A stretch of DNA of 64,000 nt from Salegentibacter mishustinae. Lineage in GTDB: Bacteria > Bacteroidota > Bacteroidia > Flavobacteriales > Flavobacteriaceae. The translations under genes and the position numbers were made by a program. The notes under the pieces are model-generated. The model saw only the letters and a program-made list of their open reading frames with translations, was not told the DNA's origin and searched no databases. The stretch spans positions 2,604,001-2,668,000 of the forward strand of contig NZ_LLKN01000002.1 of NCBI RefSeq assembly GCF_002900095.1, read 5' to 3'. How positions within the stretch are numbered: the stretch's first letter is position 1; each line of letters starts with the position of its first letter. Positions 1 through 64,000 of the stretch are shown in pieces.

Positions 1-664
1 CAATAAATTTTTGAAGCGCGGTATTCGGCTCTACGGTAAGCGCATAACTGGAAATATGCGGCACGCCAAGTTCAAGTGAAATTTCTATATTATTTTTCCA
101 TTGTTCCGCGCTCATTCCCGGAATTCCGTAGATAAGATCTATAGAAATATTATCGAAATATGATTTTGCGAGTTTTATACTTTTTAGAGCTTCTTCAGAG
201 TTATGTGCTCGGTTCATCAGCTTTAAATCTTCTTCAAAAAAAGATTGAACTCCAATACTCAACCGGTTTATTTTAGAAGCCTGGAGCATTTTTAACTTTT
301 CTTCGGTTAGATCGTCGGGATTTGCTTCCAGGGTGATTTCAGGACTTTCGGCAATTCTATAATTCGAGTAAATGGTCTCAAAAATTTGCTGAAGTTCATC
401 TGCTTCTAACAAACTGGGTGTTCCGCCGCCAAAATAGATCGTCTGGATTTCGGGAGAATTGAGCTCATTTTTCCGGAGCACTAATTCCCTGCATAACATT
501 TCTACAAGCTTCCTTTTCTTTTTTAAAGAGGTAGAAAAATGAAAATCGCAATAGTGACAAGCCTGCTTACAAAAAGGAATATGGATGTAAAGGCCCGCAG
601 CCCCTCCCGGCCTCCCCAATGGGGAGGAGTTTTTATCTTCACTCTGTATAGGATTTTCTAACAC
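1..664 (-). CDS. hemW: HemW-type radical SAM protein, 3' part outside window
   Basis: Leftward reading frame that runs off the left edge; about 221 N-terminal codons are visible. The motif IHIPFCKQACHYCDFHFS carries the CxxxCxxC [4Fe-4S]/SAM cluster cysteines, and GTPSLL, ITLEANPDD, NRLSIGVQSF and IDLIYGIPG follow as in the HemW/HemN-like family. HemW is a heme chaperone related to oxygen-independent coproporphyrinogen oxidase; the HemN_C domain would lie off-window. There is no ATG before the conserved block. In frame are a GTG (664-662) and a TTG (619-617), the latter inside a CCTCCCC-ATT-GGGGAGG palindrome that encodes an unusual Gly/Pro-rich N-terminus. I give the longest start; the true one is uncertain. 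Family call is firm, start is not. Confidence 0.88.
   Translation of the reverse strand, partial: MLENPIQSEDKNSSPLGRPGGAAGLYIHIPFCKQACHYCDFHFSTSLKKKRKLVEMLCRELVLRKNELNSPEIQTIYFGGGTPSLLEADELQQIFETIYSNYRIAESPEITLEANPDDLTEEKLKMLQASKINRLSIGVQSFFEEDLKLMNRAHNSEEALKSIKLAKSYFDNISIDLIYGIPGMSAEQWKNNIEISLELGVPHISSYALTVEPNTALQKFI
598..632. repeat. Palindromic repeat in the hemW 5' end
   Basis: On the plus strand a run of GC-rich sequence contains the perfect inverted repeat CCTCCCC-AAT-GGGGAGG (about 611-627) followed on its other side by CCCGCAGCCCCTCCCGG. It contrasts with the AT-rich surroundings and has the look of the short dispersed palindromes common between genes in Flavobacteriia. It lies inside the hemW reading frame, just before the first conserved codons. 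Confidence 0.6.
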
Positions 665-703
665 AACCTATTCTTAATTATTAATAATCTCCAGAATCTC
701 AGA

Positions 704-1303
704 CTATTTCTTGTTTTTCTTTCCTCGTAGATTTACTGAGCTAACTCCCCCTTTGGGGGTTGGAGAGCTATTTTGCTTTACGAATGCAGCCCAACCGGAA
801 TAGCTTTTTCCCACTTCGGTTCTACCCGAATTGTAAAAATGACAAACCGCAGCGGCAAGTCCATCGGTTGAATCGAGATTCTTTGGTAATGATTTCAAAC
901 CGAGTAAACTTTGTAGCATTTTTGCTACCTGCTCTTTACTGGCATTTCCGTTACCGGTAATTGCCATTTTAATTTTCTTGGGTAAATATTCGGTAATTGG
1001 TATTTCTCTTGAAAGTCCTGCGGCCATTGCCACGCCCTGTGCCCTTCCCAACTTAAGCATAGATTGTACGTTTTTACCAAAAAACGGGGCTTCAATTGCA
1101 ATTTCATCTGGATGATAAGTGTCTATCAACTCTATGGTACGTTCAAAAATCAATTTTAGTTTCACATAATGATCGCTGTATTTACTAAGCTGCAATTCAT
1201 TCAGCTGCATAAATTTCATCTGTTTGTTTTCCACTTTTATAAGTCCGAAGCCCATAATCGTGGTACCGGGATCAATTCCTAAAATGATTCTTTCGCTTTT
1301 CAA
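704..1303 (-). CDS. ruvC: Holliday junction resolvase RuvC
   Basis: RuvC cuts Holliday junctions with RuvAB during recombinational repair. The 199-residue product begins IILGIDPGTTIMGFGLI; acidic catalytic positions are visible at D11, E71 (IAIEAPFFGKN), and D144/D147 (LDSTDGLAAAVCH), all present. The start is a TTG at 1303; an in-frame stop lies shortly upstream and no ATG precedes the conserved GIDPGT. The last 20 or so residues, after FVKQ, read NSSPTPKGGVSSVN and come from a palindromic repeat inserted at the 3' end rather than from the RuvC fold. hemW lies about 40 bp downstream in the same direction. Confidence 0.95.
   Translation of the reverse strand: MKSERIILGIDPGTTIMGFGLIKVENKQMKFMQLNELQLSKYSDHYVKLKLIFERTIELIDTYHPDEIAIEAPFFGKNVQSMLKLGRAQGVAMAAGLSREIPITEYLPKKIKMAITGNGNASKEQVAKMLQSLLGLKSLPKNLDSTDGLAAAVCHFYNSGRTEVGKSYSGWAAFVKQNSSPTPKGGVSSVNLRGKKNKK
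738..770. repeat. Palindromic repeat in the ruvC 3' end
   Basis: The plus strand reads GAGCTAACTCCCCC-TTT-GGGGGTTGGAGAGCTA, an imperfect palindrome around a CCCCC-TTT-GGGGG core with AGCT at both ends. It falls inside the ruvC reading frame and encodes the SSPTPKGGVSS segment. It is similar in style to the palindrome in the hemW start some 120 bp away. Confidence 0.65.
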
Positions 1304-1490
1304 AATAACTTTTTCAATTTAAAACCTACCAAAATTCATGTAGCTAGGCAAAGCTAAGCAATTTCATTTCCTTACTCGCTAAGCGAGATTTCAAATACAG
1401 AATAGCTTAAATATTTTCTCTTACTACTGTTGTTGAATTTGCAGTGATTTGGTTTACTTTACGCGGAAAACAAGAATTAAAAAACCGAAT

Positions 1491-2639
1491 ATGTTCATCT
1501 TTATTATAATCTGCATTTGTTATTCGGTTTTAATGCTAATGCTACTTTATGGATGGAAAAAAATCCAAGAATTCCCTGCGGAAAATTCACCTGCCGAAAT
1601 ACGGTTTTCTATTATTATCCCTTTTAGAAATGAAGCTAGAAATCTACCGATTTTACTGAAATCTTTAACTGAAATAAATTACCCAAATTCTAAGTTTGAA
1701 ATTATCCTGGTAAATGATGAATCTGAAGATAATTCGATGGAAATAATTGAGGGATTTCCGCAACTTCACTCAGATTTCAGAATAAAGGTTTTAGACAATG
1801 AACGCACTTCAAATTCGCCAAAAAAGGACGCAATTAATACGGCAATTGATTCAGCTCAATTTGAATATATCATTACCACCGATGCAGACTGCCAGGTCCC
1901 TGGAAACTGGTTAAAATCTTATAATGATTTTATACTTAAAACTGGAAATAAACTCGTTGCGGGACCGGTTGCTTTAAATTCTCTTCCGGCAGCAAATACA
2001 AATAATAAGCGCAAAAACATCTTAAGGAATTTTGAGGAATTAGATGTTTTGAGTCTTCAGGCATCTACTGGCGGAGCCTTCGGCATCAAAAAAGCATTTA
2101 TGTGCAATGGCGCCAATTTATGTTATAAGAAAGATGCCTTTTTAAAGGTTTCAGGCTTTGCCGGAAATGATAATATAGCAAGCGGTGATGATGTTTTTTT
2201 ACTTCAAAAATTTCAGCAAGAGAATTATAAAATCGGATTTTTAAAAAGTCAAGAAGTACTTGTTTATACCAAACCTCAACAAAGTTTTGGTAACCTGGTT
2301 TCACAGCGAATTCGTTGGGCTTCTAAAGCGCCGGCTTACAAAAGCTTATTTGCAAAATTCACCGGAATAAGCGTGCTTTTAATGAACTTAAGTCTTGTGA
2401 TCGCTGTTTTTTTAGTCTTCTTACAAATCCTGCCCTACCAGCCTATTTTGATCATTTTCCTGGTAAAATTTAATCTTGATTTTATACTAATCTACAGCTC
2501 AGCTAATTTTTTTCAACGAGAAACAGTATTACGAAGTTATTTTTGGAGCAGTATCTTTTATCCTTTCTTTAGCACTTATGTCGCAGTGAAATCCCTATTT
2601 TCGGATTTTTCCTGGAAAGGAAGACAATTTAAAAACTAA
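1491..2639 (+). CDS. Family 2 glycosyltransferase, membrane-bound
   Basis: GT2 fold, inverting glycosyltransferase. From the ATG at 1491 the product is 382 residues; a TTG at 1449 would add 14 charged residues and is less likely, because the ATG directly precedes a hydrophobic anchor (FIFIIICICYSVLMLMLLYG). Then come FSIIIPFRNEARNL, the nucleotide-binding IILVNDESEDNS, the metal-binding ITTDADCQVP (DxD-like), a GDDVFLL acceptor motif and QRIRWASK (Q/RxxRW). Two to three further membrane segments lie near the C-terminus. Substrate cannot be told from sequence; a cell-surface glycan or glycolipid is likely. The YciI-like gene follows after 2 bp, so the two are probably co-transcribed. Confidence 0.85.
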   Translation: MFIFIIICICYSVLMLMLLYGWKKIQEFPAENSPAEIRFSIIIPFRNEARNLPILLKSLTEINYPNSKFEIILVNDESEDNSMEIIEGFPQLHSDFRIKVLDNERTSNSPKKDAINTAIDSAQFEYIITTDADCQVPGNWLKSYNDFILKTGNKLVAGPVALNSLPAANTNNKRKNILRNFEELDVLSLQASTGGAFGIKKAFMCNGANLCYKKDAFLKVSGFAGNDNIASGDDVFLLQKFQQENYKIGFLKSQEVLVYTKPQQSFGNLVSQRIRWASKAPAYKSLFAKFTGISVLLMNLSLVIAVFLVFLQILPYQPILIIFLVKFNLDFILIYSSANFFQRETVLRSYFWSSIFYPFFSTYVAVKSLFSDFSWKGRQFKN

Positions 2640-2641
2640 AG

Positions 2642-2917
2642 ATGAATTATTATATTTTAGATTATATCACCTCTGACAATTACCTGGAGGAAAGGGTAAA
2701 ATACCGAAAAGAACACTTAAATCACGCCACCGAATATTTTAATGAAGGTTATCTTATACTTGGTGGAGCCATAGATGCGGCAAACGAAGCAGTATTGGTT
2801 TTTAAAGCAGACAGTGATAAAATCGTGGAAGCTTTTGCCCAAAAAGACCCCTACGTAAAAAACGGACTTATTGAAAGCTGGTCAGTAAAAAAATGGAATG
2901 TGGTTATTGGGGAATAA
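2642..2917 (+). CDS. YciI-like family protein
   Basis: 91 residues with the small ferredoxin-like (dimeric alpha/beta barrel) look of YciI: N-terminal YYILDYI, a central HLNHATEYFNEGYLILGGAID and the C-terminal DPYVKNGLIESWSVKKWNVV. Family members are small cytoplasmic proteins of unclear function; some relatives catalyse small-molecule chemistry with a conserved His-Asp pair. It starts 2 bp after the glycosyltransferase stop, and its own stop lies 1 bp from the stop of the convergent lipoprotein gene. Confidence 0.8.
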   Translation: MNYYILDYITSDNYLEERVKYRKEHLNHATEYFNEGYLILGGAIDAANEAVLVFKADSDKIVEAFAQKDPYVKNGLIESWSVKKWNVVIGE

Positions 2918-2918
2918 T

Positions 2919-3488
2919 CTATTCCGCTTTAATAACAATAGGCATCTTAAAAACGGTAGAAATAGGTACACCGCGCTTACTGGCCGGGTAAATTTTTGGA
3001 AGAGAATCTATGCTTTGGTCTAACCACATTCGCAATTCTGGCAGTTGATTGTTTAAGGTAGAATCTATTTTAACCGAATCTATCTCGGGACGGCCCGCAC
3101 TATTTATTTCCAGGTAAAGATACAGGGTATCGTCTATAGATTCTGTCACTACCGGTTGTTGTTTAGACAGGTAAGCATAAATATTTTCGGCTACTTCCCG
3201 CTCAAAACATTCCCGGGCCGCAAGTAGTTCGGTTTCATTCTGGCAGTCTTCAAAAGCCGGATATTCGTCTACTTCTTTCCAATTAAGCGTTTTGGATTCC
3301 AGCTCCAGCACTTCCTCTGAAGAAATTTTTTTGGTCTCAAAATTACAGGAGGAAATTACTAAAAGTGCAATTACAAATAATCCACGCCGAAAGAAGACTA
3401 ACAAACAATTATTGAAGAAATAAGACTTAAAACTTGAAGTAGGTTTCAGAGCATTTAAATCTCGAGTATCGAGTAAAGCTTTTTTCAT
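2919..3488 (-). CDS. TonB C-terminal-like lipoprotein
   Basis: About 189 residues from the ATG at 3488; the frame is open further up to a TTG at 3515, and a TTG at 3404 would place the start directly before the FFRRGLFVIALLVISSC lipoprotein signal, so the start is unsettled. After the lipobox Cys the segment DEYPAFEDCQNETELLAARECF, then LYLYLEINSAGRPEIDSVKID and a terminal VFKMPIVI, matches the layout of the TonB C-terminal domain seen at the end of the M56 protein at 5.2-6.7 kb (EEVPVFEGCED...). It therefore looks like a paralogous TonB_C domain carried on a lipoprotein. Fifth and last gene of the leftward blaI-blaR cluster. Confidence 0.62.
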   Translation of the reverse strand: MKKALLDTRDLNALKPTSSFKSYFFNNCLLVFFRRGLFVIALLVISSCNFETKKISSEEVLELESKTLNWKEVDEYPAFEDCQNETELLAARECFEREVAENIYAYLSKQQPVVTESIDDTLYLYLEINSAGRPEIDSVKIDSTLNNQLPELRMWLDQSIDSLPKIYPASKRGVPISTVFKMPIVIKAE

Positions 3489-3557
3489 TGGCAAACGCAC
3501 TTGGACTTTAAGCAAAAGTAAGGAAAATTAAAAGAAAGCCTGGGTAAAATAAAAAAA

Positions 3558-3956
3558 CTAATCTTCTATGGCGTCCAGTTTTAAAGCCTTTATCTCTAAC
3601 TGCCACGCAGCCTCATCAAGATCGAGGTTTTTATACTCCAAAAGATATTTATTCGTCTTTGATTTTAAACCTTCCACGGCTCGTAAAAGTTGATGATTTA
3701 TATCCATAATAAAACCGTGTTTCAGGTTCTTATCTGCATAGATATTGTAAACAAGCCGGTTATATTTTACCGCCGGCTGTTTATAAACCAAAGCTTTTGT
3801 TTCTTCTAAAAGTTCGTTCAGGCTCAACTTTTGCTCTTCTAAAAAGATATTTTTATCGGCATCTACAAAAACATTGATTTCAAAAGCTTCCTGGGAAAGT
3901 CCAGTATAAGTATTGAAAAAAAGACTGAAAAAGAGTAGAGTAAGTTTAAATTTCAT
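3558..3956 (-). CDS. Secreted ExbD/TolR periplasmic-domain-like protein
   Basis: 132 residues with a signal peptide (MKFKLTLLFFSLFFNTYTGLSQ). The mature part, INVFVDADKNIFLEEQKLSL-NELLEE, then VYNIYADKNLKHGFIMDINH-QLLRAVE, follows the ExbD/TolR periplasmic pattern (beta strand, short helix, an ADKNxxHG-like segment). Unlike real ExbD it has no retained N-terminal membrane anchor, so it would be free in the periplasm or surface. The resemblance is by eye and modest. It sits between the TPR gene and the TonB-like lipoprotein in the same direction. Confidence 0.5.
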   Translation of the reverse strand: MKFKLTLLFFSLFFNTYTGLSQEAFEINVFVDADKNIFLEEQKLSLNELLEETKALVYKQPAVKYNRLVYNIYADKNLKHGFIMDINHQLLRAVEGLKSKTNKYLLEYKNLDLDEAAWQLEIKALKLDAIED

Positions 3957-4085
3957 AGGTGTTAATTTAAAGCTTTTTCAAATAAAGAGATTACTTCACT
4001 TCGTTCGTAATGACGCTGAAATCGAGCAAGATATCCAATAAGCCTGTATGGAATATCTACAAATGCTCGATGTTGGAAAATTAAA

Positions 4086-5234
4086 TTAATTCTCAGCTAA
4101 GTGTATTTTTTGTTTTAGATCACTAATTCTGGTTTTTGCCCTATAAAGCATTCCATCGTTTCCTATACTCTCATATTTATCAAAGTACATCTGGTAATAG
4201 CCAATTACGGTTTCGTCATCGGCCATATAGTTATCGGCAGCTACTGCACGCTCATATAAAGCTCTTTCGTGATCGGGGTTTTCTTCCAAAGCTTTATTGA
4301 AATACTCCAGCGCGCTTTTATGTTTTTCCTGCATTTTGTAAGTGAGTCCCAGACTAAAGAACTCGGCATCTACCGGCTGCTTCTTAATAAGAATTGACAT
4401 CAATAAATGAGTTTCAGACTTATCTAAATCGCCGATTAAAGCATATAATTTTCCGAGGGTATAATGCGTAGCCGAATTTCTGTCTTCAAAATTCAAAGCT
4501 TCGTTATACATCTTTACGGCTTTTTTATAGTCGCCAAGTCTGTAATAAGCAAACCCGAGTTTATTATAGATGAACTCAGTATCCTCTCCCAGCTGGATCA
4601 ATTTTTCATAATGTGGAATCGCCTCTTTGTAAAGTTTTAGGAAGGAATAAGTTTGTGCCAAAATAGATAGCAAAGAAGCATTGTTTGCATTAGCCCGAAG
4701 CCCTTGTTTGCTGTAATGTTCGGCCATGGTATACTGGCGATTTCTTAATTTATCTTTTGCCAATTTATACAGCGCTCCCTGATGTGTGGTGTCCAGGATC
4801 ATGGTATGCATAAAGTATCCCAACGCAGTACTGTCTTTTAATTTCTCCTTAATTAAACCCTGCTGAAATTTAAAATTGGCGTTTTTAGGATATTTTTCGG
4901 CTAAAATCTTAAACAGGCTGTCGGCGCTATTTAATTTTCCGGTTTTTACCAGTAACTCACCATAATCTACCGCGGTTAAAACGCGATCGGGATTTTTACT
5001 TAAAACCTTTTTATAATTTTCGAGTGCGATTTCAGGTTGCCTGTTGGCCGCATAATTTTTAGCAAGTTTTAAGTAGGTCTTCTCTGTTTGGGGATCTATC
5101 TCCTGAAGTTTATTTATGGCCCCGGCATATTCGCCCACGGCATACAAACTGTCTGAAACAGCCAAAGCCGAAGTTTGAGCTTCGGCTTTAAAGGCTACTA
5201 ACATTAAAATAATTATTAGACTAACTCTATTCAC
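4086..5234 (-). CDS. Tetratricopeptide repeat protein, exported
   Basis: 382 residues beginning at a GTG that overlaps the end of the M56/TonB gene by 8 bp. A short hydrophobic leader (VSLIIILMLVAFKAEAQ) suggests export. About eight TPR-like 34-residue units follow, for example AIPHYEKLIQLGEDTEFIYN, LGFAYYRLGDYKKAVKMYNE and ALEYFNKALEENPDHERALY. TPR arrays are protein-protein scaffolds. Tight coupling to blaI and blaR1 suggests it works with the membrane sensor, but its partner is unknown. Confidence 0.85.
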   Translation of the reverse strand: MNRVSLIIILMLVAFKAEAQTSALAVSDSLYAVGEYAGAINKLQEIDPQTEKTYLKLAKNYAANRQPEIALENYKKVLSKNPDRVLTAVDYGELLVKTGKLNSADSLFKILAEKYPKNANFKFQQGLIKEKLKDSTALGYFMHTMILDTTHQGALYKLAKDKLRNRQYTMAEHYSKQGLRANANNASLLSILAQTYSFLKLYKEAIPHYEKLIQLGEDTEFIYNKLGFAYYRLGDYKKAVKMYNEALNFEDRNSATHYTLGKLYALIGDLDKSETHLLMSILIKKQPVDAEFFSLGLTYKMQEKHKSALEYFNKALEENPDHERALYERAVAADNYMADDETVIGYYQMYFDKYESIGNDGMLYRAKTRISDLKQKIHLAEN

Positions 5235-6684
5235 TGCTACCTACTTGAAAAACTATAGGAAGAGAATACATCACACTTATGTTTTCACCATCTTGTTTCC
5301 CGGGTTGCATTTCAGGAAGTTCGGAGATAACACGGATGGCTTCGGCTTCAAGTTCAGGTCGAGAAGCTCGTGCTTTTACATCAACAATTTGTCCCGTATC
5401 ATTTATTCTAAACTGAGCAATTACGCGATGTATTCCGGAAAGATTTAATTCTTTTCCCAAGCCGGTATTAAAATTTCTATTTACAAATTGCGAAATCTTA
5501 TTAGACATACATTTTTTCCTCTCTTCATTAGAACTTAAGTCTTCACAACCCTCAAATACTGGCACTTCTTCGATTACTCCAAACGGAATAGCGTTTGAGT
5601 TGTCTTTTGAAGCTTCCGATTTTTCAAAAGGTGGCAGTGGTGGTGGAGTTGGACGATCTTCATTATCCATTACAACTTTCATTATTTCGAATAACTCTTC
5701 TTTCTCTTCAAGCGATAGTTCTTTACCTTCCTGAACGGCTAACTTAATTTCAGTCAATTGCTGATAGATCGGTTCGTCCTTTTCTATTCCTTCTTTATTT
5801 TCCGAACATGACACATAGGTAAGCATCATAAAGAGTAAAGGCAGCACAAATAAATACTTGAATTTCGCAATTGTTTTTGATCTTGATTTTTGTAACATAA
5901 TAATTCGTTTTTTGATTAATGAATGATTAAAAAATTGATTGATGAATGAAATATTCTGCGTGTTAAACGCGGTGTTAAGCAACTGTTCATAATAGCTGCG
6001 TTTGGTTGTGGTTTTTACCACATTTGCATCGGCGATGAACTCGTGCAAAGTGGCAATCCTGCTTTGGTAGATATACACCAGCGGATTAAACCAAAATATG
6101 ATCTTTAAAGCTTCAAAAAACACCAGGTCCAGGCTATGTTTTTGTTTTACGTGAACCAACTCGTGAGACAAAATTTGTTGCTTTTCTGCTTCAGATAATT
6201 TATCGCCTAAAAACACGGTTTTATAAAAAGTGCAGGCAATTTTCGAGTTAGGAACTTCAATAATTCGCAGCTCTTTATCTTCTGAAATTCTTCGGAATCG
6301 AAATAAATGATTTAGATTTTGATATTTTTTCAGCAATAAAATTAAGCTAAGTATCACACCCGCAACATAGGTAACCAGCCACCAATTTATTTGTAACCCC
6401 TGCTCCTGCACTACATTTACAGCAGGTAATTGTCGAATATTCTCCGGTTCACCGCCAATATAAACTTCAGGGAGTAAAACCTGCGAAATTTCAGAAATAG
6501 AGTCTGCCGGAACCAATGTCGATAAACTTTCAATTTTCAATAGAGGCAGTAACAGGGAAACAAGCGGTGTTACCAATAAATACAGCCTGTTTATATTGAA
6601 AAACGTCTCTTTTTTTAGCAGCAGTTCATACATCAGCAAAAAACCGAGTTGAAACAATACCGCCTGAATTATATACTGTAACAT
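5227..6684 (-). CDS. M56 (BlaR1/MecR1-like) metalloprotease with TonB C-terminal domain
   Basis: 485 residues. The first 120 hold three to four membrane segments, the zinc-protease motif SHELVHVKQKH is at about 173-183 (His174, Glu175, His178), and another membrane segment (FVLPLLFMMLTYVSC) is at about 278-294. A linker with PTPPPLPPF leads to a TonB_C domain at about 375-485 (EEVPVFEGCED, HRVIAQFRINDTGQIVDV, VMYSLPIVFQ). In beta-lactam systems BlaR1 is a receptor that inactivates the BlaI repressor; here the sensor domain is replaced by TonB_C and no beta-lactamase is nearby, so resistance should not be assumed. The start overlaps the blaI stop by 1 bp. Confidence 0.85.
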   Translation of the reverse strand: MLQYIIQAVLFQLGFLLMYELLLKKETFFNINRLYLLVTPLVSLLLPLLKIESLSTLVPADSISEISQVLLPEVYIGGEPENIRQLPAVNVVQEQGLQINWWLVTYVAGVILSLILLLKKYQNLNHLFRFRRISEDKELRIIEVPNSKIACTFYKTVFLGDKLSEAEKQQILSHELVHVKQKHSLDLVFFEALKIIFWFNPLVYIYQSRIATLHEFIADANVVKTTTKRSYYEQLLNTAFNTQNISFINQFFNHSLIKKRIIMLQKSRSKTIAKFKYLFVLPLLFMMLTYVSCSENKEGIEKDEPIYQQLTEIKLAVQEGKELSLEEKEELFEIMKVVMDNEDRPTPPPLPPFEKSEASKDNSNAIPFGVIEEVPVFEGCEDLSSNEERKKCMSNKISQFVNRNFNTGLGKELNLSGIHRVIAQFRINDTGQIVDVKARASRPELEAEAIRVISELPEMQPGKQDGENISVMYSLPIVFQVGSSE

Positions 6685-7046
6685 TATTTCTCTTTTTTAT
6701 TGATCTCCTTTAAAATCGCTTCCAGGTCTTTAGTGTCCATATCGTTCTTTTTCATAAAAAAGGAAACCATACTTTTAAAAGAGCCGTTAAAATAATTGTT
6801 CATCAATTTATTGATGCTTTGATTGCTATACGTCTCACGAGCTAAAAGCGGAAAATATAAATAGCCCTTCCCCTTCTTTTCGTGATCTACAAAACCTTTA
6901 TCTTCCAGGATTCTTACAATGGTAGAAACTGTGTTGTAAGCCGGTTTAGGCTCTGGCATTTCTTCAATAATTGAAGCCACATTGGCTTTCTCCAGTTTCC
7001 AAAGAATCTGCATGATCTCTTCTTCGGCCTTAGTTAGTTGTTTCAT
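6684..7046 (-). CDS. BlaI/MecI/CopY family winged-helix repressor
   Basis: 120 residues: KQLTKAEEEIMQILWKLEKA at the start, then PAYNTVSTIVRILEDKGFVD as the recognition helix region and HEKKGKGYLYFPL as the wing, which is the standard BlaI/Penicillinase_R layout. The C-terminal third is the dimerisation and proteolysis-sensitive part in known family members. It heads the five-gene leftward cluster and shares a TAATG overlap with the M56 protease gene, so the pair is almost certainly a repressor-protease module that autoregulates. Confidence 0.9.
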   Translation of the reverse strand: MKQLTKAEEEIMQILWKLEKANVASIIEEMPEPKPAYNTVSTIVRILEDKGFVDHEKKGKGYLYFPLLARETYSNQSINKLMNNYFNGSFKSMVSFFMKKNDMDTKDLEAILKEINKKEK

Positions 7047-7397
7047 AATTAATTTTTGTCATTTCCGCACCGATAAAAAATTGGGATAAACTCCGGCGGA
7101 AATCTCTTATTAATTTACTTTGAATATTAAACGTCTAATTCGTCAAGCTGAATTTATTCCGGATTAACTTCGGGATTCTAAGTCGATTTAAAATTAGATC
7201 CTGAAAAAAGTTCAGGATGACGTTATATCTATCAGATCCTGACTTCTCGACTACGCTCGAGATGACGAGTTTATAATACCGTAAAATTCAAATTCAATAC
7301 CGCTAATATAAACTAACATTTTAGTTTAACCTAATAATTTAGTTAAAAACTTCTTCGGAATTAAATTATATTTGGTACTCTAAACATTTAAAAGACT
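7047..7397. other. Intergenic spacer with three dispersed palindromes
   Basis: A 351-bp gap between divergent genes, with no convincing reading frame. It holds ATTTCCGC (7061-7068) paired with GCGGAAAT (7096-7103), then a GATCCTGAA / TTCAGGAT inverted repeat near 7197-7221, then TCTCGA / TCGAGA near 7243-7261. The last two are each followed by GATGACG. These resemble mobile intergenic hairpins. A TATATTTG at 7367-7374 is a candidate -7 element for the following gene, with no clear -33 TTG. Confidence 0.5.
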
Positions 7398-7895
7398 ATG
7401 GATCTAATATTATTTGGAGTTGGAGCGGTTTTAATGATCCTTGGAATTATGGGGAGTTTTTTACCGGTTTTGCCCGGTGTACCGCTTAGTTGGGGAGGAT
7501 TACTTCTACTCTATTTAGCACCATCGGTGCCAATAAATTATTGGGTTTTGGGAATCGCTTTTATTCTCGCTGCTATAATTTATGCATTACAACTTGTGAT
7601 TCCCGCCATGGGAACAAAAAAGTATGGGGGCAGTAAAGCCGGAATGTGGGGCGCTACTATTGGATTGGTAATAGGGATCTTTGTTCCAATTCCGTTAGGA
7701 ATAATAATAGGAGCTTTTGCCGGAGCCTTTATTGGCGAGATAATTAATAAATCTGACTCTAAATCGGCTTTACGAGCTGCCTACGGATCTTTTATTGGCT
7801 TGCTCGCTTCTACCTTTATGGAAATGGTTGTGGCCGTGGGGTTCTTAATTTTCTTTAGCTATAAAGCCTGGGAGTTCCGGGAATTAATATTTTAA
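7398..7895 (+). CDS. DUF456 family membrane protein
   Basis: 165 residues, almost entirely hydrophobic, with four to five membrane segments. The opening ILGIMGSFLPVLPGVPLSW and the Gly-rich WGATIGLVIGIFVPIPLG / GAFAGAFIGEIIN segments are typical of DUF456. Function is unknown for the family. Single gene, preceded by a possible -7 element and followed immediately by a 16-bp inverted repeat that probably ends transcription. Confidence 0.82.
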   Translation: MDLILFGVGAVLMILGIMGSFLPVLPGVPLSWGGLLLLYLAPSVPINYWVLGIAFILAAIIYALQLVIPAMGTKKYGGSKAGMWGATIGLVIGIFVPIPLGIIIGAFAGAFIGEIINKSDSKSALRAAYGSFIGLLASTFMEMVVAVGFLIFFSYKAWEFRELIF

Positions 7896-7898
7896 AAA

Positions 7899-7990
7899 AG
7901 AGACTGTTTAAAAAAAGGTTTTACCAAAAGTCGGGTAAATTGAGCTTAACCGCAATGGGTTGTAGAACCTGTAATTTTTAAACAGTCTCT
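7899..7990. repeat. 92-bp element with 16-bp perfect inverted ends
   Basis: AGAGACTGTTTAAAAA at 7899-7914 is the exact reverse complement of TTTTTAAACAGTCTCT at 7975-7990. A shorter nested pair (AGGTT near 7916, AACCT near 7966) lies within. The element fills the space between two convergent genes and could act as a two-way terminator; its closed outer arms also look like a small non-autonomous repeat. Confidence 0.6.
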
Positions 7991-7999
7991 GCAAGCATC

Positions 8000-8300
8000 C
8001 TAATATGCTGCGAAAACAGCTTTACGTTTTTTGAGTTGCTGTTCCAGTTCGAAGACGGTCTTTTTGATGGCTAATTCAAAACTTTCTTCTGTAGAGGAAG
8101 CAAAAATTCTTGGTCCGGGAGCACTGAGCTCGATCTCACAAATTTTTGATTTTCCCGTAGGATCATTTTCTTCTTTAAAATAAACTTCGGCTCTAATAAG
8201 CCATTCATATTTTTCTGATAATTTATCTAAGTGTTCTGATACAAATTGAGTTAAATTCTGACTTCCTTTTATTTTTATAAATTGAATATTAATGAGCATA
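8000..8300 (-). CDS. HPF/RaiA-type ribosome hibernation factor
   Basis: About 100 residues from the ATG at 8300. The frame is open to a TTG at 8326, but that overlaps a TATCTTTG promoter element (8332-8325), so the ATG is preferred. The pattern NIQFIKIKGSQNLTQFVSEH, LDKLSEKYEWLIRAEVYFKE and ELAIKKTVFELEQQLKKRKA is the short HPF/YfiA fold that binds the 30S subunit and stalls or dimerises ribosomes in stationary phase. It has no long C-terminal dimerisation tail. Located at the end of a leftward group with PEP synthase and a P-type ATPase, fitting a low-energy stress role. Confidence 0.85.
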
Positions 8301-8324
8301 ATAGTAGTAGTTTTAAGTTTAATC

Positions 8325-8332
8325 AAAGATAA
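8325..8332 (-). promoter_or_regulatory. -7 element upstream of the hibernation factor
   Basis: TATCTTTG on the minus strand fits the Bacteroidota -7 consensus TAnnTTTG and lies about 25 bp before the ATG at 8300. The nearest upstream TTG is about 25 bp away, slightly longer than usual, so this is a moderate call. It excludes the in-frame TTG at 8326 as the real start. Confidence 0.5.
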
Positions 8333-8395
8333 GTTGAAGGCAGTTTCTAAAATATGACAACGGTCACTTTGCCTGCTTTAATTTCTTCTCTCCTC

Positions 8396-8836
8396 TTAGT
8401 AGGTCTCGGGAAGCCTATCTGTATCCTTAATATATTCAGTTACTTTAAAGAGTTCTAAACGGTTCAACCTGAAAGCTTTCACAAAACTTGCAATCTCATC
8501 TTCCAAGTGTTCGTGCTCTAATCTAAAAACCCGGGAATCTTTAATTTTCTCCAGAATCATTTTTCCTATTTGTTGCCTATGCTTATCGGTTTTTTCCAAA
8601 AGATCTTCGCAACGCTCCCTAAGTTTTAATAATTCATTCTTCATTTTGGAAGCCACTTTGTAATTCTCATCCTTATCTATCCAAATAAAGTAGCTATCTA
8701 AAAGTTTATGCAGAAAATTGAGGTCGTCTTTAAAGAAATGTAGATCTGAATTCCAGTGTTTGGTAAGCGCATAGAGCTGCTCCATATTGGCCTCAGCAAT
8801 AAAATCGCCTTTTGGCCTTTTCCTTATGCTTTCCAT
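8396..8836 (-). CDS. Unknown coiled-coil protein
   Basis: 146 residues, highly charged and almost all helical: LYALTKHWNSDLHFFKDDLN, LRERCEDLLEKTDKHRQQIG, then EHEHLEDEIASFVKAFRLN. There is no signal peptide or membrane segment, so it is cytoplasmic. I do not recognise a named family. It lies between the P-type ATPase gene (78 bp away) and the ribosome hibernation factor, all leftward, so a stress or low-energy role is a guess from context. Confidence 0.8.
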   Translation of the reverse strand: MESIRKRPKGDFIAEANMEQLYALTKHWNSDLHFFKDDLNFLHKLLDSYFIWIDKDENYKVASKMKNELLKLRERCEDLLEKTDKHRQQIGKMILEKIKDSRVFRLEHEHLEDEIASFVKAFRLNRLELFKVTEYIKDTDRLPETY

Positions 8837-8914
8837 CTTTTTAAAATTTTAAGTTCTATTGAAATTAATATAAACTGAATTAAAAAAGTATGATTTCCGT
8901 CAGTCTCAATAAGA

Positions 8915-11542
8915 TCAGTTGGTTAATTTTAAATGCTTCAGTATTTGGGAAATCACCAGCGAAGCAGCACCAAAAACAATTATCACTAAAAGGTGGTTTG
9001 CCGAAAGAGGCACCAGGGATAAGGCTTCAGCCATCACAGGGATGTGATAAACTATTACCATCACCAAAATTGAAAAAGCTGAAGCTGCCCAAACCCAGGG
9101 GTTGGTGGTTACCTCATTCTTTAAAAAAGATATTTTTCTTCTGGGGAGATTGAAGACATTGAGTAATTGAGCCAAAATAAGCGTATAAAAAGCAATATTA
9201 TTTACCAGAATTGCACTTAAGCCCATCTCAAAATGGGTATAAGCCACTACGCCAATCACAGCAGCCGTAATACTCAAGCCATACAAAACTGTGGCTCTCC
9301 AAAGCTTTTTAGTTAGAATAGGCTCCTGCGGGTCTCTTGGAGGATCTTTCATAATATTGGGATCTCCTTTTCCCACGCCTAGCGCCAAAGCAGGAAAAAC
9401 ATCGGTTATAAGATTTAGAAAAAGAATTTGCAGCGGCAATAAAGGCATAGGCAAATTACTCAAAGACGCCAGCGCTACCGAGATTATTTCTGCCAGGTTA
9501 CACGAAAGTAAAAAGATTACAAATTGCCTGATATTTTCAAAAATTGTGCGACCCTGCCTTATGGCAAGTTCTGTAGAAGTAAACTTATCGTCCATCAAAA
9601 TCACATCGGCAACTTCTTTGGCAGCTTCTGTTCCCCTAATTCCCATAGCAATCCCAATATCAGCCTTTTTAAGAGCGGGTGCATCATTTACACCATCGCC
9701 AAGCATACCTACAATTGCTTTATTTTTCTGATAGAATTCTACCAAATCCAGTTTTTGACCCGGAACCATCCTGGCAAAAATCCCCGCTTCCATTAAAGTT
9801 TTTTGCCGATCTTCTGTTATCGTTTTTATATCTTCTAGTTCACTGCCTTTTATCACCATGTCGGCAGGGGCATCTTCCGTAATAAGCCCGACTTCCTCTC
9901 CTATTTTTCTAGCGGTATCTGGGTGGTCTCCTGTAATCATTACCACTCTTATTCCGGCGTTTTTGTAGGTTTCAATAGCTTGTTTAATATCTTTTCGCGG
10001 TGGATCTAAAAAACCAAGAATCCCAACAAATGTGAGATTGTCCATCAAGGATTCTTTCTCTGGCTCTTCTTTACTTTCTTTGTAGGCGAAAGCCAAAACC
10101 CGCATCCCCTCGGCAGCGATTAATTCGGCTTGTCTTTCCCACCTTTTTTTATCCTGAAACTCTTTTGGCCCTTTTTTAGTTAAAACTAAATCGCAAGATT
10201 CCAGCAAAGCTTCCAGGGCGCCTTTTACACATACCAGGAAATTATCTTCAACGCGGTTAAGCGTGGCCATCTTTTTGATTTCAGCATCAAAAGGAATTTC
10301 CTGACTCCTGGGATATTTTTGCTGAATTCCTTTACAATCAAAACCCATTTCAGCCGCAAATTCTACCAGGGCGATCTCTACGGCGTCTCCGGCCATTTCC
10401 CCATTTTTCATTTTTGAATTATTGCAGAGGCAACCAATATCTATAAACCTTTCAAAAGCTGGATCTTTTTTGAATTTTTCAGCTTCGGTGGCAGGGAATT
10501 CTGAAGAACCAAGCACTAAATGATGAACGCTCATTTTGTTTTCGGTAAGTGTACCGGTCTTATCAGTGCAAATTATCCCGGTTTCACCCAAAGTTTGAAC
10601 GGCTTCCAGTTTTTTAATTATCACTTTCCTTTTGGAAAGTCGAAGCATCCCTCTAGCCAGCGCGATGGTTGCCACAATAGGCAATCCTTCCGGGATAGCT
10701 GCCACTGCCAGAGCGATCCCGGTTTCTATCATCAGCATTAGATCTTTACCTTGAAAATAGCCGGTAACAATGATAAGCAGGGCGAGAACTAAGGTAAGCC
10801 AGATGAGCCATCTGCTTAATCTTTTCAGTTTTTTCTCTAAAGGTGTACTTTCTTTTTCGGCACTACTGGTTAGTTCACTAATACGCCCTATTTCGGTTTT
10901 GAGGCCTGTAGCCACTACAATTGCTTTCGCATTTCCCCTAACCGCAATAGTACCTTTATAAAGCATATTTTTGCGATCGGCCAGGGCTACCTGGCCAGAA
11001 ATTTTTTCTATACTTTTTTCAATCTGATTGCTCTCACCGGTAAGAATGGCTTCTTTTACCGCGAAACTTTCAGTTTCCAGCATTCGGCAATCGGCGGGGA
11101 TAACATCGCCACTTTCCAGAATTACAATGTCGCCGGGAACCAATCCCGCTGCCTTGATTTGTTCTTCCTTACCACCACGCAAAACATTGGCCTGGGTTTC
11201 TACCATTTTCTGAAGAGCCTCTACCGAGCGAAGCGCTTGCCACTCCATAAAAAAGCCAATTAAGGCAGTAATAAGAATAACTATTAAAACCGCGGTGCCT
11301 TCTAACCATTCACCAAAAAAATAAGCCAATGCCATGGCAGCAGCCAGAATATAAATTATGGGATCAAGGAATTGCTCTAAAAATATGAGCCCTATATTCT
11401 TAGATTTTCTCTTTTTTAAACGATTATAGCCGTGCTTTTCTAATCTTGATTTAACCTCAGAACCAGTTAATCCTTTATTGGGATCTACATTAAATTCCGA
11501 AAGGATTTGTTCAACAGAGAGCGTGTGCAGATCTTTAGACAT
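8915..11542 (-). CDS. P-type cation-transporting ATPase, Ca2+-like (type II)
   Basis: 875 residues with the full P-ATPase layout: Cation_ATPase_N at 1-70, TGES in the actuator domain (ILTGESNQ), PEGLP in membrane segment 4, phosphorylation site ICTDKTGTLTENK, and MLGDGVNDAPALKKADIGIAMG in the P domain. Membrane segments 5 and 6 carry SCNLAEIIS and LNLITDVFPA, matching the Asn/Glu and Asn/Thr/Asp ion-binding positions of SERCA and PMCA pumps, so Ca2+ export is the best guess; Na+/K+ or Mg2+ types are less likely. It lies 106 bp downstream of PEP synthase, same strand. Confidence 0.92.
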   Translation of the reverse strand: MSKDLHTLSVEQILSEFNVDPNKGLTGSEVKSRLEKHGYNRLKKRKSKNIGLIFLEQFLDPIIYILAAAMALAYFFGEWLEGTAVLIVILITALIGFFMEWQALRSVEALQKMVETQANVLRGGKEEQIKAAGLVPGDIVILESGDVIPADCRMLETESFAVKEAILTGESNQIEKSIEKISGQVALADRKNMLYKGTIAVRGNAKAIVVATGLKTEIGRISELTSSAEKESTPLEKKLKRLSRWLIWLTLVLALLIIVTGYFQGKDLMLMIETGIALAVAAIPEGLPIVATIALARGMLRLSKRKVIIKKLEAVQTLGETGIICTDKTGTLTENKMSVHHLVLGSSEFPATEAEKFKKDPAFERFIDIGCLCNNSKMKNGEMAGDAVEIALVEFAAEMGFDCKGIQQKYPRSQEIPFDAEIKKMATLNRVEDNFLVCVKGALEALLESCDLVLTKKGPKEFQDKKRWERQAELIAAEGMRVLAFAYKESKEEPEKESLMDNLTFVGILGFLDPPRKDIKQAIETYKNAGIRVVMITGDHPDTARKIGEEVGLITEDAPADMVIKGSELEDIKTITEDRQKTLMEAGIFARMVPGQKLDLVEFYQKNKAIVGMLGDGVNDAPALKKADIGIAMGIRGTEAAKEVADVILMDDKFTSTELAIRQGRTIFENIRQFVIFLLSCNLAEIISVALASLSNLPMPLLPLQILFLNLITDVFPALALGVGKGDPNIMKDPPRDPQEPILTKKLWRATVLYGLSITAAVIGVVAYTHFEMGLSAILVNNIAFYTLILAQLLNVFNLPRRKISFLKNEVTTNPWVWAASAFSILVMVIVYHIPVMAEALSLVPLSANHLLVIIVFGAASLVISQILKHLKLTN

Positions 11543-11648
11543 TTCTTAGTATTTTACGCGGTAATAGCGATTAAATGTTCTGTGGCTTATCTCGAAATCA
11601 GATTATATTTTTCAATATCAATGCTTCGTGAGCTTGCTCCGAATTTAT

Positions 11649-14015
11649 TTACTGCACGGCCTCGGCCTTATTAATATTTTCTATTCCTTTTAAAAGTGCA
11701 TCAGGATTAAACGAAATACTATCAATTTTTTCTTTTACCAGAAATGAAGCGAACTCGGGAAAATCACTTGGCGCCTGCCCGCAGAGTCCTATTTTCTTGC
11801 CAACTTTCCTGGCTTTTTGTATCGCTGTGGCAACCATTTCTTTTGCAGCAGCATTATTTTCATCAAAAACACTTACCATTAATTCTGAATCGCGATCAAC
11901 GCCAAGCGTTAGTTGGGTGAGATCGTTAGATCCTATGGAGAATCCATCAAAATATTCTGCAAATTCTTCAAGGAGAATTACGTTAGAGGGAATTTCCACC
12001 ATCATATAGATTTCGAGAGAATTCTTTCCGCGTTCCAATTCGAATTCTTTCATAAGATCGATTACGGTTTTTGCTTCTGTTATCGTTCTGCAAAAAGGGA
12101 TCATCACTTTTAAATTATCGAGGCCCATTTCTTCCCTAACTCTTTTAATAGCTTTACATTCAAGTTCAAATGCCTCTTTATAGTTAGGGTGCGGATAGCG
12201 CGCAGCGCCTCTAAAACCAAGCATAGGATTTTCTTCTAAAGGTTCAAATTGGCGACCTCCAATTAGGTTTGCATATTCATTACTCTTAAAATCACTAAGC
12301 CTCACAATTACCTCTTTTGGGTGAAATGCGGCAGCCATTACGGCTATTCCCCGGGATAATTCTTCAACAAAAAAATCGCGTTTATCTTTATATTGCCAGG
12401 TAAGTTCATCTATAGCCTTTTTCGCCGTTTTTTCTTTAACCTCATCATATTTCACCAAAGCCATTGGGTGAATTTTTATTTTATGGGTAATTATAAATTC
12501 CATTCTTAATAATCCAATTCCTGTATTAGGATAAAAAGAGAGTTGAAAAGCCCTGTCTGGATCTGATAGAATAAATTTAGCTTCGGTTTTGGGAAGTGAA
12601 ATTTTTCCAAAATCAATTTCTTTCGTATCAAACTCCAGGGCACCTTTATAAACAAAACCGGTTTTACCTTCACAGGAAACGGTAATCATTTCGCCGTCTT
12701 TAATTTTTGTAGTAGCATCGTTTGTTCCCACTACTGCCGGCACACCAAGTTCTCGGGCTACAATTGCTGCGTGACTGGTTCTACCGCCTCTATCGGTTAC
12801 AACTGCAGCTGCCAATTTTAATAGCGGGTCCCAATCTGGGCTGGTGTTATTGGTAATAAGAATTTCACCGGGATTTAATTTATGTCCTTCTTCAGGTGAT
12901 TTTAAAAATCGTGCTTTGCCAGTAGCAATGCTGGAACCAATCGCGCTTCCGCTGCTTAAAATTTCGCCTTTTTGTTTTAGGTGATATTCAATATAATAAC
13001 GTTTATCTTCATCTTTATGTACTGTTTCCGGCCGGGCCTGGGTAATAAAAAGTTCCTTTGTTAAACCATCCTTTGCCCACTCCACATCCATTGGGCGATT
13101 GTAATGCTTTTCTATTAATAAAATCCAACGGGAAAGTTTAATTACCTCATCGTCAATTAAAACAAAGCTATCCTGTTTTTCCAGAGGTGTTTCAATGTTT
13201 ACGGTTGAAGAATGACCACTGGACTCGGCGTAAACCATAGAAAGTTCTTTATGTCCCAGTTTCTTCTGAATAATAGGGTTTTCGGCTTTATCAATAGTTG
13301 GTTTAAAAACATCAAACTCATCTGGGTTCACCAATCCCTGCACTATATTTTCACCCAATCCCCAAACACCCGATAAATGAATAATATTCCTGAAACCAGA
13401 TTCGGGTTCAAGACTAAAGCCAATTCCCGAGCAACTAATATCAGATCGCACCATCTTTTGCACCCCAACCGAAAGCGCTATTTCGTGATGCAAAAAGCCC
13501 TGGTCTTCCCTGTATTTAATGGCCCTATTGGTATAAAGAGAAGCAAAACATTTCTTAACCGCATCAAGCAAAGCTTCGTTTCCTTTAATATTTAAAAAAG
13601 TATCATGCTGGCCGGCAAAACTCGCACCCGGCAAATCCTCGGCCGTAGCACTACTTCTCACGGCAACCTGGATATCTTTTCCTTTTCCCAAATCGCTATA
13701 AGCCGCAACAATTTCTTCGGAAAATTCTTTGGAAAATTCTCCTCCTAAAATTAGTTTTCTGGCTTCAGAACCAATATTGCTAAGGTTCTCGTAATTCTTC
13801 CTGTCAAGTTTTTTCAACAGACTTTTTATCTCTTCTTCAATATTATTTGACTTTAAAAAGGCCCAAAAACCTTCAGAAGTGGTAGCGAAACCATCTGGCA
13901 CTAAAACACCTTCAGAAGATAATTCGTTATACATTTCGCCCAGAGAAGCATTTTTCCCGCCTACCTTTGTGACATCTTTTATAGATATCTCTCTAAATTT
14001 TTTAATGAATTTCAT
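11649..14015 (-). CDS. ppsA: Phosphoenolpyruvate synthase
   Basis: 788 residues. Converts pyruvate, ATP and water to PEP, AMP and phosphate for gluconeogenesis. Domain order is intact: ATP-grasp-like N-terminal domain (VGGKNASLGEMY, AVRSSATAEDLPGASFAGQH), the phospho-histidine domain around residue 420 (RGGRTSHAAIVARELGVPAVVG), and the C-terminal PEP/pyruvate barrel (LGFRGAARYPHP, FSIGSNDLTQLTLGVDRDS, IGLCGQAPSDFPEF with the catalytic Cys). Length fits the family. The membrane-protein gene 11 bp upstream is probably in the same transcript. Confidence 0.95.
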   Translation of the reverse strand: MKFIKKFREISIKDVTKVGGKNASLGEMYNELSSEGVLVPDGFATTSEGFWAFLKSNNIEEEIKSLLKKLDRKNYENLSNIGSEARKLILGGEFSKEFSEEIVAAYSDLGKGKDIQVAVRSSATAEDLPGASFAGQHDTFLNIKGNEALLDAVKKCFASLYTNRAIKYREDQGFLHHEIALSVGVQKMVRSDISCSGIGFSLEPESGFRNIIHLSGVWGLGENIVQGLVNPDEFDVFKPTIDKAENPIIQKKLGHKELSMVYAESSGHSSTVNIETPLEKQDSFVLIDDEVIKLSRWILLIEKHYNRPMDVEWAKDGLTKELFITQARPETVHKDEDKRYYIEYHLKQKGEILSSGSAIGSSIATGKARFLKSPEEGHKLNPGEILITNNTSPDWDPLLKLAAAVVTDRGGRTSHAAIVARELGVPAVVGTNDATTKIKDGEMITVSCEGKTGFVYKGALEFDTKEIDFGKISLPKTEAKFILSDPDRAFQLSFYPNTGIGLLRMEFIITHKIKIHPMALVKYDEVKEKTAKKAIDELTWQYKDKRDFFVEELSRGIAVMAAAFHPKEVIVRLSDFKSNEYANLIGGRQFEPLEENPMLGFRGAARYPHPNYKEAFELECKAIKRVREEMGLDNLKVMIPFCRTITEAKTVIDLMKEFELERGKNSLEIYMMVEIPSNVILLEEFAEYFDGFSIGSNDLTQLTLGVDRDSELMVSVFDENNAAAKEMVATAIQKARKVGKKIGLCGQAPSDFPEFASFLVKEKIDSISFNPDALLKGIENINKAEAVQ

Positions 14016-14026
14016 AAGCTTAATTT

Positions 14027-14413
14027 TTATTGTAACACGAGTCCATAACCCATATTCAGTAGAAAAATCCCCAATAAGAAAAGCAACACATAAATTGTTT
14101 GTACAAATTTGAGATTTAGTACAGCAAGTTTGCGCGTAGTAGGTTCAGGAAAAACAAAGAGGCCAAGACCTATAAAAAGTGAAGTCCAACCCAGAATGGT
14201 AATTATAAATTTCCAATTTAGTTCCCAGATATTATGAAAAAGAATATTCAGCAAGCCAATAATTATAGCGGCAAAAGCAGCCAATATCAGGAACTTTTGA
14301 TCTTTTAGATCTTCAAAGATCTGTTGTATTCTCCTGGGATTAAAACTCAGTACAAAAAAGAAAATAAGGAGATACCAACCCCAGAATTTAGCGAGAAATA
14401 AGGAAGTATCCAT
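14027..14413 (-). CDS. Small integral membrane protein, unknown
   Basis: 128 residues with four hydrophobic segments (LAKFWGWYLLIFFFVLSF; LILAAFAAIIIGLLNILF; WKFIITILGWTSLFIGLGLF; IYVLLFLLGIFLLNMGYGL). No named domain recognised. It precedes ppsA by 11 bp and seems to open that transcript: TAACTTTG (14446-14439, minus strand) is a possible -7 element just upstream. Confidence 0.75.
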   Translation of the reverse strand: MDTSLFLAKFWGWYLLIFFFVLSFNPRRIQQIFEDLKDQKFLILAAFAAIIIGLLNILFHNIWELNWKFIITILGWTSLFIGLGLFVFPEPTTRKLAVLNLKFVQTIYVLLFLLGIFLLNMGYGLVLQ

Positions 14414-14417
14414 CTTT

Positions 14418-14453
14418 TACAGGCCTTGGTTACTCTCTCAAAGTTAACCTGTA
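14418..14453. promoter_or_regulatory. Inverted repeat around a -7-like element
   Basis: TACAGG (14418-14423) and CCTGTA (14448-14453) form an inverted repeat that brackets the minus-strand TAACTTTG (14446-14439), upstream of the membrane-protein/ppsA transcript. It could be an operator or a 5' hairpin in the leader. Short arms, so a modest call. Confidence 0.35.
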
Positions 14454-14580
14454 TAAAAAGATTTTAATATGATAAATATCAGCTGAATAACTAATAATCT
14501 ATCTTATTTAAACTGTTAGACTTTTGTAAAAAAACCCGGTGTTTTAAGCAAGATCAATTAAAAAAGTTAATTTTAAATAT

Positions 14581-15852
14581 ATGAAAGAACATTACTGGAT
14601 CTTAGCGGGAATTGGTTTCACCACACTTATTATGGCCTGGCTGCCATCAATTTCAAAGCGTATTAAAATCAGCGGACCTATAATTTTACTTCTTATAGGG
14701 TTTTTATTATTCGCATTGGGACTACCAATTGGATGGCCAGATCCTATATGGGCCGATAAAGGTCTTATGTATTTTTCTGAAATGATCGTAATTATCTCCC
14801 TGATGGGCGCCGGTTTAAAAATTGGTAATAATTATAGTTTTAAGGCCTGGAAAAGACCTTTTTTATTGGTTTTTCTAACTATGCCGCTATGTATAATTTC
14901 AGCATATTTGCTGGGACAACATTTTCTATATTTAAGTGTTCCTTCTTCTTTGCTGCTAGCTGCCGTTCTTGCTCCCACCGATCCTGTTCTGGCTGCCGAA
15001 ACTCAACTTGACGACCCAGAGAGAGAAAAAGAATACAAAGGAAAAATAAGATTTGCACTTACCGCAGAAGCGGGTTTAAATGATGGGCTTGCTTTCCCAT
15101 TTACCTACATGGCAGTTTTGGTAGCCCAGGCCGGGAGTTGGGCCGCATTCGATTTTTCTGACTGGGTACTGGATAAATTCTTTTTAAAAATTATAATTGG
15201 AACTATAGCAGGTTTTGCCATTGGGCGATCTATAGGCTTTTTACTGGATAGAGTTCATAAATACACCGGTATTAAAACTTTTGACGGTTTTCTTGCACTT
15301 TCCCTCACGCTATTTAGTTATGGGGCCACAGAGCTAATACACGGTTACGGCTTCCTGGCGGTCTTCTTTACCGGATTAAGCCTGCGGCATTATGAGAAAG
15401 TTAGTGGAGATTATAAAACAAAAATGCACGATTTTATTCACGAGGTAGAACGTTTGCTCCTGGTTGTATGGATCATTCTTTTTGGAGCTTCTATAATGAA
15501 TGGAATGCTTAGCCTTACCGACTGGAAAGGAATTGTTTTCGCTTTCGCTTTTGTATTAATTATTAGACCCGTTGCCGGTATAATAAGTATGATTGGGATA
15601 AAAGATAGTTTTAAAAATAAGCTTGCAATTAGTTTCCTTGGAATTAAAGGAATTGGTTCGGTTTTCTATCTTTCCTGGGCTTTTGTAGAATTTGAAGGTT
15701 TTGAACATAAAAATGAACTCTATGCTATTACCGCATATATTATTTTAATTTCTGTTGTCCTTCACGGACTTACCGCACCTTCAATTATAGAATATTTTAA
15801 GCGAAAAACTGAACAAAACGAAAACGAATCAGGAGAAACTCCCAAGGAATAA
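14581..15852 (+). CDS. CPA1-family Na+/H+ antiporter
   Basis: 423 residues, about twelve membrane segments. The CPA1 hallmarks are present: LAPTDPVLAAETQLDDPE in the unwound helix and AEAGLNDGLAFPFTY with the ion-binding Asn-Asp pair. It exchanges Na+ (or K+) for H+ across the inner membrane and should contribute to pH and salt tolerance. The cytoplasmic tail is short and charged (KRKTEQNENESGETPKE). Its last 24 bp overlap the 3' end of the convergent lrgB-like gene. Confidence 0.9.
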   Translation: MKEHYWILAGIGFTTLIMAWLPSISKRIKISGPIILLLIGFLLFALGLPIGWPDPIWADKGLMYFSEMIVIISLMGAGLKIGNNYSFKAWKRPFLLVFLTMPLCIISAYLLGQHFLYLSVPSSLLLAAVLAPTDPVLAAETQLDDPEREKEYKGKIRFALTAEAGLNDGLAFPFTYMAVLVAQAGSWAAFDFSDWVLDKFFLKIIIGTIAGFAIGRSIGFLLDRVHKYTGIKTFDGFLALSLTLFSYGATELIHGYGFLAVFFTGLSLRHYEKVSGDYKTKMHDFIHEVERLLLVVWIILFGASIMNGMLSLTDWKGIVFAFAFVLIIRPVAGIISMIGIKDSFKNKLAISFLGIKGIGSVFYLSWAFVEFEGFEHKNELYAITAYIILISVVLHGLTAPSIIEYFKRKTEQNENESGETPKE

Positions 15853-16533
15853 CTGAAGCAAATATGGAGTAAGAAGTGCTGTGATAATTCCGTTTACGCA
15901 CATTGCAAGTCCGCTGTAAACTCCCGCCAGTTTGCTTTCCTCAAAAGCGCGGGCAGTTCCTATTCCGTGAGCTGCGGTTCCCAGCGCCGTCCCAATGGCA
16001 ATTTTACTTTTAATGCCTAATTTCTTCAGGATAAAAGGGCCAAAAGCATTTCCAAAAATCCCAACTGCAATTACAATTCCGGCCGTAATTTCAGGAATTC
16101 CACCGGTAAGTTTGGTAATTTCAATAGCAATAGGTGTGGTAACCGATTTTGCTGCGAGCGATTGAATAATAAAGTCGGGAACTTTTAAAAGCAGAAGAAA
16201 AATAATTATCGTCAAAATTCCGCTTACTCCACCAACCACTACAGAAAGTAAAAACACCTTTAAATTCTGCTTTACTTCTTCATATTTCTCATAAAAGAAA
16301 ACCCCAAGCGCAACTACCGATGGTCCCAGGAAAAAACTAATAAACTTACCGCCCCGATTATAATCTTCAAAATCAATATTAAAGATCAATAAAAATGAAA
16401 TGATAAATAAAATAGCTAACAATACCGGATTCAGCAGAACATAATTAAACTTTTTGCGAAGTTCGCGCCCTCCCGCAAAGGCAAGTATGCTTATAAAAAC
16501 TCCAAAAACCGGTAATTGGAAAAACTCCTGCAT
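15829..16533 (-). CDS. LrgB/CidB/YohK family membrane protein
   Basis: 234 residues, about eight membrane segments; LLNPVLLAILFIISFLLIFN, KSVTTPIAIEITKLTGGIPE and GTALGTAAHGIGTARAFEES are the LrgB family signatures. With its LrgA partner it forms holin/antiholin-like membrane proteins implicated in cell lysis control and, in some species, pyruvate or glycolate movement. It starts inside the TAATG overlap with the lrgA-like stop, so translation is coupled. Confidence 0.9.
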   Translation of the reverse strand: MQEFFQLPVFGVFISILAFAGGRELRKKFNYVLLNPVLLAILFIISFLLIFNIDFEDYNRGGKFISFFLGPSVVALGVFFYEKYEEVKQNLKVFLLSVVVGGVSGILTIIIFLLLLKVPDFIIQSLAAKSVTTPIAIEITKLTGGIPEITAGIVIAVGIFGNAFGPFILKKLGIKSKIAIGTALGTAAHGIGTARAFEESKLAGVYSGLAMCVNGIITALLTPYLLQLFLGSFS

Positions 16534-16865
16534 TATTTTTCTAGCTTTTCAATAATTATAGCTGAAATATAAAGGGTGATCACGGTGCTGGCAATTACTG
16601 CCACAGATATTGGCATCCAGTAATCGGCGATAATTTCAAAATAAACCATTAATCCTACACCATACGGAATAAAGAACAATACCAGGTATTTTATGAGTTT
16701 ATCTGAAGCCGGTTTTACATCCTGAAGCTTTATGAGCTTTAAACGCAGAGCTATAAAAATCAAGAACATTCCCAGAATATTTCCTGCAATTGGAATTTCA
16801 AAAAAATAGGTAATTAACTCACCCAAAAGTAAAAATCCAAAAATATACGCCAGGGCTTTAAGCAT
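16533..16865 (-). CDS. LrgA/CidA family membrane protein
   Basis: 110 residues with four membrane segments: LAYIFGFLLLGELITYFFEI, PIAGNILGMFLIFIALRL, then LIKYLVLFFIPYGVGLMVYF and a final hydrophobic helix. The IPIAGNILGM motif and the length match CidA/LrgA. First half of the lrgAB-like pair, just downstream (14 bp) of the creatininase-family gene, so the three may be one transcript. Confidence 0.88.
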   Translation of the reverse strand: MLKALAYIFGFLLLGELITYFFEIPIAGNILGMFLIFIALRLKLIKLQDVKPASDKLIKYLVLFFIPYGVGLMVYFEIIADYWMPISVAVIASTVITLYISAIIIEKLEK

Positions 16866-16879
16866 TGGTTTTTCTATAA

Positions 16880-17653
16880 TTAATGGTACATATCTTCAAG
16901 ATCTGCTGAATGTAATTCTACAAAGAAATCAGCGATCATATCGGTAGTTTTTTCAATAAATCTTTTTCCTTTTTCAGCAGTTGCAGCTTTTGGGTTCCCC
17001 ACACCTGTATCTTTTGTTACGCTTGTCCATTCACGCTGTGCACTTGCCCAACCTTCTTTTAAAGCTTTTATTTTAAAAGTTTTGGCGCTGCCATCACCGG
17101 CTTCTTTAAGTGGTAAAACCAACTCGGGTCGCAAATGCATCACCGCAGCGGTTTCGAGTTCACCGGCGTGATCGCCGGGCTCATCAAAATAAGGTCTTGC
17201 ATCTGTAGTTTGCCACCAGTTTACAGAACAGGCGAAAAGCTTAGGATATTCAAGGCTTAGTTCCCTAATCATTTGCTTAAAATTATTTCCACCATGAGAA
17301 TTTAGAATCACCAGTTTATTAATCTTGTGCTTCTGCAAAACCTGCGCTACATCTTTTAGAATAGCATACTGGGTACTGGGATTAAGATTCATACACAATT
17401 TCACGTCCATTTGGCCGGTATTAACCCCAAAAGGAATTGTAGGTAAGACCACAACTTTAGCTTTCTTTTTCCAGGCTTTTCCCGCAGTATATATCGCTGC
17501 TTCTTCGGCAAGAATATTATCGGTAGCATACGGCAAATGGTAGTTATGTGCTTCGGTAGCGCCCCACGGCAAAACCGATACGCTAAAATCTTCATCTTTT
17601 ACGTGCTTCCAGTTTGTTTCAGCCAGAACATAAGGCCTGATTTTTCTTTCCAT
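16880..17653 (-). CDS. Creatininase-family metal-dependent amidohydrolase
   Basis: 257 residues. Metal-binding and catalytic positions of the creatininase fold are visible: LPWGATEAHNYHLPYATDNI (Glu, His, Asp), ILNSHGGNN and DHAGELETAAVM (His, Glu). Family members hydrolyse cyclic amide bonds: creatinine to creatine, or formamide intermediates in flavin/F420 biosynthesis. The substrate here is not known. It precedes the lrgA-like gene by 14 bp. Divergent from the flavin monooxygenase gene. Confidence 0.85.
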   Translation of the reverse strand: MERKIRPYVLAETNWKHVKDEDFSVSVLPWGATEAHNYHLPYATDNILAEEAAIYTAGKAWKKKAKVVVLPTIPFGVNTGQMDVKLCMNLNPSTQYAILKDVAQVLQKHKINKLVILNSHGGNNFKQMIRELSLEYPKLFACSVNWWQTTDARPYFDEPGDHAGELETAAVMHLRPELVLPLKEAGDGSAKTFKIKALKEGWASAQREWTSVTKDTGVGNPKAATAEKGKRFIEKTTDMIADFFVELHSADLEDMYH

Positions 17654-17746
17654 AAGCTAAATTTGATTTAAAATTAGCAATTCTGAATCTTTTCAACCGA
17701 TTTAACGGTTAGAAATTAAAACTTACCTTTACAAAAACCTGAATAA

Positions 17747-18799
17747 ATGTTAGATTTTGTAATTGTTGGTGGCGCTCAAGCCGGACTTTCTATAGCTTAT
17801 TATCTCAATGAACTTGACAAAAGTTATGTTGTGGTAGATAAGGAGAAAGAAGTAGGCGCTTCCTGGTTAAATCGCTGGGATTCCCTTAAGCTTTTTACGC
17901 CTTCAGAATTCAATAATTTACCGGGAATGGATTTTCCTGCGAAAAAAGGTTATTATCCTACTAAAGAAGATGTTGCTGAATACTTTAAAAACTATGTAGC
18001 TAAATTTAATATTGATGTTCGTCTAAATACATTGGTGGAGCAAGTTAGCAAAGAAGAAGATTACTTTATTCTGAAACATCAGGAGGGCGAGATTAAGTCC
18101 AAAAATGTAGTTATCGCTACCGGGCCATTTCATATTCCATACACACCTTCCTTTTCCAAGAAAATATCAGAAGACATTTTTCAAATTCATAGTAACTATT
18201 ATAAAAATCCGGGTCAATTAAAAAAAGGTCCAGCGATGGTTGTTGGAGCCGGAGATTCGGGTTTTCAAATCTTAGATGAAGTCTCCCAGACAAATAGAAC
18301 AACTTATTTTTCGGGCGCTACCGATGTGCGTGTGCTTCCGCAGGAAATTTTAGGAAAAACTTTATGGTGGTGGTTTACTAAAATAGGTTTCCTAAATTTT
18401 AGCCGAAAAACCTGGTTGGGGAAAAAGTTGAGTCAGTCTAAGCAACCTATTATTGGCACGGATGTAAAAGGTATCCTGAAAAGAGATAATGTAATACCTG
18501 TAGGAAAAACTAAGAACGCAAAAGGTGAAATTATAATTACTGAAAATCGAAAAATTGAAGAGCTAAAGAATATCGTCTGGGCCACCGGCTACCGACCTAA
18601 TTTTAGTTGGATAGAAGGTTTAGAACTTACTAAAGACGGTTACCCAAAGCATAATCGCGGCATAAGTAATATTGAAGGACTTTACTTTATAGGTCTTCCC
18701 TGGTTGCATACAAGAGGCTCAGCAACTTTAGGCGGAATTAAAAAAGACGCTCAATACCTTGCCAATTATATTGAAGCTGAAGAAAAAACACTTGCTTAG
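17747..18799 (+). CDS. FAD/NAD(P)-dependent monooxygenase-like oxidoreductase
   Basis: 350 residues with two Rossmann dinucleotide motifs: FAD at 4-20 (VIVGGAQAGLSIAYYL, with GGAQAG in place of the usual GxGxxG Pro-Ala form) and NAD(P) at about 165 (AMVVGAGDSGFQIL). The conserved WATGYRPNFSW and LYFIGLPWLHTRGS motifs fit the CzcO/flavin-containing monooxygenase-like group. Substrate is unknown. Monocistronic: a small AAAACC-GGTTTTT hairpin follows. Confidence 0.85.
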   Translation: MLDFVIVGGAQAGLSIAYYLNELDKSYVVVDKEKEVGASWLNRWDSLKLFTPSEFNNLPGMDFPAKKGYYPTKEDVAEYFKNYVAKFNIDVRLNTLVEQVSKEEDYFILKHQEGEIKSKNVVIATGPFHIPYTPSFSKKISEDIFQIHSNYYKNPGQLKKGPAMVVGAGDSGFQILDEVSQTNRTTYFSGATDVRVLPQEILGKTLWWWFTKIGFLNFSRKTWLGKKLSQSKQPIIGTDVKGILKRDNVIPVGKTKNAKGEIIITENRKIEELKNIVWATGYRPNFSWIEGLELTKDGYPKHNRGISNIEGLYFIGLPWLHTRGSATLGGIKKDAQYLANYIEAEEKTLA

Positions 18800-18800
18800 C

Positions 18801-18818
18801 AAAACCTGTGAGGTTTTT
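18801..18818 (+). terminator. Short hairpin terminator after the oxidoreductase gene
   Basis: AAAACC and GGTTTTT flank a 5-nt loop one base after the stop codon, followed by T-rich sequence. Arms are short, so the call is moderate. Confidence 0.5.
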
Positions 18819-18819
18819 C

Positions 18820-18918
18820 TTAAATATTTTGACACCAATTTTTGCTTAGTCGCAAACCATCTTTCTTGATGTCTATTAGCGCTTCAGAAAATATTATATA
18901 GACGTAAAAAATAGGCAT
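18820..18918 (-). pseudogene. GIY-YIG nuclease remnant, third copy
   Basis: Starts with ATG exactly 386 bp below the start of the second copy. The first 14 codons (MPIFYVYIIFSEAL) align with the intact gene (MSKFHVYILFSEAL), then the reading diverges and stops at 32 residues. The YIG motif, Arg and Glu of the active site are all absent, so it is a dead 5' fragment. It is preceded by the same hairpin terminator and tRNA-like remnant as the other copies. Confidence 0.8.
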
Positions 18919-18922
18919 AAAA

Positions 18923-18953
18923 AAATCCCTAAAGTAGGTATACTTTGGGATTT
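18923..18953 (-). terminator. Rho-independent terminator, unit 3
   Basis: On the minus strand AAATCCC-AAAGTA pairs with TACTTTAGGGATTT (one bulge), followed by a T-run that leads into the ATG of the remnant. Same hairpin as at 19309-19339 and 19695-19725. Confidence 0.75.
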
Positions 18954-18964
18954 GGGAATAAAAG

Positions 18965-19059
18965 TGGGCGCGAAGGGATTCAACTGCCTGATCCTCCCGA
19001 TGTGAAATCGGGATGCTCTGAACCATACCTTGTCCCGAATTTACTTCGGGATGAGCTAC
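18965..19059 (-). pseudogene. tRNA-Val-like remnant C
   Basis: About 95 nt. Its 3' part (GAATCCCTTCGCGCCCA) is the tRNA-Val T-arm/acceptor 3' strand and GTAGCTCA is the tRNA D-arm box, but the 5' acceptor strand is gone, the D-loop is filled by a TCCCGAAGTAAATTCGGGA hairpin, and the anticodon arm is TCCCGATTTCACATCGGGA instead of the tRNA-Val arm. The T-loop reads CAGTTGAAT, not GGTTCGAAT. It cannot fold as a normal tRNA. Confidence 0.75.
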
Positions 19060-19304
19060 TTTTTAAATAATTTCTCAATCATTATTCGACTTTTGCACTT
19101 CTTAATTTGTCGCTCTCTTCGAATTGCTTCTGTTCTGGTTTTAAACTCTTCAGAATACACCAGAACCCAATCTTTAGCTTTCGATGTAAAAACTTTATTA
19201 CTTTGTAAATGCTTTTCTAAACGAATATTTATATCTTGAGTAGAACTGATATAATATTTATTCAGCGCTTCAGAAAATAGTATATAAATGTGAAATTTTG
19301 ACAT
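19056..19304 (-). CDS. GIY-YIG nuclease, second copy, probably inactive
   Basis: 82 residues from the ATG at 19304, which sits right after a terminator T-run as in the intact copy (the frame is open further upstream through the tRNA remnant, but that part is not homologous). It matches the intact copy except for about a dozen changes. Notably YYIGST becomes YYISST, losing the Gly of the YIG motif, and KQGF becomes NKVF and Trp70 becomes Cys. Arg28 and the Glu-rich TRTEAIRRER segment remain. Likely a decaying duplicate. Confidence 0.75.
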   Translation of the reverse strand: MSKFHIYILFSEALNKYYISSTQDINIRLEKHLQSNKVFTSKAKDWVLVYSEEFKTRTEAIRRERQIKKCKSRIMIEKLFKK

Positions 19305-19308
19305 AAAA

Positions 19309-19339
19309 AAATCCCTAAAGTAGGTGTACTTTGGGATTT
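19309..19339 (-). terminator. Rho-independent terminator, unit 2
   Basis: Same hairpin as in unit 1 with one changed loop base (GTACACC for GTATACC), followed by the T-run that abuts the ATG of the second nuclease copy. Confidence 0.75.
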
Positions 19340-19350
19340 GAGAATAAAAG

Positions 19351-19445
19351 TGGGCGCGAAGGGATTCAATTGCCTGATCCTCCCGATGTAAAATCGGGAT
19401 GCTCTGAACCATACCTTGTCCCGAATTTACTTCGGGATGAGCTAC
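19351..19445 (-). pseudogene. tRNA-Val-like remnant B
   Basis: About 95 nt, nearly identical to remnant C. It keeps GTAGCTCA, GGTTCAGAGCA and the 3' CCCTTCGCGCCCA, but carries a TCCCGAAG...TTCGGGA insertion in the D-loop and a TCCCGATTTTACATCGGGA anticodon arm. The anticodon stem is still perfectly paired although its sequence differs wholly from the functional tRNA-Val (CTTGG/CCAAG). It has lost the 5' acceptor strand. Confidence 0.75.
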
Positions 19446-19690
19446 TTTTTAAATAATTTCTCAATCATTATTCGACTTTTCCACTTCTTAATTTGTCGCT
19501 CTCTTCGAATTGCTTCTGTTCTTATTTTGAATTCTTCAGAATACACCAGAACCCAATCTTTAGCCTTCGATGTAAAACCTTGCTTGCTTTGTAAATGCTT
19601 TTCTAAACGTATATTAATATCCTGTGTAGAACCGATATAATATTTATTCAGTGCTTCAGAAAATAGTATATAAACGTGAAATTTTGACAT
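19442..19690 (-). CDS. Small GIY-YIG endonuclease, intact copy
   Basis: 82 residues. Single GIY-YIG domain: Tyr7 in VYIL, Tyr18 and Gly20 in YYIGST, Arg28 in NIRLEKH, and acidic residues in the C-terminal RTEAIRRERQIKKW (Glu59/Glu64). This is the compact stand-alone type (YhbQ/UPF0213-like) with no attached DNA-binding domain. It begins right after the terminator of the tRNA-Val at 19737-19811, and its TAG stop lies in the D-arm box of the next tRNA-like remnant. Transcription would need read-through of the terminator or an internal promoter, which I could not find. Family call firm; activity and target are not known. Confidence 0.88.
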   Translation of the reverse strand: MSKFHVYILFSEALNKYYIGSTQDINIRLEKHLQSKQGFTSKAKDWVLVYSEEFKIRTEAIRRERQIKKWKSRIMIEKLFKK

Positions 19691-19694
19691 AAAA

Positions 19695-19725
19695 AAATCC
19701 CTAAAGTAGGTATACTTTGGGATTT
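19695..19725 (-). terminator. Rho-independent terminator after tRNA-Val, unit 1
   Basis: Minus strand AAATCCC-AAAGTA-TACC-TACTTTAGGGATTT followed by T residues, 11 nt after the tRNA discriminator base. The nuclease ATG follows the T-run directly. Confidence 0.8.
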
Positions 19726-19736
19726 GGGAATAAAAG

Positions 19737-19811
19737 TGGGCGCGAAGGGATTCGAACCCCTGACCCCTTGGGTGTAAACCAAGTGCTCTGAACCAACTGA
19801 GCTACGCGCCC
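19737..19811 (-). tRNA. tRNA-Val (anticodon TAC)
   Basis: 75 nt cloverleaf: acceptor GGGCGCG/CGCGCCC, D-arm box TAGCTCAGTTGGTTCAGAGC, anticodon stem CTTGG/CCAAG with loop TTTACAC (anticodon TAC), T-arm GGGGTTCGAATCCC, discriminator A. CCA is not encoded. Identical by eye to the copy at 20011-20085. Followed by a terminator and then the GIY-YIG gene. Confidence 0.95.
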
Positions 19812-19863
19812 TAAATAATTTTAATAAATTCTACTTACTAATAAAAGAAAGCACAATATTTTA

Positions 19864-19930
19864 TGGGATTTTAATCCCTGATCCTCCCGATGTAAAATCG
19901 GGATGCTCTGAACTAACTGAGCTACGTCTT
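19864..19930 (-). pseudogene. tRNA-like remnant D between the two tRNA-Val genes
   Basis: Minus strand reads ACGTAGCTCAGTTAGTTCAG then GAGCA, the substituted anticodon arm TCCCGATTTTACATCGGGA, and a T-arm GGGATTAAAATCCC with the invariant TTCGAAT changed to TTAAAAT. The two acceptor strands (AAGACGT and ATAAAATA) do not pair. It keeps the normal D-loop, unlike remnants B and C, and is followed by no nuclease gene. Confidence 0.7.
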
Positions 19931-19942
19931 AAAATTTCAATA

Positions 19943-19967
19943 AAAACCTTACTCTATTGAAGGTTTT
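19943..19967 (-). terminator. Second hairpin downstream of the first tRNA-Val
   Basis: AAAACCTT and AAGGTTTT arms with a 9-nt loop; on the minus strand followed by TTATTG. Backs up the stronger hairpin at 19974-20001. Confidence 0.45.
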
Positions 19968-19973
19968 GCTAAA

Positions 19974-20001
19974 AAAAGGCTTCCTTTTATAGAAGCCTTT
20001 T
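19974..20001 (-). terminator. Rho-independent terminator after tRNA-Val (20011-20085)
   Basis: AAAAGGCTTC and GAAGCCTTTT form a 10-bp stem with an 8-nt loop; on the minus strand it ends in TTTTTTT. It lies 9 nt after the tRNA. Confidence 0.8.
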
Positions 20002-20010
20002 GAATAGTGG

Positions 20011-20085
20011 TGGGCGCGAAGGGATTCGAACCCCTGACCCCTTGGGTGTAAACCAAGTGCTCTGAACCAACTGAGCTACGCGCCC
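20011..20085 (-). tRNA. tRNA-Val (anticodon TAC), upstream copy
   Basis: Same 75-nt cloverleaf and TTTACAC anticodon loop as the copy at 19737-19811; no encoded CCA. It is the first of the leftward tRNA group and ends at its own terminator, so the two copies look separately terminated. Confidence 0.95.
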
Positions 20086-20151
20086 TATTCTTGAATTCGG
20101 ATGCAAATATAGACTAGTTTTTAATCTACACCAAGAAAAATTTCAAAAAAA

Positions 20152-21372
20152 TTAAATTATTTCTGCAACGGTAAATGTGCTCCCACCAACAAAGACCAAA
20201 TCTTCATCTAAGGCCGCATCCACGGCAGCATCATAGGCTTCTGAAACAGAATTAAATACCCTTCCTTCCAACTCAAATTCTGAAGCTTTTTCCTGTAAAA
20301 TTTTAGCTTCCAGCCCACGAGGAACTTCTGGTTTTGAAAAGTAATAAATAGCCGTTTTTGGAAATAAGGGTAAGATTTTTTCTAAATCTTTATCGTTTAC
20401 CACACCCAAAACTATATGCAAATGCTGAAATTTTTCCTTTTTTAGTTGCTCAAAAACTAAAGTTAAGCCTTCGGTATTATGTGCGGTATCGCAAATCACC
20501 CTGGGTTTTTCCTTTAATATATCCCAGCGACCCTGCAAGGAAGTATGCAACTTTACACTATTAAGTCCGTTTTTAAGACATTCTTCCGGGATTTCCCAGC
20601 CCTTTTCTCTTAAAATTTTTACCCCGGCAATTGCGGTATTCATATTCTTATTCTGGTAATCTCCTTTAAGATCGGTATGGTAGGTTGGGAATTTCAAATC
20701 CTGAGCAAAATATATCGCTGAATTATGTTTTTTAGCTTCAGCCTTAAAAATGTCGGTAGTTTCTTTTTGCTTTTCGCCAATGATTACCGGAATATTATCT
20801 TTTATAATTCCTGCTTTTTCCCGGGCTATTTCAGGAAGAGAATTTCCTAAAAACGCGATATGATCTATCCCAATATTAGTAATTACCGAAACCTCTGGTA
20901 TGATAATATTTGTAGAATCTAGCCGACCGCCAAGGCCTACTTCTATAATAGCAATATCAACTTTCACCCTTGAAAAGTAATCGAAGGCCATTCCTACGGT
21001 CATTTCAAAAAAAGAAAGTTGATTTTCAGTTAGGAAATCTTTGTTTGCATATATAAAACTTACTACAGATTTCTTCGGAATAAATTTACCGTTTACCTTA
21101 ATCCGCTCCCGGAAATCCTTTAAATGTGGCGACGTATATAAACCTACTTTATAACCGGCTTCCTGAAACACCGAAGCCAACATATGGCTGGTAGAACCTT
21201 TTCCGTTGGTACCGGCAATATGAACCGACTTAAAGTTTTTATGCGGATTATTTAGATGTTTTGCAAGTTTAAGGGTACGCGAAAGATCTTTTTTGAATGC
21301 CTGCGCACCTATTCTTTGGTACATAGGCAACTGCTGAAACATCCAGTCAACAGTTTGGGTATATGCATCCAC
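20152..21372 (-). CDS. folC: Folylpolyglutamate synthase / dihydrofolate synthase
   Basis: 406 residues. Adds glutamate to folates (and to dihydropteroate if bifunctional). The ATP-binding P-loop is HIAGTNGKGSTSHML near residue 50, followed by VGLYTSPHLKDFRERI, IIEVGLGGRLDSTN and ISVITNIGIDHIAFLG-type blocks, the Mur-ligase pattern. The GTG start directly abuts the tonB stop (no spacer), so it is the last gene of exbB-exbD-tonB-folC. DWMFQQLPMYQRIG just after the GTG is a family feature, supporting this start. Confidence 0.94.
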   Translation of the reverse strand: MDAYTQTVDWMFQQLPMYQRIGAQAFKKDLSRTLKLAKHLNNPHKNFKSVHIAGTNGKGSTSHMLASVFQEAGYKVGLYTSPHLKDFRERIKVNGKFIPKKSVVSFIYANKDFLTENQLSFFEMTVGMAFDYFSRVKVDIAIIEVGLGGRLDSTNIIIPEVSVITNIGIDHIAFLGNSLPEIAREKAGIIKDNIPVIIGEKQKETTDIFKAEAKKHNSAIYFAQDLKFPTYHTDLKGDYQNKNMNTAIAGVKILREKGWEIPEECLKNGLNSVKLHTSLQGRWDILKEKPRVICDTAHNTEGLTLVFEQLKKEKFQHLHIVLGVVNDKDLEKILPLFPKTAIYYFSKPEVPRGLEAKILQEKASEFELEGRVFNSVSEAYDAAVDAALDEDLVFVGGSTFTVAEII

Positions 21373-22191
21373 TTATTCCGAAAGTTTAAAGTTATAAATA
21401 ATGGTTCCAACCTGGCGGGAAGGTGCATTGCTATCACTATTAAAGCGAGTGGCCATGGCCGCCCTTCTAGCCGGATCTGATAAACAGGCAGCGCTATTTG
21501 TAGTTCCTTTTACACCGGGCGTGGCATTGATTACCTGCCCGTTTTGATTAACTTCTATACGAACCACCACGATTCCAGATTCATTACAATCCTGAACAAA
21601 TTTTTCTTTGTTTAGAGCCCTTCTTCCACCTAAACGGTAATTCCCATCTCCATCAAGTCCAGAGCCACTTCCGTAATAAGAACTGGCATTAGGATCCCCG
21701 TTGGGATCACCTTTATCCCCGGCCTGATTATCATTCCCTTCTCCTCCACTTTCGGTTCCCGACCTTTCGGGACCGTTCAAAATACTACTCATAGCATCGG
21801 TAGTAGATTGATCTGGTTTGGGTTCTGGCTTTTTAGCCGGTGGTTGTTCTTTAGGTTCTTCCGGCTTCTTCTTTTCTACCGGTTTCGGCTCTTTCTTTTC
21901 TTCAATAACCGGAGCTTCTTCTATTTCCTGGGTCACTACTTCCTCTTCTATTACAGGTTCCGGTTGTGTTTGGGTTTCAGGCACCGTAGTTTGTTGAGGA
22001 GCCGATTTAACCGGCTCGGTAGGTTGCTCATTTCCGGAGCCAACTTCAGAAGTCCCAAAATTTATGGCTATTCCACTCTCTGGTGGCGGATCTAAATATT
22101 TAAAGCCTAACAGAAATAGCAATGCAATTAACAGCACGTGTAAGATAACCGTGATGGTAAAAGATTTTTTTTCGTGTTTGGTTTCTAACAT
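21373..22191 (-). CDS. tonB: Energy transducer TonB-like protein
   Basis: 272 residues: cytoplasmic start, one membrane anchor (FTITVILHVLLIALLFLLGF), a long Pro/Glu/Lys-rich periplasmic stretch (PVIEEKKEPKPVEKKKPEEP), a Gly-rich segment, and a C-terminal block GIVVVRIEVNQNGQVINATP typical of TonB/TolA-like C-domains. With ExbB and ExbD it passes proton-motive force to outer-membrane receptors. It follows exbD by 8 bp and runs straight into folC. Confidence 0.85.
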   Translation of the reverse strand: MLETKHEKKSFTITVILHVLLIALLFLLGFKYLDPPPESGIAINFGTSEVGSGNEQPTEPVKSAPQQTTVPETQTQPEPVIEEEVVTQEIEEAPVIEEKKEPKPVEKKKPEEPKEQPPAKKPEPKPDQSTTDAMSSILNGPERSGTESGGEGNDNQAGDKGDPNGDPNASSYYGSGSGLDGDGNYRLGGRRALNKEKFVQDCNESGIVVVRIEVNQNGQVINATPGVKGTTNSAACLSDPARRAAMATRFNSDSNAPSRQVGTIIYNFKLSE

Positions 22192-22199
22192 AATTAGAT

Positions 22200-22592
22200 T
22201 TATTCGGGTTTAACCGCTAAAACGATCTTATAACTATTTCGATTCGCGATATCCATAACATTTACTGCCTTTTCTATAGGAACCCCTTCTTCTGCTCTCA
22301 AAATAATTGTTGGCTTTTCTTTACCAGACAATTTGGTTTTTAAAGTACTTTCTAATGAAGACTGTGTAATACGCTGATCATCTACATAGAATTGAAGGTC
22401 TTTTGTAATACTCACCGATACATTCTGAACGCTGGTAGTTTTTCCTTTCGCCTTTGGAAGTATTAGATCTAAAGCTTCTGGAGTAATTACTGGCGAGGTG
22501 AGCATAAAAAAGATCAATAACAGGAATACAATATCTGTCATTGAGCTCATACTGAACTCTGGGCTTACTTTATTTCTTCCTCTTAAATTCAT
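22200..22592 (-). CDS. exbD: ExbD/TolR family biopolymer transporter
   Basis: 130 residues: MNLRGRNKVSPEFSMSSMTD with the membrane Asp in SMTDIVFLLLIFFMLTSPV, then a periplasmic domain ending in KAVNVMDIANRNSYKIVLAV. The membrane aspartate is the proton-motive residue of the family. One bp after exbB, same strand. Confidence 0.93.
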   Translation of the reverse strand: MNLRGRNKVSPEFSMSSMTDIVFLLLIFFMLTSPVITPEALDLILPKAKGKTTSVQNVSVSITKDLQFYVDDQRITQSSLESTLKTKLSGKEKPTIILRAEEGVPIEKAVNVMDIANRNSYKIVLAVKPE

Positions 22593-22593
22593 A

Positions 22594-23295
22594 TTAAGCG
22601 GGCTCGTTTAACAGGTCTAGGAAATCTACTGCGGTAGCTTCCATTTGGTGCACTACTTTATCGGTTTTTACCACTAAGTGGTTATATCCAATATAAGCGA
22701 TAATGCCTACAATAAGTCCGGCAACGGTTGTAGTCATCGCGGTATAAATACCTTCAGCAAGTGCTCCCATTTGCGCCTGGCCACTACTAGTTGCCAGCTC
22801 ATGAAAAGCAATTACCATACCTATTACTGTTCCAAGGAAACCAATCATTGGTGCAGCCCCGGCAATAGTAGCCAAAATACTTACATTCTTCTCCAGTTTG
22901 TAAACTTCTAAGCGGCCTGCATTTTCTATAGCGGTATTAATATCTTCTAACGGACTTCCAATTCGGGAAATTCCTTTTTCGGTTAACCTGGCTACGGGAG
23001 AATCACTTTGTGCACAACGCATTTTAGCCGATTCTATATTTCCGTTTAAAACGTTATCCTTAATTTGAAGCATAAAATTTTTATCTACCTGGCTGGCCGA
23101 TTTTATCGCAAACAGCCTCTCGAAGTAAATATAAACTGCCGCAAACAACAGGATAAAAAGAATAAGGATGATGATTTGGCCTCCAAGGCCTCCACTAAGC
23201 ATTAAATCGAATAAAGACAGGGTTTTTTCTTCTACTACCGGTTCTGCCTCCTGGGCGGCTTCGGCAACGCCGTCCTGCTGAAAAAAGTATAGCAT
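22594..23295 (-). CDS. exbB: ExbB/TolQ/MotA family proton channel
   Basis: 233 residues with three membrane segments: GQIIILILFILLFAAVYIYF near residue 38, then LATIAGAAPMIGFLGTVIGM and AMTTTVAGLIVGIIAYIGYN, the signature pair of the MotA/TolQ/ExbB family. A short N-terminal extension is rich in Glu and Ala. First gene of exbB-exbD-tonB-folC; promoter at 23350-23378. Confidence 0.93.
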   Translation of the reverse strand: MLYFFQQDGVAEAAQEAEPVVEEKTLSLFDLMLSGGLGGQIIILILFILLFAAVYIYFERLFAIKSASQVDKNFMLQIKDNVLNGNIESAKMRCAQSDSPVARLTEKGISRIGSPLEDINTAIENAGRLEVYKLEKNVSILATIAGAAPMIGFLGTVIGMVIAFHELATSSGQAQMGALAEGIYTAMTTTVAGLIVGIIAYIGYNHLVVKTDKVVHQMEATAVDFLDLLNEPA

Positions 23296-23349
23296 AGGTT
23301 TCTATTAGGGTTTTTAATGTAACGTGATAAACCAGATTTAATTGTAAAT

Positions 23350-23378
23350 CAAATTTAGTAAAATAATCAGCAGTGCAA
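23350..23378 (-). promoter_or_regulatory. Promoter of exbB-exbD-tonB-folC
   Basis: TTG at 23378-23376, an 18-bp spacer and TAAATTTG at 23357-23350 on the minus strand, about 55 bp before the exbB ATG; a good fit to TTG-N17-23-TAnnTTTG. The -33 lies inside GCAGT-GCAA-ACTGC (23370-23383), and a perfect TCCCAATTGGGA palindrome (23388-23399) lies just upstream. Confidence 0.65.
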
Positions 23379-23447
23379 ACTGCATTATCCCAATTGGGAA
23401 TTTTTTATTTCCTGAAGATGAATTTCATTAAATTTTATTCATAAAAA

Positions 23448-23467
23448 ATCCCGCTCGAAAGCAGGAT
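23448..23467 (-). terminator. Rho-independent terminator of the Glu/Leu dehydrogenase gene
   Basis: Minus strand ATCCTGC-TTTCGA-GCGGGAT followed by TTTTTT, about 50 bp after the stop codon. Confidence 0.75.
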
Positions 23468-23515
23468 CTTCAGAAATAATCTCAATCAACTAAAATTAAA
23501 AGATTAATCAAAAAC

Positions 23516-24742
23516 TTATACCAATTGCTTCAGCGCAACTTCAAAGGCTGTTTTGCTGATATTGGTTTTACTGCTATTGTTATCGTAGGTATTCTGGATG
23601 GCATTTTTAATGGTCATTGAAGTATCGTTAAAAATAGACTCATCGGTCATTTGCACTCTTCTTTCCATAAAATAAGCGAAAACTCTCGCCATTCCGCAGT
23701 TTGCAATAAAATCAGGGATTAAGCTAACTTTCTCGTCGGTAGATTCCATAATTGAGCCGAAGAAAATTTCTTTATCAGCAAAAGGAACATTAGCTCCACT
23801 GGTAATCACCTCTAATTTTCTTTCAATCAAATTATTAATTTGATCCTGGGTAATTAATCGGGAAGCAGCACAAGGCGCAAAGATCTCGGCATCAAGCTCC
23901 CAAATCTTTTCATTAATTTCTTCAAAAGGAATTAAATTATCGTGTTTAATTGTATTCCCTTCTTTATTAAGAAAAAGCTCCTTAATTTCTTCAAAAGTAA
24001 ATCCGTCTTCATTAATTAAACCACCAACACGGTCTATTATTCCCACAATCTTAACGCCCATTTGAGCCAGGTAATAAGCTGCCGCAGAACCCACATTTCC
24101 AAAGCCCTGAACAATGGCTCTTTTTTCGGTTACATCACCGCCATAAATATCGTAGTAATGTTTAACCGATTCGGCTACGCCATAACCGGTAATCATATCG
24201 GCAACGGTATATTTACGGGTTACATCTGGAGAGAATTTGGTATTTTCCAGGACTTTAATCACACCCTGGCGCAACTGTCCAATTCTATTAATTTTGTCGG
24301 CTTCGCTGGGTTTAAAGTGCCCGTTAAAAACACCTTCCTGCGGGTGCCATACGCCACAGTCTTCGGTAATAGGAATTACTTCATTTATCTCATCTACATT
24401 TAGATCGCCACCGGTACCATAGTAACTCTTCAACAAAGGGGAAACTGCTTTATACCAACGCTCTAAAACGCCTTTTTTACGCGGATCTTTAGGATCGAAG
24501 TTTATACCCGATTTAGCTCCTCCAATTGGAGGGCCAGAAACGGTAAATTTCACTTCCATAGTTTTGGCCAGGGAAAGCACTTCATTTTGATCTAATCCTA
24601 CACGCATTCTTGTACCTCCACCGGCAGCACCACCGCGTAAAGAATTTATTACGGTCCAACCTTCAGCTTCCGTTTCAGAATCTTTCCAGTTGAAAACGAT
24701 TTCGGGTTCTTTATTTTCGTATAATTTTAATAATTCCTTCAT
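23516..24742 (-). CDS. Glu/Leu/Phe/Val dehydrogenase
   Basis: 408 residues. Oxidative deamination of an amino acid with NAD(P)+. Gly-rich GGAAGGGTRM near residue 35, catalytic-lysine motif GPPIGGAKSGINFDP, then the Rossmann AIVQGFGNVGSAAAYYLAQMG near residue 215 and ITSGANVPFADKE. Leucine or valine specificity rather than glutamate is possible; not decided by sequence. TATATTTG (24768-24761, minus) 20 bp upstream is a possible -7 element. Confidence 0.88.
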   Translation of the reverse strand: MKELLKLYENKEPEIVFNWKDSETEAEGWTVINSLRGGAAGGGTRMRVGLDQNEVLSLAKTMEVKFTVSGPPIGGAKSGINFDPKDPRKKGVLERWYKAVSPLLKSYYGTGGDLNVDEINEVIPITEDCGVWHPQEGVFNGHFKPSEADKINRIGQLRQGVIKVLENTKFSPDVTRKYTVADMITGYGVAESVKHYYDIYGGDVTEKRAIVQGFGNVGSAAAYYLAQMGVKIVGIIDRVGGLINEDGFTFEEIKELFLNKEGNTIKHDNLIPFEEINEKIWELDAEIFAPCAASRLITQDQINNLIERKLEVITSGANVPFADKEIFFGSIMESTDEKVSLIPDFIANCGMARVFAYFMERRVQMTDESIFNDTSMTIKNAIQNTYDNNSSKTNISKTAFEVALKQLV

Positions 24743-24807
24743 TTATACTCTAATTTTTCGCAAATATATAAACTAAGTAGAATATTTTTAATTTTTCAGC
24801 AAAAAGT

Positions 24808-25872
24808 TTAGATCTCATAAATAACTCCGGAAGAATGATCTTTTTTAGCGCCGGTAACAGATGTTAATACATTTACCTCATCTCGAAGTTTTAAAACTCC
24901 CAGTAAACCGAAAATCAGAGCTTCTTTATAATTAATAATTTCATCTGAAGGAATCGTAAAATGACATTTAGATTCCGTTTTCAAAAGACGCAATAGAAAA
25001 TTATTAAATGTTCCACCGCCAGTCATTAATACTTTAGTTTCAGGATCATCGTCTAAAGTTTTAGCGATTTGCTGGGCTACGTGCAGGGTATAGGTGTGTA
25101 GAATATCTGGAATATTATCTTCATATTTCTCCAGGATTGGAAAAACTGTAGACTTCACCCACTCTATTCCCAAAGATTTAGGTGGTTTTTGAGTATAAAA
25201 AGGGAGCTTATTTAACTCCTTGAGCAAATCTTTATTTACTTCTCCGGAAGCCGCTAATTTCCCGCCTTCATCAAATTCTTTTCCTAATTTTTGAGCATAA
25301 TAATTTATTACGGTGTTTACGGCACAGATATCATAGGCCAGGCGTTTGTTATCTTTTTCGGTAGAAATATTTGCAAATCCGCCTAAGTTCACGCAATATT
25401 TATAGTCTGAAAAAAGCAATTGATCTCCAATAGGTACCAATGGCGCACCCTGACCGCCCAATTCTACATCTTGCACTCTGAAATCACAAATCACGGTTTG
25501 GCCCGAGAGATAAGCCAGTTCAGGCAAATTACCAATTTGCAGCGTATAGTTATTTTCAGGCTCGTGTTTAATGGTATGGCCGTGACTACAAACTGCATCT
25601 ATATTTTTTATTTGGTGAGTTTCAATAAAACGGGAAATAATCCCGGCCAGAAAATTGGTGTATTTCTTATTCAATTCTTCCAATCGTTCCTCAGAATAAT
25701 TAATTGCCTCGGCCAAAGTCTCCTGCCAGTTTAAAGGGTACGGGATGGTTTCAGCCTTTAGTATCTTATAACTCCAGGAGTTTTTAAAATCAAAATTAAC
25801 ATAGACCAGATCGATGCCATCTAAGGAAGTTCCTGACATTACACCAATAACCTTATAGTTTGCTTTTTTCAT
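24808..25872 (-). CDS. anmK: Anhydro-N-acetylmuramic acid kinase
   Basis: 354 residues from the ATG at 25872 (an in-frame start at 25935 would add 21 non-homologous residues and run into the divergent promoter). KVIGVMSGTSLDGIDLVYV at the start, VCSHGHTIKH, the nucleotide-binding CVNLGGFANIS and VLMTGGGTFNNFLL are AnmK hallmarks of the ASKHA fold. It phosphorylates anhydro-MurNAc recovered from the wall during peptidoglycan recycling. Divergent from the acyl-CoA dehydrogenase gene. Confidence 0.93.
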   Translation of the reverse strand: MKKANYKVIGVMSGTSLDGIDLVYVNFDFKNSWSYKILKAETIPYPLNWQETLAEAINYSEERLEELNKKYTNFLAGIISRFIETHQIKNIDAVCSHGHTIKHEPENNYTLQIGNLPELAYLSGQTVICDFRVQDVELGGQGAPLVPIGDQLLFSDYKYCVNLGGFANISTEKDNKRLAYDICAVNTVINYYAQKLGKEFDEGGKLAASGEVNKDLLKELNKLPFYTQKPPKSLGIEWVKSTVFPILEKYEDNIPDILHTYTLHVAQQIAKTLDDDPETKVLMTGGGTFNNFLLRLLKTESKCHFTIPSDEIINYKEALIFGLLGVLKLRDEVNVLTSVTGAKKDHSSGVIYEI

Positions 25873-25896
25873 ATTCGTAAAATTTATTAAACTAAA

Positions 25897-25930
25897 TTGA
25901 AAATTACACACCAAAACTTTATCTTTGGTG
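25897..25930 (+). promoter_or_regulatory. Promoter and possible operator of the acyl-CoA dehydrogenase gene
   Basis: TTG at 25897-25899, a 20-bp spacer and TATCTTTG at 25920-25927, 38 bp before the ATG at 25966: a close match to the Bacteroidota promoter. An inverted repeat CACCAAA (25909-25915) / TTTGGTG (25924-25930) covers the -7, as an operator would. Confidence 0.7.
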
Positions 25931-25965
25931 ACCAAAATTAGATTTTCCTAAATTAAAATAATAAT

Positions 25966-27108
25966 ATGGATTTCAAACTTACAGAAGAACATATAATGAT
26001 TCGCGATGCCGCGCGTGATTTTGCAAAAACAGAATTACTGCCCGGTGTGATAGAGAGAGATGAGAAACAGGAATTCCCAAAAGAGCTGGTAAAGAAAATG
26101 GGAGATCTTGGTTTTCTTGGAATGATGGCTTCTCCAGAATACGGTGGAGGCGGAATGGATACCATTTCTTACATATTAGTAATGGAAGAGCTTTCTAAAA
26201 TAGATGCGTCTGCATCTGTGATGGTATCGGTGAACAACTCGTTGGTATGCTGGGGACTGGACACCTACGGAAGCGAAGAACAAAAGAAAAAATATTTATC
26301 TAAGCTTACTACGGGTGAGAAACTCGGTGCCTTCTGTCTTTCAGAACCTGAAGCAGGAAGTGATGCGACTTCACAACGCACTACCGCTATAGATAAAGGT
26401 GACCATTATGTTCTTAACGGAACCAAAAACTGGATCACTAACGGTAGCTCTGCCGATTATTATTTAGTGATCGCCCAAACCGACCGTGAGAAAAAGCATA
26501 AAGGAATTAATGCCTTTATTGTAGAAAAAGGAGTAGAAGGTTTCGAAATAGGCCCTAAAGAACAAAAAATGGGAATTCGCGGAAGCGATACACATTCATT
26601 AAATTTTAATGATGTAAAAGTTCCAAAAGAGAATAGAATTGGTGAGGATGGTTTCGGATTTAAATTCGCCATGAAAACACTTTCTGGTGGAAGAATTGGA
26701 ATCGCTGCCCAGGCATTAGGTATAGCTTCGGGAGCTTACGAGTTGGCTTTAGATTATTCTAAACAACGCAAAGCTTTTGGCACCGAAATTTGTAACCACC
26801 AGGCAATCGCTTTTAAACTTGCCGATATGTATACTTCCATTGAAGCTTCAAGACATATGGTTATGAGAGCAGCCTGGGATAAAGACCAGGGCCAGAATTA
26901 TGACCTTACCGGAGCAATGGCGAAAGTATACGCTTCAAAAACTGCAATGGATGTTACCACGGAAGCTGTACAGGTACACGGTGGTAATGGCTATGTAAAA
27001 GAATACCACGTAGAACGTTTAATGCGTGATGCTAAAATCACCCAGATTTACGAAGGAACTTCAGAAATTCAAAAAATCGTAATCTCCAGAGGGATTTTAA
27101 GAGACTAG
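25966..27108 (+). CDS. Short-chain acyl-CoA dehydrogenase
   Basis: 380 residues, the standard length. Signatures are LGAFCLSEPEAGSDATSQRT near residue 125, GGRIGIAAQALGIASGAYEL near 245 and the C-terminal AKITQIYEGTSEIQKIVISR, whose Glu in YEGT is the catalytic base position of the butyryl-CoA type. FAD flavoprotein of beta-oxidation or branched-chain amino acid breakdown passing electrons to ETF. Single gene with promoter upstream and terminator downstream. Confidence 0.94.
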   Translation: MDFKLTEEHIMIRDAARDFAKTELLPGVIERDEKQEFPKELVKKMGDLGFLGMMASPEYGGGGMDTISYILVMEELSKIDASASVMVSVNNSLVCWGLDTYGSEEQKKKYLSKLTTGEKLGAFCLSEPEAGSDATSQRTTAIDKGDHYVLNGTKNWITNGSSADYYLVIAQTDREKKHKGINAFIVEKGVEGFEIGPKEQKMGIRGSDTHSLNFNDVKVPKENRIGEDGFGFKFAMKTLSGGRIGIAAQALGIASGAYELALDYSKQRKAFGTEICNHQAIAFKLADMYTSIEASRHMVMRAAWDKDQGQNYDLTGAMAKVYASKTAMDVTTEAVQVHGGNGYVKEYHVERLMRDAKITQIYEGTSEIQKIVISRGILRD

Positions 27109-27129
27109 TATTTTCCATCTCATTATTTT

Positions 27130-27157
27130 AAAGCCCGGTTTTTTCCAAACCGGGCTT
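27130..27157 (+). terminator. Rho-independent terminator
   Basis: AAAGCCCGGTTT and AAACCGGGCTTT form a long GC-rich stem, followed by a T-run, 20 bp after the acyl-CoA dehydrogenase stop. Confidence 0.85.
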
Positions 27158-27310
27158 TTTTATGCCCGAAAATCAACCATAAATTTTATAGAATTTATAA
27201 TATTAAAGGGGTCAAATTATATAATTATCATTTATAATAATTTTAATTGATTTTACTGAATTTCTTCTTACTTTAAGAGGTGAACGCTTCATATTATTTA
27301 TCTAATTAGG

Positions 27311-27318
27311 TAATTTTG
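27311..27318 (+). promoter_or_regulatory. -7 element upstream of gltB
   Basis: TAATTTTG fits TAnnTTTG and lies 27 bp before the gltB ATG. No good TTG at the usual distance upstream, so the call is modest. The AT-rich 27160-27310 stretch before it shows nothing else. Confidence 0.4.
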
Positions 27319-27345
27319 AGACGATAACTTAAGGACGAAAAGGAC

Positions 27346-30300
27346 ATGAAATTAAAAAAACAGGGGCTCTATTCACCCGAATTTGAGCATGATAATTGTG
27401 GAGCAGGATTTATATGTAATCTAAAAGGCAAACGAACAAACGATATTATTCACAAGGCCTTAGATATTCTCATTCGGCTGGAACATAGAGGCGCAGTTAG
27501 CGCAGATGGAAAGACTGGTGACGGTGCCGGTATTTTGATAGAAATTCCTCACGATTTTTTTAAAAAAACCTGTGAATTTAAATTACCAGACTTTAAAGAA
27601 TATGCGGTTGGAATGGTTTTTCTTCCGCAGTCCAAAAATCAGCAAAAAATTTGCCGTGAGATCTTTGAAGAAGAAATCATTGGGCAGGGGCTAAATCTTA
27701 TTGGCTGGCGTGAAGTGCCTGTAAACAGAGCCTGCCTTGGAAGCATTGCTTCACTCTCTGAACCTAATGCGCAACAGGTCTTTATCGGAAAAGGAGACGA
27801 TGTTTCTGCTGAAAGTTTTAATGCAAAACTATTTGCAGCCAGAAAGATCGCTGAACATAGAATAGAAAAATCAGAACTTTCTGAATCAGAATATTTTTAC
27901 CTGCCAAGTTTATCAACCAACACCATTATATACAAAGGTTTGTTGATGCCGCAAGACATAAACGTTTACTATCGCGATCTAAACGAACCAGATGTAGTTA
28001 CCAAATTGGCACTGGTTCACCAACGTTTCTCCACGAATACTTTCCCAACCTGGGATTTAGCACAACCCTTCCGCTATATGTGCCATAATGGAGAAATAAA
28101 TACGCTTCGCGGAAATCTTAGTCGAATGAAAGCCCGGGAAGAGCTTTTTGAAAGTGAGAAATTTGGAGAGGATTTAAAAGAAATTATCCCTATTGTTCCC
28201 GAAGGAAAATCAGATTCAGCTTCTATGGATATGGTTCTGGAATTGCTTTTACAAACCGGCCGATCTCTACCTGAAGCAATTATGATGATGGTACCTGAAG
28301 CCTGGGAGAAAAATCCTTCCATGCAAGATGAGAAAAAAGCATTTTACGAATATAATTCCTGTATTATGGAGCCCTGGGATGGGCCCGCTTCCATTCCATT
28401 TACCGATGGAAATTATATTGGTGCACTTTTAGACCGAAATGGTCTTAGACCTTCCCGCTATACCTTAACCAAAGATGGTTATGTAATTATGTCTTCAGAA
28501 ACCGGGGTATTGGAAATTCAACCCGAAAATGTTGAGCGACACGGAAGGTTAGAGCCGGGAAGAATGTTTTTGGTAGATATGAACGAAGGCCGAATTATCG
28601 AAGATAAAGAAGTTAAACAAAAAATAATTTCAGAAAGACCTTATCGCAAGTGGCTTGATGAAAACCTACTAAACCTATCTGAAGTTCCATACACCGGCAA
28701 CAAAACGCCGGTTGAAAATATTGATATAAATACCCGGCAAAAATTATTCGGTTATACACAGGAAGACATTAAAACCATAATCACCCCAATGGCCACGCAA
28801 GGGAAAGAGGCAATTGGTTCTATGGGCGCCGATATTCCACTGGCGGTACTTTCAGATAAATCGCAGCTATTATTCAACTATTTCAAACAATTATTTGCGC
28901 AGGTAACCAACCCGCCTTTAGACGGAATTAGAGAAGAGATCGTTACCGATATTAGCCTTTCTATTGGGGAAGACCGAAACTTATTCGATATTATTCCGGA
29001 GCAATCCAAGAAATTGAGAATTCAAAATCCCGTTATTTCTAACGAAGATCTAGATAAAATAAAATATATAGAGCATCCAGATTTCAAGACTGCTTCTATT
29101 TCAATTTTATACGAAGTCGAAAAAGGCCTTAACGGACTTGAAGCACGTTTAGATGAAATTATTTATGAAATTAATGATGCCGTAGACGATGGTTGTAATG
29201 TAATTATTCTTACCGACCGAAATTCAGATTCTAAATTAGCGCCAATTCCTTCGCTTTTGGCTTGTTCATTTGTGCACCATCGCGTGAAGAAATACAACCG
29301 AAGATCTTCCTTCGGAATTGTTATCGAATCAGCAGAACCAAGAGAACCGCATCATTTTGCATTATTATTCGGTTATGGTGCCAGCGCGATTAACCCATAT
29401 ATGGTTAACGAAATTATTTACAACCTGGTTGAAGAAAAAGAAATTGAGGTTGAAGATCCTGAAGTTGCCGTTGAGAATTTTAATGTTGCCATTGGAAAAG
29501 GGATTGTGAAGATTATGAACAAAATTGGTATTTCTACTCTTCACTCCTATCGTGGTGCTCAAATTTTTGAGATCCTGGGATTAAACCAGAAATTCGTAGA
29601 TAAATATTTCACCAATACGCCAACCCGAATTGAAGGTATTGGATTGTATGAAATAGAAAAAGAAATTCAAAAACGTTTTGACAACGCCTTTGCGCCTAAG
29701 AAAACAGATACCGATCTTGACCTGGAAATTGGTGGAGACTACCGCTGGAGAAGAACAGGAGAAAGACATATGTTCAACCCGGCCAGCGTTGCAAAACTGC
29801 AACAAGCGGTAAAACAAAACAGCACTAAAGCTTACGAAGAATATTCAAAATTAATAAACGACCAAAGTGAACGTTTAATGACGCTTCGCGGAATGTTTAA
29901 ATTCCGTGATTTAAATCCTATTCCGGTTGAGGAGGTTGAGCCCTGGACAGAGATCGTAAAACGATTTAAAACCGGAGCTATGTCTTTTGGCTCTATAAGT
30001 AAAGAAGCTCACGAGAACCTTGCAGTTGCAATGAACCGTATGCAGGGAAAAAGCAACTCGGGAGAAGGCGGTGAAGACCCACAGCGTTTTCATAAAGATC
30101 TTGATGGAAATTGGAGAAATTCTGCCATTAAGCAGGTAGCTTCGGGAAGATTTGGAGTTTCTATTAATTATTTAAGCAATGCGAAAGAGATTCAAATTAA
30201 AATGGCCCAGGGTGCAAAACCCGGGGAAGGTGGGCAATTACCAGGACCAAAAGTAAATCCCGATATTGCTAAAACCAGAAATTCCACTCCTTATGTAGGA

Positions 30301-31869
30301 TTAATTTCACCACCGCCACACCACGATATTTATTCAATTGAAGATCTAGCGCAGCTGATCTTCGACCTTAAAAACGCGAATCGCGAAGCCAGGATCAATG
30401 TAAAACTGGTTTCTAAAGTTGGCGTGGGAACTATTGCCGCCGGGGTAGCAAAAGCAAAAGCTGATGTGGTTTTAATTTCAGGTTATGATGGCGGTACGGG
30501 AGCTTCTCCCCTAACTTCCCTGCGCCACGCAGGTTTGCCCTGGGAACTAGGAATTGCTGAAGCACAACAAACACTGCTTATCAATAATCTTAGAAATAGA
30601 ATTGTTGTAGAATGTGACGGCCAGTTAAAAACCGGTCGGGATGTGGCTATCGCCGCGTTGCTGGGAGCTGAAGAATTTGGTTTTTCCACCGCTCCACTTG
30701 TAGCTTCTGGCTGTATTATGATGCGCGCCTGCCATTTAAATACCTGTCCCGTGGGAATTGCTACGCAAGATCCTGAACTTAGAAAGAAATTTAAAGGTAC
30801 TCCTGAAGATGTGATCAACTTTATGTATTTCATCGCCCAGGAATTAAGACAAATAATGGCCGATCTTGGCTTTAGAAGTATCAACGAAATGGTGGGTCAA
30901 AGCCAGAAGTTAGATATGAACCGCGCAATTGAACATTATAAAGCACAGGGATTAGATCTTTCTAATATTTTGTATAAGCCGAAAATCGATGAAGATATGC
31001 CGCTATACAATACCGAAAACCAGGATCACAACCTGGAAAATGTATTGGATTTTGAAATTTTAAAACAAGCGCATCCAGCTATTTACCGAAAAGAAAAAAT
31101 GAGCCTGGATTTCCCAATCAGCAATATCAACCGTACAACGGGTGCTATTTTAAGTAATGAAATTTCAAAGATTCACGGCGCAAAAGGTTTGCCTAATGGT
31201 ACGCTTACTTTAAATTTCACAGGTTCCGGCGGACAAAGTTTTGGAGCATTTGCAACTAAAGGCCTTACGATGAATATTGATGGAAATTCTAACGATTATT
31301 TAGGGAAAGGTCTTTCGGGAGCAACTTTAAGTGTTAGAAAACCAAAAGAAGCTTCCTTTAAATCTAATGAAAATGTGATCATTGGGAATGTAGCGCTTTA
31401 TGGCGCTACAGATGGAGAAGCGTATATCAATGGAATTGGCGGGGAACGTTTCTGCGTAAGAAACTCCGGCGCAAAAGCAGTTATTGAAGGAATTGGCGAT
31501 CACGGTTGTGAATATATGACCGGTGGAGTTGCTGTAATTTTAGGAACTATTGGAAGAAATTTCGCTGCCGGAATGAGTGGAGGAATCGCCTATATTTATA
31601 ATCCAGATAACAGCCTGGACAATAATAATTTCAATATGGAAATGATTGGTTTAGAAGATCCTTCCGAAGAAAATAAAGAAGAACTTAAAGAACTTATTTC
31701 AAATCACTACCAGTATACCGAAAGTGATGTGGCCAGGGAAATTCTTGAAAATTGGAAAGAGAGTTCTGGCAAATTCATAAAAGTAATGCCTACAGAATTC
31801 AAAAAGGCTTTACAGAAAATGGAAGAAGAGAAAATGGAACAAGAACAAAAAGAACTCAAAACAGCATAA
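27346..31869 (+). CDS. gltB: Glutamate synthase large subunit
   Basis: 1507 residues, full length. Transfers the glutamine amide to 2-oxoglutarate. Domains in order: class-II glutamine amidotransferase with the nucleophile Cys in EHDNCGAGFICN (18 residues in, so a short propeptide is cleaved or the Cys is exposed by processing), central domain, FMN-binding synthase domain (SKVGVGTIAAGVAKAKADVV, SGYDGGTGASPLTS), the [3Fe-4S] cysteines in ASGCIMMRACHLNTCPVG, and a Gly-rich C-terminal beta-helix. gltD begins 2 bp after its stop. Confidence 0.96.
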   Translation: MKLKKQGLYSPEFEHDNCGAGFICNLKGKRTNDIIHKALDILIRLEHRGAVSADGKTGDGAGILIEIPHDFFKKTCEFKLPDFKEYAVGMVFLPQSKNQQKICREIFEEEIIGQGLNLIGWREVPVNRACLGSIASLSEPNAQQVFIGKGDDVSAESFNAKLFAARKIAEHRIEKSELSESEYFYLPSLSTNTIIYKGLLMPQDINVYYRDLNEPDVVTKLALVHQRFSTNTFPTWDLAQPFRYMCHNGEINTLRGNLSRMKAREELFESEKFGEDLKEIIPIVPEGKSDSASMDMVLELLLQTGRSLPEAIMMMVPEAWEKNPSMQDEKKAFYEYNSCIMEPWDGPASIPFTDGNYIGALLDRNGLRPSRYTLTKDGYVIMSSETGVLEIQPENVERHGRLEPGRMFLVDMNEGRIIEDKEVKQKIISERPYRKWLDENLLNLSEVPYTGNKTPVENIDINTRQKLFGYTQEDIKTIITPMATQGKEAIGSMGADIPLAVLSDKSQLLFNYFKQLFAQVTNPPLDGIREEIVTDISLSIGEDRNLFDIIPEQSKKLRIQNPVISNEDLDKIKYIEHPDFKTASISILYEVEKGLNGLEARLDEIIYEINDAVDDGCNVIILTDRNSDSKLAPIPSLLACSFVHHRVKKYNRRSSFGIVIESAEPREPHHFALLFGYGASAINPYMVNEIIYNLVEEKEIEVEDPEVAVENFNVAIGKGIVKIMNKIGISTLHSYRGAQIFEILGLNQKFVDKYFTNTPTRIEGIGLYEIEKEIQKRFDNAFAPKKTDTDLDLEIGGDYRWRRTGERHMFNPASVAKLQQAVKQNSTKAYEEYSKLINDQSERLMTLRGMFKFRDLNPIPVEEVEPWTEIVKRFKTGAMSFGSISKEAHENLAVAMNRMQGKSNSGEGGEDPQRFHKDLDGNWRNSAIKQVASGRFGVSINYLSNAKEIQIKMAQGAKPGEGGQLPGPKVNPDIAKTRNSTPYVGLISPPPHHDIYSIEDLAQLIFDLKNANREARINVKLVSKVGVGTIAAGVAKAKADVVLISGYDGGTGASPLTSLRHAGLPWELGIAEAQQTLLINNLRNRIVVECDGQLKTGRDVAIAALLGAEEFGFSTAPLVASGCIMMRACHLNTCPVGIATQDPELRKKFKGTPEDVINFMYFIAQELRQIMADLGFRSINEMVGQSQKLDMNRAIEHYKAQGLDLSNILYKPKIDEDMPLYNTENQDHNLENVLDFEILKQAHPAIYRKEKMSLDFPISNINRTTGAILSNEISKIHGAKGLPNGTLTLNFTGSGGQSFGAFATKGLTMNIDGNSNDYLGKGLSGATLSVRKPKEASFKSNENVIIGNVALYGATDGEAYINGIGGERFCVRNSGAKAVIEGIGDHGCEYMTGGVAVILGTIGRNFAAGMSGGIAYIYNPDNSLDNNNFNMEMIGLEDPSEENKEELKELISNHYQYTESDVAREILENWKESSGKFIKVMPTEFKKALQKMEEEKMEQEQKELKTA

Positions 31870-31871
31870 TT

Positions 31872-33332
31872 ATGGGTAAGATAAGAGGTTTTATGGAATA
31901 CGACCGTAAGGTTGAAGAGACAGTAGCTGTAGAGAAACGAGTTAAAGATTACAAAGAATTCACGAAAGAAATGTCTCCCGAAGAACTTGGCGTTCAGGGA
32001 GCAAGATGTATGGATTGCGGAATTCCGTTTTGCCATAGCGGTTGCCCGGTTGGAAATTTAATTCCGGATTTTAACCACGCGGTTTATAAAAACGACTGGA
32101 AAAAAGCGCTCAAAATTCTACACGGAACAAATAACTTCCCTGAATTTACCGGAAGATTGTGCCCCGCGCCTTGCGAATCTGCTTGTGTATTGGGTATTAC
32201 AGATCCGCCGGTAGCGATTGAACTTATTGAAAAATACATTGTTGAACGCGGATTTAAAGAAGGATGGATCACTCCACAACCTCCAAAATCCAGAACCGGA
32301 AAAACCGCAGCTGTAGTAGGTTCTGGCCCAGCAGGTCTTGCAGCGGCACAACAGCTTAACCGTGCTGGTCACGAGGTTACCGTATTTGAACGCGACAATA
32401 AAGTTGGCGGATTATTACGCTACGGAATTCCCGATTTTAAAATGGAAAAACATGTAATTGACCGTAGGGTTGATGTTATGAAAGAAGAAGGAATTACATT
32501 TAAAACCGGAGTACACGTAGGTGAAAATTATGAAGCCGAAAAACTGAAGGAATTTGATGCTGTAGTACTTTGCGGTGGCGCTACCAAACGCCGTCATTTA
32601 CCAATTGAAGGTGCCGAAGGCGGTGGTGTTATGCAGGCGATGGATTTTCTAAAAAATAATAATGAAGTTGTAGACGGTTTAAAAGAGCAAACCGAAGAAT
32701 ATTCGGCTAAAGGCAAAAATGTGATTGTAATTGGTGGTGGTGACACAGGTTCTGACTGTGTTGGAACTTCTAATCGACATGGAGCAAAATCGGTTACCAA
32801 TTTTGAGATCATGCCGGTTCCGGGAGAACATAGAGATAAAGAAAATCCCTGGCCGTATTGGCCGTTCACCTTAAAAACTACTTCTTCTCACGAAGAAGGT
32901 GTAGAGCGTAACTGGAGTATTAATACCAAAGAGTTTATTCGGGATAAAGAGGGCAATTTAAAAGCTTTAAAAACCGTAAATATAGAATGGGTAAAAGGTA
33001 AAAATGGAAGACCACAACTTAAAGAAGTTGAAGGCTCAGAAAAAGAGTGGCCTTGTGAGCTGGTACTTTTAGCTTTAGGATTTACCGGACCTGAAAAAAC
33101 ATTAAGCGAGCAATTAGGCCTTGAACTGGATAGCAGAACAAATATTAAAGGAGATGATGGCTACCAAACCAACATACCAAATATCTTTACTGCCGGAGAT
33201 ATGCGCCGCGGACAATCCTTAATTGTCTGGGCAATTTCTGAAGGCCGTGAAGCCGCTTATCACGTAGACAAATACTTAATGGGAAAATCTATGTTGCCAA
33301 GAAAAGGAGAAGGCGACCTTCCCGCTGCTTAA
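31872..33332 (+). CDS. gltD: Glutamate synthase small subunit
   Basis: 486 residues from the ATG at 31872, chosen because the longer frame from 31752 runs inside gltB and is not homologous. N-terminal Cys-rich region (CMDCGIPFCHSGCPVG, LCPAPCESACVLG) binds [4Fe-4S] clusters. FAD motif AAVVGSGPAGLAAAQQL follows, then NADPH motif VIVIGGGDTGSDCVG and ATPase-like IFTAGDMRRGQSLIVWAI. Supplies electrons from NADPH to GltB. Confidence 0.96.
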   Translation: MGKIRGFMEYDRKVEETVAVEKRVKDYKEFTKEMSPEELGVQGARCMDCGIPFCHSGCPVGNLIPDFNHAVYKNDWKKALKILHGTNNFPEFTGRLCPAPCESACVLGITDPPVAIELIEKYIVERGFKEGWITPQPPKSRTGKTAAVVGSGPAGLAAAQQLNRAGHEVTVFERDNKVGGLLRYGIPDFKMEKHVIDRRVDVMKEEGITFKTGVHVGENYEAEKLKEFDAVVLCGGATKRRHLPIEGAEGGGVMQAMDFLKNNNEVVDGLKEQTEEYSAKGKNVIVIGGGDTGSDCVGTSNRHGAKSVTNFEIMPVPGEHRDKENPWPYWPFTLKTTSSHEEGVERNWSINTKEFIRDKEGNLKALKTVNIEWVKGKNGRPQLKEVEGSEKEWPCELVLLALGFTGPEKTLSEQLGLELDSRTNIKGDDGYQTNIPNIFTAGDMRRGQSLIVWAISEGREAAYHVDKYLMGKSMLPRKGEGDLPAA

Positions 33333-33361
33333 TTTAATTTTTTAAATAAATTGTTGTTTAA

Positions 33362-33386
33362 GAGCGTCCAGATTTCGGGCGCTTTT
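33362..33386. terminator. Two-way terminator between gltD and the T9SS cargo gene
   Basis: AGCGTCC pairs with GGGCGCT (one G-T) around AGATTTC, followed by TTTT on the plus strand and AAGAG on the other. It lies between the two convergent stops. Confidence 0.65.
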
Positions 33387-35226
33387 ATCTTTTTAGGGTG
33401 AAATTAGCCCCAAAATGATCACGAGTGCCATCCAACATTTCAAACTCTACTTTAAACCAATAATCATCTGCAGGTAAAGACCGGCCATTATAAGTGCCAT
33501 CCCAGCCCTGGCCACCGGGCGATAATTCCTTTAATAGTTTTCCGTAGCGATCAAAAATATAAAGTTCTAAAATTTGAATTTCAGCGGTATTAGCAATATT
33601 CCAGGTATCATTATATCCATCGCCATTTGGAGTGAAGAAACGCGGATAACCAACTAAATAAAATTCTTCCGAACTAGTAATTCCGCAGCCATTTATTTCG
33701 CGGGCGCTAATAGTATGATAACCGGGATTTAAGTTTCTAAAAACCGGATTTTCCTGCCAAACTCCTTCATCTAAGCGATACTCGTAGGTAGTATTATCTC
33801 CCAGACCGGGTATGGCTTCTGCAGTAATCACATAGCCTCCCGTAAAATCACTCCCTTCAATTTCAACTACAACACTTTCGGGCCTGGAATAAACAGCAAG
33901 ATCTGTTTGAAAGCTTACGCTGCATCCAGACTGGGAATTGGTGACAATAAGTTCTATGATTTCAGCCTCTGGAATTTCGGTAAAATCTAATAAAGCATTG
34001 GTACTAATCACCGTTCCATTAGCCAGCCACTCGTAAGTATAATTATTCCCAAGATCCTCGCCTATTTCAATTTGTTGAGTGATATCTCCATTAAGATCGA
34101 CACAAATTATGCTTTCGGTGGGAAGATAATTTTCAGGAAGAAGTTCTACTTCTACATTAAATGAAATTTCCTGGGAAAGGCAACCACTTTCCACTCCTTC
34201 TACCTGGGCAAAAATTTCAATAGTTTCTGCAATTGGAAAGCTAGATGGATTTTCAATAGGATTTTCGTCTTCCAGCTCCTGTAAAGATTCATAAAAATTC
34301 ACTCTATAATTTTCTTCAGAAGTATTTCCGTCTAAAATTTCTGCTGAAGTTAAACTTAGGTCTATACTCGTTTGATTTGGATCGCATATATAGAGATCTT
34401 CAGGAGTATTTGCTATTGGCTCACTATAAAAGCTAACTTCAATCTCATCTTCATCTGGACGTAAAGTTTGATTTTCATAAACGATCACTTTATAGCGGCC
34501 GGAATCATCTATTGTTAATGTTGATTCTTCCTCCCCTGCTATCAATTGAAAATCGTTCATATTTTCGTCAAAACGGTACCATTCATAAAACGCCACCCCA
34601 TCTGTGGTGGCATCTAAAGTTGTTTCGGTTTCACCACAAAGCAACCTATCAGGTCCCAGCACCTCGTCTAAAATTCCACAATCTGTAGAGCCGGAATTAG
34701 GCTGATTTGCATTGGTTTGCCGTAAACTTATAAACCCGGGAAGCTCTTCATAATTAGTAATTAGCACCACGTAAACTTCTCCAGCTTCGGCATTAAGAAT
34801 ATTCATCTGTTCTACCGTATCGGGCTCATAGCTACAATCCACAATCTTTTGCGCGCTTAGAGATTCATCTTCACAATAATTATCTGTTCGCTCAAACGGC
34901 CCCCAAACAATATAATCTACATCATATTGCGAACCGCTACCATCTTCATTTTGAAACTGTGAAATATTAAATCTCAAGTCTCCCGTTTGTTCAACTTGCA
35001 AATAAAACCAGGCGGGATATGGCTGAGAAAGTAAACATCCATAATCTGGACCGGGCTGCCCATTAGCCTGATTACTGTTATTTATATTGGAATTAGGAAA
35101 TACCAGCTCTTCATTACCGGCACAAAAAGGATCTAAACTTTCGCAAGAACTACCCTGGCCAAAAACCACCTGAATACTTCCGTAAAGAAGAAAAATACAA
35201 AAGATAAGTAGGGATCCTTGTTTCAT
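33385..35226 (-). CDS. T9SS type B sorting / gliding-motility C-terminal domain surface protein
   Basis: 613 residues. Signal peptide (LLIFCIFLLYGSIQVVFG); a Cys-containing N-terminal domain with adhesin-like beta structure; Ig-like/PKD-like middle repeats (for example YEWYRFDENMNDFQLIAGEE); and at the end the CHU-C/gliding-type C-terminal domain: YPRFFTPNGDGYNDTWNI, ELYIFDRYGKLLKELSPGGQ and GTYNGRSLPADDYWFKVEF. That domain targets proteins to the type IX secretion system and the cell surface. Ligand is unknown. Confidence 0.88.
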   Translation of the reverse strand: MKQGSLLIFCIFLLYGSIQVVFGQGSSCESLDPFCAGNEELVFPNSNINNSNQANGQPGPDYGCLLSQPYPAWFYLQVEQTGDLRFNISQFQNEDGSGSQYDVDYIVWGPFERTDNYCEDESLSAQKIVDCSYEPDTVEQMNILNAEAGEVYVVLITNYEELPGFISLRQTNANQPNSGSTDCGILDEVLGPDRLLCGETETTLDATTDGVAFYEWYRFDENMNDFQLIAGEEESTLTIDDSGRYKVIVYENQTLRPDEDEIEVSFYSEPIANTPEDLYICDPNQTSIDLSLTSAEILDGNTSEENYRVNFYESLQELEDENPIENPSSFPIAETIEIFAQVEGVESGCLSQEISFNVEVELLPENYLPTESIICVDLNGDITQQIEIGEDLGNNYTYEWLANGTVISTNALLDFTEIPEAEIIELIVTNSQSGCSVSFQTDLAVYSRPESVVVEIEGSDFTGGYVITAEAIPGLGDNTTYEYRLDEGVWQENPVFRNLNPGYHTISAREINGCGITSSEEFYLVGYPRFFTPNGDGYNDTWNIANTAEIQILELYIFDRYGKLLKELSPGGQGWDGTYNGRSLPADDYWFKVEFEMLDGTRDHFGANFTLKR

Positions 35227-35307
35227 AATAGGTTTAAGAACTTACAAAATAACAAATATCTATTTAATCCCAGTCTTTTATGATTACATAAAAACCTATT
35301 AAATATG

Positions 35308-35315
35308 TATCTTTG
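35308..35315 (+). promoter_or_regulatory. -7 element upstream of folE
   Basis: TATCTTTG fits TAnnTTTG, 42 bp before the ATG at 35358. No TTG stands at the usual -33 distance. Its position makes the in-frame TTG at 35313 unlikely as the start. Confidence 0.45.
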
Positions 35316-35357
35316 CAAGCCAAACAATCGGTTTACGACTATTATTGTAAAAACGGT

Positions 35358-36035
35358 ATGAAAATAGACAAAATTTTGAATGAAATTGATGAGCAGGGAG
35401 ATGCACATGTAGGAAGCAGTGCAGAAACCCCTATTCGTGAAGATGCTTTTGAACTGAGTGATATTGAAAAAGTAGCGCTCATCAATAAAGATGTAAAACA
35501 TATTATGGAAACTTTAGGCCTTGATCTTACAGACGATAGCCTGAAGGGAACTCCACAACGGGTGGCAAAAATGTTTGTAAATGAGATTTTTGCCGGATTA
35601 AACCCGGAGAGAAAACCCATTGCATCAACTTTTGAAAACAAATACAAATATGGCGAAATGTTGGTAGAAAAGAATATCACTGTATATTCTACCTGCGAGC
35701 ACCATTTACTTCCTATAGTTGGAAAAGCTCACGTGGCCTATATTTCTAAAGGGCGCGTTATCGGGCTTTCAAAAATGAACCGAATAGTAGATTATTTCGC
35801 GAAAAGACCACAGGTACAGGAGCGAATGACGATGCAAATTGTTCAGGAGCTACAAAAAGCTTTGGGTACACCAGATGTTGCTTGTGTAGTTGATGCCAAG
35901 CACCTTTGTGTGAACAGCCGCGGAATTAGAGATATAGATAGTAGCACCGTGACCAGTGAATTTGGTGGAGCTTTCAAAGAACAGTCTGTAAAAAGAGAAT
36001 TCCTTGACTATATAAAATTAGACACTACTTTTTAA
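35358..36035 (+). CDS. folE: GTP cyclohydrolase I
   Basis: 225 residues from the ATG at 35358. First step of pterin/folate (and queuosine) biosynthesis: GTP to dihydroneopterin triphosphate. Zinc ligands in STCEHHLLPIVGKAHVAYI and DAKHLCVNSRGIRDIDS, with GLSKMNRIVDYFAKRPQVQE. Followed by cysS after 37 bp, likely one transcript with cysS, yidD, lgt and the DUF192 gene. Confidence 0.95.
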   Translation: MKIDKILNEIDEQGDAHVGSSAETPIREDAFELSDIEKVALINKDVKHIMETLGLDLTDDSLKGTPQRVAKMFVNEIFAGLNPERKPIASTFENKYKYGEMLVEKNITVYSTCEHHLLPIVGKAHVAYISKGRVIGLSKMNRIVDYFAKRPQVQERMTMQIVQELQKALGTPDVACVVDAKHLCVNSRGIRDIDSSTVTSEFGGAFKEQSVKREFLDYIKLDTTF

Positions 36036-36072
36036 ATAATTCTATTTCTTAATAATCAACAACTAACTATCT

Positions 36073-37563
36073 ATGGCGCTATACCAGGAACAAAGCTTGA
36101 AAATGTACAATTCAATGACGGGGGAAAAAGAAGTCTTTAAACCCATAAACGAAGGAACCGTTGGAATGTATGTTTGCGGCCCTACTGTTTACAGTAATGT
36201 TCATTTAGGTAATTGCCGAACTTTTATCTCCTTTGATCTTGTTTTTCGATATCTGAAGCATTTGGGATATAAAGTAAGATATGTTAGAAATATTACCGAT
36301 GCCGGTCATCTTGAAAATGATGCCGACAGTGGAGAAGATAGAATTGCCAAGAAAGCACGATTAGAACAAATAGAACCTATGGAAGTAGTACAACGCTACA
36401 CCATAGATTTTCATAATATCCTGCAGAAATTCAATAACCTGCCGCCAAGTATAGAACCTACGGCTACCGGCCATATTGTTGAACAAATCGAGATCATTAA
36501 AACCATTATCGAAAAAGGATTTGCCTACGAGGTAAACGGTTCGGTTTATTTTGATGTAAAGAAGTTCAACGAAACCAACCATTATGGTAAGCTAAGCGGA
36601 AGGGATATTGATAACATGATCGCCAATACACGAGAACTTGCCGCACAGAGCGATAAGAAAAATCCGCAGGACTTTGCACTTTGGAAAAAAGCCGAACCAC
36701 AGCATATTATGCGCTGGCCTTCGCCCTGGAGCGATGGTTTCCCTGGCTGGCATTTAGAGTGCACCGTGATGAGCACAAAATATTTAGGGGAAGAATTTGA
36801 TATTCACGGAGGCGGAATGGATCTAAAATTCCCGCACCATGAATGTGAAATTGCCCAGGGAGAAGCCGCTACCGGGAAAAACCCGGTTCATTACTGGCTA
36901 CACGCCAACATGCTTACTTTAAACGGTAAGAAAATGGCTAAAAGTACGGGCAATAATATTCTTCCTGAAGAAATTTTCTCTGGAAATAACGATGTTTTAG
37001 ACAAACCATTTTCACCGAATGTGACCCGATTCTTTATGCTTCAGGCCAATTACCGTAGCATCCTGGATTTTTCAGATGAAGCACTAAAAGCAAGCGAAAA
37101 AGGTTTTAACCGATTAATGGATGCTTACCACGCCATAGATGAGCTTCCGATTTCAGATAAATCGAGCATAGATATAAAGAGTTGGAAACAGTCTTGCTAC
37201 GATGCGATGAACGATGACTTTAACAGCCCGATTCTAATTGCCAAGCTTTTTGATGCGGTTAAGATGATTAATAACATCAAAGAAGAAGCCGCTACAATCA
37301 CTTCTGAAGATAAAGACGAATTGCAAAAAACAATGTCGGCTTTTATGTTTGACGTGTTAGGTCTTTTAGACAAGGTTTCTGAAAATAATGATACTTCAGA
37401 TAAGCTTTCTTCAACAATAGAATTACTTATAAAACTGCGAGCTGAAGCAAGAAACAATAAAGATTTTGCTTTAAGTGACCAGATAAGAGATCAATTACAG
37501 GAAATGGGTATTCAGCTTAAAGACGGAAAAGAGGGCACTACTTTCACTATCAAACCAGCATGA
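36073..37563 (+). CDS. cysS: Cysteinyl-tRNA synthetase
   Basis: 496 residues. Class I synthetase: [20 protein letters not shown] (HIGH-like HLGN with a zinc Cys), zinc site around [13 protein letters not shown] and [12 protein letters not shown], and KKMAKS as KMSKS. The anticodon-binding domain lies in the last ~150 residues. Length is normal. Confidence 0.96.
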
Positions 37564-37665
37564 TGCTGGGCACAATAGCGGCAAAAATTAGAGTAATAAT
37601 TAAAGTTCTATGCTGAATTTCAGAGTTTCTATCCAAATTACAAACCTCTAAAAACAGGAAAGACG

Positions 37666-37911
37666 ATGCTTAAAAAATGGTTAGCATATCCGTTTATCCT
37701 GTTAGTGAGATTTTATCAGAATTTCATTTCGCCACTTACACCGGCAACCTGTCGTTATACACCAACCTGCTCCCAGTACAGCCTAACGGCTTTACAGCGT
37801 TTTGGCGTTTTCAAAGGTGGCTGGCTTAGCTTAAAACGCATTTTTAGCTGTAACCCCTGGGGCGGAAAAGGCTACGATCCCGTTCCCGAAAAAACAAAAA
37901 CCAAAATATAG
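37666..37911 (+). CDS. yidD: YidD membrane protein insertion efficiency factor
   Basis: 81 residues: [20 protein letters not shown] and [20 protein letters not shown], then [19 protein letters not shown], which is nearly the whole YidD/UPF0161 signature including three Cys. It helps YidC-dependent insertion. It lies between cysS and lgt. The 102-bp gap before it holds nothing clear. Confidence 0.93.
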
Positions 37912-37961
37912 GGCAACTACTTCCAAATATGTATCTTTACCCTACTAATCAATTTTAATTT

Positions 37962-38783
37962 ATGCTTTTTAACGCGATCACCTGGAGCCCTTCAGAAGGT
38001 TTAGACTTAGGTTTTTTCACCCTTCACTATTACAGTTTAATGTTTTTGATAGCCTTTGGATTAGGCTGGTATATCATGAAAAGCATTTATGTAAGGGAAA
38101 AAGTATCTATAGAAAAACTGGATTCGCTTTTTATTTATACGGTTCTGGCAACGCTAATTGGTGCTAGGCTGGGACACGTAATTTTTTATGATTGGGATTA
38201 CTTTCAAAATCATTTATTAGAAATATTCTTACCGGTTAGATTTGAACCCGAATTTGAATTTACCGGTTTTAGAGGTTTGGCCAGTCATGGTGCAGCAATT
38301 GGGATTATCATCGCAATGTATCTTTATCGAAAACGCGTTTTAGACAAACCAGTGCTATGGGTTTTAGATAGAATTGTACTTCCTGTAGCCAGTGGAGCTA
38401 TTTTTGTAAGAATAGGAAATTTTATGAATTCTGAAATTATAGGAAAACCCACCAATTCCGATTACGGAGTGATTTTCGCAAATCTAGGCGAGACTTTTCC
38501 ACGCCACCCAGCCCAGTTATATGAATCTTTTTGCTATTTACTTATCTTTATATTGCTATGGTTCTTATACTGGAAAACCGAAAAACGCCATAAAATAGGT
38601 TATCTTTTTGGCCTATTCCTGGTTTTACTTTGGACGGTGAGATTCTTTATCGAATTTATAAAAGAAGCCCAGGTAGAAGAACGAACCACCTGGTTGTTAA
38701 ATACCGGGCAATGGCTTAGTATTCCCTTTATAATTGCTGGATTGTATTTTATGTATCGTCCTACCAAACCAAGAACCGTATGA
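37962..38783 (+). CDS. lgt: Prolipoprotein diacylglyceryl transferase
   Basis: 273 residues, seven membrane segments. Transfers diacylglycerol to the lipobox Cys of prolipoproteins. Motifs: FRGLASHGAAIGIIIAMYLY, VRIGNFMNSEIIGKP and PRHPAQLYESFCYL (conserved His and Arg/Tyr). This fits the large number of lipoproteins in the window. TATCTTTA about 30 bp upstream is one base off a -7 element, so an internal promoter is possible. Overlaps the DUF192 start by 4 bp (ATGA). Confidence 0.94.
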   Translation: MLFNAITWSPSEGLDLGFFTLHYYSLMFLIAFGLGWYIMKSIYVREKVSIEKLDSLFIYTVLATLIGARLGHVIFYDWDYFQNHLLEIFLPVRFEPEFEFTGFRGLASHGAAIGIIIAMYLYRKRVLDKPVLWVLDRIVLPVASGAIFVRIGNFMNSEIIGKPTNSDYGVIFANLGETFPRHPAQLYESFCYLLIFILLWFLYWKTEKRHKIGYLFGLFLVLLWTVRFFIEFIKEAQVEERTTWLLNTGQWLSIPFIIAGLYFMYRPTKPRTV

Positions 38784-39271
38784 TACGTAAATGCATAATC
38801 TTATCGGCTATTTTAACCATTTCCTTCCTATCTTCCTGTAAAGATGATGAGACTGAAGCACCCATAGAAACCGAAGAGATCACTTTCACTAAAGAAGGTG
38901 AAGCTACTTTGCTGAAACCTAATGGAGATACTATTCAGCAAATCGATATTGAAATTGCCGATAATTCTTATGAACGCCAAACAGGTTTAATGTATCGCGA
39001 AAGTATGGAAGACAACCGGGGAATGCTCTTTATTTATGATAACGAAGCTCCACGAGCCTTTTATATGAAAAACACTTATATCCCTCTAGATATTATTTAT
39101 TTTGCTGCAGACAGCACCGCAGTGAGTTTCCAGAAGAACGCGCAACCGCAGGATGAAACTTCGTTACCATCTGGAGAACCGGCCCAGTTCGTCCTTGAAT
39201 TAAACGCGGGACTTGCAGACGATTGGAACATTGAAGTTGGCGACAAGATAGATTTCGAAAGGGTAGATTAG
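38780..39271 (+). CDS. DUF192-family lipoprotein
   Basis: 163 residues. Lipoprotein signal (IILSAILTISFLSSC) and then the DUF192 block: IEIADNSYERQTGLMYRESM, NRGMLFIYDNEAPRAFYMKN and TYIPLDIIYFAADSTAVSF. Function of DUF192 is unknown; it is often found next to wall or secretion genes. Start overlaps the lgt stop by 4 bp, so translation is coupled. Confidence 0.87.
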   Translation: MIRKCIILSAILTISFLSSCKDDETEAPIETEEITFTKEGEATLLKPNGDTIQQIDIEIADNSYERQTGLMYRESMEDNRGMLFIYDNEAPRAFYMKNTYIPLDIIYFAADSTAVSFQKNAQPQDETSLPSGEPAQFVLELNAGLADDWNIEVGDKIDFERVD

Positions 39272-39488
39272 GTTTAGACCTACAGGTTTTATTCCTTACT
39301 ATTTATATAAAGTTTATCATTGAATAGGGCGGCTTAATTTCCGCTTTTACCATACCTATTAAATGAAATTGATCCTAGTTCCTGAGCTGAGCAGGGAAGA
39401 TACTTCCGCGTGGATTTGATACAAGCTTCATCCTCGTATTCATAATAGTACTTTTATTTCCCACTAATACCTATGCTCTCCTCTATAA
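39272..39488. other. Intergenic gap
   Basis: 217 bp between convergent genes. A weak GGTTTAGACCTACAGGTTTT imperfect hairpin lies near 39271-39290. I see no reading frame, RNA or clear terminator. Confidence 0.35.
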
Positions 39489-40040
39489 TTAAGGTTTAGG
39501 GAAAAACTTATAAGCTTCATCTAAAAATTCACTAAACAATATGTAATTCTTTTTATCTGGATTGTGAATAGGATAAAAATATCCTATTCCACTTTTATTG
39601 GTTACCGTTACACTCACTTGAATCCCATCTATAATAACTCGGTTCTTATTATTTTTTATTTCGAATAAAATTTCCTCTTTCGAATTTATTATAGAATCAG
39701 CTAGTTGAATAAGTCTATCTTCATGTGAAAAAACCATGCATTTTTTTGTAAATATTTTACTTGCATCTATAATATTCATCATCTCTCGATTATCCTCTGC
39801 GGTACGATTTTTTTTATATCGCAGTTGTCTATATCTAAGACTATCGGTTTTACTTAAATCATCTTCTCCAGTATACTCTGAAAAATAAACTTTGATATCC
39901 TCCTCATTATAGTGGCGAACATCAAAAATGTGTTCAAAAGCAGGAAAGGTTCCACTTGATTCTATTTTTAGCTTATAAATCTCTTGTGAATAACAATTTA
40001 TGCTAATAAAAATAACTAAAAGAGTAATAACTTTTTGCAT
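39489..40040 (-). CDS. Unknown secreted protein
   Basis: 183 residues with a signal peptide (MQKVITLLVIFISINCYSQ). The mature part is charged, with YRQLRYKKNRTAEDNREMMN and ending in NKSGIGYFYPIHNPDKKN. I do not recognise a family. Base composition is AT-rich compared with neighbours and it sits alone between the lgt operon and secDF. Confidence 0.65.
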   Translation of the reverse strand: MQKVITLLVIFISINCYSQEIYKLKIESSGTFPAFEHIFDVRHYNEEDIKVYFSEYTGEDDLSKTDSLRYRQLRYKKNRTAEDNREMMNIIDASKIFTKKCMVFSHEDRLIQLADSIINSKEEILFEIKNNKNRVIIDGIQVSVTVTNKSGIGYFYPIHNPDKKNYILFSEFLDEAYKFFPKP

Positions 40041-40176
40041 ATCGAGCTTTATTTGAAAAGAGTGGCAAGGTGAATCAAATATACAGGTTTAGCCTAAAAT
40101 CAAGCAGTCCAAACCCATTTTCTCTGAATTGAGCATAAGAACTATAAAACCCGGGTACAACAAAACCAATCCATAA

Positions 40177-40204
40177 AAAAAGCGCCCCTTTTGGAGCGCT
40201 TTTT
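40177..40204 (-). terminator. Rho-independent terminator of secDF
   Basis: AAAAAGCGC and GCGCTTTTT flank CCCTTTTGGA, 25 bp after the secDF stop; on the minus strand it ends in a T-run. Confidence 0.8.
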
Positions 40205-40228
40205 ACTTTATCTATTTCCGAAGAAATC

Positions 40229-43225
40229 TTAAGCAGTAGTTGCTTCAGAGTCTTCTTCAATTTTCTTCTTCTTTTCAATCTTAGATTTATCAGTCACACT
40301 GTCAAACATAACAGGAGTTGCGATAAATAAAGAGGAATAAGTACCTACAATCACACCAATGATCAAGGCAAACATAAAGCCTCTAATGCTTTCTCCACCA
40401 AAGATAAAGATAGCAAGTAAAACGATTAAAGTAGTAAGCGAGGTATTCAAGGTACGGCTAATAGTACTATCTAAAGCCACATTTACTGTTTTACCTAATG
40501 GCCAGCTGGTGTGTTCGTTTACAAATTCTCTAATTCTATCAAATACAACCACGGTATCGTTTAATGAGTAACCAATTACCGTAAGGATTGCAGCAATAAA
40601 TGCCTGGTTAATTTCCATACTAAATGGCATCACTTTGTATAATAAAGAGAAGACACCCAAAACAATTATAACATCGTGAGCTACTGCAGCAACAGCACCA
40701 ATACTAAACTGCCATTTTCTAAATCGCAATAAGATATACAAGAAAATTACTACTAGCGATCCTAAGATAGCCCAGAAAGAGTCGTTCTTAATATCATCGG
40801 CAATAGTTGGACCTACTTTCATAGACTGCATAATACCAATTTCTCTTTCGGCTCCACCTGTAGTAAATTCATCGAAAGTAAGATCTTGCGGAAGGTAAGA
40901 TTGTAAAGCATTAAACATAGATTGTTGGATCTCGTTATCTACCGCTGTACTTTCTTCATCAACCTTGTATTTAGTCGTGATCTTAAGCTGATTATTTGGT
41001 CCAAAAGTTTTTGCTTCGGCACTTCCAAATTCAGCGATCAGATCCTGTTCTACATCAGTTGGATTCACATCCTGATCAAAACGCACGGTATAAGTTCTAC
41101 CCCCTACAAAATCAACTCCCGGGTTTAATCCTTGTACTATTATAGAACCAATACTTATTATGATTAAAATTCCAGAGATTATGTAAGCCATTTTACGCTT
41201 TCCGAGCCAATCTATTTTTACATTTCTGAAAAGGTTTTTGGTTGCGCCCGTAGCAAAATCAAGTGACTTTCCGTTTTTACCATAACCATCAATAAATAAT
41301 CTAGTGATGAAAATTGCGGTAAATAAAGAAGTCGCGATACCTATTAATAAAGTAGTGGCAAAACCTTTAATTGGCCCTGTACCTAAAATCAATAGAATGA
41401 AACCAGTTAAACCGGTAGTAATATTCGCATCTAAAATTGAAGACAGTGCGTTATTAAACCCGTCTTTAATGGCATCTTTTTGTACTTTTCCTTTAGCAAG
41501 TTCTTCACGAATTCTCTCAAAGATAAGTACGTTAGCATCTACCGATATACCAATAGTTAATACAATACCGGCAATACCAGGTAACGTTAACACAGCTCCA
41601 AGACCCGCAAGGATTCCGAAGATGAAAAGAATGTTCACTGCAAGGGCAACATCAGCAAAAAGACCGGCTTTACCATAGTAGAAAATCATCCATAGCAATA
41701 CAAAAACAAGGGCGATGGCAAATGACCAAATTCCGCTGTCTATAGCTTCCTGACCTAAACTTGGTCCTACAATTTCGCTCTGAATAATATCTGCGGAAGC
41801 AGGAAGTTTACCAGCTCTAAGAACATTGGCTAAATCCTGACCTTCGGTAATAGTAAAATCTCCACTAATTTCGCTTCTTCCACCTGAAATAGGTCCGGTA
41901 GAAACTCCCGGAGCAGAATAAACTGTATTATCTAAAACAATTGCGATATTGCTCTGTTGTGTTGAAGCCAGACCGGTCATTTCTTCCCATAGCTTAGCTC
42001 CTCTTCCATCCATTTGCATAGAAACCGCAACCCGACCCATTTGGTCATAAGTTTGTTGTGCATCTGTAATCACATCACCACTAAGTGGTGGCTCCATATT
42101 ACGGTTACCTTTTAAAGCATAAAGACCAACAACACCTTCTTCTTCTGGAATTCCCCAGGCGAATTTAGCGTAACGTTGCTCTGCAGGAAGTAAAGATCTT
42201 ACCTGCGGCATACTTAGATATTTGTTCACTTTAGCGGTATCCTGAACAGAGAAATATGCCAAAACAGGACCTCCCTGGAATCCAGGACCTTCTACAAGTT
42301 CGAATAAAGGATTATTTCCTGTGCTTACTTCATCAGTAGATTCTTCACTTTCGGCAAGTAATTCATCTATGTCGCTATCGCTTTCAGCAGCAGTAGTATC
42401 AGCTTGAACTTCTGTTTCTTCGCCAACTACATCCTTAAGCACATTATTAGCCTGAGCCAGGAAGTTACCTAACTCATTATTTTTATAAACGTGCCAAAAC
42501 TCTAATTGCGCAGTACTCTGCAACAATCCCTGTACACGGTTAATATCTTTTGCACCAGGTAATTCAACAAGAATTCTTCCTGAATTCCCTAAACGCTGAA
42601 TATTTGGTTGGGTTACCCCGAATTTATCGATACGTTTTCTTAAAACTTCAAAAGCAGAAGTAATAGACTCATCAACCTTCCTTCTAATTACTGTTTCAAC
42701 TTCGTCGTTAGACATTTCGAAGTTAATCTCATCACTTAGTGTTTTATTAGCAAACACATCTGGAGATGCAAGCTTAGCATCAGGAATATTATTAAAAGCC
42801 TCAAAGAAAAGGTCTACATAATCGTCCTGGCTATCTGTAGAAGCTTCATCAGCTTCTGCTATCGCCTGGTTAAAGGCAGGATCGTCGGTATTATTTGCTA
42901 AGCCGGCAAGAATATCTTTAACCGAAATTTGAAGAATTACGTTAATTCCTCCTTTAAGGTCAAGCCCTTTGTTAAGCTCTTTGTCTTTGGCGTCACTGTA
43001 AGTAATACCTGCAACAATCTCGTTGTTCCCAACCGAATCGAGATAGTTTTGCTGTTCAACATCTCTCAATGCTGAATAATTTTCTACATTTTCGCTAATT
43101 TTTTGCCTGGCAAAATCTTCAGCTTCACTTTCTACATTATTGGTAATAAAAGTAAAAGACAACTGATATATACATACCAGTCCAAATAAAATTGCAAAAA
43201 CCTTAATCAGTCCTTTGTTCTGCAT
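40229..43225 (-). CDS. secDF: SecDF protein-export fusion
   Basis: 998 residues: SecD and SecF fused, as is usual in Bacteroidota. SecD part begins GLDLKGGINVILQIS, has the periplasmic P1 domain with VTQPNIQRLGNSGRILVELPG, then six membrane segments with GTVLT-like LPGIAGIVLTIGISVDANVL. SecF part begins VDFVGGRTYTVRF with NDTVVVFDRIREF. It uses proton-motive force to help Sec export. Good promoter 44 bp upstream. Confidence 0.96.
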   Translation of the reverse strand: MQNKGLIKVFAILFGLVCIYQLSFTFITNNVESEAEDFARQKISENVENYSALRDVEQQNYLDSVGNNEIVAGITYSDAKDKELNKGLDLKGGINVILQISVKDILAGLANNTDDPAFNQAIAEADEASTDSQDDYVDLFFEAFNNIPDAKLASPDVFANKTLSDEINFEMSNDEVETVIRRKVDESITSAFEVLRKRIDKFGVTQPNIQRLGNSGRILVELPGAKDINRVQGLLQSTAQLEFWHVYKNNELGNFLAQANNVLKDVVGEETEVQADTTAAESDSDIDELLAESEESTDEVSTGNNPLFELVEGPGFQGGPVLAYFSVQDTAKVNKYLSMPQVRSLLPAEQRYAKFAWGIPEEEGVVGLYALKGNRNMEPPLSGDVITDAQQTYDQMGRVAVSMQMDGRGAKLWEEMTGLASTQQSNIAIVLDNTVYSAPGVSTGPISGGRSEISGDFTITEGQDLANVLRAGKLPASADIIQSEIVGPSLGQEAIDSGIWSFAIALVFVLLWMIFYYGKAGLFADVALAVNILFIFGILAGLGAVLTLPGIAGIVLTIGISVDANVLIFERIREELAKGKVQKDAIKDGFNNALSSILDANITTGLTGFILLILGTGPIKGFATTLLIGIATSLFTAIFITRLFIDGYGKNGKSLDFATGATKNLFRNVKIDWLGKRKMAYIISGILIIISIGSIIVQGLNPGVDFVGGRTYTVRFDQDVNPTDVEQDLIAEFGSAEAKTFGPNNQLKITTKYKVDEESTAVDNEIQQSMFNALQSYLPQDLTFDEFTTGGAEREIGIMQSMKVGPTIADDIKNDSFWAILGSLVVIFLYILLRFRKWQFSIGAVAAVAHDVIIVLGVFSLLYKVMPFSMEINQAFIAAILTVIGYSLNDTVVVFDRIREFVNEHTSWPLGKTVNVALDSTISRTLNTSLTTLIVLLAIFIFGGESIRGFMFALIIGVIVGTYSSLFIATPVMFDSVTDKSKIEKKKKIEEDSEATTA

Positions 43226-43268
43226 TATTCCTTAAGTTATAATTAATTAGGTCGATTTTAAAAACGGA

Positions 43269-43299
43269 CAAATATAGGGTTTCAAAAATGAAATGCCAA
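43269..43299 (-). promoter_or_regulatory. Promoter of secDF
   Basis: On the minus strand TTG (43299-43297), 20-bp spacer, TATATTTG (43276-43269), a full match to TTG-N17-23-TAnnTTTG, about 44 bp before the ATG. Confidence 0.7.
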
Positions 43300-43333
43300 C
43301 AATTTTTTTTTGAATAATTTAACTTTTAAACAT

Positions 43334-43364
43334 AAAAAAGACCGCAAGTTTTGCGGCCTTTTTT
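43334..43364 (-). terminator. Rho-independent terminator of mdh
   Basis: CCGCAA (43342-43347) and TTGCGG (43351-43356) with A/T-run arms; on the minus strand it ends in TTTTTT. 26 bp after the mdh stop. Confidence 0.75.
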
Positions 43365-43389
43365 AACATATATTCAAGTTTAAAACTAC

Positions 43390-44316
43390 TTATAGTTCTA
43401 ATAGGGCATTGGTTTTATTCACGCCCTCTGCACTTTCTTTAATCTTATTAGACTCTGCATCATCAAGCTCTATCTCAACAATTTTCTCAAGTCCGTCTTT
43501 ACCTAAAATTGCAGGCACTCCAATGCAAATATCATTTAATCCGTATTCACCTTCCAACATTGCAGAGCAAGGGAACATTTTCTTTTGGTCGCAAGCAATT
43601 GCCTGAACCAAAGCTGAAACTGCCGCACCAGGTGCATACCATGCACTGGTTCCTAATAATTTTGTAAGGGTTGCGCCACCTACTTTAGTATCTTCTGAAA
43701 CCTGGTTTAAACGATCTTCAGATAAAAATGCAGATACAGGTACAGAATTTCTGGTAGCCAATCTTGTTAGCGGCACCATCCCGGTATCGCTATGACCTCC
43801 AATTACCATCCCATCAACATCTGATGGCGGACATTCTAAAGCTTCACTCAATCTAAATTTAAAACGTGCGCTATCTAAAGCTCCGCCCATTCCAATAATT
43901 TTATTCTTTGGAAGACCGGTAGTTTTATGCACAAGGTAAGTCATAGTATCCATAGGATTACTTACCACTATTAGTGTTACATTCGGAGAATGCTTAATAA
44001 GGTTTGATGAAACTTCTTTTACGATCCCGGCGTTTATTCCAATCAATTCCTCGCGAGTCATTCCTGGTTTACGCGGAATACCACTTGTAATCACAGCAAT
44101 ATCACTACCCGCAGTTTTAGAATAATCGTTGGTTGTTCCGGTGATTTTAGTATCAAAACTGTTAAGGGTTGCAGTTTGCATTAAATCCATTGCTTTCCCT
44201 TCAGCTACTCCGTCTTTAATATCGAGTAAAACCACTTCTGAAGCAAAATCTTTAATGGCAACATATTCTGCACAGCTAGCACCAACGGCACCTGCTCCTA
44301 CTATAGTAACTTTCAT
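43390..44316 (-). CDS. mdh: Malate dehydrogenase
   Basis: 308 residues. NAD-dependent malate/oxaloacetate conversion in the TCA cycle. NAD motif VTIVGAGAVGASCAEYVA, substrate Arg in ITSGIPRKPGMTREEL, VVSNPMDTMTYL, GGALDSARFKFRLSEAL and catalytic His in VIGGHSDTGMVPLTRLA. It is of the LDH-like malate dehydrogenase type by size and motifs. Confidence 0.94.
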   Translation of the reverse strand: MKVTIVGAGAVGASCAEYVAIKDFASEVVLLDIKDGVAEGKAMDLMQTATLNSFDTKITGTTNDYSKTAGSDIAVITSGIPRKPGMTREELIGINAGIVKEVSSNLIKHSPNVTLIVVSNPMDTMTYLVHKTTGLPKNKIIGMGGALDSARFKFRLSEALECPPSDVDGMVIGGHSDTGMVPLTRLATRNSVPVSAFLSEDRLNQVSEDTKVGGATLTKLLGTSAWYAPGAAVSALVQAIACDQKKMFPCSAMLEGEYGLNDICIGVPAILGKDGLEKIVEIELDDAESNKIKESAEGVNKTNALLEL

Positions 44317-44408
44317 CTTATATTTTATTTAAATCGGTTAATATTTGATTCCAAAAATACAAATATTGCTATAGTATTACTATAAGATATGGTTAAAACT
44401 GGCGTACA

Positions 44409-45431
44409 TTATATTCTAAAATGCAGCCCGGCGTTAATATGAAAAAATTTACCGGCAGTCGCCATGGTACTAATTTTAAATCTATTGAAATAAATATTAA
44501 AACCAAGATCGGCTTTAAATTGCGCCTGGCTTTGGTCTAAGCCTCTCAGCGCATTATTAATAGGACTTAATGCTATACCAGATCCTCCCATAGCATAGCT
44601 AAAATTAGAATTCGTTGCTCCTAAAGCTCCAAATACTTCAAAATCATCTCCATACTTTTTAGAGCCTAATACCGAAGCCATCCAAAGATTGGAGTTCACA
44701 TTTACTAGCGTTAAGTTTCCGAAAGAACTACCGTCAGAAGATAGGTCTACCGGATCAATAAATTCATATTCTACATCAAACTGGCTAAATGCAACTATTG
44801 CTGAAGCCTGAAAATCATCTTCATTATTAAATTTAAAATACTGTGTAAAATTATGTTTTAGCGCTGCACCGTAAGTAGTAAATGCCACGCCGTCTACAGT
44901 TAGCTGCGGAAGGATTCTTGCTGAAAATTCTGTCTCATAGGGCAAGCCAACAGTAGCTTGCACAAAAGGATAGGCAAGTACACTTTTATTAATTCCTTCT
45001 ATAGCCTGAAATCTAATGGGTACAGTATTACCTGCGTAATCAATATCTCCAACAAAATAAGTATCGGTTTCTCCACCAAAAGCAGTTGGCACCACCGCAT
45101 TACTGCCTTCACCTTCAATACTTAGAATTGCCCCGCCATTTTCGTGAACACCGGCAAGATCGTTATTTGAAATAGTAAAACTTTGACGGTTAGAAGGAAC
45201 AATTAAAGCATTTCCCTGAAAGGAGATCTCTACTTTCCATGGTTTTAAAGCAGTTGCTGAAGTAAACCAACCGGCTCCTGCCTGATAGGCAGCCCCTTCG
45301 GCTGCAGGTCCTGCAAATTCATCTGCGATATACAGCATCTCATTTGCAAATTTTGTAAGATCATCTTCCTGAGCGTAGGAATTAACTGAAAATAAAATAA
45401 ATAGAATGAGGTATTTAGCTTGAAATTTCAA
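44409..45431 (-). CDS. DUF6588-like outer-membrane beta-barrel protein
   Basis: 340 residues. Signal peptide (YLILFILFSVNSYAQEDD), then AYQAGAGWFTSATALKPWKV, VPIRFQAIEGINKSVLAYPF and many alternating hydrophobic strands up to the terminal GKFFHINAGLHFRI, ending in an aromatic/hydrophobic-basic signature of outer-membrane barrels. Looks like the DUF6588 family; function unknown. Start is a TTG at 45431 with an in-frame stop just before it. Confidence 0.72.
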   Translation of the reverse strand: MKFQAKYLILFILFSVNSYAQEDDLTKFANEMLYIADEFAGPAAEGAAYQAGAGWFTSATALKPWKVEISFQGNALIVPSNRQSFTISNNDLAGVHENGGAILSIEGEGSNAVVPTAFGGETDTYFVGDIDYAGNTVPIRFQAIEGINKSVLAYPFVQATVGLPYETEFSARILPQLTVDGVAFTTYGAALKHNFTQYFKFNNEDDFQASAIVAFSQFDVEYEFIDPVDLSSDGSSFGNLTLVNVNSNLWMASVLGSKKYGDDFEVFGALGATNSNFSYAMGGSGIALSPINNALRGLDQSQAQFKADLGFNIYFNRFKISTMATAGKFFHINAGLHFRI

Positions 45432-45509
45432 AATAAGTAGGTGTTAAGTTAGGCGGTAAAAATAACAAAAAAAGTTTTCTAAAAGCAACATTAAACAAGA
45501 GCATAAAAA

Positions 45510-45533
45510 AACCCGCAAGAACACTTGCGGGTT
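45510..45533 (-). terminator. Rho-independent terminator of gyrB
   Basis: AACCCGCAAG and CTTGCGGGTT around a 4-nt loop; on the minus strand followed by TTTTTT, 21 bp after the gyrB stop. Confidence 0.85.
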
Positions 45534-45554
45534 ATATTTAATACTCGTTAAGCA

Positions 45555-48021
<2,467 letters not shown>

Positions 48022-48597
48022 ATGAAAAAAATACTTTTAACAGCAGTTTGTTTAATAGGATTTCTTGGATTCCAGGATGTACTGGCACAGGAAACAGAGC
48101 AAAGCAGTGATCCTAATTTCCCGAAATTAGATACCAGCCCTCTTGATATGATTATACACCGAAATCAAAAAGACGAGGTAATCATGAGAGTAATATACAG
48201 CCGTCCTCAAATGCGGGATCGTGAAATTTTCGGAAAACTGGTACCTTATGGAGAAGTTTGGAGAACCGGAGCTAACGAAGCTACGGAAATTACTTTTTAT
48301 AATGATATGACCGTTGGTGGCGAAACTGTAAAAGCTGGCACCTATACGCTTTACACTATTCCAGATGAAAAGCATTGGACCGTAATCCTGAATAAATCAG
48401 TTCACACCTGGGGCGCTTACGAATATACCGATGAAAGAGATTATGTAAGAATTAAAGTTCCAGTTAGAAACGCGAGTCATAATATTGAGAATTTCTCTAT
48501 GACTATAGAGCAGAAAGAAAATGAAGAAGGCGCTAACCTATTGATGGGTTGGGCAGATAAATATGTAAAAGTACCCTTCTCTCCTGCGGGACAATAA
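48022..48597 (+). CDS. DUF2911 domain protein, exported
   Basis: 191 residues. Signal peptide (KILLTAVCLIGFLGFQDVLAQ), then IYSRPQMRDREIFGKLVPYG, EVWRTGANEATEITFYND and AGTYTLYTIPDEKHWTVILN, the DUF2911 pattern. Function unknown; often secreted in Bacteroidota. Single gene with a terminator right behind it. Confidence 0.85.
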   Translation: MKKILLTAVCLIGFLGFQDVLAQETEQSSDPNFPKLDTSPLDMIIHRNQKDEVIMRVIYSRPQMRDREIFGKLVPYGEVWRTGANEATEITFYNDMTVGGETVKAGTYTLYTIPDEKHWTVILNKSVHTWGAYEYTDERDYVRIKVPVRNASHNIENFSMTIEQKENEEGANLLMGWADKYVKVPFSPAGQ

Positions 48598-48615
48598 AAT
48601 AATTGAACTAAAACT

Positions 48616-48648
48616 AAAACGGCTGTTTATAAAAGGAACAGCCGTTTT
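48616..48648. terminator. Two-way terminator between the DUF2911 gene and queE
   Basis: AAAACGGCTGTT and AACAGCCGTTTT form a 12-bp stem with TTTT following on the plus strand; lies between convergent stops. Confidence 0.85.
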
Positions 48649-48650
48649 TT

Positions 48651-49283
48651 TTACGGAATATTGAGGTATTTATGCGTTTGAAGCGAAACCTTCCATTTTG
48701 GATTTTTCATTACAAAATCAACTATCAAGGGCATCATTTTATCTCTATTGCTCCACTCCGGTTGCAAATAAAGAATGCAATTCTCACTAACTTTTTCGGC
48801 TTGCTCCTCAGCAAATTTAAAATCGTGCTTATTAAAAATAATCACTTTAAGCTCGTGCGCTAATGGATAAATCTCTTCAGTAGGTAATTTTATTTTCTTT
48901 GGGGATAAACAAATCCAATCCCACTGTCCGGTTAATTTATAAGCTCCCGAGGTTTCTATATGAATATCACAACCTTTTGCTTTTAATGCCCCGGTAAGCC
49001 TCGTCATATCCCAGGTAAGCGGTTCCCCACCGGTAATCACAATAGTTTTACTGCTTGCTACCGCTTTTTCTACAATCTCACCTATATGTGTTGGCGGATG
49101 AATAGATGGGTCCCAGCTTTCTTTAACATCGCACCAATGGCATCCTACATCGCAGCCTCCAATTCTTATAAAATAAGCGGCAGTTCCTTTATGAAATCCT
49201 TCTCCCTGTATGGTATAAAACTCCTCCATTAAAGGAAGCATTATTCCATCATCTACCAATGCCTTAGTTTCTTCTGTAATCAT
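48651..49283 (-). CDS. queE: 7-carboxy-7-deazaguanine synthase
   Basis: 210 residues from the ATG at 49283 (a TTG three codons earlier is possible). Radical SAM enzyme of queuosine/deazapurine biosynthesis. Motif EFYTIQGEGFHKGTAAYFIR and the cluster Cys of GGCDVGCHWCDVKESW (CxxxCxxC), then IVITGGEPLTWD and KGCDIHIETSGAYKL. FolE at 35.4 kb supplies the precursor pathway. Confidence 0.94.
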   Translation of the reverse strand: MITEETKALVDDGIMLPLMEEFYTIQGEGFHKGTAAYFIRIGGCDVGCHWCDVKESWDPSIHPPTHIGEIVEKAVASSKTIVITGGEPLTWDMTRLTGALKAKGCDIHIETSGAYKLTGQWDWICLSPKKIKLPTEEIYPLAHELKVIIFNKHDFKFAEEQAEKVSENCILYLQPEWSNRDKMMPLIVDFVMKNPKWKVSLQTHKYLNIP

Positions 49284-49340
49284 AGCCGGCAAAGATACGG
49301 AATCTCTTTTTTTATCCTGTGCTTCAGGTCAAATTCCTCT

Positions 49341-50798
49341 CTAATCTAAAATAAGCGCATTTTCCACATCAAATTTTTCTTCTGAAAGATCTATGAAAAA
49401 CCCATTAATTACAGCATACTCTAAGTTTCCATCTTTTTTTAGAAAGAAATTAGGCTGCAAATTTTCCGGAATTTCGAAATCTTCGGTTACCAGGTTTATA
49501 GGTAATTTGGTAAAATCATCTTTCGGCAACTCTTTTAAAACGACATAAGAATAACCCTCTTTAAGTATTTCTGAAATATTCACTTGTTGAAATTTCTCTA
49601 AATTTTCAAAGGTCTCCGGGTAAATTTTCCCCTGTTCAAATTTATAACCAGAAGCTTCAAATTCTTCGTATCCGTAATAGGTAGAAAGATCTCCCTGATC
49701 TGAAATACTGGAATTATAAAAATAATCCAGATCCTCATCCTGAACTTCGTATTGGTTAATCCCTAAATCTAAAATATAGTCTTCTCCTAATAATTCATAA
49801 GTAAGCCCGGTAAGTTTTAAATCAAATAGCTTCCTGTCGTTATTGGGAATCTCTTCATATTTAGAAATTTCAGCATTTTTATAATCCCCATCGGCAATAG
49901 AAAATATGGCGGCAAGAATAGAAACGAAATTCAACTTTCTAATTTCCTGTTTTTCCGGATCTTTTGGGTAACCACCAGATTCAATTAGAATAGTACTTGT
50001 CCCCCATTTTTGAATATTATCTCCAAAAGCACGAGGCTCAAAATCGTCGTTATAACGTCCCACCTGGCCCGGCGCATATTCCTGCAGAATGTTATTCATT
50101 TGCACAATTACCTGCATCGCTGCTCCACGCACTTCATTTATTGATTTTTCGTAATTATAGGCCGGCGCTAAATAAGAAATGGTTGCAGGCTTTGGAGTTC
50201 TTTCAGCATTATAATAGGTACTTTGATCATGAAGATTAAAACCAAAATCGGCATCCAGGCTATCACGCACATTTTTTAAAGCTTTACTTTCCGGTGACTG
50301 TAATCTCAGGGCATCACGATTAATATCTACACCCAATAAGTTTCTACGCTGAAAACGGGCTGCACCATCAGGATTTAGCATTGGCAGAAAATGAAGTTTT
50401 ACATTTTTCAACATTTCTTCTTTTTCTTCTAAAAATGCTTCGGAATCCAGGAAATTGAGAATATCGAAAATTGCCATGGTAGCGGTAGATTCATCGCCAT
50501 GCATTTGCGACCATAGAAAAATATCTACATCGCCTTCACCTACAGAAATTAACTGAAGTGGCCTACCCTCTATAGATTCCCCAACCTTAGTGACTTTAAA
50601 ATTTTCCTTTTGATTGAAATTATCGATTAAAGGCCGAATTTTAGTCTGCGTAAAACGGCGCTTTTCAATAGATTTCTCTTTAAAATTTTCATAAGAATTG
50701 TATAGTTCTCTATAGAGTTCTTTATCCTGTGCTGTACTACTTGAAAGGGTGAAAAAAGCGCATACAAAAAACAGGAAACTTAATTTTTTAAAATTCAT
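49341..50798 (-). CDS. M14-family zinc carboxypeptidase
   Basis: 485 residues. Signal peptide (LSFLFFVCAFFTLSSSTAQ), then the M14 zinc site LWSQMHGDESTATMAIFDIL (His and Glu), LPMLNPDGAARFQRR, GVDINRDALRLQSPES and FNLHDQSTYY (further His), with a Glu-rich TSTILIESGGYPKDPEKQ. Hydrolyses peptides outside the cytoplasm. Overlaps the upstream amidase gene by 4 bp (ATGA). Confidence 0.9.
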   Translation of the reverse strand: MNFKKLSFLFFVCAFFTLSSSTAQDKELYRELYNSYENFKEKSIEKRRFTQTKIRPLIDNFNQKENFKVTKVGESIEGRPLQLISVGEGDVDIFLWSQMHGDESTATMAIFDILNFLDSEAFLEEKEEMLKNVKLHFLPMLNPDGAARFQRRNLLGVDINRDALRLQSPESKALKNVRDSLDADFGFNLHDQSTYYNAERTPKPATISYLAPAYNYEKSINEVRGAAMQVIVQMNNILQEYAPGQVGRYNDDFEPRAFGDNIQKWGTSTILIESGGYPKDPEKQEIRKLNFVSILAAIFSIADGDYKNAEISKYEEIPNNDRKLFDLKLTGLTYELLGEDYILDLGINQYEVQDEDLDYFYNSSISDQGDLSTYYGYEEFEASGYKFEQGKIYPETFENLEKFQQVNISEILKEGYSYVVLKELPKDDFTKLPINLVTEDFEIPENLQPNFFLKKDGNLEYAVINGFFIDLSEEKFDVENALILD

Positions 50799-51475
50799 TT
50801 AGCATCGTTTTTAGGAACAGGTTTAAAATTAAGGTTTTTAGTTTTTTTCCGAACTTTTTGCATAAATTCTTTACCGGGATCGGTCTTTTGAGTTCGATAA
50901 GATTCGTCTTTCTCCAGCCATAATTCATGGCCTTCAAACTGCGGATATTCATAATGTCCCAGCAAATATTCTATATCATGTTTTTCAGCTAAATATTTCA
51001 CTAAATCAATATTAGACTTAAGCTGGGCTTTAGTAAGCGGGGTTTCTTTAGTACCTCCGACATTTTCGACTCCAATTGCTGCGTGGTTTAAGCCAATTAC
51101 GTGTCGCGCCATTGTAGTTTCTGGCATTAACCTGTAAATTGTACCATCGTGATCCACCAGAAAATGAGCAGATACATTTAAAGCACCGGCTTTTTGAATA
51201 TCTTCTCTGGCGCCAGGTAATTTAACCGAATTAAATGCACGAAACGAACTTTCTAAATCTGGAATTGCCGTCCAGTGCAGCACGATCATTTTTGGAGAAA
51301 TTTCAGGAGAAGATTTTTCTAAACCGTAACGTTCCTCCAGATAATCCAGGCTAAGCTGCATTCGTTCTTCATTAAAAATTATAGGACGATCTATTATTCT
51401 CTCGGAAACGTCAGCACTTTTACAACTGAATAAAAAGAGTGTGAAAATGATAATTATATACCTCATTGAAAACAT
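50795..51475 (-). CDS. N-acetylmuramoyl-L-alanine amidase (Amidase_2), lipoprotein
   Basis: 226 residues; the second ATG at 51466 would leave the lipobox signal RYIIIIFTLFLFSCKS right at the start. Amidase_2 zinc residues: MIVLHWTAIPDLESSFRAF, SAHFLVDHDGTIYRLMPE, MARHVIGLNHAAIGVENVG and LLGHYEYPQF. Cuts the MurNAc-L-Ala bond of peptidoglycan or muropeptides, probably at the outer membrane. Coupled to the M14 peptidase and close behind susD. Confidence 0.92.
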   Translation of the reverse strand: MFSMRYIIIIFTLFLFSCKSADVSERIIDRPIIFNEERMQLSLDYLEERYGLEKSSPEISPKMIVLHWTAIPDLESSFRAFNSVKLPGAREDIQKAGALNVSAHFLVDHDGTIYRLMPETTMARHVIGLNHAAIGVENVGGTKETPLTKAQLKSNIDLVKYLAEKHDIEYLLGHYEYPQFEGHELWLEKDESYRTQKTDPGKEFMQKVRKKTKNLNFKPVPKNDAK

Positions 51476-51485
51476 ATTTAAAACT

Positions 51486-51515
51486 AAAATCTCCCGGGCA
51501 AGCCGGGAGATTTTT
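51486..51515 (-). terminator. Rho-independent terminator after susD
   Basis: AATCTCCCGG and CCGGGAGATT arms around GCAAG, followed on the minus strand by a short T-run. It separates the SusCD transcript from the amidase gene, which lies just below. Confidence 0.75.
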
Positions 51516-51537
51516 TCATTAATAATATTTGATAATC

Positions 51538-52950
51538 TTATTCATCCCAAAAAATCTTATCGGTAAGACTTACATCAGGAACATTACTTCCATTTCTACT
51601 AACTTCAGAATCAGGATATGCTAACCTACTAATAAACTCCCCATTAAGATCTGGGTTTACGTTTGCCGGCAGATCAAAATCTTCATAAGAATAATCATAC
51701 CTACGAGCATCAACCCAGGCTTCAGGATGTAGGAACATGGCAATCCATTTCTCCTCGAATATTTCATCCATGGTAAAATCTGCTTCACCCATGCTTACTT
51801 CAGGATTACTCATATAAGCATCAATTTCAGCCGGCTCAACCCCTATTTTAGTCATATGAGCTCTAATTCCTGTTAAATAGGCTTCATAAGATCTACTTTT
51901 ATCAATTTCAAAAGCAGCTTCAGCTTCAATGAATTTCTGCTCAAAATAAGTAGCTATTAATATTGGCGCCAACTCACTCGAGTAATAGTCACCAGGTTCA
52001 AGCACAGACCGAGCTCCTTGCTCCGGAGCATTTCCTCTACCAGCTCCATTCTCTACGCCAATGTATTCACCATCATCTGTGGCACCAACCATATAAGGCA
52101 GCCTTGGATCCTGGACCCCATAAAGTGTCCCGTCCAAACTTTCTATAAATTGCTCTGAAATCCAACCTCCTAAAAGTAAATTGGCGTTATTTATAGCTAC
52201 GTTTGCCCATGGATTAAACTGTTCTGGAAAATATTCTACCTGAGCATCATCTGCATTGGACTCCATTCCACTGTCTAAAGCAGCAAGCACCGCAGCAGGA
52301 TCATAAGAACCTGTCTCACTGTAGTGATTAAGATACCTTGCTTTAAGCATGTTCCCCAGTTTCATCCATTTACTAATATCTCCGCCATAAATAAAATCGT
52401 CTTCTCCCACTGAAACTTCGGTAGGGTTAGATAAATTTACAAGTCCCTCGTCTAACAAGTTCAAGATTTCCTGGTACAATGCACTATCATCGTCATAAGA
52501 CGGAGTGATAGTTTGAAAATCCAGTCCTTCACTATAAGGAATACTTCCCCAGGCATCTACCGTCATTCCCAGGTTTATGGCCATTAAGATTTGTCCTACA
52601 CCTTCATAGTGGTTTGCTCCATTTTCTCTGGATTGATTTATAAGGTCGCTCAAATCTGTCATTACATTATACATACTGGACCAGGTGCCGCTATAATTTA
52701 CCGGGTCCATAACATCTGAAGAACTGGCCGGGTTAGGGGAAGCGAGATGTTGCACATAATTAGTAGTAATATTTCCCATTCTAAAGGTATTCTGGGCCGT
52801 TTCAAAAGTGGAATTCACCATTAAGGCTGAAATTGGAGCCTCTGTAGGATTATTCGGGTCATCGTTAATATCCAGGTAATCATCGCACGATGAAAACATA
52901 AACATACTGGCAATGACAAGGTATGTGTATTTATTTTTTAGAAAATTCAT
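51538..52950 (-). CDS. SusD/RagB-like nutrient-binding lipoprotein
   Basis: 470 residues. Lipobox in YLVIASMFMFSSCDDYLDIN, then DDPNNPTEAPISALMVNSTF and TTNYVQHLASPN, matching the SusD-like_2 type. TPR-helix scaffold continues to the C-terminal PEAWVDARRYDYSYEDFD, LAYPDSEVSRNGSNV. Surface partner of SusC; captures ligand and closes over the barrel. 17 bp downstream of the susC-like gene. Confidence 0.93.
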   Translation of the reverse strand: MNFLKNKYTYLVIASMFMFSSCDDYLDINDDPNNPTEAPISALMVNSTFETAQNTFRMGNITTNYVQHLASPNPASSSDVMDPVNYSGTWSSMYNVMTDLSDLINQSRENGANHYEGVGQILMAINLGMTVDAWGSIPYSEGLDFQTITPSYDDDSALYQEILNLLDEGLVNLSNPTEVSVGEDDFIYGGDISKWMKLGNMLKARYLNHYSETGSYDPAAVLAALDSGMESNADDAQVEYFPEQFNPWANVAINNANLLLGGWISEQFIESLDGTLYGVQDPRLPYMVGATDDGEYIGVENGAGRGNAPEQGARSVLEPGDYYSSELAPILIATYFEQKFIEAEAAFEIDKSRSYEAYLTGIRAHMTKIGVEPAEIDAYMSNPEVSMGEADFTMDEIFEEKWIAMFLHPEAWVDARRYDYSYEDFDLPANVNPDLNGEFISRLAYPDSEVSRNGSNVPDVSLTDKIFWDE

Positions 52951-52967
52951 ATTCTTTATCTTTTTAA

Positions 52968-55900
52968 TTATAGTCCTAGATTAAGCGTGAAAAATAAACT
53001 TTGCACTCCCGGGTAACCTAACCCAGTAAAACCAACAGCATTCCCGCCGGCTCCCGCGCTAAAAGATTCGGGATCAAAGCCATCCCAAGGGGTATAGAGG
53101 ATAATGTTGTTAGCCGCTACGGAAACACGTGCTGAAGTAAATGGCAAAACATTTAAAACATTTTCCTGGAAGCTATATCCCAGAGAAATATTCCTCAATT
53201 TTATAAAAGAAGCGTCGTTTACAAAATTCTCACTCACCGTTCTATAAGTATTTCTATAAAAACCAGCACCATAATCTCTACCATCTGGACCCACACCCTG
53301 TCCTAACCAAACTTCTTGACTGTTCGGAGAACCATCAGCTAAGACACCATCAAAAACACGGGTGTCATTTCTGGCAAGGGTATATTCTGCAATCCCAAAG
53401 GCAGAAAAGAAGTTATCATATTGGCTATATTGTTCTAATCCGGTTCTAAAATCTATTAAAAAAGAGAAATCAAAACCTTTATAAGTGAAGTCGTTTTTGA
53501 GACCTCCAATCCATTTTGGAGTGGTGTTTCCTAGAACAAGTTGTGCTCCATTTCGTGCAGGGAAACCATTTTCCCCAATTACTACTGGCAAGTCTTCGTT
53601 TAAAAAGATGCTATTTTCATCCGCACCAAATCTTTCATAGCTAGTGCCAAAAATATTCCCATAAGCTTCACCTTCTATAAGCTTCATAGTTACTGAGCTT
53701 CCACCATAACCAAATTGACTTCCAACAACAATCTCATCTATACCTTCTCTAATATTTACCACTTCATTTTGATTATAGGCAGCGTTCAACGAAACATCCC
53801 ATCTAAAATCTTCAGATTTAATTGGAGTACCCCGAATAATAAATTCCACCCCTTTATTTTCTATCTCTCCTGCATTTGTTACAAATGTTGAAAACCCTAC
53901 ACTTTCTGAAACCGGAACAGGAATAATCTGGTCTTTACTATTAGATTTATACCAGGTAAAATCTATTCCCAAACGATTTTCAAGGAATCTAAGATCTGTA
54001 CCAAATTCAATAGAAGTAGTTTCTTCAGGTTTTAGCAATGGGTCTCCAAACCGGCTAAAACGTGTAAAACCAACCTGCCCGTTTAACGGATAATTTGAAG
54101 GCGAAGTGTAAGTTTGTCCTATTAAGTATGGATCTGTATCCTTACCAACCTGCGCCCATGACCCTCTTAATTTACCAAAAGTTAAAAATTCTGGTGTTTC
54201 TACAACTTCACTAAAAACCCAACCCACATTCACCGAAGGATAGAAAAATGAATTATTTCCTATTGGAAGTGTAGAAGTCCAGTCGTTCCTGGCAGTTATG
54301 TTAACGAATAACATATCATCATAACTTAACATTAAATCTCCATACAAACCAACAAGTCTTTTCTTACGCTTATCCTGCGAATTTGAAATTTGGCTCGTAT
54401 AACTTAGATCATAAAATTGAGGAATTACAAAGTTGGATCCCGAAGCATCAAATCTTTTATAATCTCTCTCAAAAACATCATTTCCTATTCTTAGCGTACT
54501 TCCAAATTTTTCAGTCCAATCTTTTGTAAGCGTAATAAAGAAATTAGAGTTGATATCGCGACTTTCAATACTTGTTTCTGAAATAGAACCGGTACTACTT
54601 AGCGGCACTTCTCCATCTATTCCTAATGGACCAGGAGTAATCTCTGTTCTATTTTCACTGTAATAGTCGGTACCAATCAGGTAATTAATATCCAACCACT
54701 CAAAGGGGCTGTAGGTGAATTTAAAATTCCCAATAGTTCTGTTAACCTCATCCTCAAAAGTGCTAAAACGAGCATCATACAATGGGTTCGTATTCCCATA
54801 GGTTTTCATGGTCCCATCTGGATTTATATAATCTGTAACATCATGGTTTGGTGCCCAGTACATCATACGTTCCATAAACCTATCATGAGGAACACGATTA
54901 CCCCCCGAAATAGTATAATTCAAATTTCCTGAAAACGTAAATTTTTCGCTGAATTTAACCTGACCATTTAATCTGGCCGAAGTTCTGTTCCAGTCACTAA
55001 AAGGCATAATCCCTTCGTGACCTAAATTACCTAACGAACCATAAAAAGTAGCTTTTTCATTTCCGCCAGAAATGCTAACAGAGTTATCTATTTGAACCCC
55101 GGTATCAAAAGCATCTCTCCAAATATCATAAAATTTAGCATCTGGATCTATGGCATTAATCTCCTCCATAGAAGGCCCCCAGTTAGGCCAAAAAGAGTCT
55201 GGATCGTATTCTCCAGAAAATCCTTGCCCATACACTTCCTGAAAATCGGGATATCGGTTAATCTCTTCAAAACCTATTGAACTATTAAGGTTAATTCTAA
55301 CCTGTCCTTCCTTACCTTTCTTTGTAGTGATGATAACAGCACCGTTTGCAGCTCTAACTCCATATAGAGCAGTAGCCGCAGCTCCTTTCAACACGTTTAA
55401 AGATTCGATATCATTAGGATTAATATCTGCTGCCCTGTTCGTTAAACCACGAGGCGTACCTGCAGATTCGGTTGTAGAGTTATCAATAGGCACACCATCT
55501 ACAACAAATAAGGGTTGGTTATCAGCATTAGGATCTAAAGAGTTTACACCCCTAATTATAATCCTGGCACTTTGCCCGGGAGCCCCACCAGAGTTGGTTA
55601 TTTGTACACCAGCAGCCTGACCCTGCAATGCACTTACCACGTTCTGCTGTTTAGTTTTAGTAATTTCTTCTGCATTAATTTCTTGCACGGCATATCCCAG
55701 TGATCTCTTTTCCTGTTCAATACCAAAAGAGGTAACCACTACCTCATCAAGACCTTCAAGATTCTCAACCATGCTAACATTAATTACGCTTCTTCCATTT
55801 ACAGGTTGTTCCTGTTTTTCGAAGCCTAAAGAAGAAAATACCAAAACAGCATCTTCTCCAACTTCCACAGCGTAATTACCTTCCATGTCAGTAACAGTAC

Positions 55901-56054
55901 CTTCGTTTGTCCCTTTTACCAACACATTAACGCCCGGTAAAGGCATTCCATCACTGGCCACAGTAACCGTACCGGTTACTTCCTGCTGCTGGGCAAACAT
56001 CCCGGTAAGTTGGAAAAAAGCCAGCAAAGCCATAATTGTAATTTTGTTTTTCAT
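52968..56054 (-). CDS. SusC/RagA-like TonB-dependent outer-membrane transporter
   Basis: 1028 residues. Signal peptide; N-terminal carboxypeptidase-like beta domain (GTVTVASDGMPLPGVNVLVK ... FSSLGFEKQEQPV); plug with EEITKTKQQNVVSALQGQAA and PLFVVDGVPIDNST; then a 22-strand barrel ending in GVQSLFFTLNLGL. No TonB box was searched in detail. Substrate is not given by sequence. With neighbouring amidase and peptidase, muropeptides or peptides are candidates; polysaccharide is less likely because there is no glycoside hydrolase. Confidence 0.95.
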   Translation of the reverse strand: MKNKITIMALLAFFQLTGMFAQQQEVTGTVTVASDGMPLPGVNVLVKGTNEGTVTDMEGNYAVEVGEDAVLVFSSLGFEKQEQPVNGRSVINVSMVENLEGLDEVVVTSFGIEQEKRSLGYAVQEINAEEITKTKQQNVVSALQGQAAGVQITNSGGAPGQSARIIIRGVNSLDPNADNQPLFVVDGVPIDNSTTESAGTPRGLTNRAADINPNDIESLNVLKGAAATALYGVRAANGAVIITTKKGKEGQVRINLNSSIGFEEINRYPDFQEVYGQGFSGEYDPDSFWPNWGPSMEEINAIDPDAKFYDIWRDAFDTGVQIDNSVSISGGNEKATFYGSLGNLGHEGIMPFSDWNRTSARLNGQVKFSEKFTFSGNLNYTISGGNRVPHDRFMERMMYWAPNHDVTDYINPDGTMKTYGNTNPLYDARFSTFEDEVNRTIGNFKFTYSPFEWLDINYLIGTDYYSENRTEITPGPLGIDGEVPLSSTGSISETSIESRDINSNFFITLTKDWTEKFGSTLRIGNDVFERDYKRFDASGSNFVIPQFYDLSYTSQISNSQDKRKKRLVGLYGDLMLSYDDMLFVNITARNDWTSTLPIGNNSFFYPSVNVGWVFSEVVETPEFLTFGKLRGSWAQVGKDTDPYLIGQTYTSPSNYPLNGQVGFTRFSRFGDPLLKPEETTSIEFGTDLRFLENRLGIDFTWYKSNSKDQIIPVPVSESVGFSTFVTNAGEIENKGVEFIIRGTPIKSEDFRWDVSLNAAYNQNEVVNIREGIDEIVVGSQFGYGGSSVTMKLIEGEAYGNIFGTSYERFGADENSIFLNEDLPVVIGENGFPARNGAQLVLGNTTPKWIGGLKNDFTYKGFDFSFLIDFRTGLEQYSQYDNFFSAFGIAEYTLARNDTRVFDGVLADGSPNSQEVWLGQGVGPDGRDYGAGFYRNTYRTVSENFVNDASFIKLRNISLGYSFQENVLNVLPFTSARVSVAANNIILYTPWDGFDPESFSAGAGGNAVGFTGLGYPGVQSLFFTLNLGL

Positions 56055-56088
56055 TCCTTTCTGTGTTAAAGTTTTCTGAATTATAAAC

Positions 56089-56121
56089 TAAATATACCTA
56101 AAACGCGCATATTTAAGCCAA
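56089..56121 (-). promoter_or_regulatory. Promoter of the susC-susD pair
   Basis: On the minus strand TTG (56121-56119), 22-bp spacer, TATATTTA (56096-56089), one base off TAnnTTTG, about 35 bp before the ATG. The rest of the 170-bp leader region is AT-rich with no other features. Confidence 0.5.
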
Positions 56122-56223
56122 TTAGTCACATTAAAATTTAAACTTTTATTAAGTTCTTGATTATTAATTTAACTTCGTATTAATTTTTTAAAAATATCTC
56201 AACCTATTTAAAAGTTTATAATT

Positions 56224-57558
56224 GTGAAAAATTGCCACCCACTTAAATTTCCCCTAAAAGCTTTTATACTTTTTGCAACTATCATAATATTTGGCTCCTG
56301 TTCAAGCACGAGAAAAATAAGCAAGCCACTAGACAAAATTTTTGAAGAATCCCCGGTTTTCCAACAGGGGTTCTCGGGTTTTATGGTAGTTGACCCCGAA
56401 GAAAACAAAACCCTTTACAGCCATAACGAAGAAAAATATTTTACTCCGGCTTCAAATACCAAGCTCTTTTCTTTTTATGCAGGCTTAAAAATATTAGGCG
56501 ATTCTATTCCCGCACTTCAATATCGAATTGACAACGATACGCTTTATTTTAAGGCTACCGGAGATCCCTCTTTTTTAAATGAGGATCTACCAGGATCAAA
56601 GGTTTTTGAATTCTTAAAGCAGACTGACAAACACCTGGCTTACATTGCGCCAACATTTACCGAAAAGCACCAGGGACCAGGTTGGGCCTGGGACGATTAC
56701 AATGCATACTATTCGGCTGAACGTACCGCCTTTCCTATTTATGGCAATATGGTGGGATTTGAGTTTCAAAAAAATAAGGAGTTTCCCGTGGTTTCACCTG
56801 CAATTTTCACAGATTCCCTGGTAAGCTCAAAAGACAGCCTAATTTCTTCACGGCTTAGGCGCGATATAGTCAAAAACCGTTTTACGTTCAACAATCAAAA
56901 GAAAGATTCAGAGTTTTCTCAAGTTGTTCCCTTTAAGTATTCTTCAGAAATTCTGGTAAATCTCTTAAGCGATACACTTCAAAAACCGATTAGTTTCATT
57001 CAGAATTCAGCATTAAATAAAAATCTAAATAATACCTTATATAGTATTCCAAGCGACAGTATTTACAAAAGGATGTTGAAGGTGAGCGATAATTTTATAG
57101 CTGAACAAATTTTACTAATGGCGGCAAATAAAGTTTCAGATACCCTAAAATCTGATATTGCCATAGATTATATGAAAGAAAATCATCTAAAAGATTTGCC
57201 AGATGAACCTATGTGGTATGATGGTTCTGGCCTTTCTCGCTATAATCTTTTTACACCCAGAAGTATGGTAAAATTACTTCAAAAAATTAAAGCTGAAGTT
57301 CCGCAGGAAGAATTGTTAGATATGTTACCTGCCGGCGGACATTCTGGAACGATAAAAAATTACTATAAGGCTGACAAGCCTTATGTTTTCGCCAAAACCG
57401 GTACATTAAAAAACAATCACAGTCTTAGCGGATATTTAAAAACGAAAAATGGCAAGCTATTGATTTTTAGTTTTATGAATAGCAACTACACGGTTCCCAC
57501 TACTGTTTTAAAGGCGGAAATGGAAAAGGTGCTGCTTCAAATTCGTGATAATTACTAA
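56224..57558 (+). CDS. D-alanyl-D-alanine carboxypeptidase, PBP4-like (S13)
   Basis: 444 residues from a GTG at 56224; a lipoprotein signal follows (LKAFILFATIIIFGSCSS). The active-site set is complete: SxxK in FTPASNTKLFSFYA, SxN in KVSDNFIAEQIL and KTG in FAKTGTLKNNHSLSGY. Endopeptidase or carboxypeptidase of peptidoglycan; probably membrane-tethered. 24 bp before the LD-carboxypeptidase, same strand. Confidence 0.9.
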   Translation: MKNCHPLKFPLKAFILFATIIIFGSCSSTRKISKPLDKIFEESPVFQQGFSGFMVVDPEENKTLYSHNEEKYFTPASNTKLFSFYAGLKILGDSIPALQYRIDNDTLYFKATGDPSFLNEDLPGSKVFEFLKQTDKHLAYIAPTFTEKHQGPGWAWDDYNAYYSAERTAFPIYGNMVGFEFQKNKEFPVVSPAIFTDSLVSSKDSLISSRLRRDIVKNRFTFNNQKKDSEFSQVVPFKYSSEILVNLLSDTLQKPISFIQNSALNKNLNNTLYSIPSDSIYKRMLKVSDNFIAEQILLMAANKVSDTLKSDIAIDYMKENHLKDLPDEPMWYDGSGLSRYNLFTPRSMVKLLQKIKAEVPQEELLDMLPAGGHSGTIKNYYKADKPYVFAKTGTLKNNHSLSGYLKTKNGKLLIFSFMNSNYTVPTTVLKAEMEKVLLQIRDNY

Positions 57559-57582
57559 CTTTAACCTTCTAAAATCATCCCC

Positions 57583-58635
57583 ATGCAACGTAGAAAATTC
57601 ATTCAGAATATAGGAATTGGAAGTTTAGCTTTTCCGCTGGCTAGTTTTACCCAAATTGATAAAATCGCTCCTACTAATAATTCGGTGATAATTCCGCAAG
57701 GACTAAAAGAAGGAGATACGGTGGGCGTTGTAAGTCCGTCTAGCGCTATTTTTGAAACCGAACCCTACGAAATTGCCAAAGAAAACCTGGAAGCCATGGG
57801 GTTAAAGGTGAAATTCGGAAAATTCGTAAAAAGCCGTTACGGGCATCTGGCAGGAACCGATGAGGAACGTGCCGGGGAATTAAACAAGATGTTTCGCGAC
57901 GAAAATATTCAGGCCGTAATGGCACTTCGTGGAGGATCTGGTGCAGCAAGAATTCTGGATAAATTAGATTACGATACGATTAAAAACAATCCCAAGATCT
58001 TTATAGGTTATAGCGATATTACCGCACTGCACCTGGCCATTTACGAAAAAACCGGACTTGTAACTTTTCATGGGCCATTGGCGGTTTCTACCTGGAATTC
58101 TTTCAGTTTTGATTATTTTAAACGTTTGCTATTCGATAAGGAAAAAATCACCTTCACCAATCCTACCGATAAAGGCGATAACCTGGTACAAGTAGAAAAC
58201 AGGATCAGGACTATTAGAGAAGGCGAAGCCACCGGCAGACTAATTGGCGGAAACCTTTCGGTGCTTACCGGAATTATGGGATCGGAATATTTCCCATCAG
58301 ATTGGGAAGGCAACATACTTTATTTAGAAGATGTTGGCGAACAAATTTATGCGGTAGACAGGATGATGAGCCAATTGCAATTAGGCGGTGTACTGGATAA
58401 AATTAGCGGCTTTGTCTTCGGAAAATGCACTAGCTGCAATCCCGGCGGCTCCGGTTACGGATCTTTAACAATGGAAGAAGTTATAGATCATTATATAAAA
58501 CCTCTAAATATTCCTGCATTTTCAGGGGCGATGATTGGACATATCGATGATAATGTTACAATTCCTAACGGACTGAAAGCGAAGATAAACGCAACAAAAG
58601 GAAGCATAGAACTTCAGGAAAACCCCGTTAAATAA
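57583..58635 (+). CDS. LD-carboxypeptidase (S66)
   Basis: 350 residues. N-terminus RRKFIQNIGIGSLAFPL is Tat-like (RR motif), fitting export. LD-carboxypeptidase pattern: DTVGVVSPSSAI, LRGGSGAARILDKLDYD, FIGYSDITALHLAI with the nucleophile Ser, and the Glu/His pair in LYLEDVGEQIYAVDRMMSQL and GAMIGHIDDNVTIP. Removes D-Ala from L,D-tetrapeptides during wall recycling. Confidence 0.9.
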   Translation: MQRRKFIQNIGIGSLAFPLASFTQIDKIAPTNNSVIIPQGLKEGDTVGVVSPSSAIFETEPYEIAKENLEAMGLKVKFGKFVKSRYGHLAGTDEERAGELNKMFRDENIQAVMALRGGSGAARILDKLDYDTIKNNPKIFIGYSDITALHLAIYEKTGLVTFHGPLAVSTWNSFSFDYFKRLLFDKEKITFTNPTDKGDNLVQVENRIRTIREGEATGRLIGGNLSVLTGIMGSEYFPSDWEGNILYLEDVGEQIYAVDRMMSQLQLGGVLDKISGFVFGKCTSCNPGGSGYGSLTMEEVIDHYIKPLNIPAFSGAMIGHIDDNVTIPNGLKAKINATKGSIELQENPVK

Positions 58636-58711
58636 TTATTTCATAAAAAGTAAATTGGCTTAAACCTGTCGATTATTCCCAACAATTCTTATTTTTAAGA
58701 AAATTTGAAGC

Positions 58712-60241
58712 GTGGATAAAACAGAAGAGTTTGTAGAACATATCAGCCAGGCCTACAATCCTAAAGGCGATTATATCCATTTGGGTGCCGCAATGCTTAA
58801 CGATGAAACTTTCGCCGATGCTGCAGTGAAAATTCCTTTGAAAACAATGAACCGGCACGGGCTTATAGCCGGAGCTACAGGAACGGGAAAATCTAAAACG
58901 CTGCAAATTTTAGCTGAAAACCTTTCTCAAAAAGGAGTTCCGGTTTTACTGATGGACGTAAAAGGTGATCTTAGTGGTATTGCAAAACCCTCTGCAGGAG
59001 AAGAATTCTTACACGAACGCCATAAAAAACTTGGCTTTCCATTTGAATCTTCAAAATCGCCCGTTGAATTTCTTACTATTTCTGAACAGAATGGGGTTCG
59101 ATTAAGAGCAACGGTTAGTGAATTCGGGCCAATTTTATTATCACGAATTTTAGATGTTACTCCAACCCAGGAAGGCATCTTAGCCATCATATTTAAATAC
59201 TGTGACGATCATCATTTACCTCTTTTGGATCTCAAGGATCTTAAAAAAATGCTTCAGTACGTAACTGATGAAGGTCGCGAAACCATAGAAAAGGAATATG
59301 GAAGAATTTCAAGTGCATCAACCGGCGCCATCCTTAGAAAGATTGTAGCGCTGGAGCAGCAAGGTGCCGAACGCTTTTTTGGCGAACGCTCTTTTGAAGT
59401 AACCGATCTTACCAGGAAAGATAAAAAAGGTTATGGCTACGTAAATATTATGCGGCTTACCGATATTCAGGATAAGCCAAAGTTGTTTTCAACATTTATG
59501 CTTAGCCTTTTGGCTGAAATTTATACGACTTTTCCTGAAGAAGGTGATAGCGACAAACCTAAACTGGTTTTATTTATAGATGAAGCTCATCTTATTTTTA
59601 AGGAAGCTTCAGATGTTCTGTTAGATCAAATTGAAAGTATTGTAAAACTAATTCGATCTAAAGGTGTAGGCCTTTATTTTGTTACACAGAACCCAACAGA
59701 TGTTCCTTCGGAAGTATTGGGACAGCTGGGATTAAAAATTCAACATGCCTTACGAGCCTTCACTGCAAAAGACCGAAAAGCAATAAAATTATCGGCCGAA
59801 AATTATCCAATTTCAAAATATTACGATACCAAAAATGAGCTCACCTCGTTAGGTATTGGAGAAGCTTTGGTTTCTGCATTAGATGAAAAAGGAAGACCTT
59901 CAGCACTTGCCGCCACGATGTTGAGAGCGCCAATGAGCAGAATGGATATCCTATCCGATAGCGAGCTTGAAGAACTCATGTTTCAGTCTAAATTAAGATC
60001 AAAATATAACGAAGAAATTGATCGCGAAAGCGCTTATGAACTTCTGAATAAGAAAATTGAGGAAGCCGAAGCAAAAGAGGCCAAAGAAAAGGCCGAAGCT
60101 GAAGCTTTAGAAAGAAAAAAGGCTGTAACTACTACTAGCAAGAGCAACTCGAATAAAACCCAGGGGGCTATCATTAAAGTGCTCACCAGTGCCACTTTTA
60201 TCAGGGGCGTCATGGGCGTGCTCAATAAACTATTAAAATAA
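58712..60241 (+). CDS. HerA-like DUF853 ATPase
   Basis: 509 residues from GTG at 58712. P-loop GLIAGATGTGKSKTLQILAE near residue 50, Walker-B-like KLVLFIDEAHLIFKEASDVL near 285, then VGLYFVTQNPTDVPSEVLGQ as the sensor region; C-terminal Lys/Glu-rich coil. Matches the helicase HerA-like/DUF853 group; the DNA partner is not known. Not obviously tied to the wall genes before it. Confidence 0.9.
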   Translation: MDKTEEFVEHISQAYNPKGDYIHLGAAMLNDETFADAAVKIPLKTMNRHGLIAGATGTGKSKTLQILAENLSQKGVPVLLMDVKGDLSGIAKPSAGEEFLHERHKKLGFPFESSKSPVEFLTISEQNGVRLRATVSEFGPILLSRILDVTPTQEGILAIIFKYCDDHHLPLLDLKDLKKMLQYVTDEGRETIEKEYGRISSASTGAILRKIVALEQQGAERFFGERSFEVTDLTRKDKKGYGYVNIMRLTDIQDKPKLFSTFMLSLLAEIYTTFPEEGDSDKPKLVLFIDEAHLIFKEASDVLLDQIESIVKLIRSKGVGLYFVTQNPTDVPSEVLGQLGLKIQHALRAFTAKDRKAIKLSAENYPISKYYDTKNELTSLGIGEALVSALDEKGRPSALAATMLRAPMSRMDILSDSELEELMFQSKLRSKYNEEIDRESAYELLNKKIEEAEAKEAKEKAEAEALERKKAVTTTSKSNSNKTQGAIIKVLTSATFIRGVMGVLNKLLK

Positions 60242-60266
60242 TTATCATCAATATTCAATCTAAGAA

Positions 60267-60824
60267 ATGAAAAAATCTTTGCTACTTATTCTGGGCTTAA
60301 CTTTAGGCCTAACGTCCTGTCAAAAAGATGAGGACAATCCTTTTTTAATTACCGCTAACCAGGTGGGTCCTGTAAACCGGGACATCAAGATCAATCAATT
60401 AGATTCCTTATTTGCAGAAGATTCCCTGGTAAAACAAAAAAGTGGCGCACAGGAATTTCGCGCTACCGATGAAATTAAGGTTTTTGAAAAAGGAGGAAAA
60501 CCACTGATGATATTAGAACCTCTTCAGGAATTCGATTCTACCAGCACTATTGGTTATATAAGGGTTTTAGACCCTCGTTACGAAACTAAAAGCGGTTTAA
60601 GTACCCAAAGTACTTTTAAAGATATTATGGAAGATTATAACATTTCAAGAATAGAAAACACCCTGAACGCCGCGGTTGTTTTTCTAGATGAAATAAACGC
60701 ATATATCACCATAGATAAAAAAGAACTTCCTGCAGATCTTAGGTACGATACCGATTCTAAGATTAGGGCTTCACAAATTCCTGATGATGCTAAAATCAAA
60801 TATTTTATGATCTATTGGGATTAA
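60267..60824 (+). CDS. Unknown lipoprotein
   Basis: 185 residues. Lipobox in LLLILGLTLGLTSCQKDED. No known domain; acidic with GYIRVLDPRYETKSGLSTQS and KELPADLRYDTDSKIRASQ. It is 25 bp after the HerA-like gene and 10 bp before the pyrophosphatase, same strand, so an operon is likely. Confidence 0.75.
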   Translation: MKKSLLLILGLTLGLTSCQKDEDNPFLITANQVGPVNRDIKINQLDSLFAEDSLVKQKSGAQEFRATDEIKVFEKGGKPLMILEPLQEFDSTSTIGYIRVLDPRYETKSGLSTQSTFKDIMEDYNISRIENTLNAAVVFLDEINAYITIDKKELPADLRYDTDSKIRASQIPDDAKIKYFMIYWD

Positions 60825-60834
60825 ATTTATTGAG

Positions 60835-61440
60835 ATGAAAAGCTTGCTATGCGGTTTAAGTTTAGGGTTTTTACTCGTTTTTTCTGGCTGTAAACCTTCA
60901 AAAGATTTAAGTAAGTTACCTGGCAAAACTGAGAGCGGAAACTACCAGGCGGTGATTGAAATTCCTGCAGGAACCAATAAAAAAATAGAATATCACAAAG
61001 AGAAGAAGGAGTTTTTAATAGACAAAAGAGACGGGAGAGACAGAATTATCAATTTTCTTCCTTATCCCGGCAATTACGGTTTTATCCCTTCTACTTTTTC
61101 TAGCCCTAAACTTGGTGGTGATGGTGATGCCGCCGATGTTCTTGTACTGGGCGAAAGCCTAAAAACCGGTAGCGTTATAGAGATTATTCCTATTGCCGTT
61201 TTAAAATTAATAGATGAAAAGGAATTGGATTATAAGATTATAGCCATCCCGGCAGAACTAAAAGACCGAACTATTATTTCCGAAAACTACCAAAACTTTA
61301 ATTCAGATTATCCTGAAGTAATTAAAATCCTGGAGAGCTGGTTCACTTATTATGACAAATCTCAAGTGTTAGAAGTTGAAGGTTGGGGTGATGAAACTGA
61401 AGCGGTTATGGAAATAGAAAAATGGAGTTCCCAGCCTTAA
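60835..61440 (+). CDS. Lipoprotein inorganic pyrophosphatase
   Basis: 201 residues: lipobox in LSLGFLLVFSGCKPSKDL, then the family I PPase block VIEIPAGTNKKIEYHKEKK, FLPYPGNYGFIPSTFSS and the catalytic DGDAADVLVLGE with Asp set (here DGDAADV for the usual DGDPLDV). Hydrolyses PPi. A lipidated, extracytoplasmic PPase is unusual; soluble forms are cytoplasmic. Its partner lipoprotein precedes it by 10 bp. Confidence 0.88.
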   Translation: MKSLLCGLSLGFLLVFSGCKPSKDLSKLPGKTESGNYQAVIEIPAGTNKKIEYHKEKKEFLIDKRDGRDRIINFLPYPGNYGFIPSTFSSPKLGGDGDAADVLVLGESLKTGSVIEIIPIAVLKLIDEKELDYKIIAIPAELKDRTIISENYQNFNSDYPEVIKILESWFTYYDKSQVLEVEGWGDETEAVMEIEKWSSQP

Positions 61441-61529
61441 AAACGTATACTTTCTTTAAGAAATGTTAATCACAAGATAATTTTCAAACATTTGGCTACC
61501 TTTATTTTCCTAACCAAAACACTTTAGTT

Positions 61530-61733
61530 ATGATTAAAATCTTAGGAATTATCTTAACCGTTGGCGGTGCAATTGCACTGGTAATGGGAATTCTTGGAAT
61601 TTTTGGGAGTATTGCCCTTATGTTAAGCCCCTGGGCATTGGCTATCATTGGTTTTATTTTCTTTATTTCGGGTATTTCCCTAATTAAAAGAAGGAAGGAT
61701 ACCGAAGATATTCAAGCAGAAAAAAAAGCTTAA
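61530..61733 (+). CDS. Small two-helix membrane protein
   Basis: 67 residues: two hydrophobic segments (IKILGIILTVGGAIALVMGI; LALSPWALAIIGFIFFISGI-like), then a charged tail RRKDTEDIQAEKKA. No family recognised. Separated from the pyrophosphatase by 89 bp and from ftsZ by a terminator. Confidence 0.7.
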   Translation: MIKILGIILTVGGAIALVMGILGIFGSIALMLSPWALAIIGFIFFISGISLIKRRKDTEDIQAEKKA

Positions 61734-61754
61734 AACCAGTTTTTTATAAAAGAA

Positions 61755-61784
61755 AAAAAGGTGCCCATTGCGAGGCACCTTTTT
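61755..61784. terminator. Two-way terminator between the small membrane protein and ftsZ
   Basis: AAAAAGGTGCC and GGCACCTTTTT around an 8-nt loop, with T-runs on both sides; lies between convergent stops. Confidence 0.85.
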
Positions 61785-61815
61785 TATGAACAGTAATATA
61801 TAATAAAGATTGGTG

Positions 61816-63861
61816 TTAGTCTACATTATCGTGTAAAAAGGAATTATTTCTTCTAAAGTGAAGATCATCATTATCGTCCTGCCCAAGGGTAGTTCTAGAT
61901 AACTTTCCTTCTCCTTTATCGTTTTTATCCAAATCTACTCCCTGTCTTTTATAAGCAGGTTGCTTTTCAATCTCGTCAATTTGGGCTGCATTACTTCTAA
62001 ATTTGTAATTAAACTCCTTCATTTTAGCCCTGCGCTCTGCTGCACGTTCTATAAGCACTTCAGAAATTGGGTTATTAAACGGATCTTCCTCCCCGTGCTC
62101 TTCCTGCTTTTTTTCAGGATTTTGAGGTTCTGGTTTCACCGTTTTCTTTTCAAAAGCAATTGTTTCATCTTTTGGCTCCTCTTTCTTTTTGGCCTGGGGT
62201 TTTGAGCTATCTAAAGATTGCTCAAATTCCATATAATCATCCAGGCTGTAACGCTTAACTCCACGTGTAGAACTCTCGGTTACCGGAACAATTTCTACAG
62301 GTTCATTTACCTCTATATTCTTAGACTCATCTTCTTCAAGCTGATGTCTAATTTCTTGCTTTCTTTCCTGTTGTGGCTGTTGTGGTCTGGATTGTGGTTG
62401 TTGCTGCTGTTGTTGTTTTGGCTGCTCCCGTTGAGGCTCTTCTTTCTTTTCCTGGTTTATAGGAAAATCGAAAGTGAACATAAACTGATCTTCATTATTA
62501 TCCTGAACCTCTTCCGGCTCATTAACATCCATCTTCTTTACTTCTTCTGAAGTATCATTAATAATAAAATCGTCGGGATTTATTTCTTCATAAGAAACTT
62601 CCATATTCCTCGCCGAAGGTGGCGTTTGCAATAATTCTTCTTCTTTATTCTGAATATTTCCCAATTCGTCTACCTCTTCTACACTATCATCTAAAGTATG
62701 AACGATAGGTTTTTCTGGTTCCTGCGCTTTTGGTTCTTCTTGCTGAGGCTCTTCCACCCTTTGGTTGAATTCAGGATAAGAACGGGTTTTCTTCGGATTT
62801 AAATTTTGTTCCGCTTTCTGGTCGTCCTCCAGCGTGTGGATTATTTTTTTGGTTTCGGTATTTACAATTTCGTTTTGCTGTTCTACGTTAAATCCCGTGG
62901 CAATAATTGTAACCGAGATCGCTTCATCTAAAGCTTCATCTTCACCCACACCCATAATAATATTGGCACTGTGACCGGCTTCAGCCTGAATATGATCGTT
63001 GATTTCCCCTATTTCATCAATAGTAATTTCCTCAGAACCCGAAACGATTAGCAGTAATACGTTTTGAGCACCGGTAATCTTATTATCGTTCAATAAAGGA
63101 GAATCCAGAGCTTTACTAATAGCATCCTGCGCCCTGGTAGCACCTGTAGCCTGGGCAGATCCCATTATTGCAGTACCACTATTGCTCAATACTGTTTTAG
63201 CATCCCTAAGGTCAATGTTTTGCGTGTAGTGATGCGTTATTACTTCAGCAATACCTCTAGAGGCAGTTGCTAAAACCTCATCGGCTTTAGAGAAACCGGC
63301 TTTAAAGCCGAGGTTACCGTAAACCTCACGCAATTTATTATTGTTGATCACAATTAAAGAATCAACGTGATTTCTTAGGTTTTCTACCCCAAGTTGAGCT
63401 TGCTCGTTTCTCATTTTCCCTTCAAACTGAAAAGGAATGGTCACGATCCCAACCGTAAGGATATCCATATCTTTAGCTTGTTTCGCAATTACCGGTGCGG
63501 CACCTGTACCGGTACCACCGCCCATACCTGCGGTAATAAATACCATCTTGGTATTTACATCAAGCATTTGTTTAATTTCGTCAAAACTTTCTACTGCTGC
63601 CTGCTCCCCAATATGTGGGTTAGCTCCGGCCCCTAAACCTTCTGTTAAGCTAACACCTAATTGTATTTTGTTGGGAACTGAGCTGTTATCAAGGGCTTGC
63701 GCATCGGTATTGCAAACCACAAAATCTACACCTTTTATCCCTAACTGGAACATATGGTTTATGGCATTGCTGCCTCCACCACCAACACCAATAACCTTAA
63801 TGACGTTCGATTGATTCTTTGGCAAATCGAATGCAATGTTGTCGAATTCTGTACTGCTCAT
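61816..63861 (-). CDS. ftsZ: Cell division GTPase FtsZ
   Basis: 681 residues. The GTPase core (to about residue 340) has VIKVIGVGGGGSNAINHMF, the tubulin signature ITAGMGGGTGTGAAPVIAK, and NNNKLREVYGNLGFKAG. The remaining half is a long Glu/Pro/Gln-rich tail, with EEPQREQPKQQQQQQPQSRP and QQPQQERKQEIRHQ. It ends in DDNDDLHFRRNNSFLHDN, which would be the C-terminal conserved peptide region. Tail is longer than in E. coli (383 residues), as usual in Bacteroidota. ftsA is just upstream, same strand. Confidence 0.97.
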   Translation of the reverse strand: MSSTEFDNIAFDLPKNQSNVIKVIGVGGGGSNAINHMFQLGIKGVDFVVCNTDAQALDNSSVPNKIQLGVSLTEGLGAGANPHIGEQAAVESFDEIKQMLDVNTKMVFITAGMGGGTGTGAAPVIAKQAKDMDILTVGIVTIPFQFEGKMRNEQAQLGVENLRNHVDSLIVINNNKLREVYGNLGFKAGFSKADEVLATASRGIAEVITHHYTQNIDLRDAKTVLSNSGTAIMGSAQATGATRAQDAISKALDSPLLNDNKITGAQNVLLLIVSGSEEITIDEIGEINDHIQAEAGHSANIIMGVGEDEALDEAISVTIIATGFNVEQQNEIVNTETKKIIHTLEDDQKAEQNLNPKKTRSYPEFNQRVEEPQQEEPKAQEPEKPIVHTLDDSVEEVDELGNIQNKEEELLQTPPSARNMEVSYEEINPDDFIINDTSEEVKKMDVNEPEEVQDNNEDQFMFTFDFPINQEKKEEPQREQPKQQQQQQPQSRPQQPQQERKQEIRHQLEEDESKNIEVNEPVEIVPVTESSTRGVKRYSLDDYMEFEQSLDSSKPQAKKKEEPKDETIAFEKKTVKPEPQNPEKKQEEHGEEDPFNNPISEVLIERAAERRAKMKEFNYKFRSNAAQIDEIEKQPAYKRQGVDLDKNDKGEGKLSRTTLGQDDNDDLHFRRNNSFLHDNVD

Positions 63862-63979
63862 AAATTCTGTTTTACTGGTTCTATCTTTTACTCACTAAGT
63901 GAGTTTTATTATGCTTCGACGCTTCCGTCGAAATGTCTTTATTTTAATTTTAATCCTCTTAGACTTGCCTAGAGGTATT
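63862..63979. repeat. ftsA-ftsZ spacer with two palindromes
   Basis: On the minus strand the spacer contains TTCGACG-GAAG-CGTCGAA (GNRA-type loop) and ACTCAC-TTA-GTGAGT. Both look like dispersed hairpins; CTCGC-TAA-GCGAG at about 1375-1387 is of the same style. Confidence 0.5.
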
Positions 63980-64000
63980 TTACTCTGCGTTATCTAAAAA
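63980..64000 (-). CDS. ftsA: FtsA C-terminus, 5' part outside window
   Basis: Only 7 codons are inside: FLDNAE then TAA. That ending and position, just before ftsZ on the same strand, match FtsA of Flavobacteriia as I remember it. A very short overlap, so the identity is inferred mainly from gene order. Confidence 0.5.
   Translation of the reverse strand, partial: FLDNAE

Follow-up and report, generated by a model that had tools for sequence, protein, structure and literature searches.

The minus strand of Salegentibacter mishustinae contig NZ_LLKN01000002.1 carries a tandem array in which tRNA-Val sequences, terminators and small GIY-YIG nuclease genes alternate. This locus probably (probability about 0.6) belongs to a class of minimal elements that recur on the chromosomes of Bacteroidota and would spread or amplify by nuclease-stimulated recombination between tRNA copies; both the cleavage and the movement are what we infer from the arrangement. 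The sandwiching of the nuclease between two copies of a tRNA, the strand bias, the many tRNA identities used, the hairpin in the crippled copy, selection on the protein, presence or absence at a given site and the tandem arrays are all observed directly. The window, i.e. the whole stretch of DNA analysed, comprises 64,000 nt (positions 2,604,001 to 2,668,000 of the contig), and coordinates are counted from its first nucleotide.

RESULTS

The tRNA-Val array

The region runs on the minus strand from 20085 to 18877. Starting at the 5′ end there is an intact tRNA-Val(TAC) (20008–20085) with no direct GIY-YIG neighbour, followed by a terminator and a crippled tRNA-Val without a GIY-YIG gene (19865–19928), in which a hairpin (core 19886–19902) takes the place of the anticodon arm. 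A second intact tRNA-Val(TAC) (19736–19811) forms the 5′ border of the array. Both intact genes are called by ARAGORN, score 72.9 bits each against the Rfam tRNA model and align alike to it, while the crippled copy between them scores 18.7 bits, below the gathering threshold of 29. The strand then continues through an element-type terminator hairpin with a T-run (19691–19735), GIY-YIG gene 1 (19442–19690, encoding 82 aa), crippled tRNA-Val copy 1 (19350–19445, with hairpin cores at 19420–19436 and 19382–19398), terminator copy 2 (19305–19349), GIY-YIG gene 2 (19056–19304), crippled tRNA-Val copy 2 (18964–19059, with hairpin cores at 19034–19050 and 18996–19012) and terminator copy 3 (18919–18963). 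The array ends with the 5′ fragment of a third GIY-YIG gene (18877–18918, ∼14 codons).

The three GIY-YIG starts (19690, 19304 and 18918) are spaced by exactly 386 bp, which is the period of the array. A direct repeat of 300 nt at 18878 and 19264 is 94% identical, and a repeat of 117 nt occurs at 18878, 19264 and 19650, where the second and third copies match the first at 91% and 89% identity. Ahead of each start lies the same hairpin with its T-run, folding at −12.3 to −12.4 kcal/mol (z-scores of −4.3 to −5.0; −12.4 kcal/mol and −4.3 for the first terminator). Both full ORFs stop at a TAG that lies within the GTAGCTC box of tRNA-Val-like sequence. All of these features (the spacing, the repeated terminator, the shared stop, the working-looking tRNA of the first unit and the truncation of the last) had been anticipated in the original prediction, and each is upheld.

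Crippled copy 1 aligns to tRNA nt 17–76, in a comparison against a pool of tRNAs that itself contained crippled copies. Neither of the two downstream copies gives a tRNA match in Rfam at E ≤ 1. Each contains two CCCGA..TCGGG hairpins; of nine CCCGN..N′CGGG palindromes in the 64 kb, five lie in the array region. The crippled copies of the window fold better than shuffled sequences (z −2.1 to −3.3).

The encoded proteins comprise little beyond a GIY-YIG domain, matched above cut-off by Pfam PF01541 (E 8.4e-17 for gene 1 and 2.2e-13 for gene 2). Y7, Y18, R28 and E64 are invariant across 10 aligned relatives, and the tyrosine, arginine and glutamate that we take to be the catalytic residues of GIY-YIG nucleases are all conserved. 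The product of gene 2 is 91% identical to that of gene 1, with serine replacing the glycine of the YIG motif. By Pfam the array is flanked by genes for an FAD oxidoreductase (FMO) downstream and a Mur-ligase family protein, presumably folC, upstream.

A search of the genome for GIY-YIG proteins gives 10 matches, and reveals a second, independent array behind tRNA-Phe with two tandem GIY-YIG genes 371 bp apart. Its order is tRNA-Phe, terminator, GIY-YIG gene, a 3′ piece of tRNA-Phe with a CCCCGA..TCGGGG hairpin, terminator, GIY-YIG gene, 3′ piece, terminator and fragment. The Phe-type proteins share 42–45% identity with the first Val-type protein. For two other small GIY-YIG genes of the genome, the flanks (up to 1.5 kb on each side) are free of tRNA genes.

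Recurrence across Bacteroidota

The association with tRNA genes recurs widely. The original prediction had named beforehand homologues with no link to tRNA genes as the finding that would speak against it; a called tRNA lies within 300 bp at 117 of 163 homologous loci with a near-full nuclease gene (165 loci, two of them lacking such a gene). These derive from three sets. The first (61 of 77 loci linked) was taken from named genomes as the best 80 of 269 relatives, with the Salegentibacter loci L041–L043 set aside, and spans Flavobacteriales, Bacteroidales, Chitinophagales, Saprospirales and Sphingobacteriales among others. The second (22 of 28) comes from 199 Flavobacteriaceae-level genomes, 142 of them with a match, and holds 30 loci among the matches listed, less L121 and L122. 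The third (34 of 58) derives from 60 added regions, hand-picked among the matches listed with their neighbours disregarded. The loci of the genus itself (L001–L043) lie outside the 163. The 46 loci of the 163 with no tRNA within 300 bp count against the element reading.

All 160 tRNAs within 300 bp lie on the strand of the GIY-YIG gene (126 upstream, 34 downstream and none antisense), several of them belonging to one locus in tRNA clusters so that not all are independent. In 67 of 88 upstream-tRNA cases the nuclease domain begins 30–70 nt beyond the tRNA, leaving room for a terminator. Where the tRNA is downstream, the nuclease stop codon falls within the called tRNA at 19 of 29 loci (three of the 19, L074, L079 and L117, being hairpin-bearing copies). 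Some genomes have nucleases at two tRNA identities (among them Val and Arg(ACG) in G025, Phe and Asp in G066, Phe and Asn in G161). The view that the array of the window is more than a chance arrangement is based on such recurrence.

Arrays of constant spacing are common among the matches listed. At 49 of 71 upstream-tRNA loci (five short contigs set aside) the same terminator is repeated behind the last nuclease; in 18 of the 49 the sequence then continues for 10–246 nt into a nuclease fragment. With terminator repeats and run-ons this common, no special mechanism is needed for the truncated last nuclease.

Nucleases without a called tRNA are also frequently sandwiched. Among 67 of these 57 were scored, and 34 lie between significant direct repeats. 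Inspected by eye, some of the repeats are tRNA remnants and others are hairpin-rich interspersed repeats, so the sandwich habit may be more general than tRNA sites.

The degenerate tRNA copy and its hairpin

Across the nuclease from the intact tRNA there is generally a degenerate copy of that same tRNA. A remnant score was obtained for 115 of the 117 linked loci. The locus's own tRNA scores above the best of 20 shuffles at 104 of these and above the mean of other tRNAs at 109, with medians of 63 (own tRNA), 25 (mean of other tRNAs) and 22 (best of 20 shuffles). The 11 loci of 115 with no remnant above shuffles count against the element reading; those that fail include L044, L086, L110, L149, L206, L208, L213, L221, L223, L227 and L260. 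At downstream-tRNA loci the remnant begins at tRNA nt 1 in 20 of 29 cases, and at upstream-tRNA loci it mostly extends to the 3′ end of the tRNA. Thus the nuclease sits as though inserted in a tRNA that has been restored whole on one side. Crippled copies on the 5′ side are found in non-Val tRNA classes. Four of the called tRNAs (L074, L079, L096 and L117) are themselves hairpin-bearing crippled copies that are still included in the remnant counts, and the division into upstream and downstream is therefore somewhat blurred.

A CCCGN..N′CGGG hairpin is present on the crippled side at 71 of the 104 loci (out of 117 linked) that fell within the gap and length limits of the test, and 59 of the 71 have the exact arms TCCCGA..TCGGGA. 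Only four of the 104 called tRNAs hold the hairpin, and all four are the crippled copies listed above. The point of replacement differs between tRNA identities. The hairpin is found at 36 of 38 Val loci, replacing nt 29–45 in most, and at 15 of 15 Arg(TCT) loci, replacing nt 28–44 in most. For Phe it occurs at three of five loci (nt 57–61 replaced in three), for upstream Asn at four of six (nt 46–50 in three) and for upstream Met at two of five (nt 36–40 in two). It is missing from the downstream Arg(TCG) (0 of 6) and Pro(TGG) (0 of 4) classes. By eye, the hairpin loop in the Val and Arg copies is often still similar to an anticodon loop. The original prediction had called these sequences tRNA-Val fragments: the tRNA origin is confirmed but the description as a mere fragment is not, as the crippled tRNA of the Val class is often a near-whole copy with its anticodon arm swapped for the hairpin. 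ARAGORN calls some crippled copies as suppressor or selenocysteine tRNAs.

The hairpin is also abundant elsewhere. Perfect hairpins number 54 in the genome of the window, against one for a reversed control pattern, and 1521 in the 199 genomes, against 205 for the control. For L044–L120 their density is 2.2 per kb within 150 bp of the nuclease and 0.14 per kb elsewhere. Several of the copies inspected lie within hairpin repeats of other kinds or within additional tRNA remnants.

Site comparison within the genus and evolution of the nuclease

In keeping with the earlier proposal that related genomes be compared for empty sites, filled, fragmentary and empty versions of the same tRNA site are found within Salegentibacter, so the flanks are not constant. 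At the tRNA-Phe site, compared over 1.5 kb per genome (0.4 kb in G007), one of 14 genomes has an array (G000), one has a fragment of ∼11 codons (G008) and 12 have neither. The intact tRNA-Phe is identical from nt 1 to 74 in all 14, filled or empty. The array starts at the end of the terminator that is seen at the empty sites, and the terminator preceding the nuclease is the native one, so that local duplication fits too; this is counted against the element reading. Presence and absence at the same site in close relatives, a hallmark of homing genes, is thus seen at tRNA-Phe.

The tRNA-Val site is variable too. It has two genes in G000 and G014, one in G008, one in G010 (on another contig), and one in G006 that is cut off at the start of a repeat. 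Short 5′ fragments are present in G001, G004 and probably G005, and a fragment in G007 lies at a contig end, while G009 has only the crippled tRNA. No tRNA lies beside the marker gene in G002, G011 and G012, and the marker gene was not matched in G003, G010 and G013. In G014 and G001 the intact tRNA-Val is followed by a different terminator, then by a crippled tRNA with its own terminator and the nuclease (or its start), whereas in G000 the element-type terminator directly follows the intact tRNA-Val. The two layouts are the outcome that would be expected of recombination between an intact and a crippled copy. Several Salegentibacter nuclease fragments end at a repeat beginning GGATCA, and their truncation is more simply read as the result of another repeat inserting and deleting sequence there.

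Across 15 genomes of the genus, the close Val-type relatives lie at tRNA-Val. One relative lies at tRNA-Asp, where a crippled 5′ piece precedes the nuclease and the intact tRNA follows it. No tRNA is present in the flanks (up to 1.5 kb on each side) of 21 less similar small GIY-YIG loci of the genus.

On a tree of 186 nucleases (78 columns, with about half of the inner branches open) the tRNA label requires 53 changes for 23 labels, against a mean of 110 for shuffled labels, and 32 among the linked rows. As judged from these sequences, tRNA identity follows the nuclease tree. Transfer between orders is not demonstrated by the tree, which has 14 changes of order label where the least possible is five, with most forks open. 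For the Val-type genes dN/dS is 0.06–0.24 in 14 of 15 comparisons (the last is undefined, and some dS values are saturated), which suggests that purifying selection has kept the protein functional.

DISCUSSION

The unit combines a crippled copy of a tRNA with a terminator and one GIY-YIG gene, about 300–400 bp in total. It adjoins an intact tRNA of the same identity, leaving the nuclease between two copies of which one is functional. For its spread we propose the following. The nuclease would cut in or near tRNA-like DNA, and homologous recombination between tRNA copies would repair the break, by which the unit is added, spread or amplified. Homology would be provided by the nucleotides flanking the exchanged arm on both sides. 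Depending on which side of the hairpin the crossover falls, the intact tRNA would end up before or after the nuclease, and both orientations would be accounted for. Arrays would subsequently grow and collapse through unequal exchange among their repeats. The tRNA would then be a safe harbour and a homology arm rather than a passenger.

The intact tRNA-Phe is unchanged in the 14 genomes and the two tRNA-Val genes of the window are alike, and thus ordinary homing, in which insertion or recoding destroys the cut site, has no visible basis at these tRNA genes. To escape cutting its own host genes the enzyme would have to spare intact tRNA genes, or its cutting would depend on structure or context. 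That the protein is little more than a catalytic domain, with no evident source of specificity, also counts against the element reading. The suggestion in the original prediction of a tiny amplifying element bordered by tRNA is therefore sustained in its anatomy, by the tRNA linkage and the remnants, while movement is only proposed and the array itself may also be a plain tandem duplication.

A broader version may be offered tentatively: a one-gene GIY-YIG mobile element of a new kind, at home in host sequences that form hairpins, both tRNA genes and interspersed repeats rich in hairpins. It would label one host copy with a signature hairpin, the position of which depends on the nuclease lineage, and would integrate and amplify with the two host copies acting as homology arms, the tRNA genes of the phylum being its habitat.

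The strongest competitor is amplification in place, with no mobility, in which a nuclease adjacent to a tRNA stimulates tandem duplication in the manner of SegB in phage T6, and the extra tRNAs decay into hairpin-bearing pseudogenes. SegB of T-even phages is described in the available sections of two reports as a free-standing GIY-YIG homing endonuclease beside tRNA genes (PMC13096335, PMC2988022). It promotes tandem amplification of tRNA together with its own gene, for which recombination of the tRNA 5′ region with the segB 3′ region has been proposed by its authors, according to the same sections (PMC13096335). On that account, nuclease-driven amplification of tRNA and nuclease gene exists in phages. 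The junction of the present unit, between the nuclease 3′ end and the tRNA 5′ end, has the topology reported there for SegB. The constant spacing of the arrays, the native terminator between tRNA-Phe and nuclease, and the recurrence of the terminator after the last nuclease are all as duplication in place would produce. Yet it leaves unexplained why many tRNA identities have the same sandwich, why there are crippled copies on the 5′ side and why unrelated tRNAs share the same hairpin arms. SegB moreover is phage-borne, while the elements here are chromosomal and associated with many tRNA identities, and the sections available report no crippled tRNA with a fixed hairpin. We regard amplification in place as improbable, though with a real chance of being correct.

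It is unlikely that the hairpin itself is the object, with the nuclease acting on TCCCGA..TCGGGA and the genomic hairpins being its products. The model for this would be the REPtrons, REP elements with a TnpA-REP (RAYT) enzyme, as outlined in the available parts of two papers (PMC3733652, PMC8266576). As presented there, they also tie a small enzyme gene to palindromes that are scattered through the genome as well, but the enzyme is a Y1/HuH nuclease in place of GIY-YIG. The excess of hairpins over control and their density near nucleases agree with such a system, as do the tRNA-less nucleases between direct repeats, many of which are hairpin-rich. Hairpin and nuclease numbers are correlated across the 199 genomes (Spearman 0.53 raw, 0.46 given genome size, and 0.44 when Y1 transposases are allowed for as well); for the Y1 transposase family on its own, the correlation with the hairpin is weak (0.19 given size). 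The narrower idea that the nuclease also scatters the hairpin through the genome may hold or not, depending on how many hairpins are assumed to accompany each nuclease. When these are subtracted the nuclease correlation is 0.26 at 0.7 hairpin per nuclease, but 0.33, 0.15 and 0.02 at 0.5, 1 and 1.5, and it becomes negative (−0.19 given size) at two. The absence of the hairpin from the downstream Arg(TCG) and Pro(TGG) classes is also contrary to this reading.

Type III toxin–antitoxin loci have the order RNA, terminator, gene. The order of RNA element, terminator and ORF seen here could thus suggest a system acting at the level of RNA, in which the GIY-YIG protein acts as a toxin that cleaves tRNA or DNA and the crippled tRNA as its decoy or antitoxin RNA, and the better-than-shuffled folding of the crippled copies in the window is consistent with that. 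However, GIY-YIG enzymes are DNA nucleases, the crippled copy of the downstream classes is usually without its 3′ part, and fragments and absences are frequent within the genus; such a system is very unlikely. That the nuclease is a passive remnant at a tRNA gene that attracts elements can scarcely be credited: while tRNA 3′ ends are common integration sites, no integrase is found by Pfam among the nine neighbouring proteins (LrgA, LrgB, creatininase, FAD oxidoreductase, Mur ligase, ExbD, ExbB, Glu dehydrogenase and one without a match), the strict strand bias, the clade-specific tRNA and the duplicate across the nuclease are not in keeping with it, and in phage records the window protein is unmatched (E ≤ 1e-3), with two loci in viral contigs.

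Three further candidates were rejected. A phage or viral origin was set aside, as far as relatives of the window protein or of alignment A1 are concerned: the window protein is unmatched among 50,697 phage records (E ≤ 1e-3), and both loci in viral contigs are near a contig end. The protein has no whole-protein match to a defence gene in PADLOC, where matches are partial (E 1e-5 to 6e-4). Group I introns with homing endonuclease genes occur in tRNA genes (PMC3984707, as far as the part available goes), and these too associate an endonuclease gene with a tRNA. Here, however, the intact tRNA runs without interruption; Rfam detects no intron family at E ≤ 1 in 18700–20200, and at gathering thresholds it finds only tRNA in 17 loci.

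The proposed minimal element also has a partial parallel in the mobile ORFs (mORFs) of fungal mitochondria, described in the accessible portion of one paper for, among others, atp6, atp9, cox2 and nad3 of Glomus and atp6 of Allomyces (PMC3630166). There an endonuclease ORF lies in a host gene, a replacement 3′ end that it carries keeps the gene functional, and the displaced native 3′ end lies downstream (PMC3630166). As described in that portion, both systems carry a duplicate of part of the host gene, seen here as the remnant above shuffles at 104 of 115 linked loci. Nevertheless the mORFs are found in mitochondrial protein genes, no hairpin is mentioned for them there, and their replacement end has diverged, in contrast to the intact tRNA-Phe here, which does not differ between filled and empty genomes. 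Within the material consulted, phage SegB and the mORFs are the closest known systems; among the papers listed from the open-licence PMC literature, judged mostly by titles and the openings of abstracts, no description of the sandwich arrangement in bacterial chromosomes was found.

If this reading is correct, tRNA genes in several orders of Bacteroidota would carry a selfish element of <400 bp, whereas the known integrase-based elements that use such genes are very much larger, and free-standing GIY-YIG nucleases would be linked to the duplication and decay of tRNA genes. Annotators should be aware that the crippled copies can be called as suppressor or selenocysteine tRNAs. The filled and empty sites within one genus would provide ready systems for the study of nuclease-driven tandem amplification in bacterial chromosomes.

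Nuclease genes in arrays and away from tRNA genes

Three arrays contain five to eight GIY-YIG genes each, at a near-constant spacing of about 360-391 bp (loci L243, L224 and L211, in genomes G170, G187 and G136 respectively). In the second nuclease copy of the window (19304-19056) the glycine of the YIG motif is replaced by serine, so that this copy may be inactive. The same serine is present in a relative at locus L015. Small GIY-YIG genes also occur without a tRNA, flanked by direct repeats of hairpin-rich interspersed sequence (L001, L020, L026, L028, L030, L035 and other loci). In the genus Salegentibacter, at both tRNA-Val and tRNA-Phe, a repeat starting GGATCA adjoins truncated nuclease fragments or the tRNA (L153, L156, L270 and L271); this repeat may represent one end of an insertion sequence.

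Dispersed hairpins and tRNA-like copies

The TCCCGA..TCGGGA hairpin, typical of the crippled tRNA copy, is dispersed over 54 places in G000, the genome that holds the window. Examples of dispersed hairpins lie close to position 1500 of L171, L172 and L181. At several places this hairpin seems to have taken the place of the tip in other hairpin repeats, for example CCTGAAA..TTCAGGATGACG. In short stretches of sequence, further hairpin-bearing tRNA-like remnants were found at L185, L186, L192 and L201. At five loci (L045 2235-2303, L052 2234-2311, L068 2240-2318, L078 2246-2323 and L050 1876-1952) ARAGORN labels the tRNA-like copies adjoining the nuclease as suppressor tRNAs (TTA) or selenocysteine tRNAs (TCA), and such calls beside the nuclease are a likely source of misannotation.
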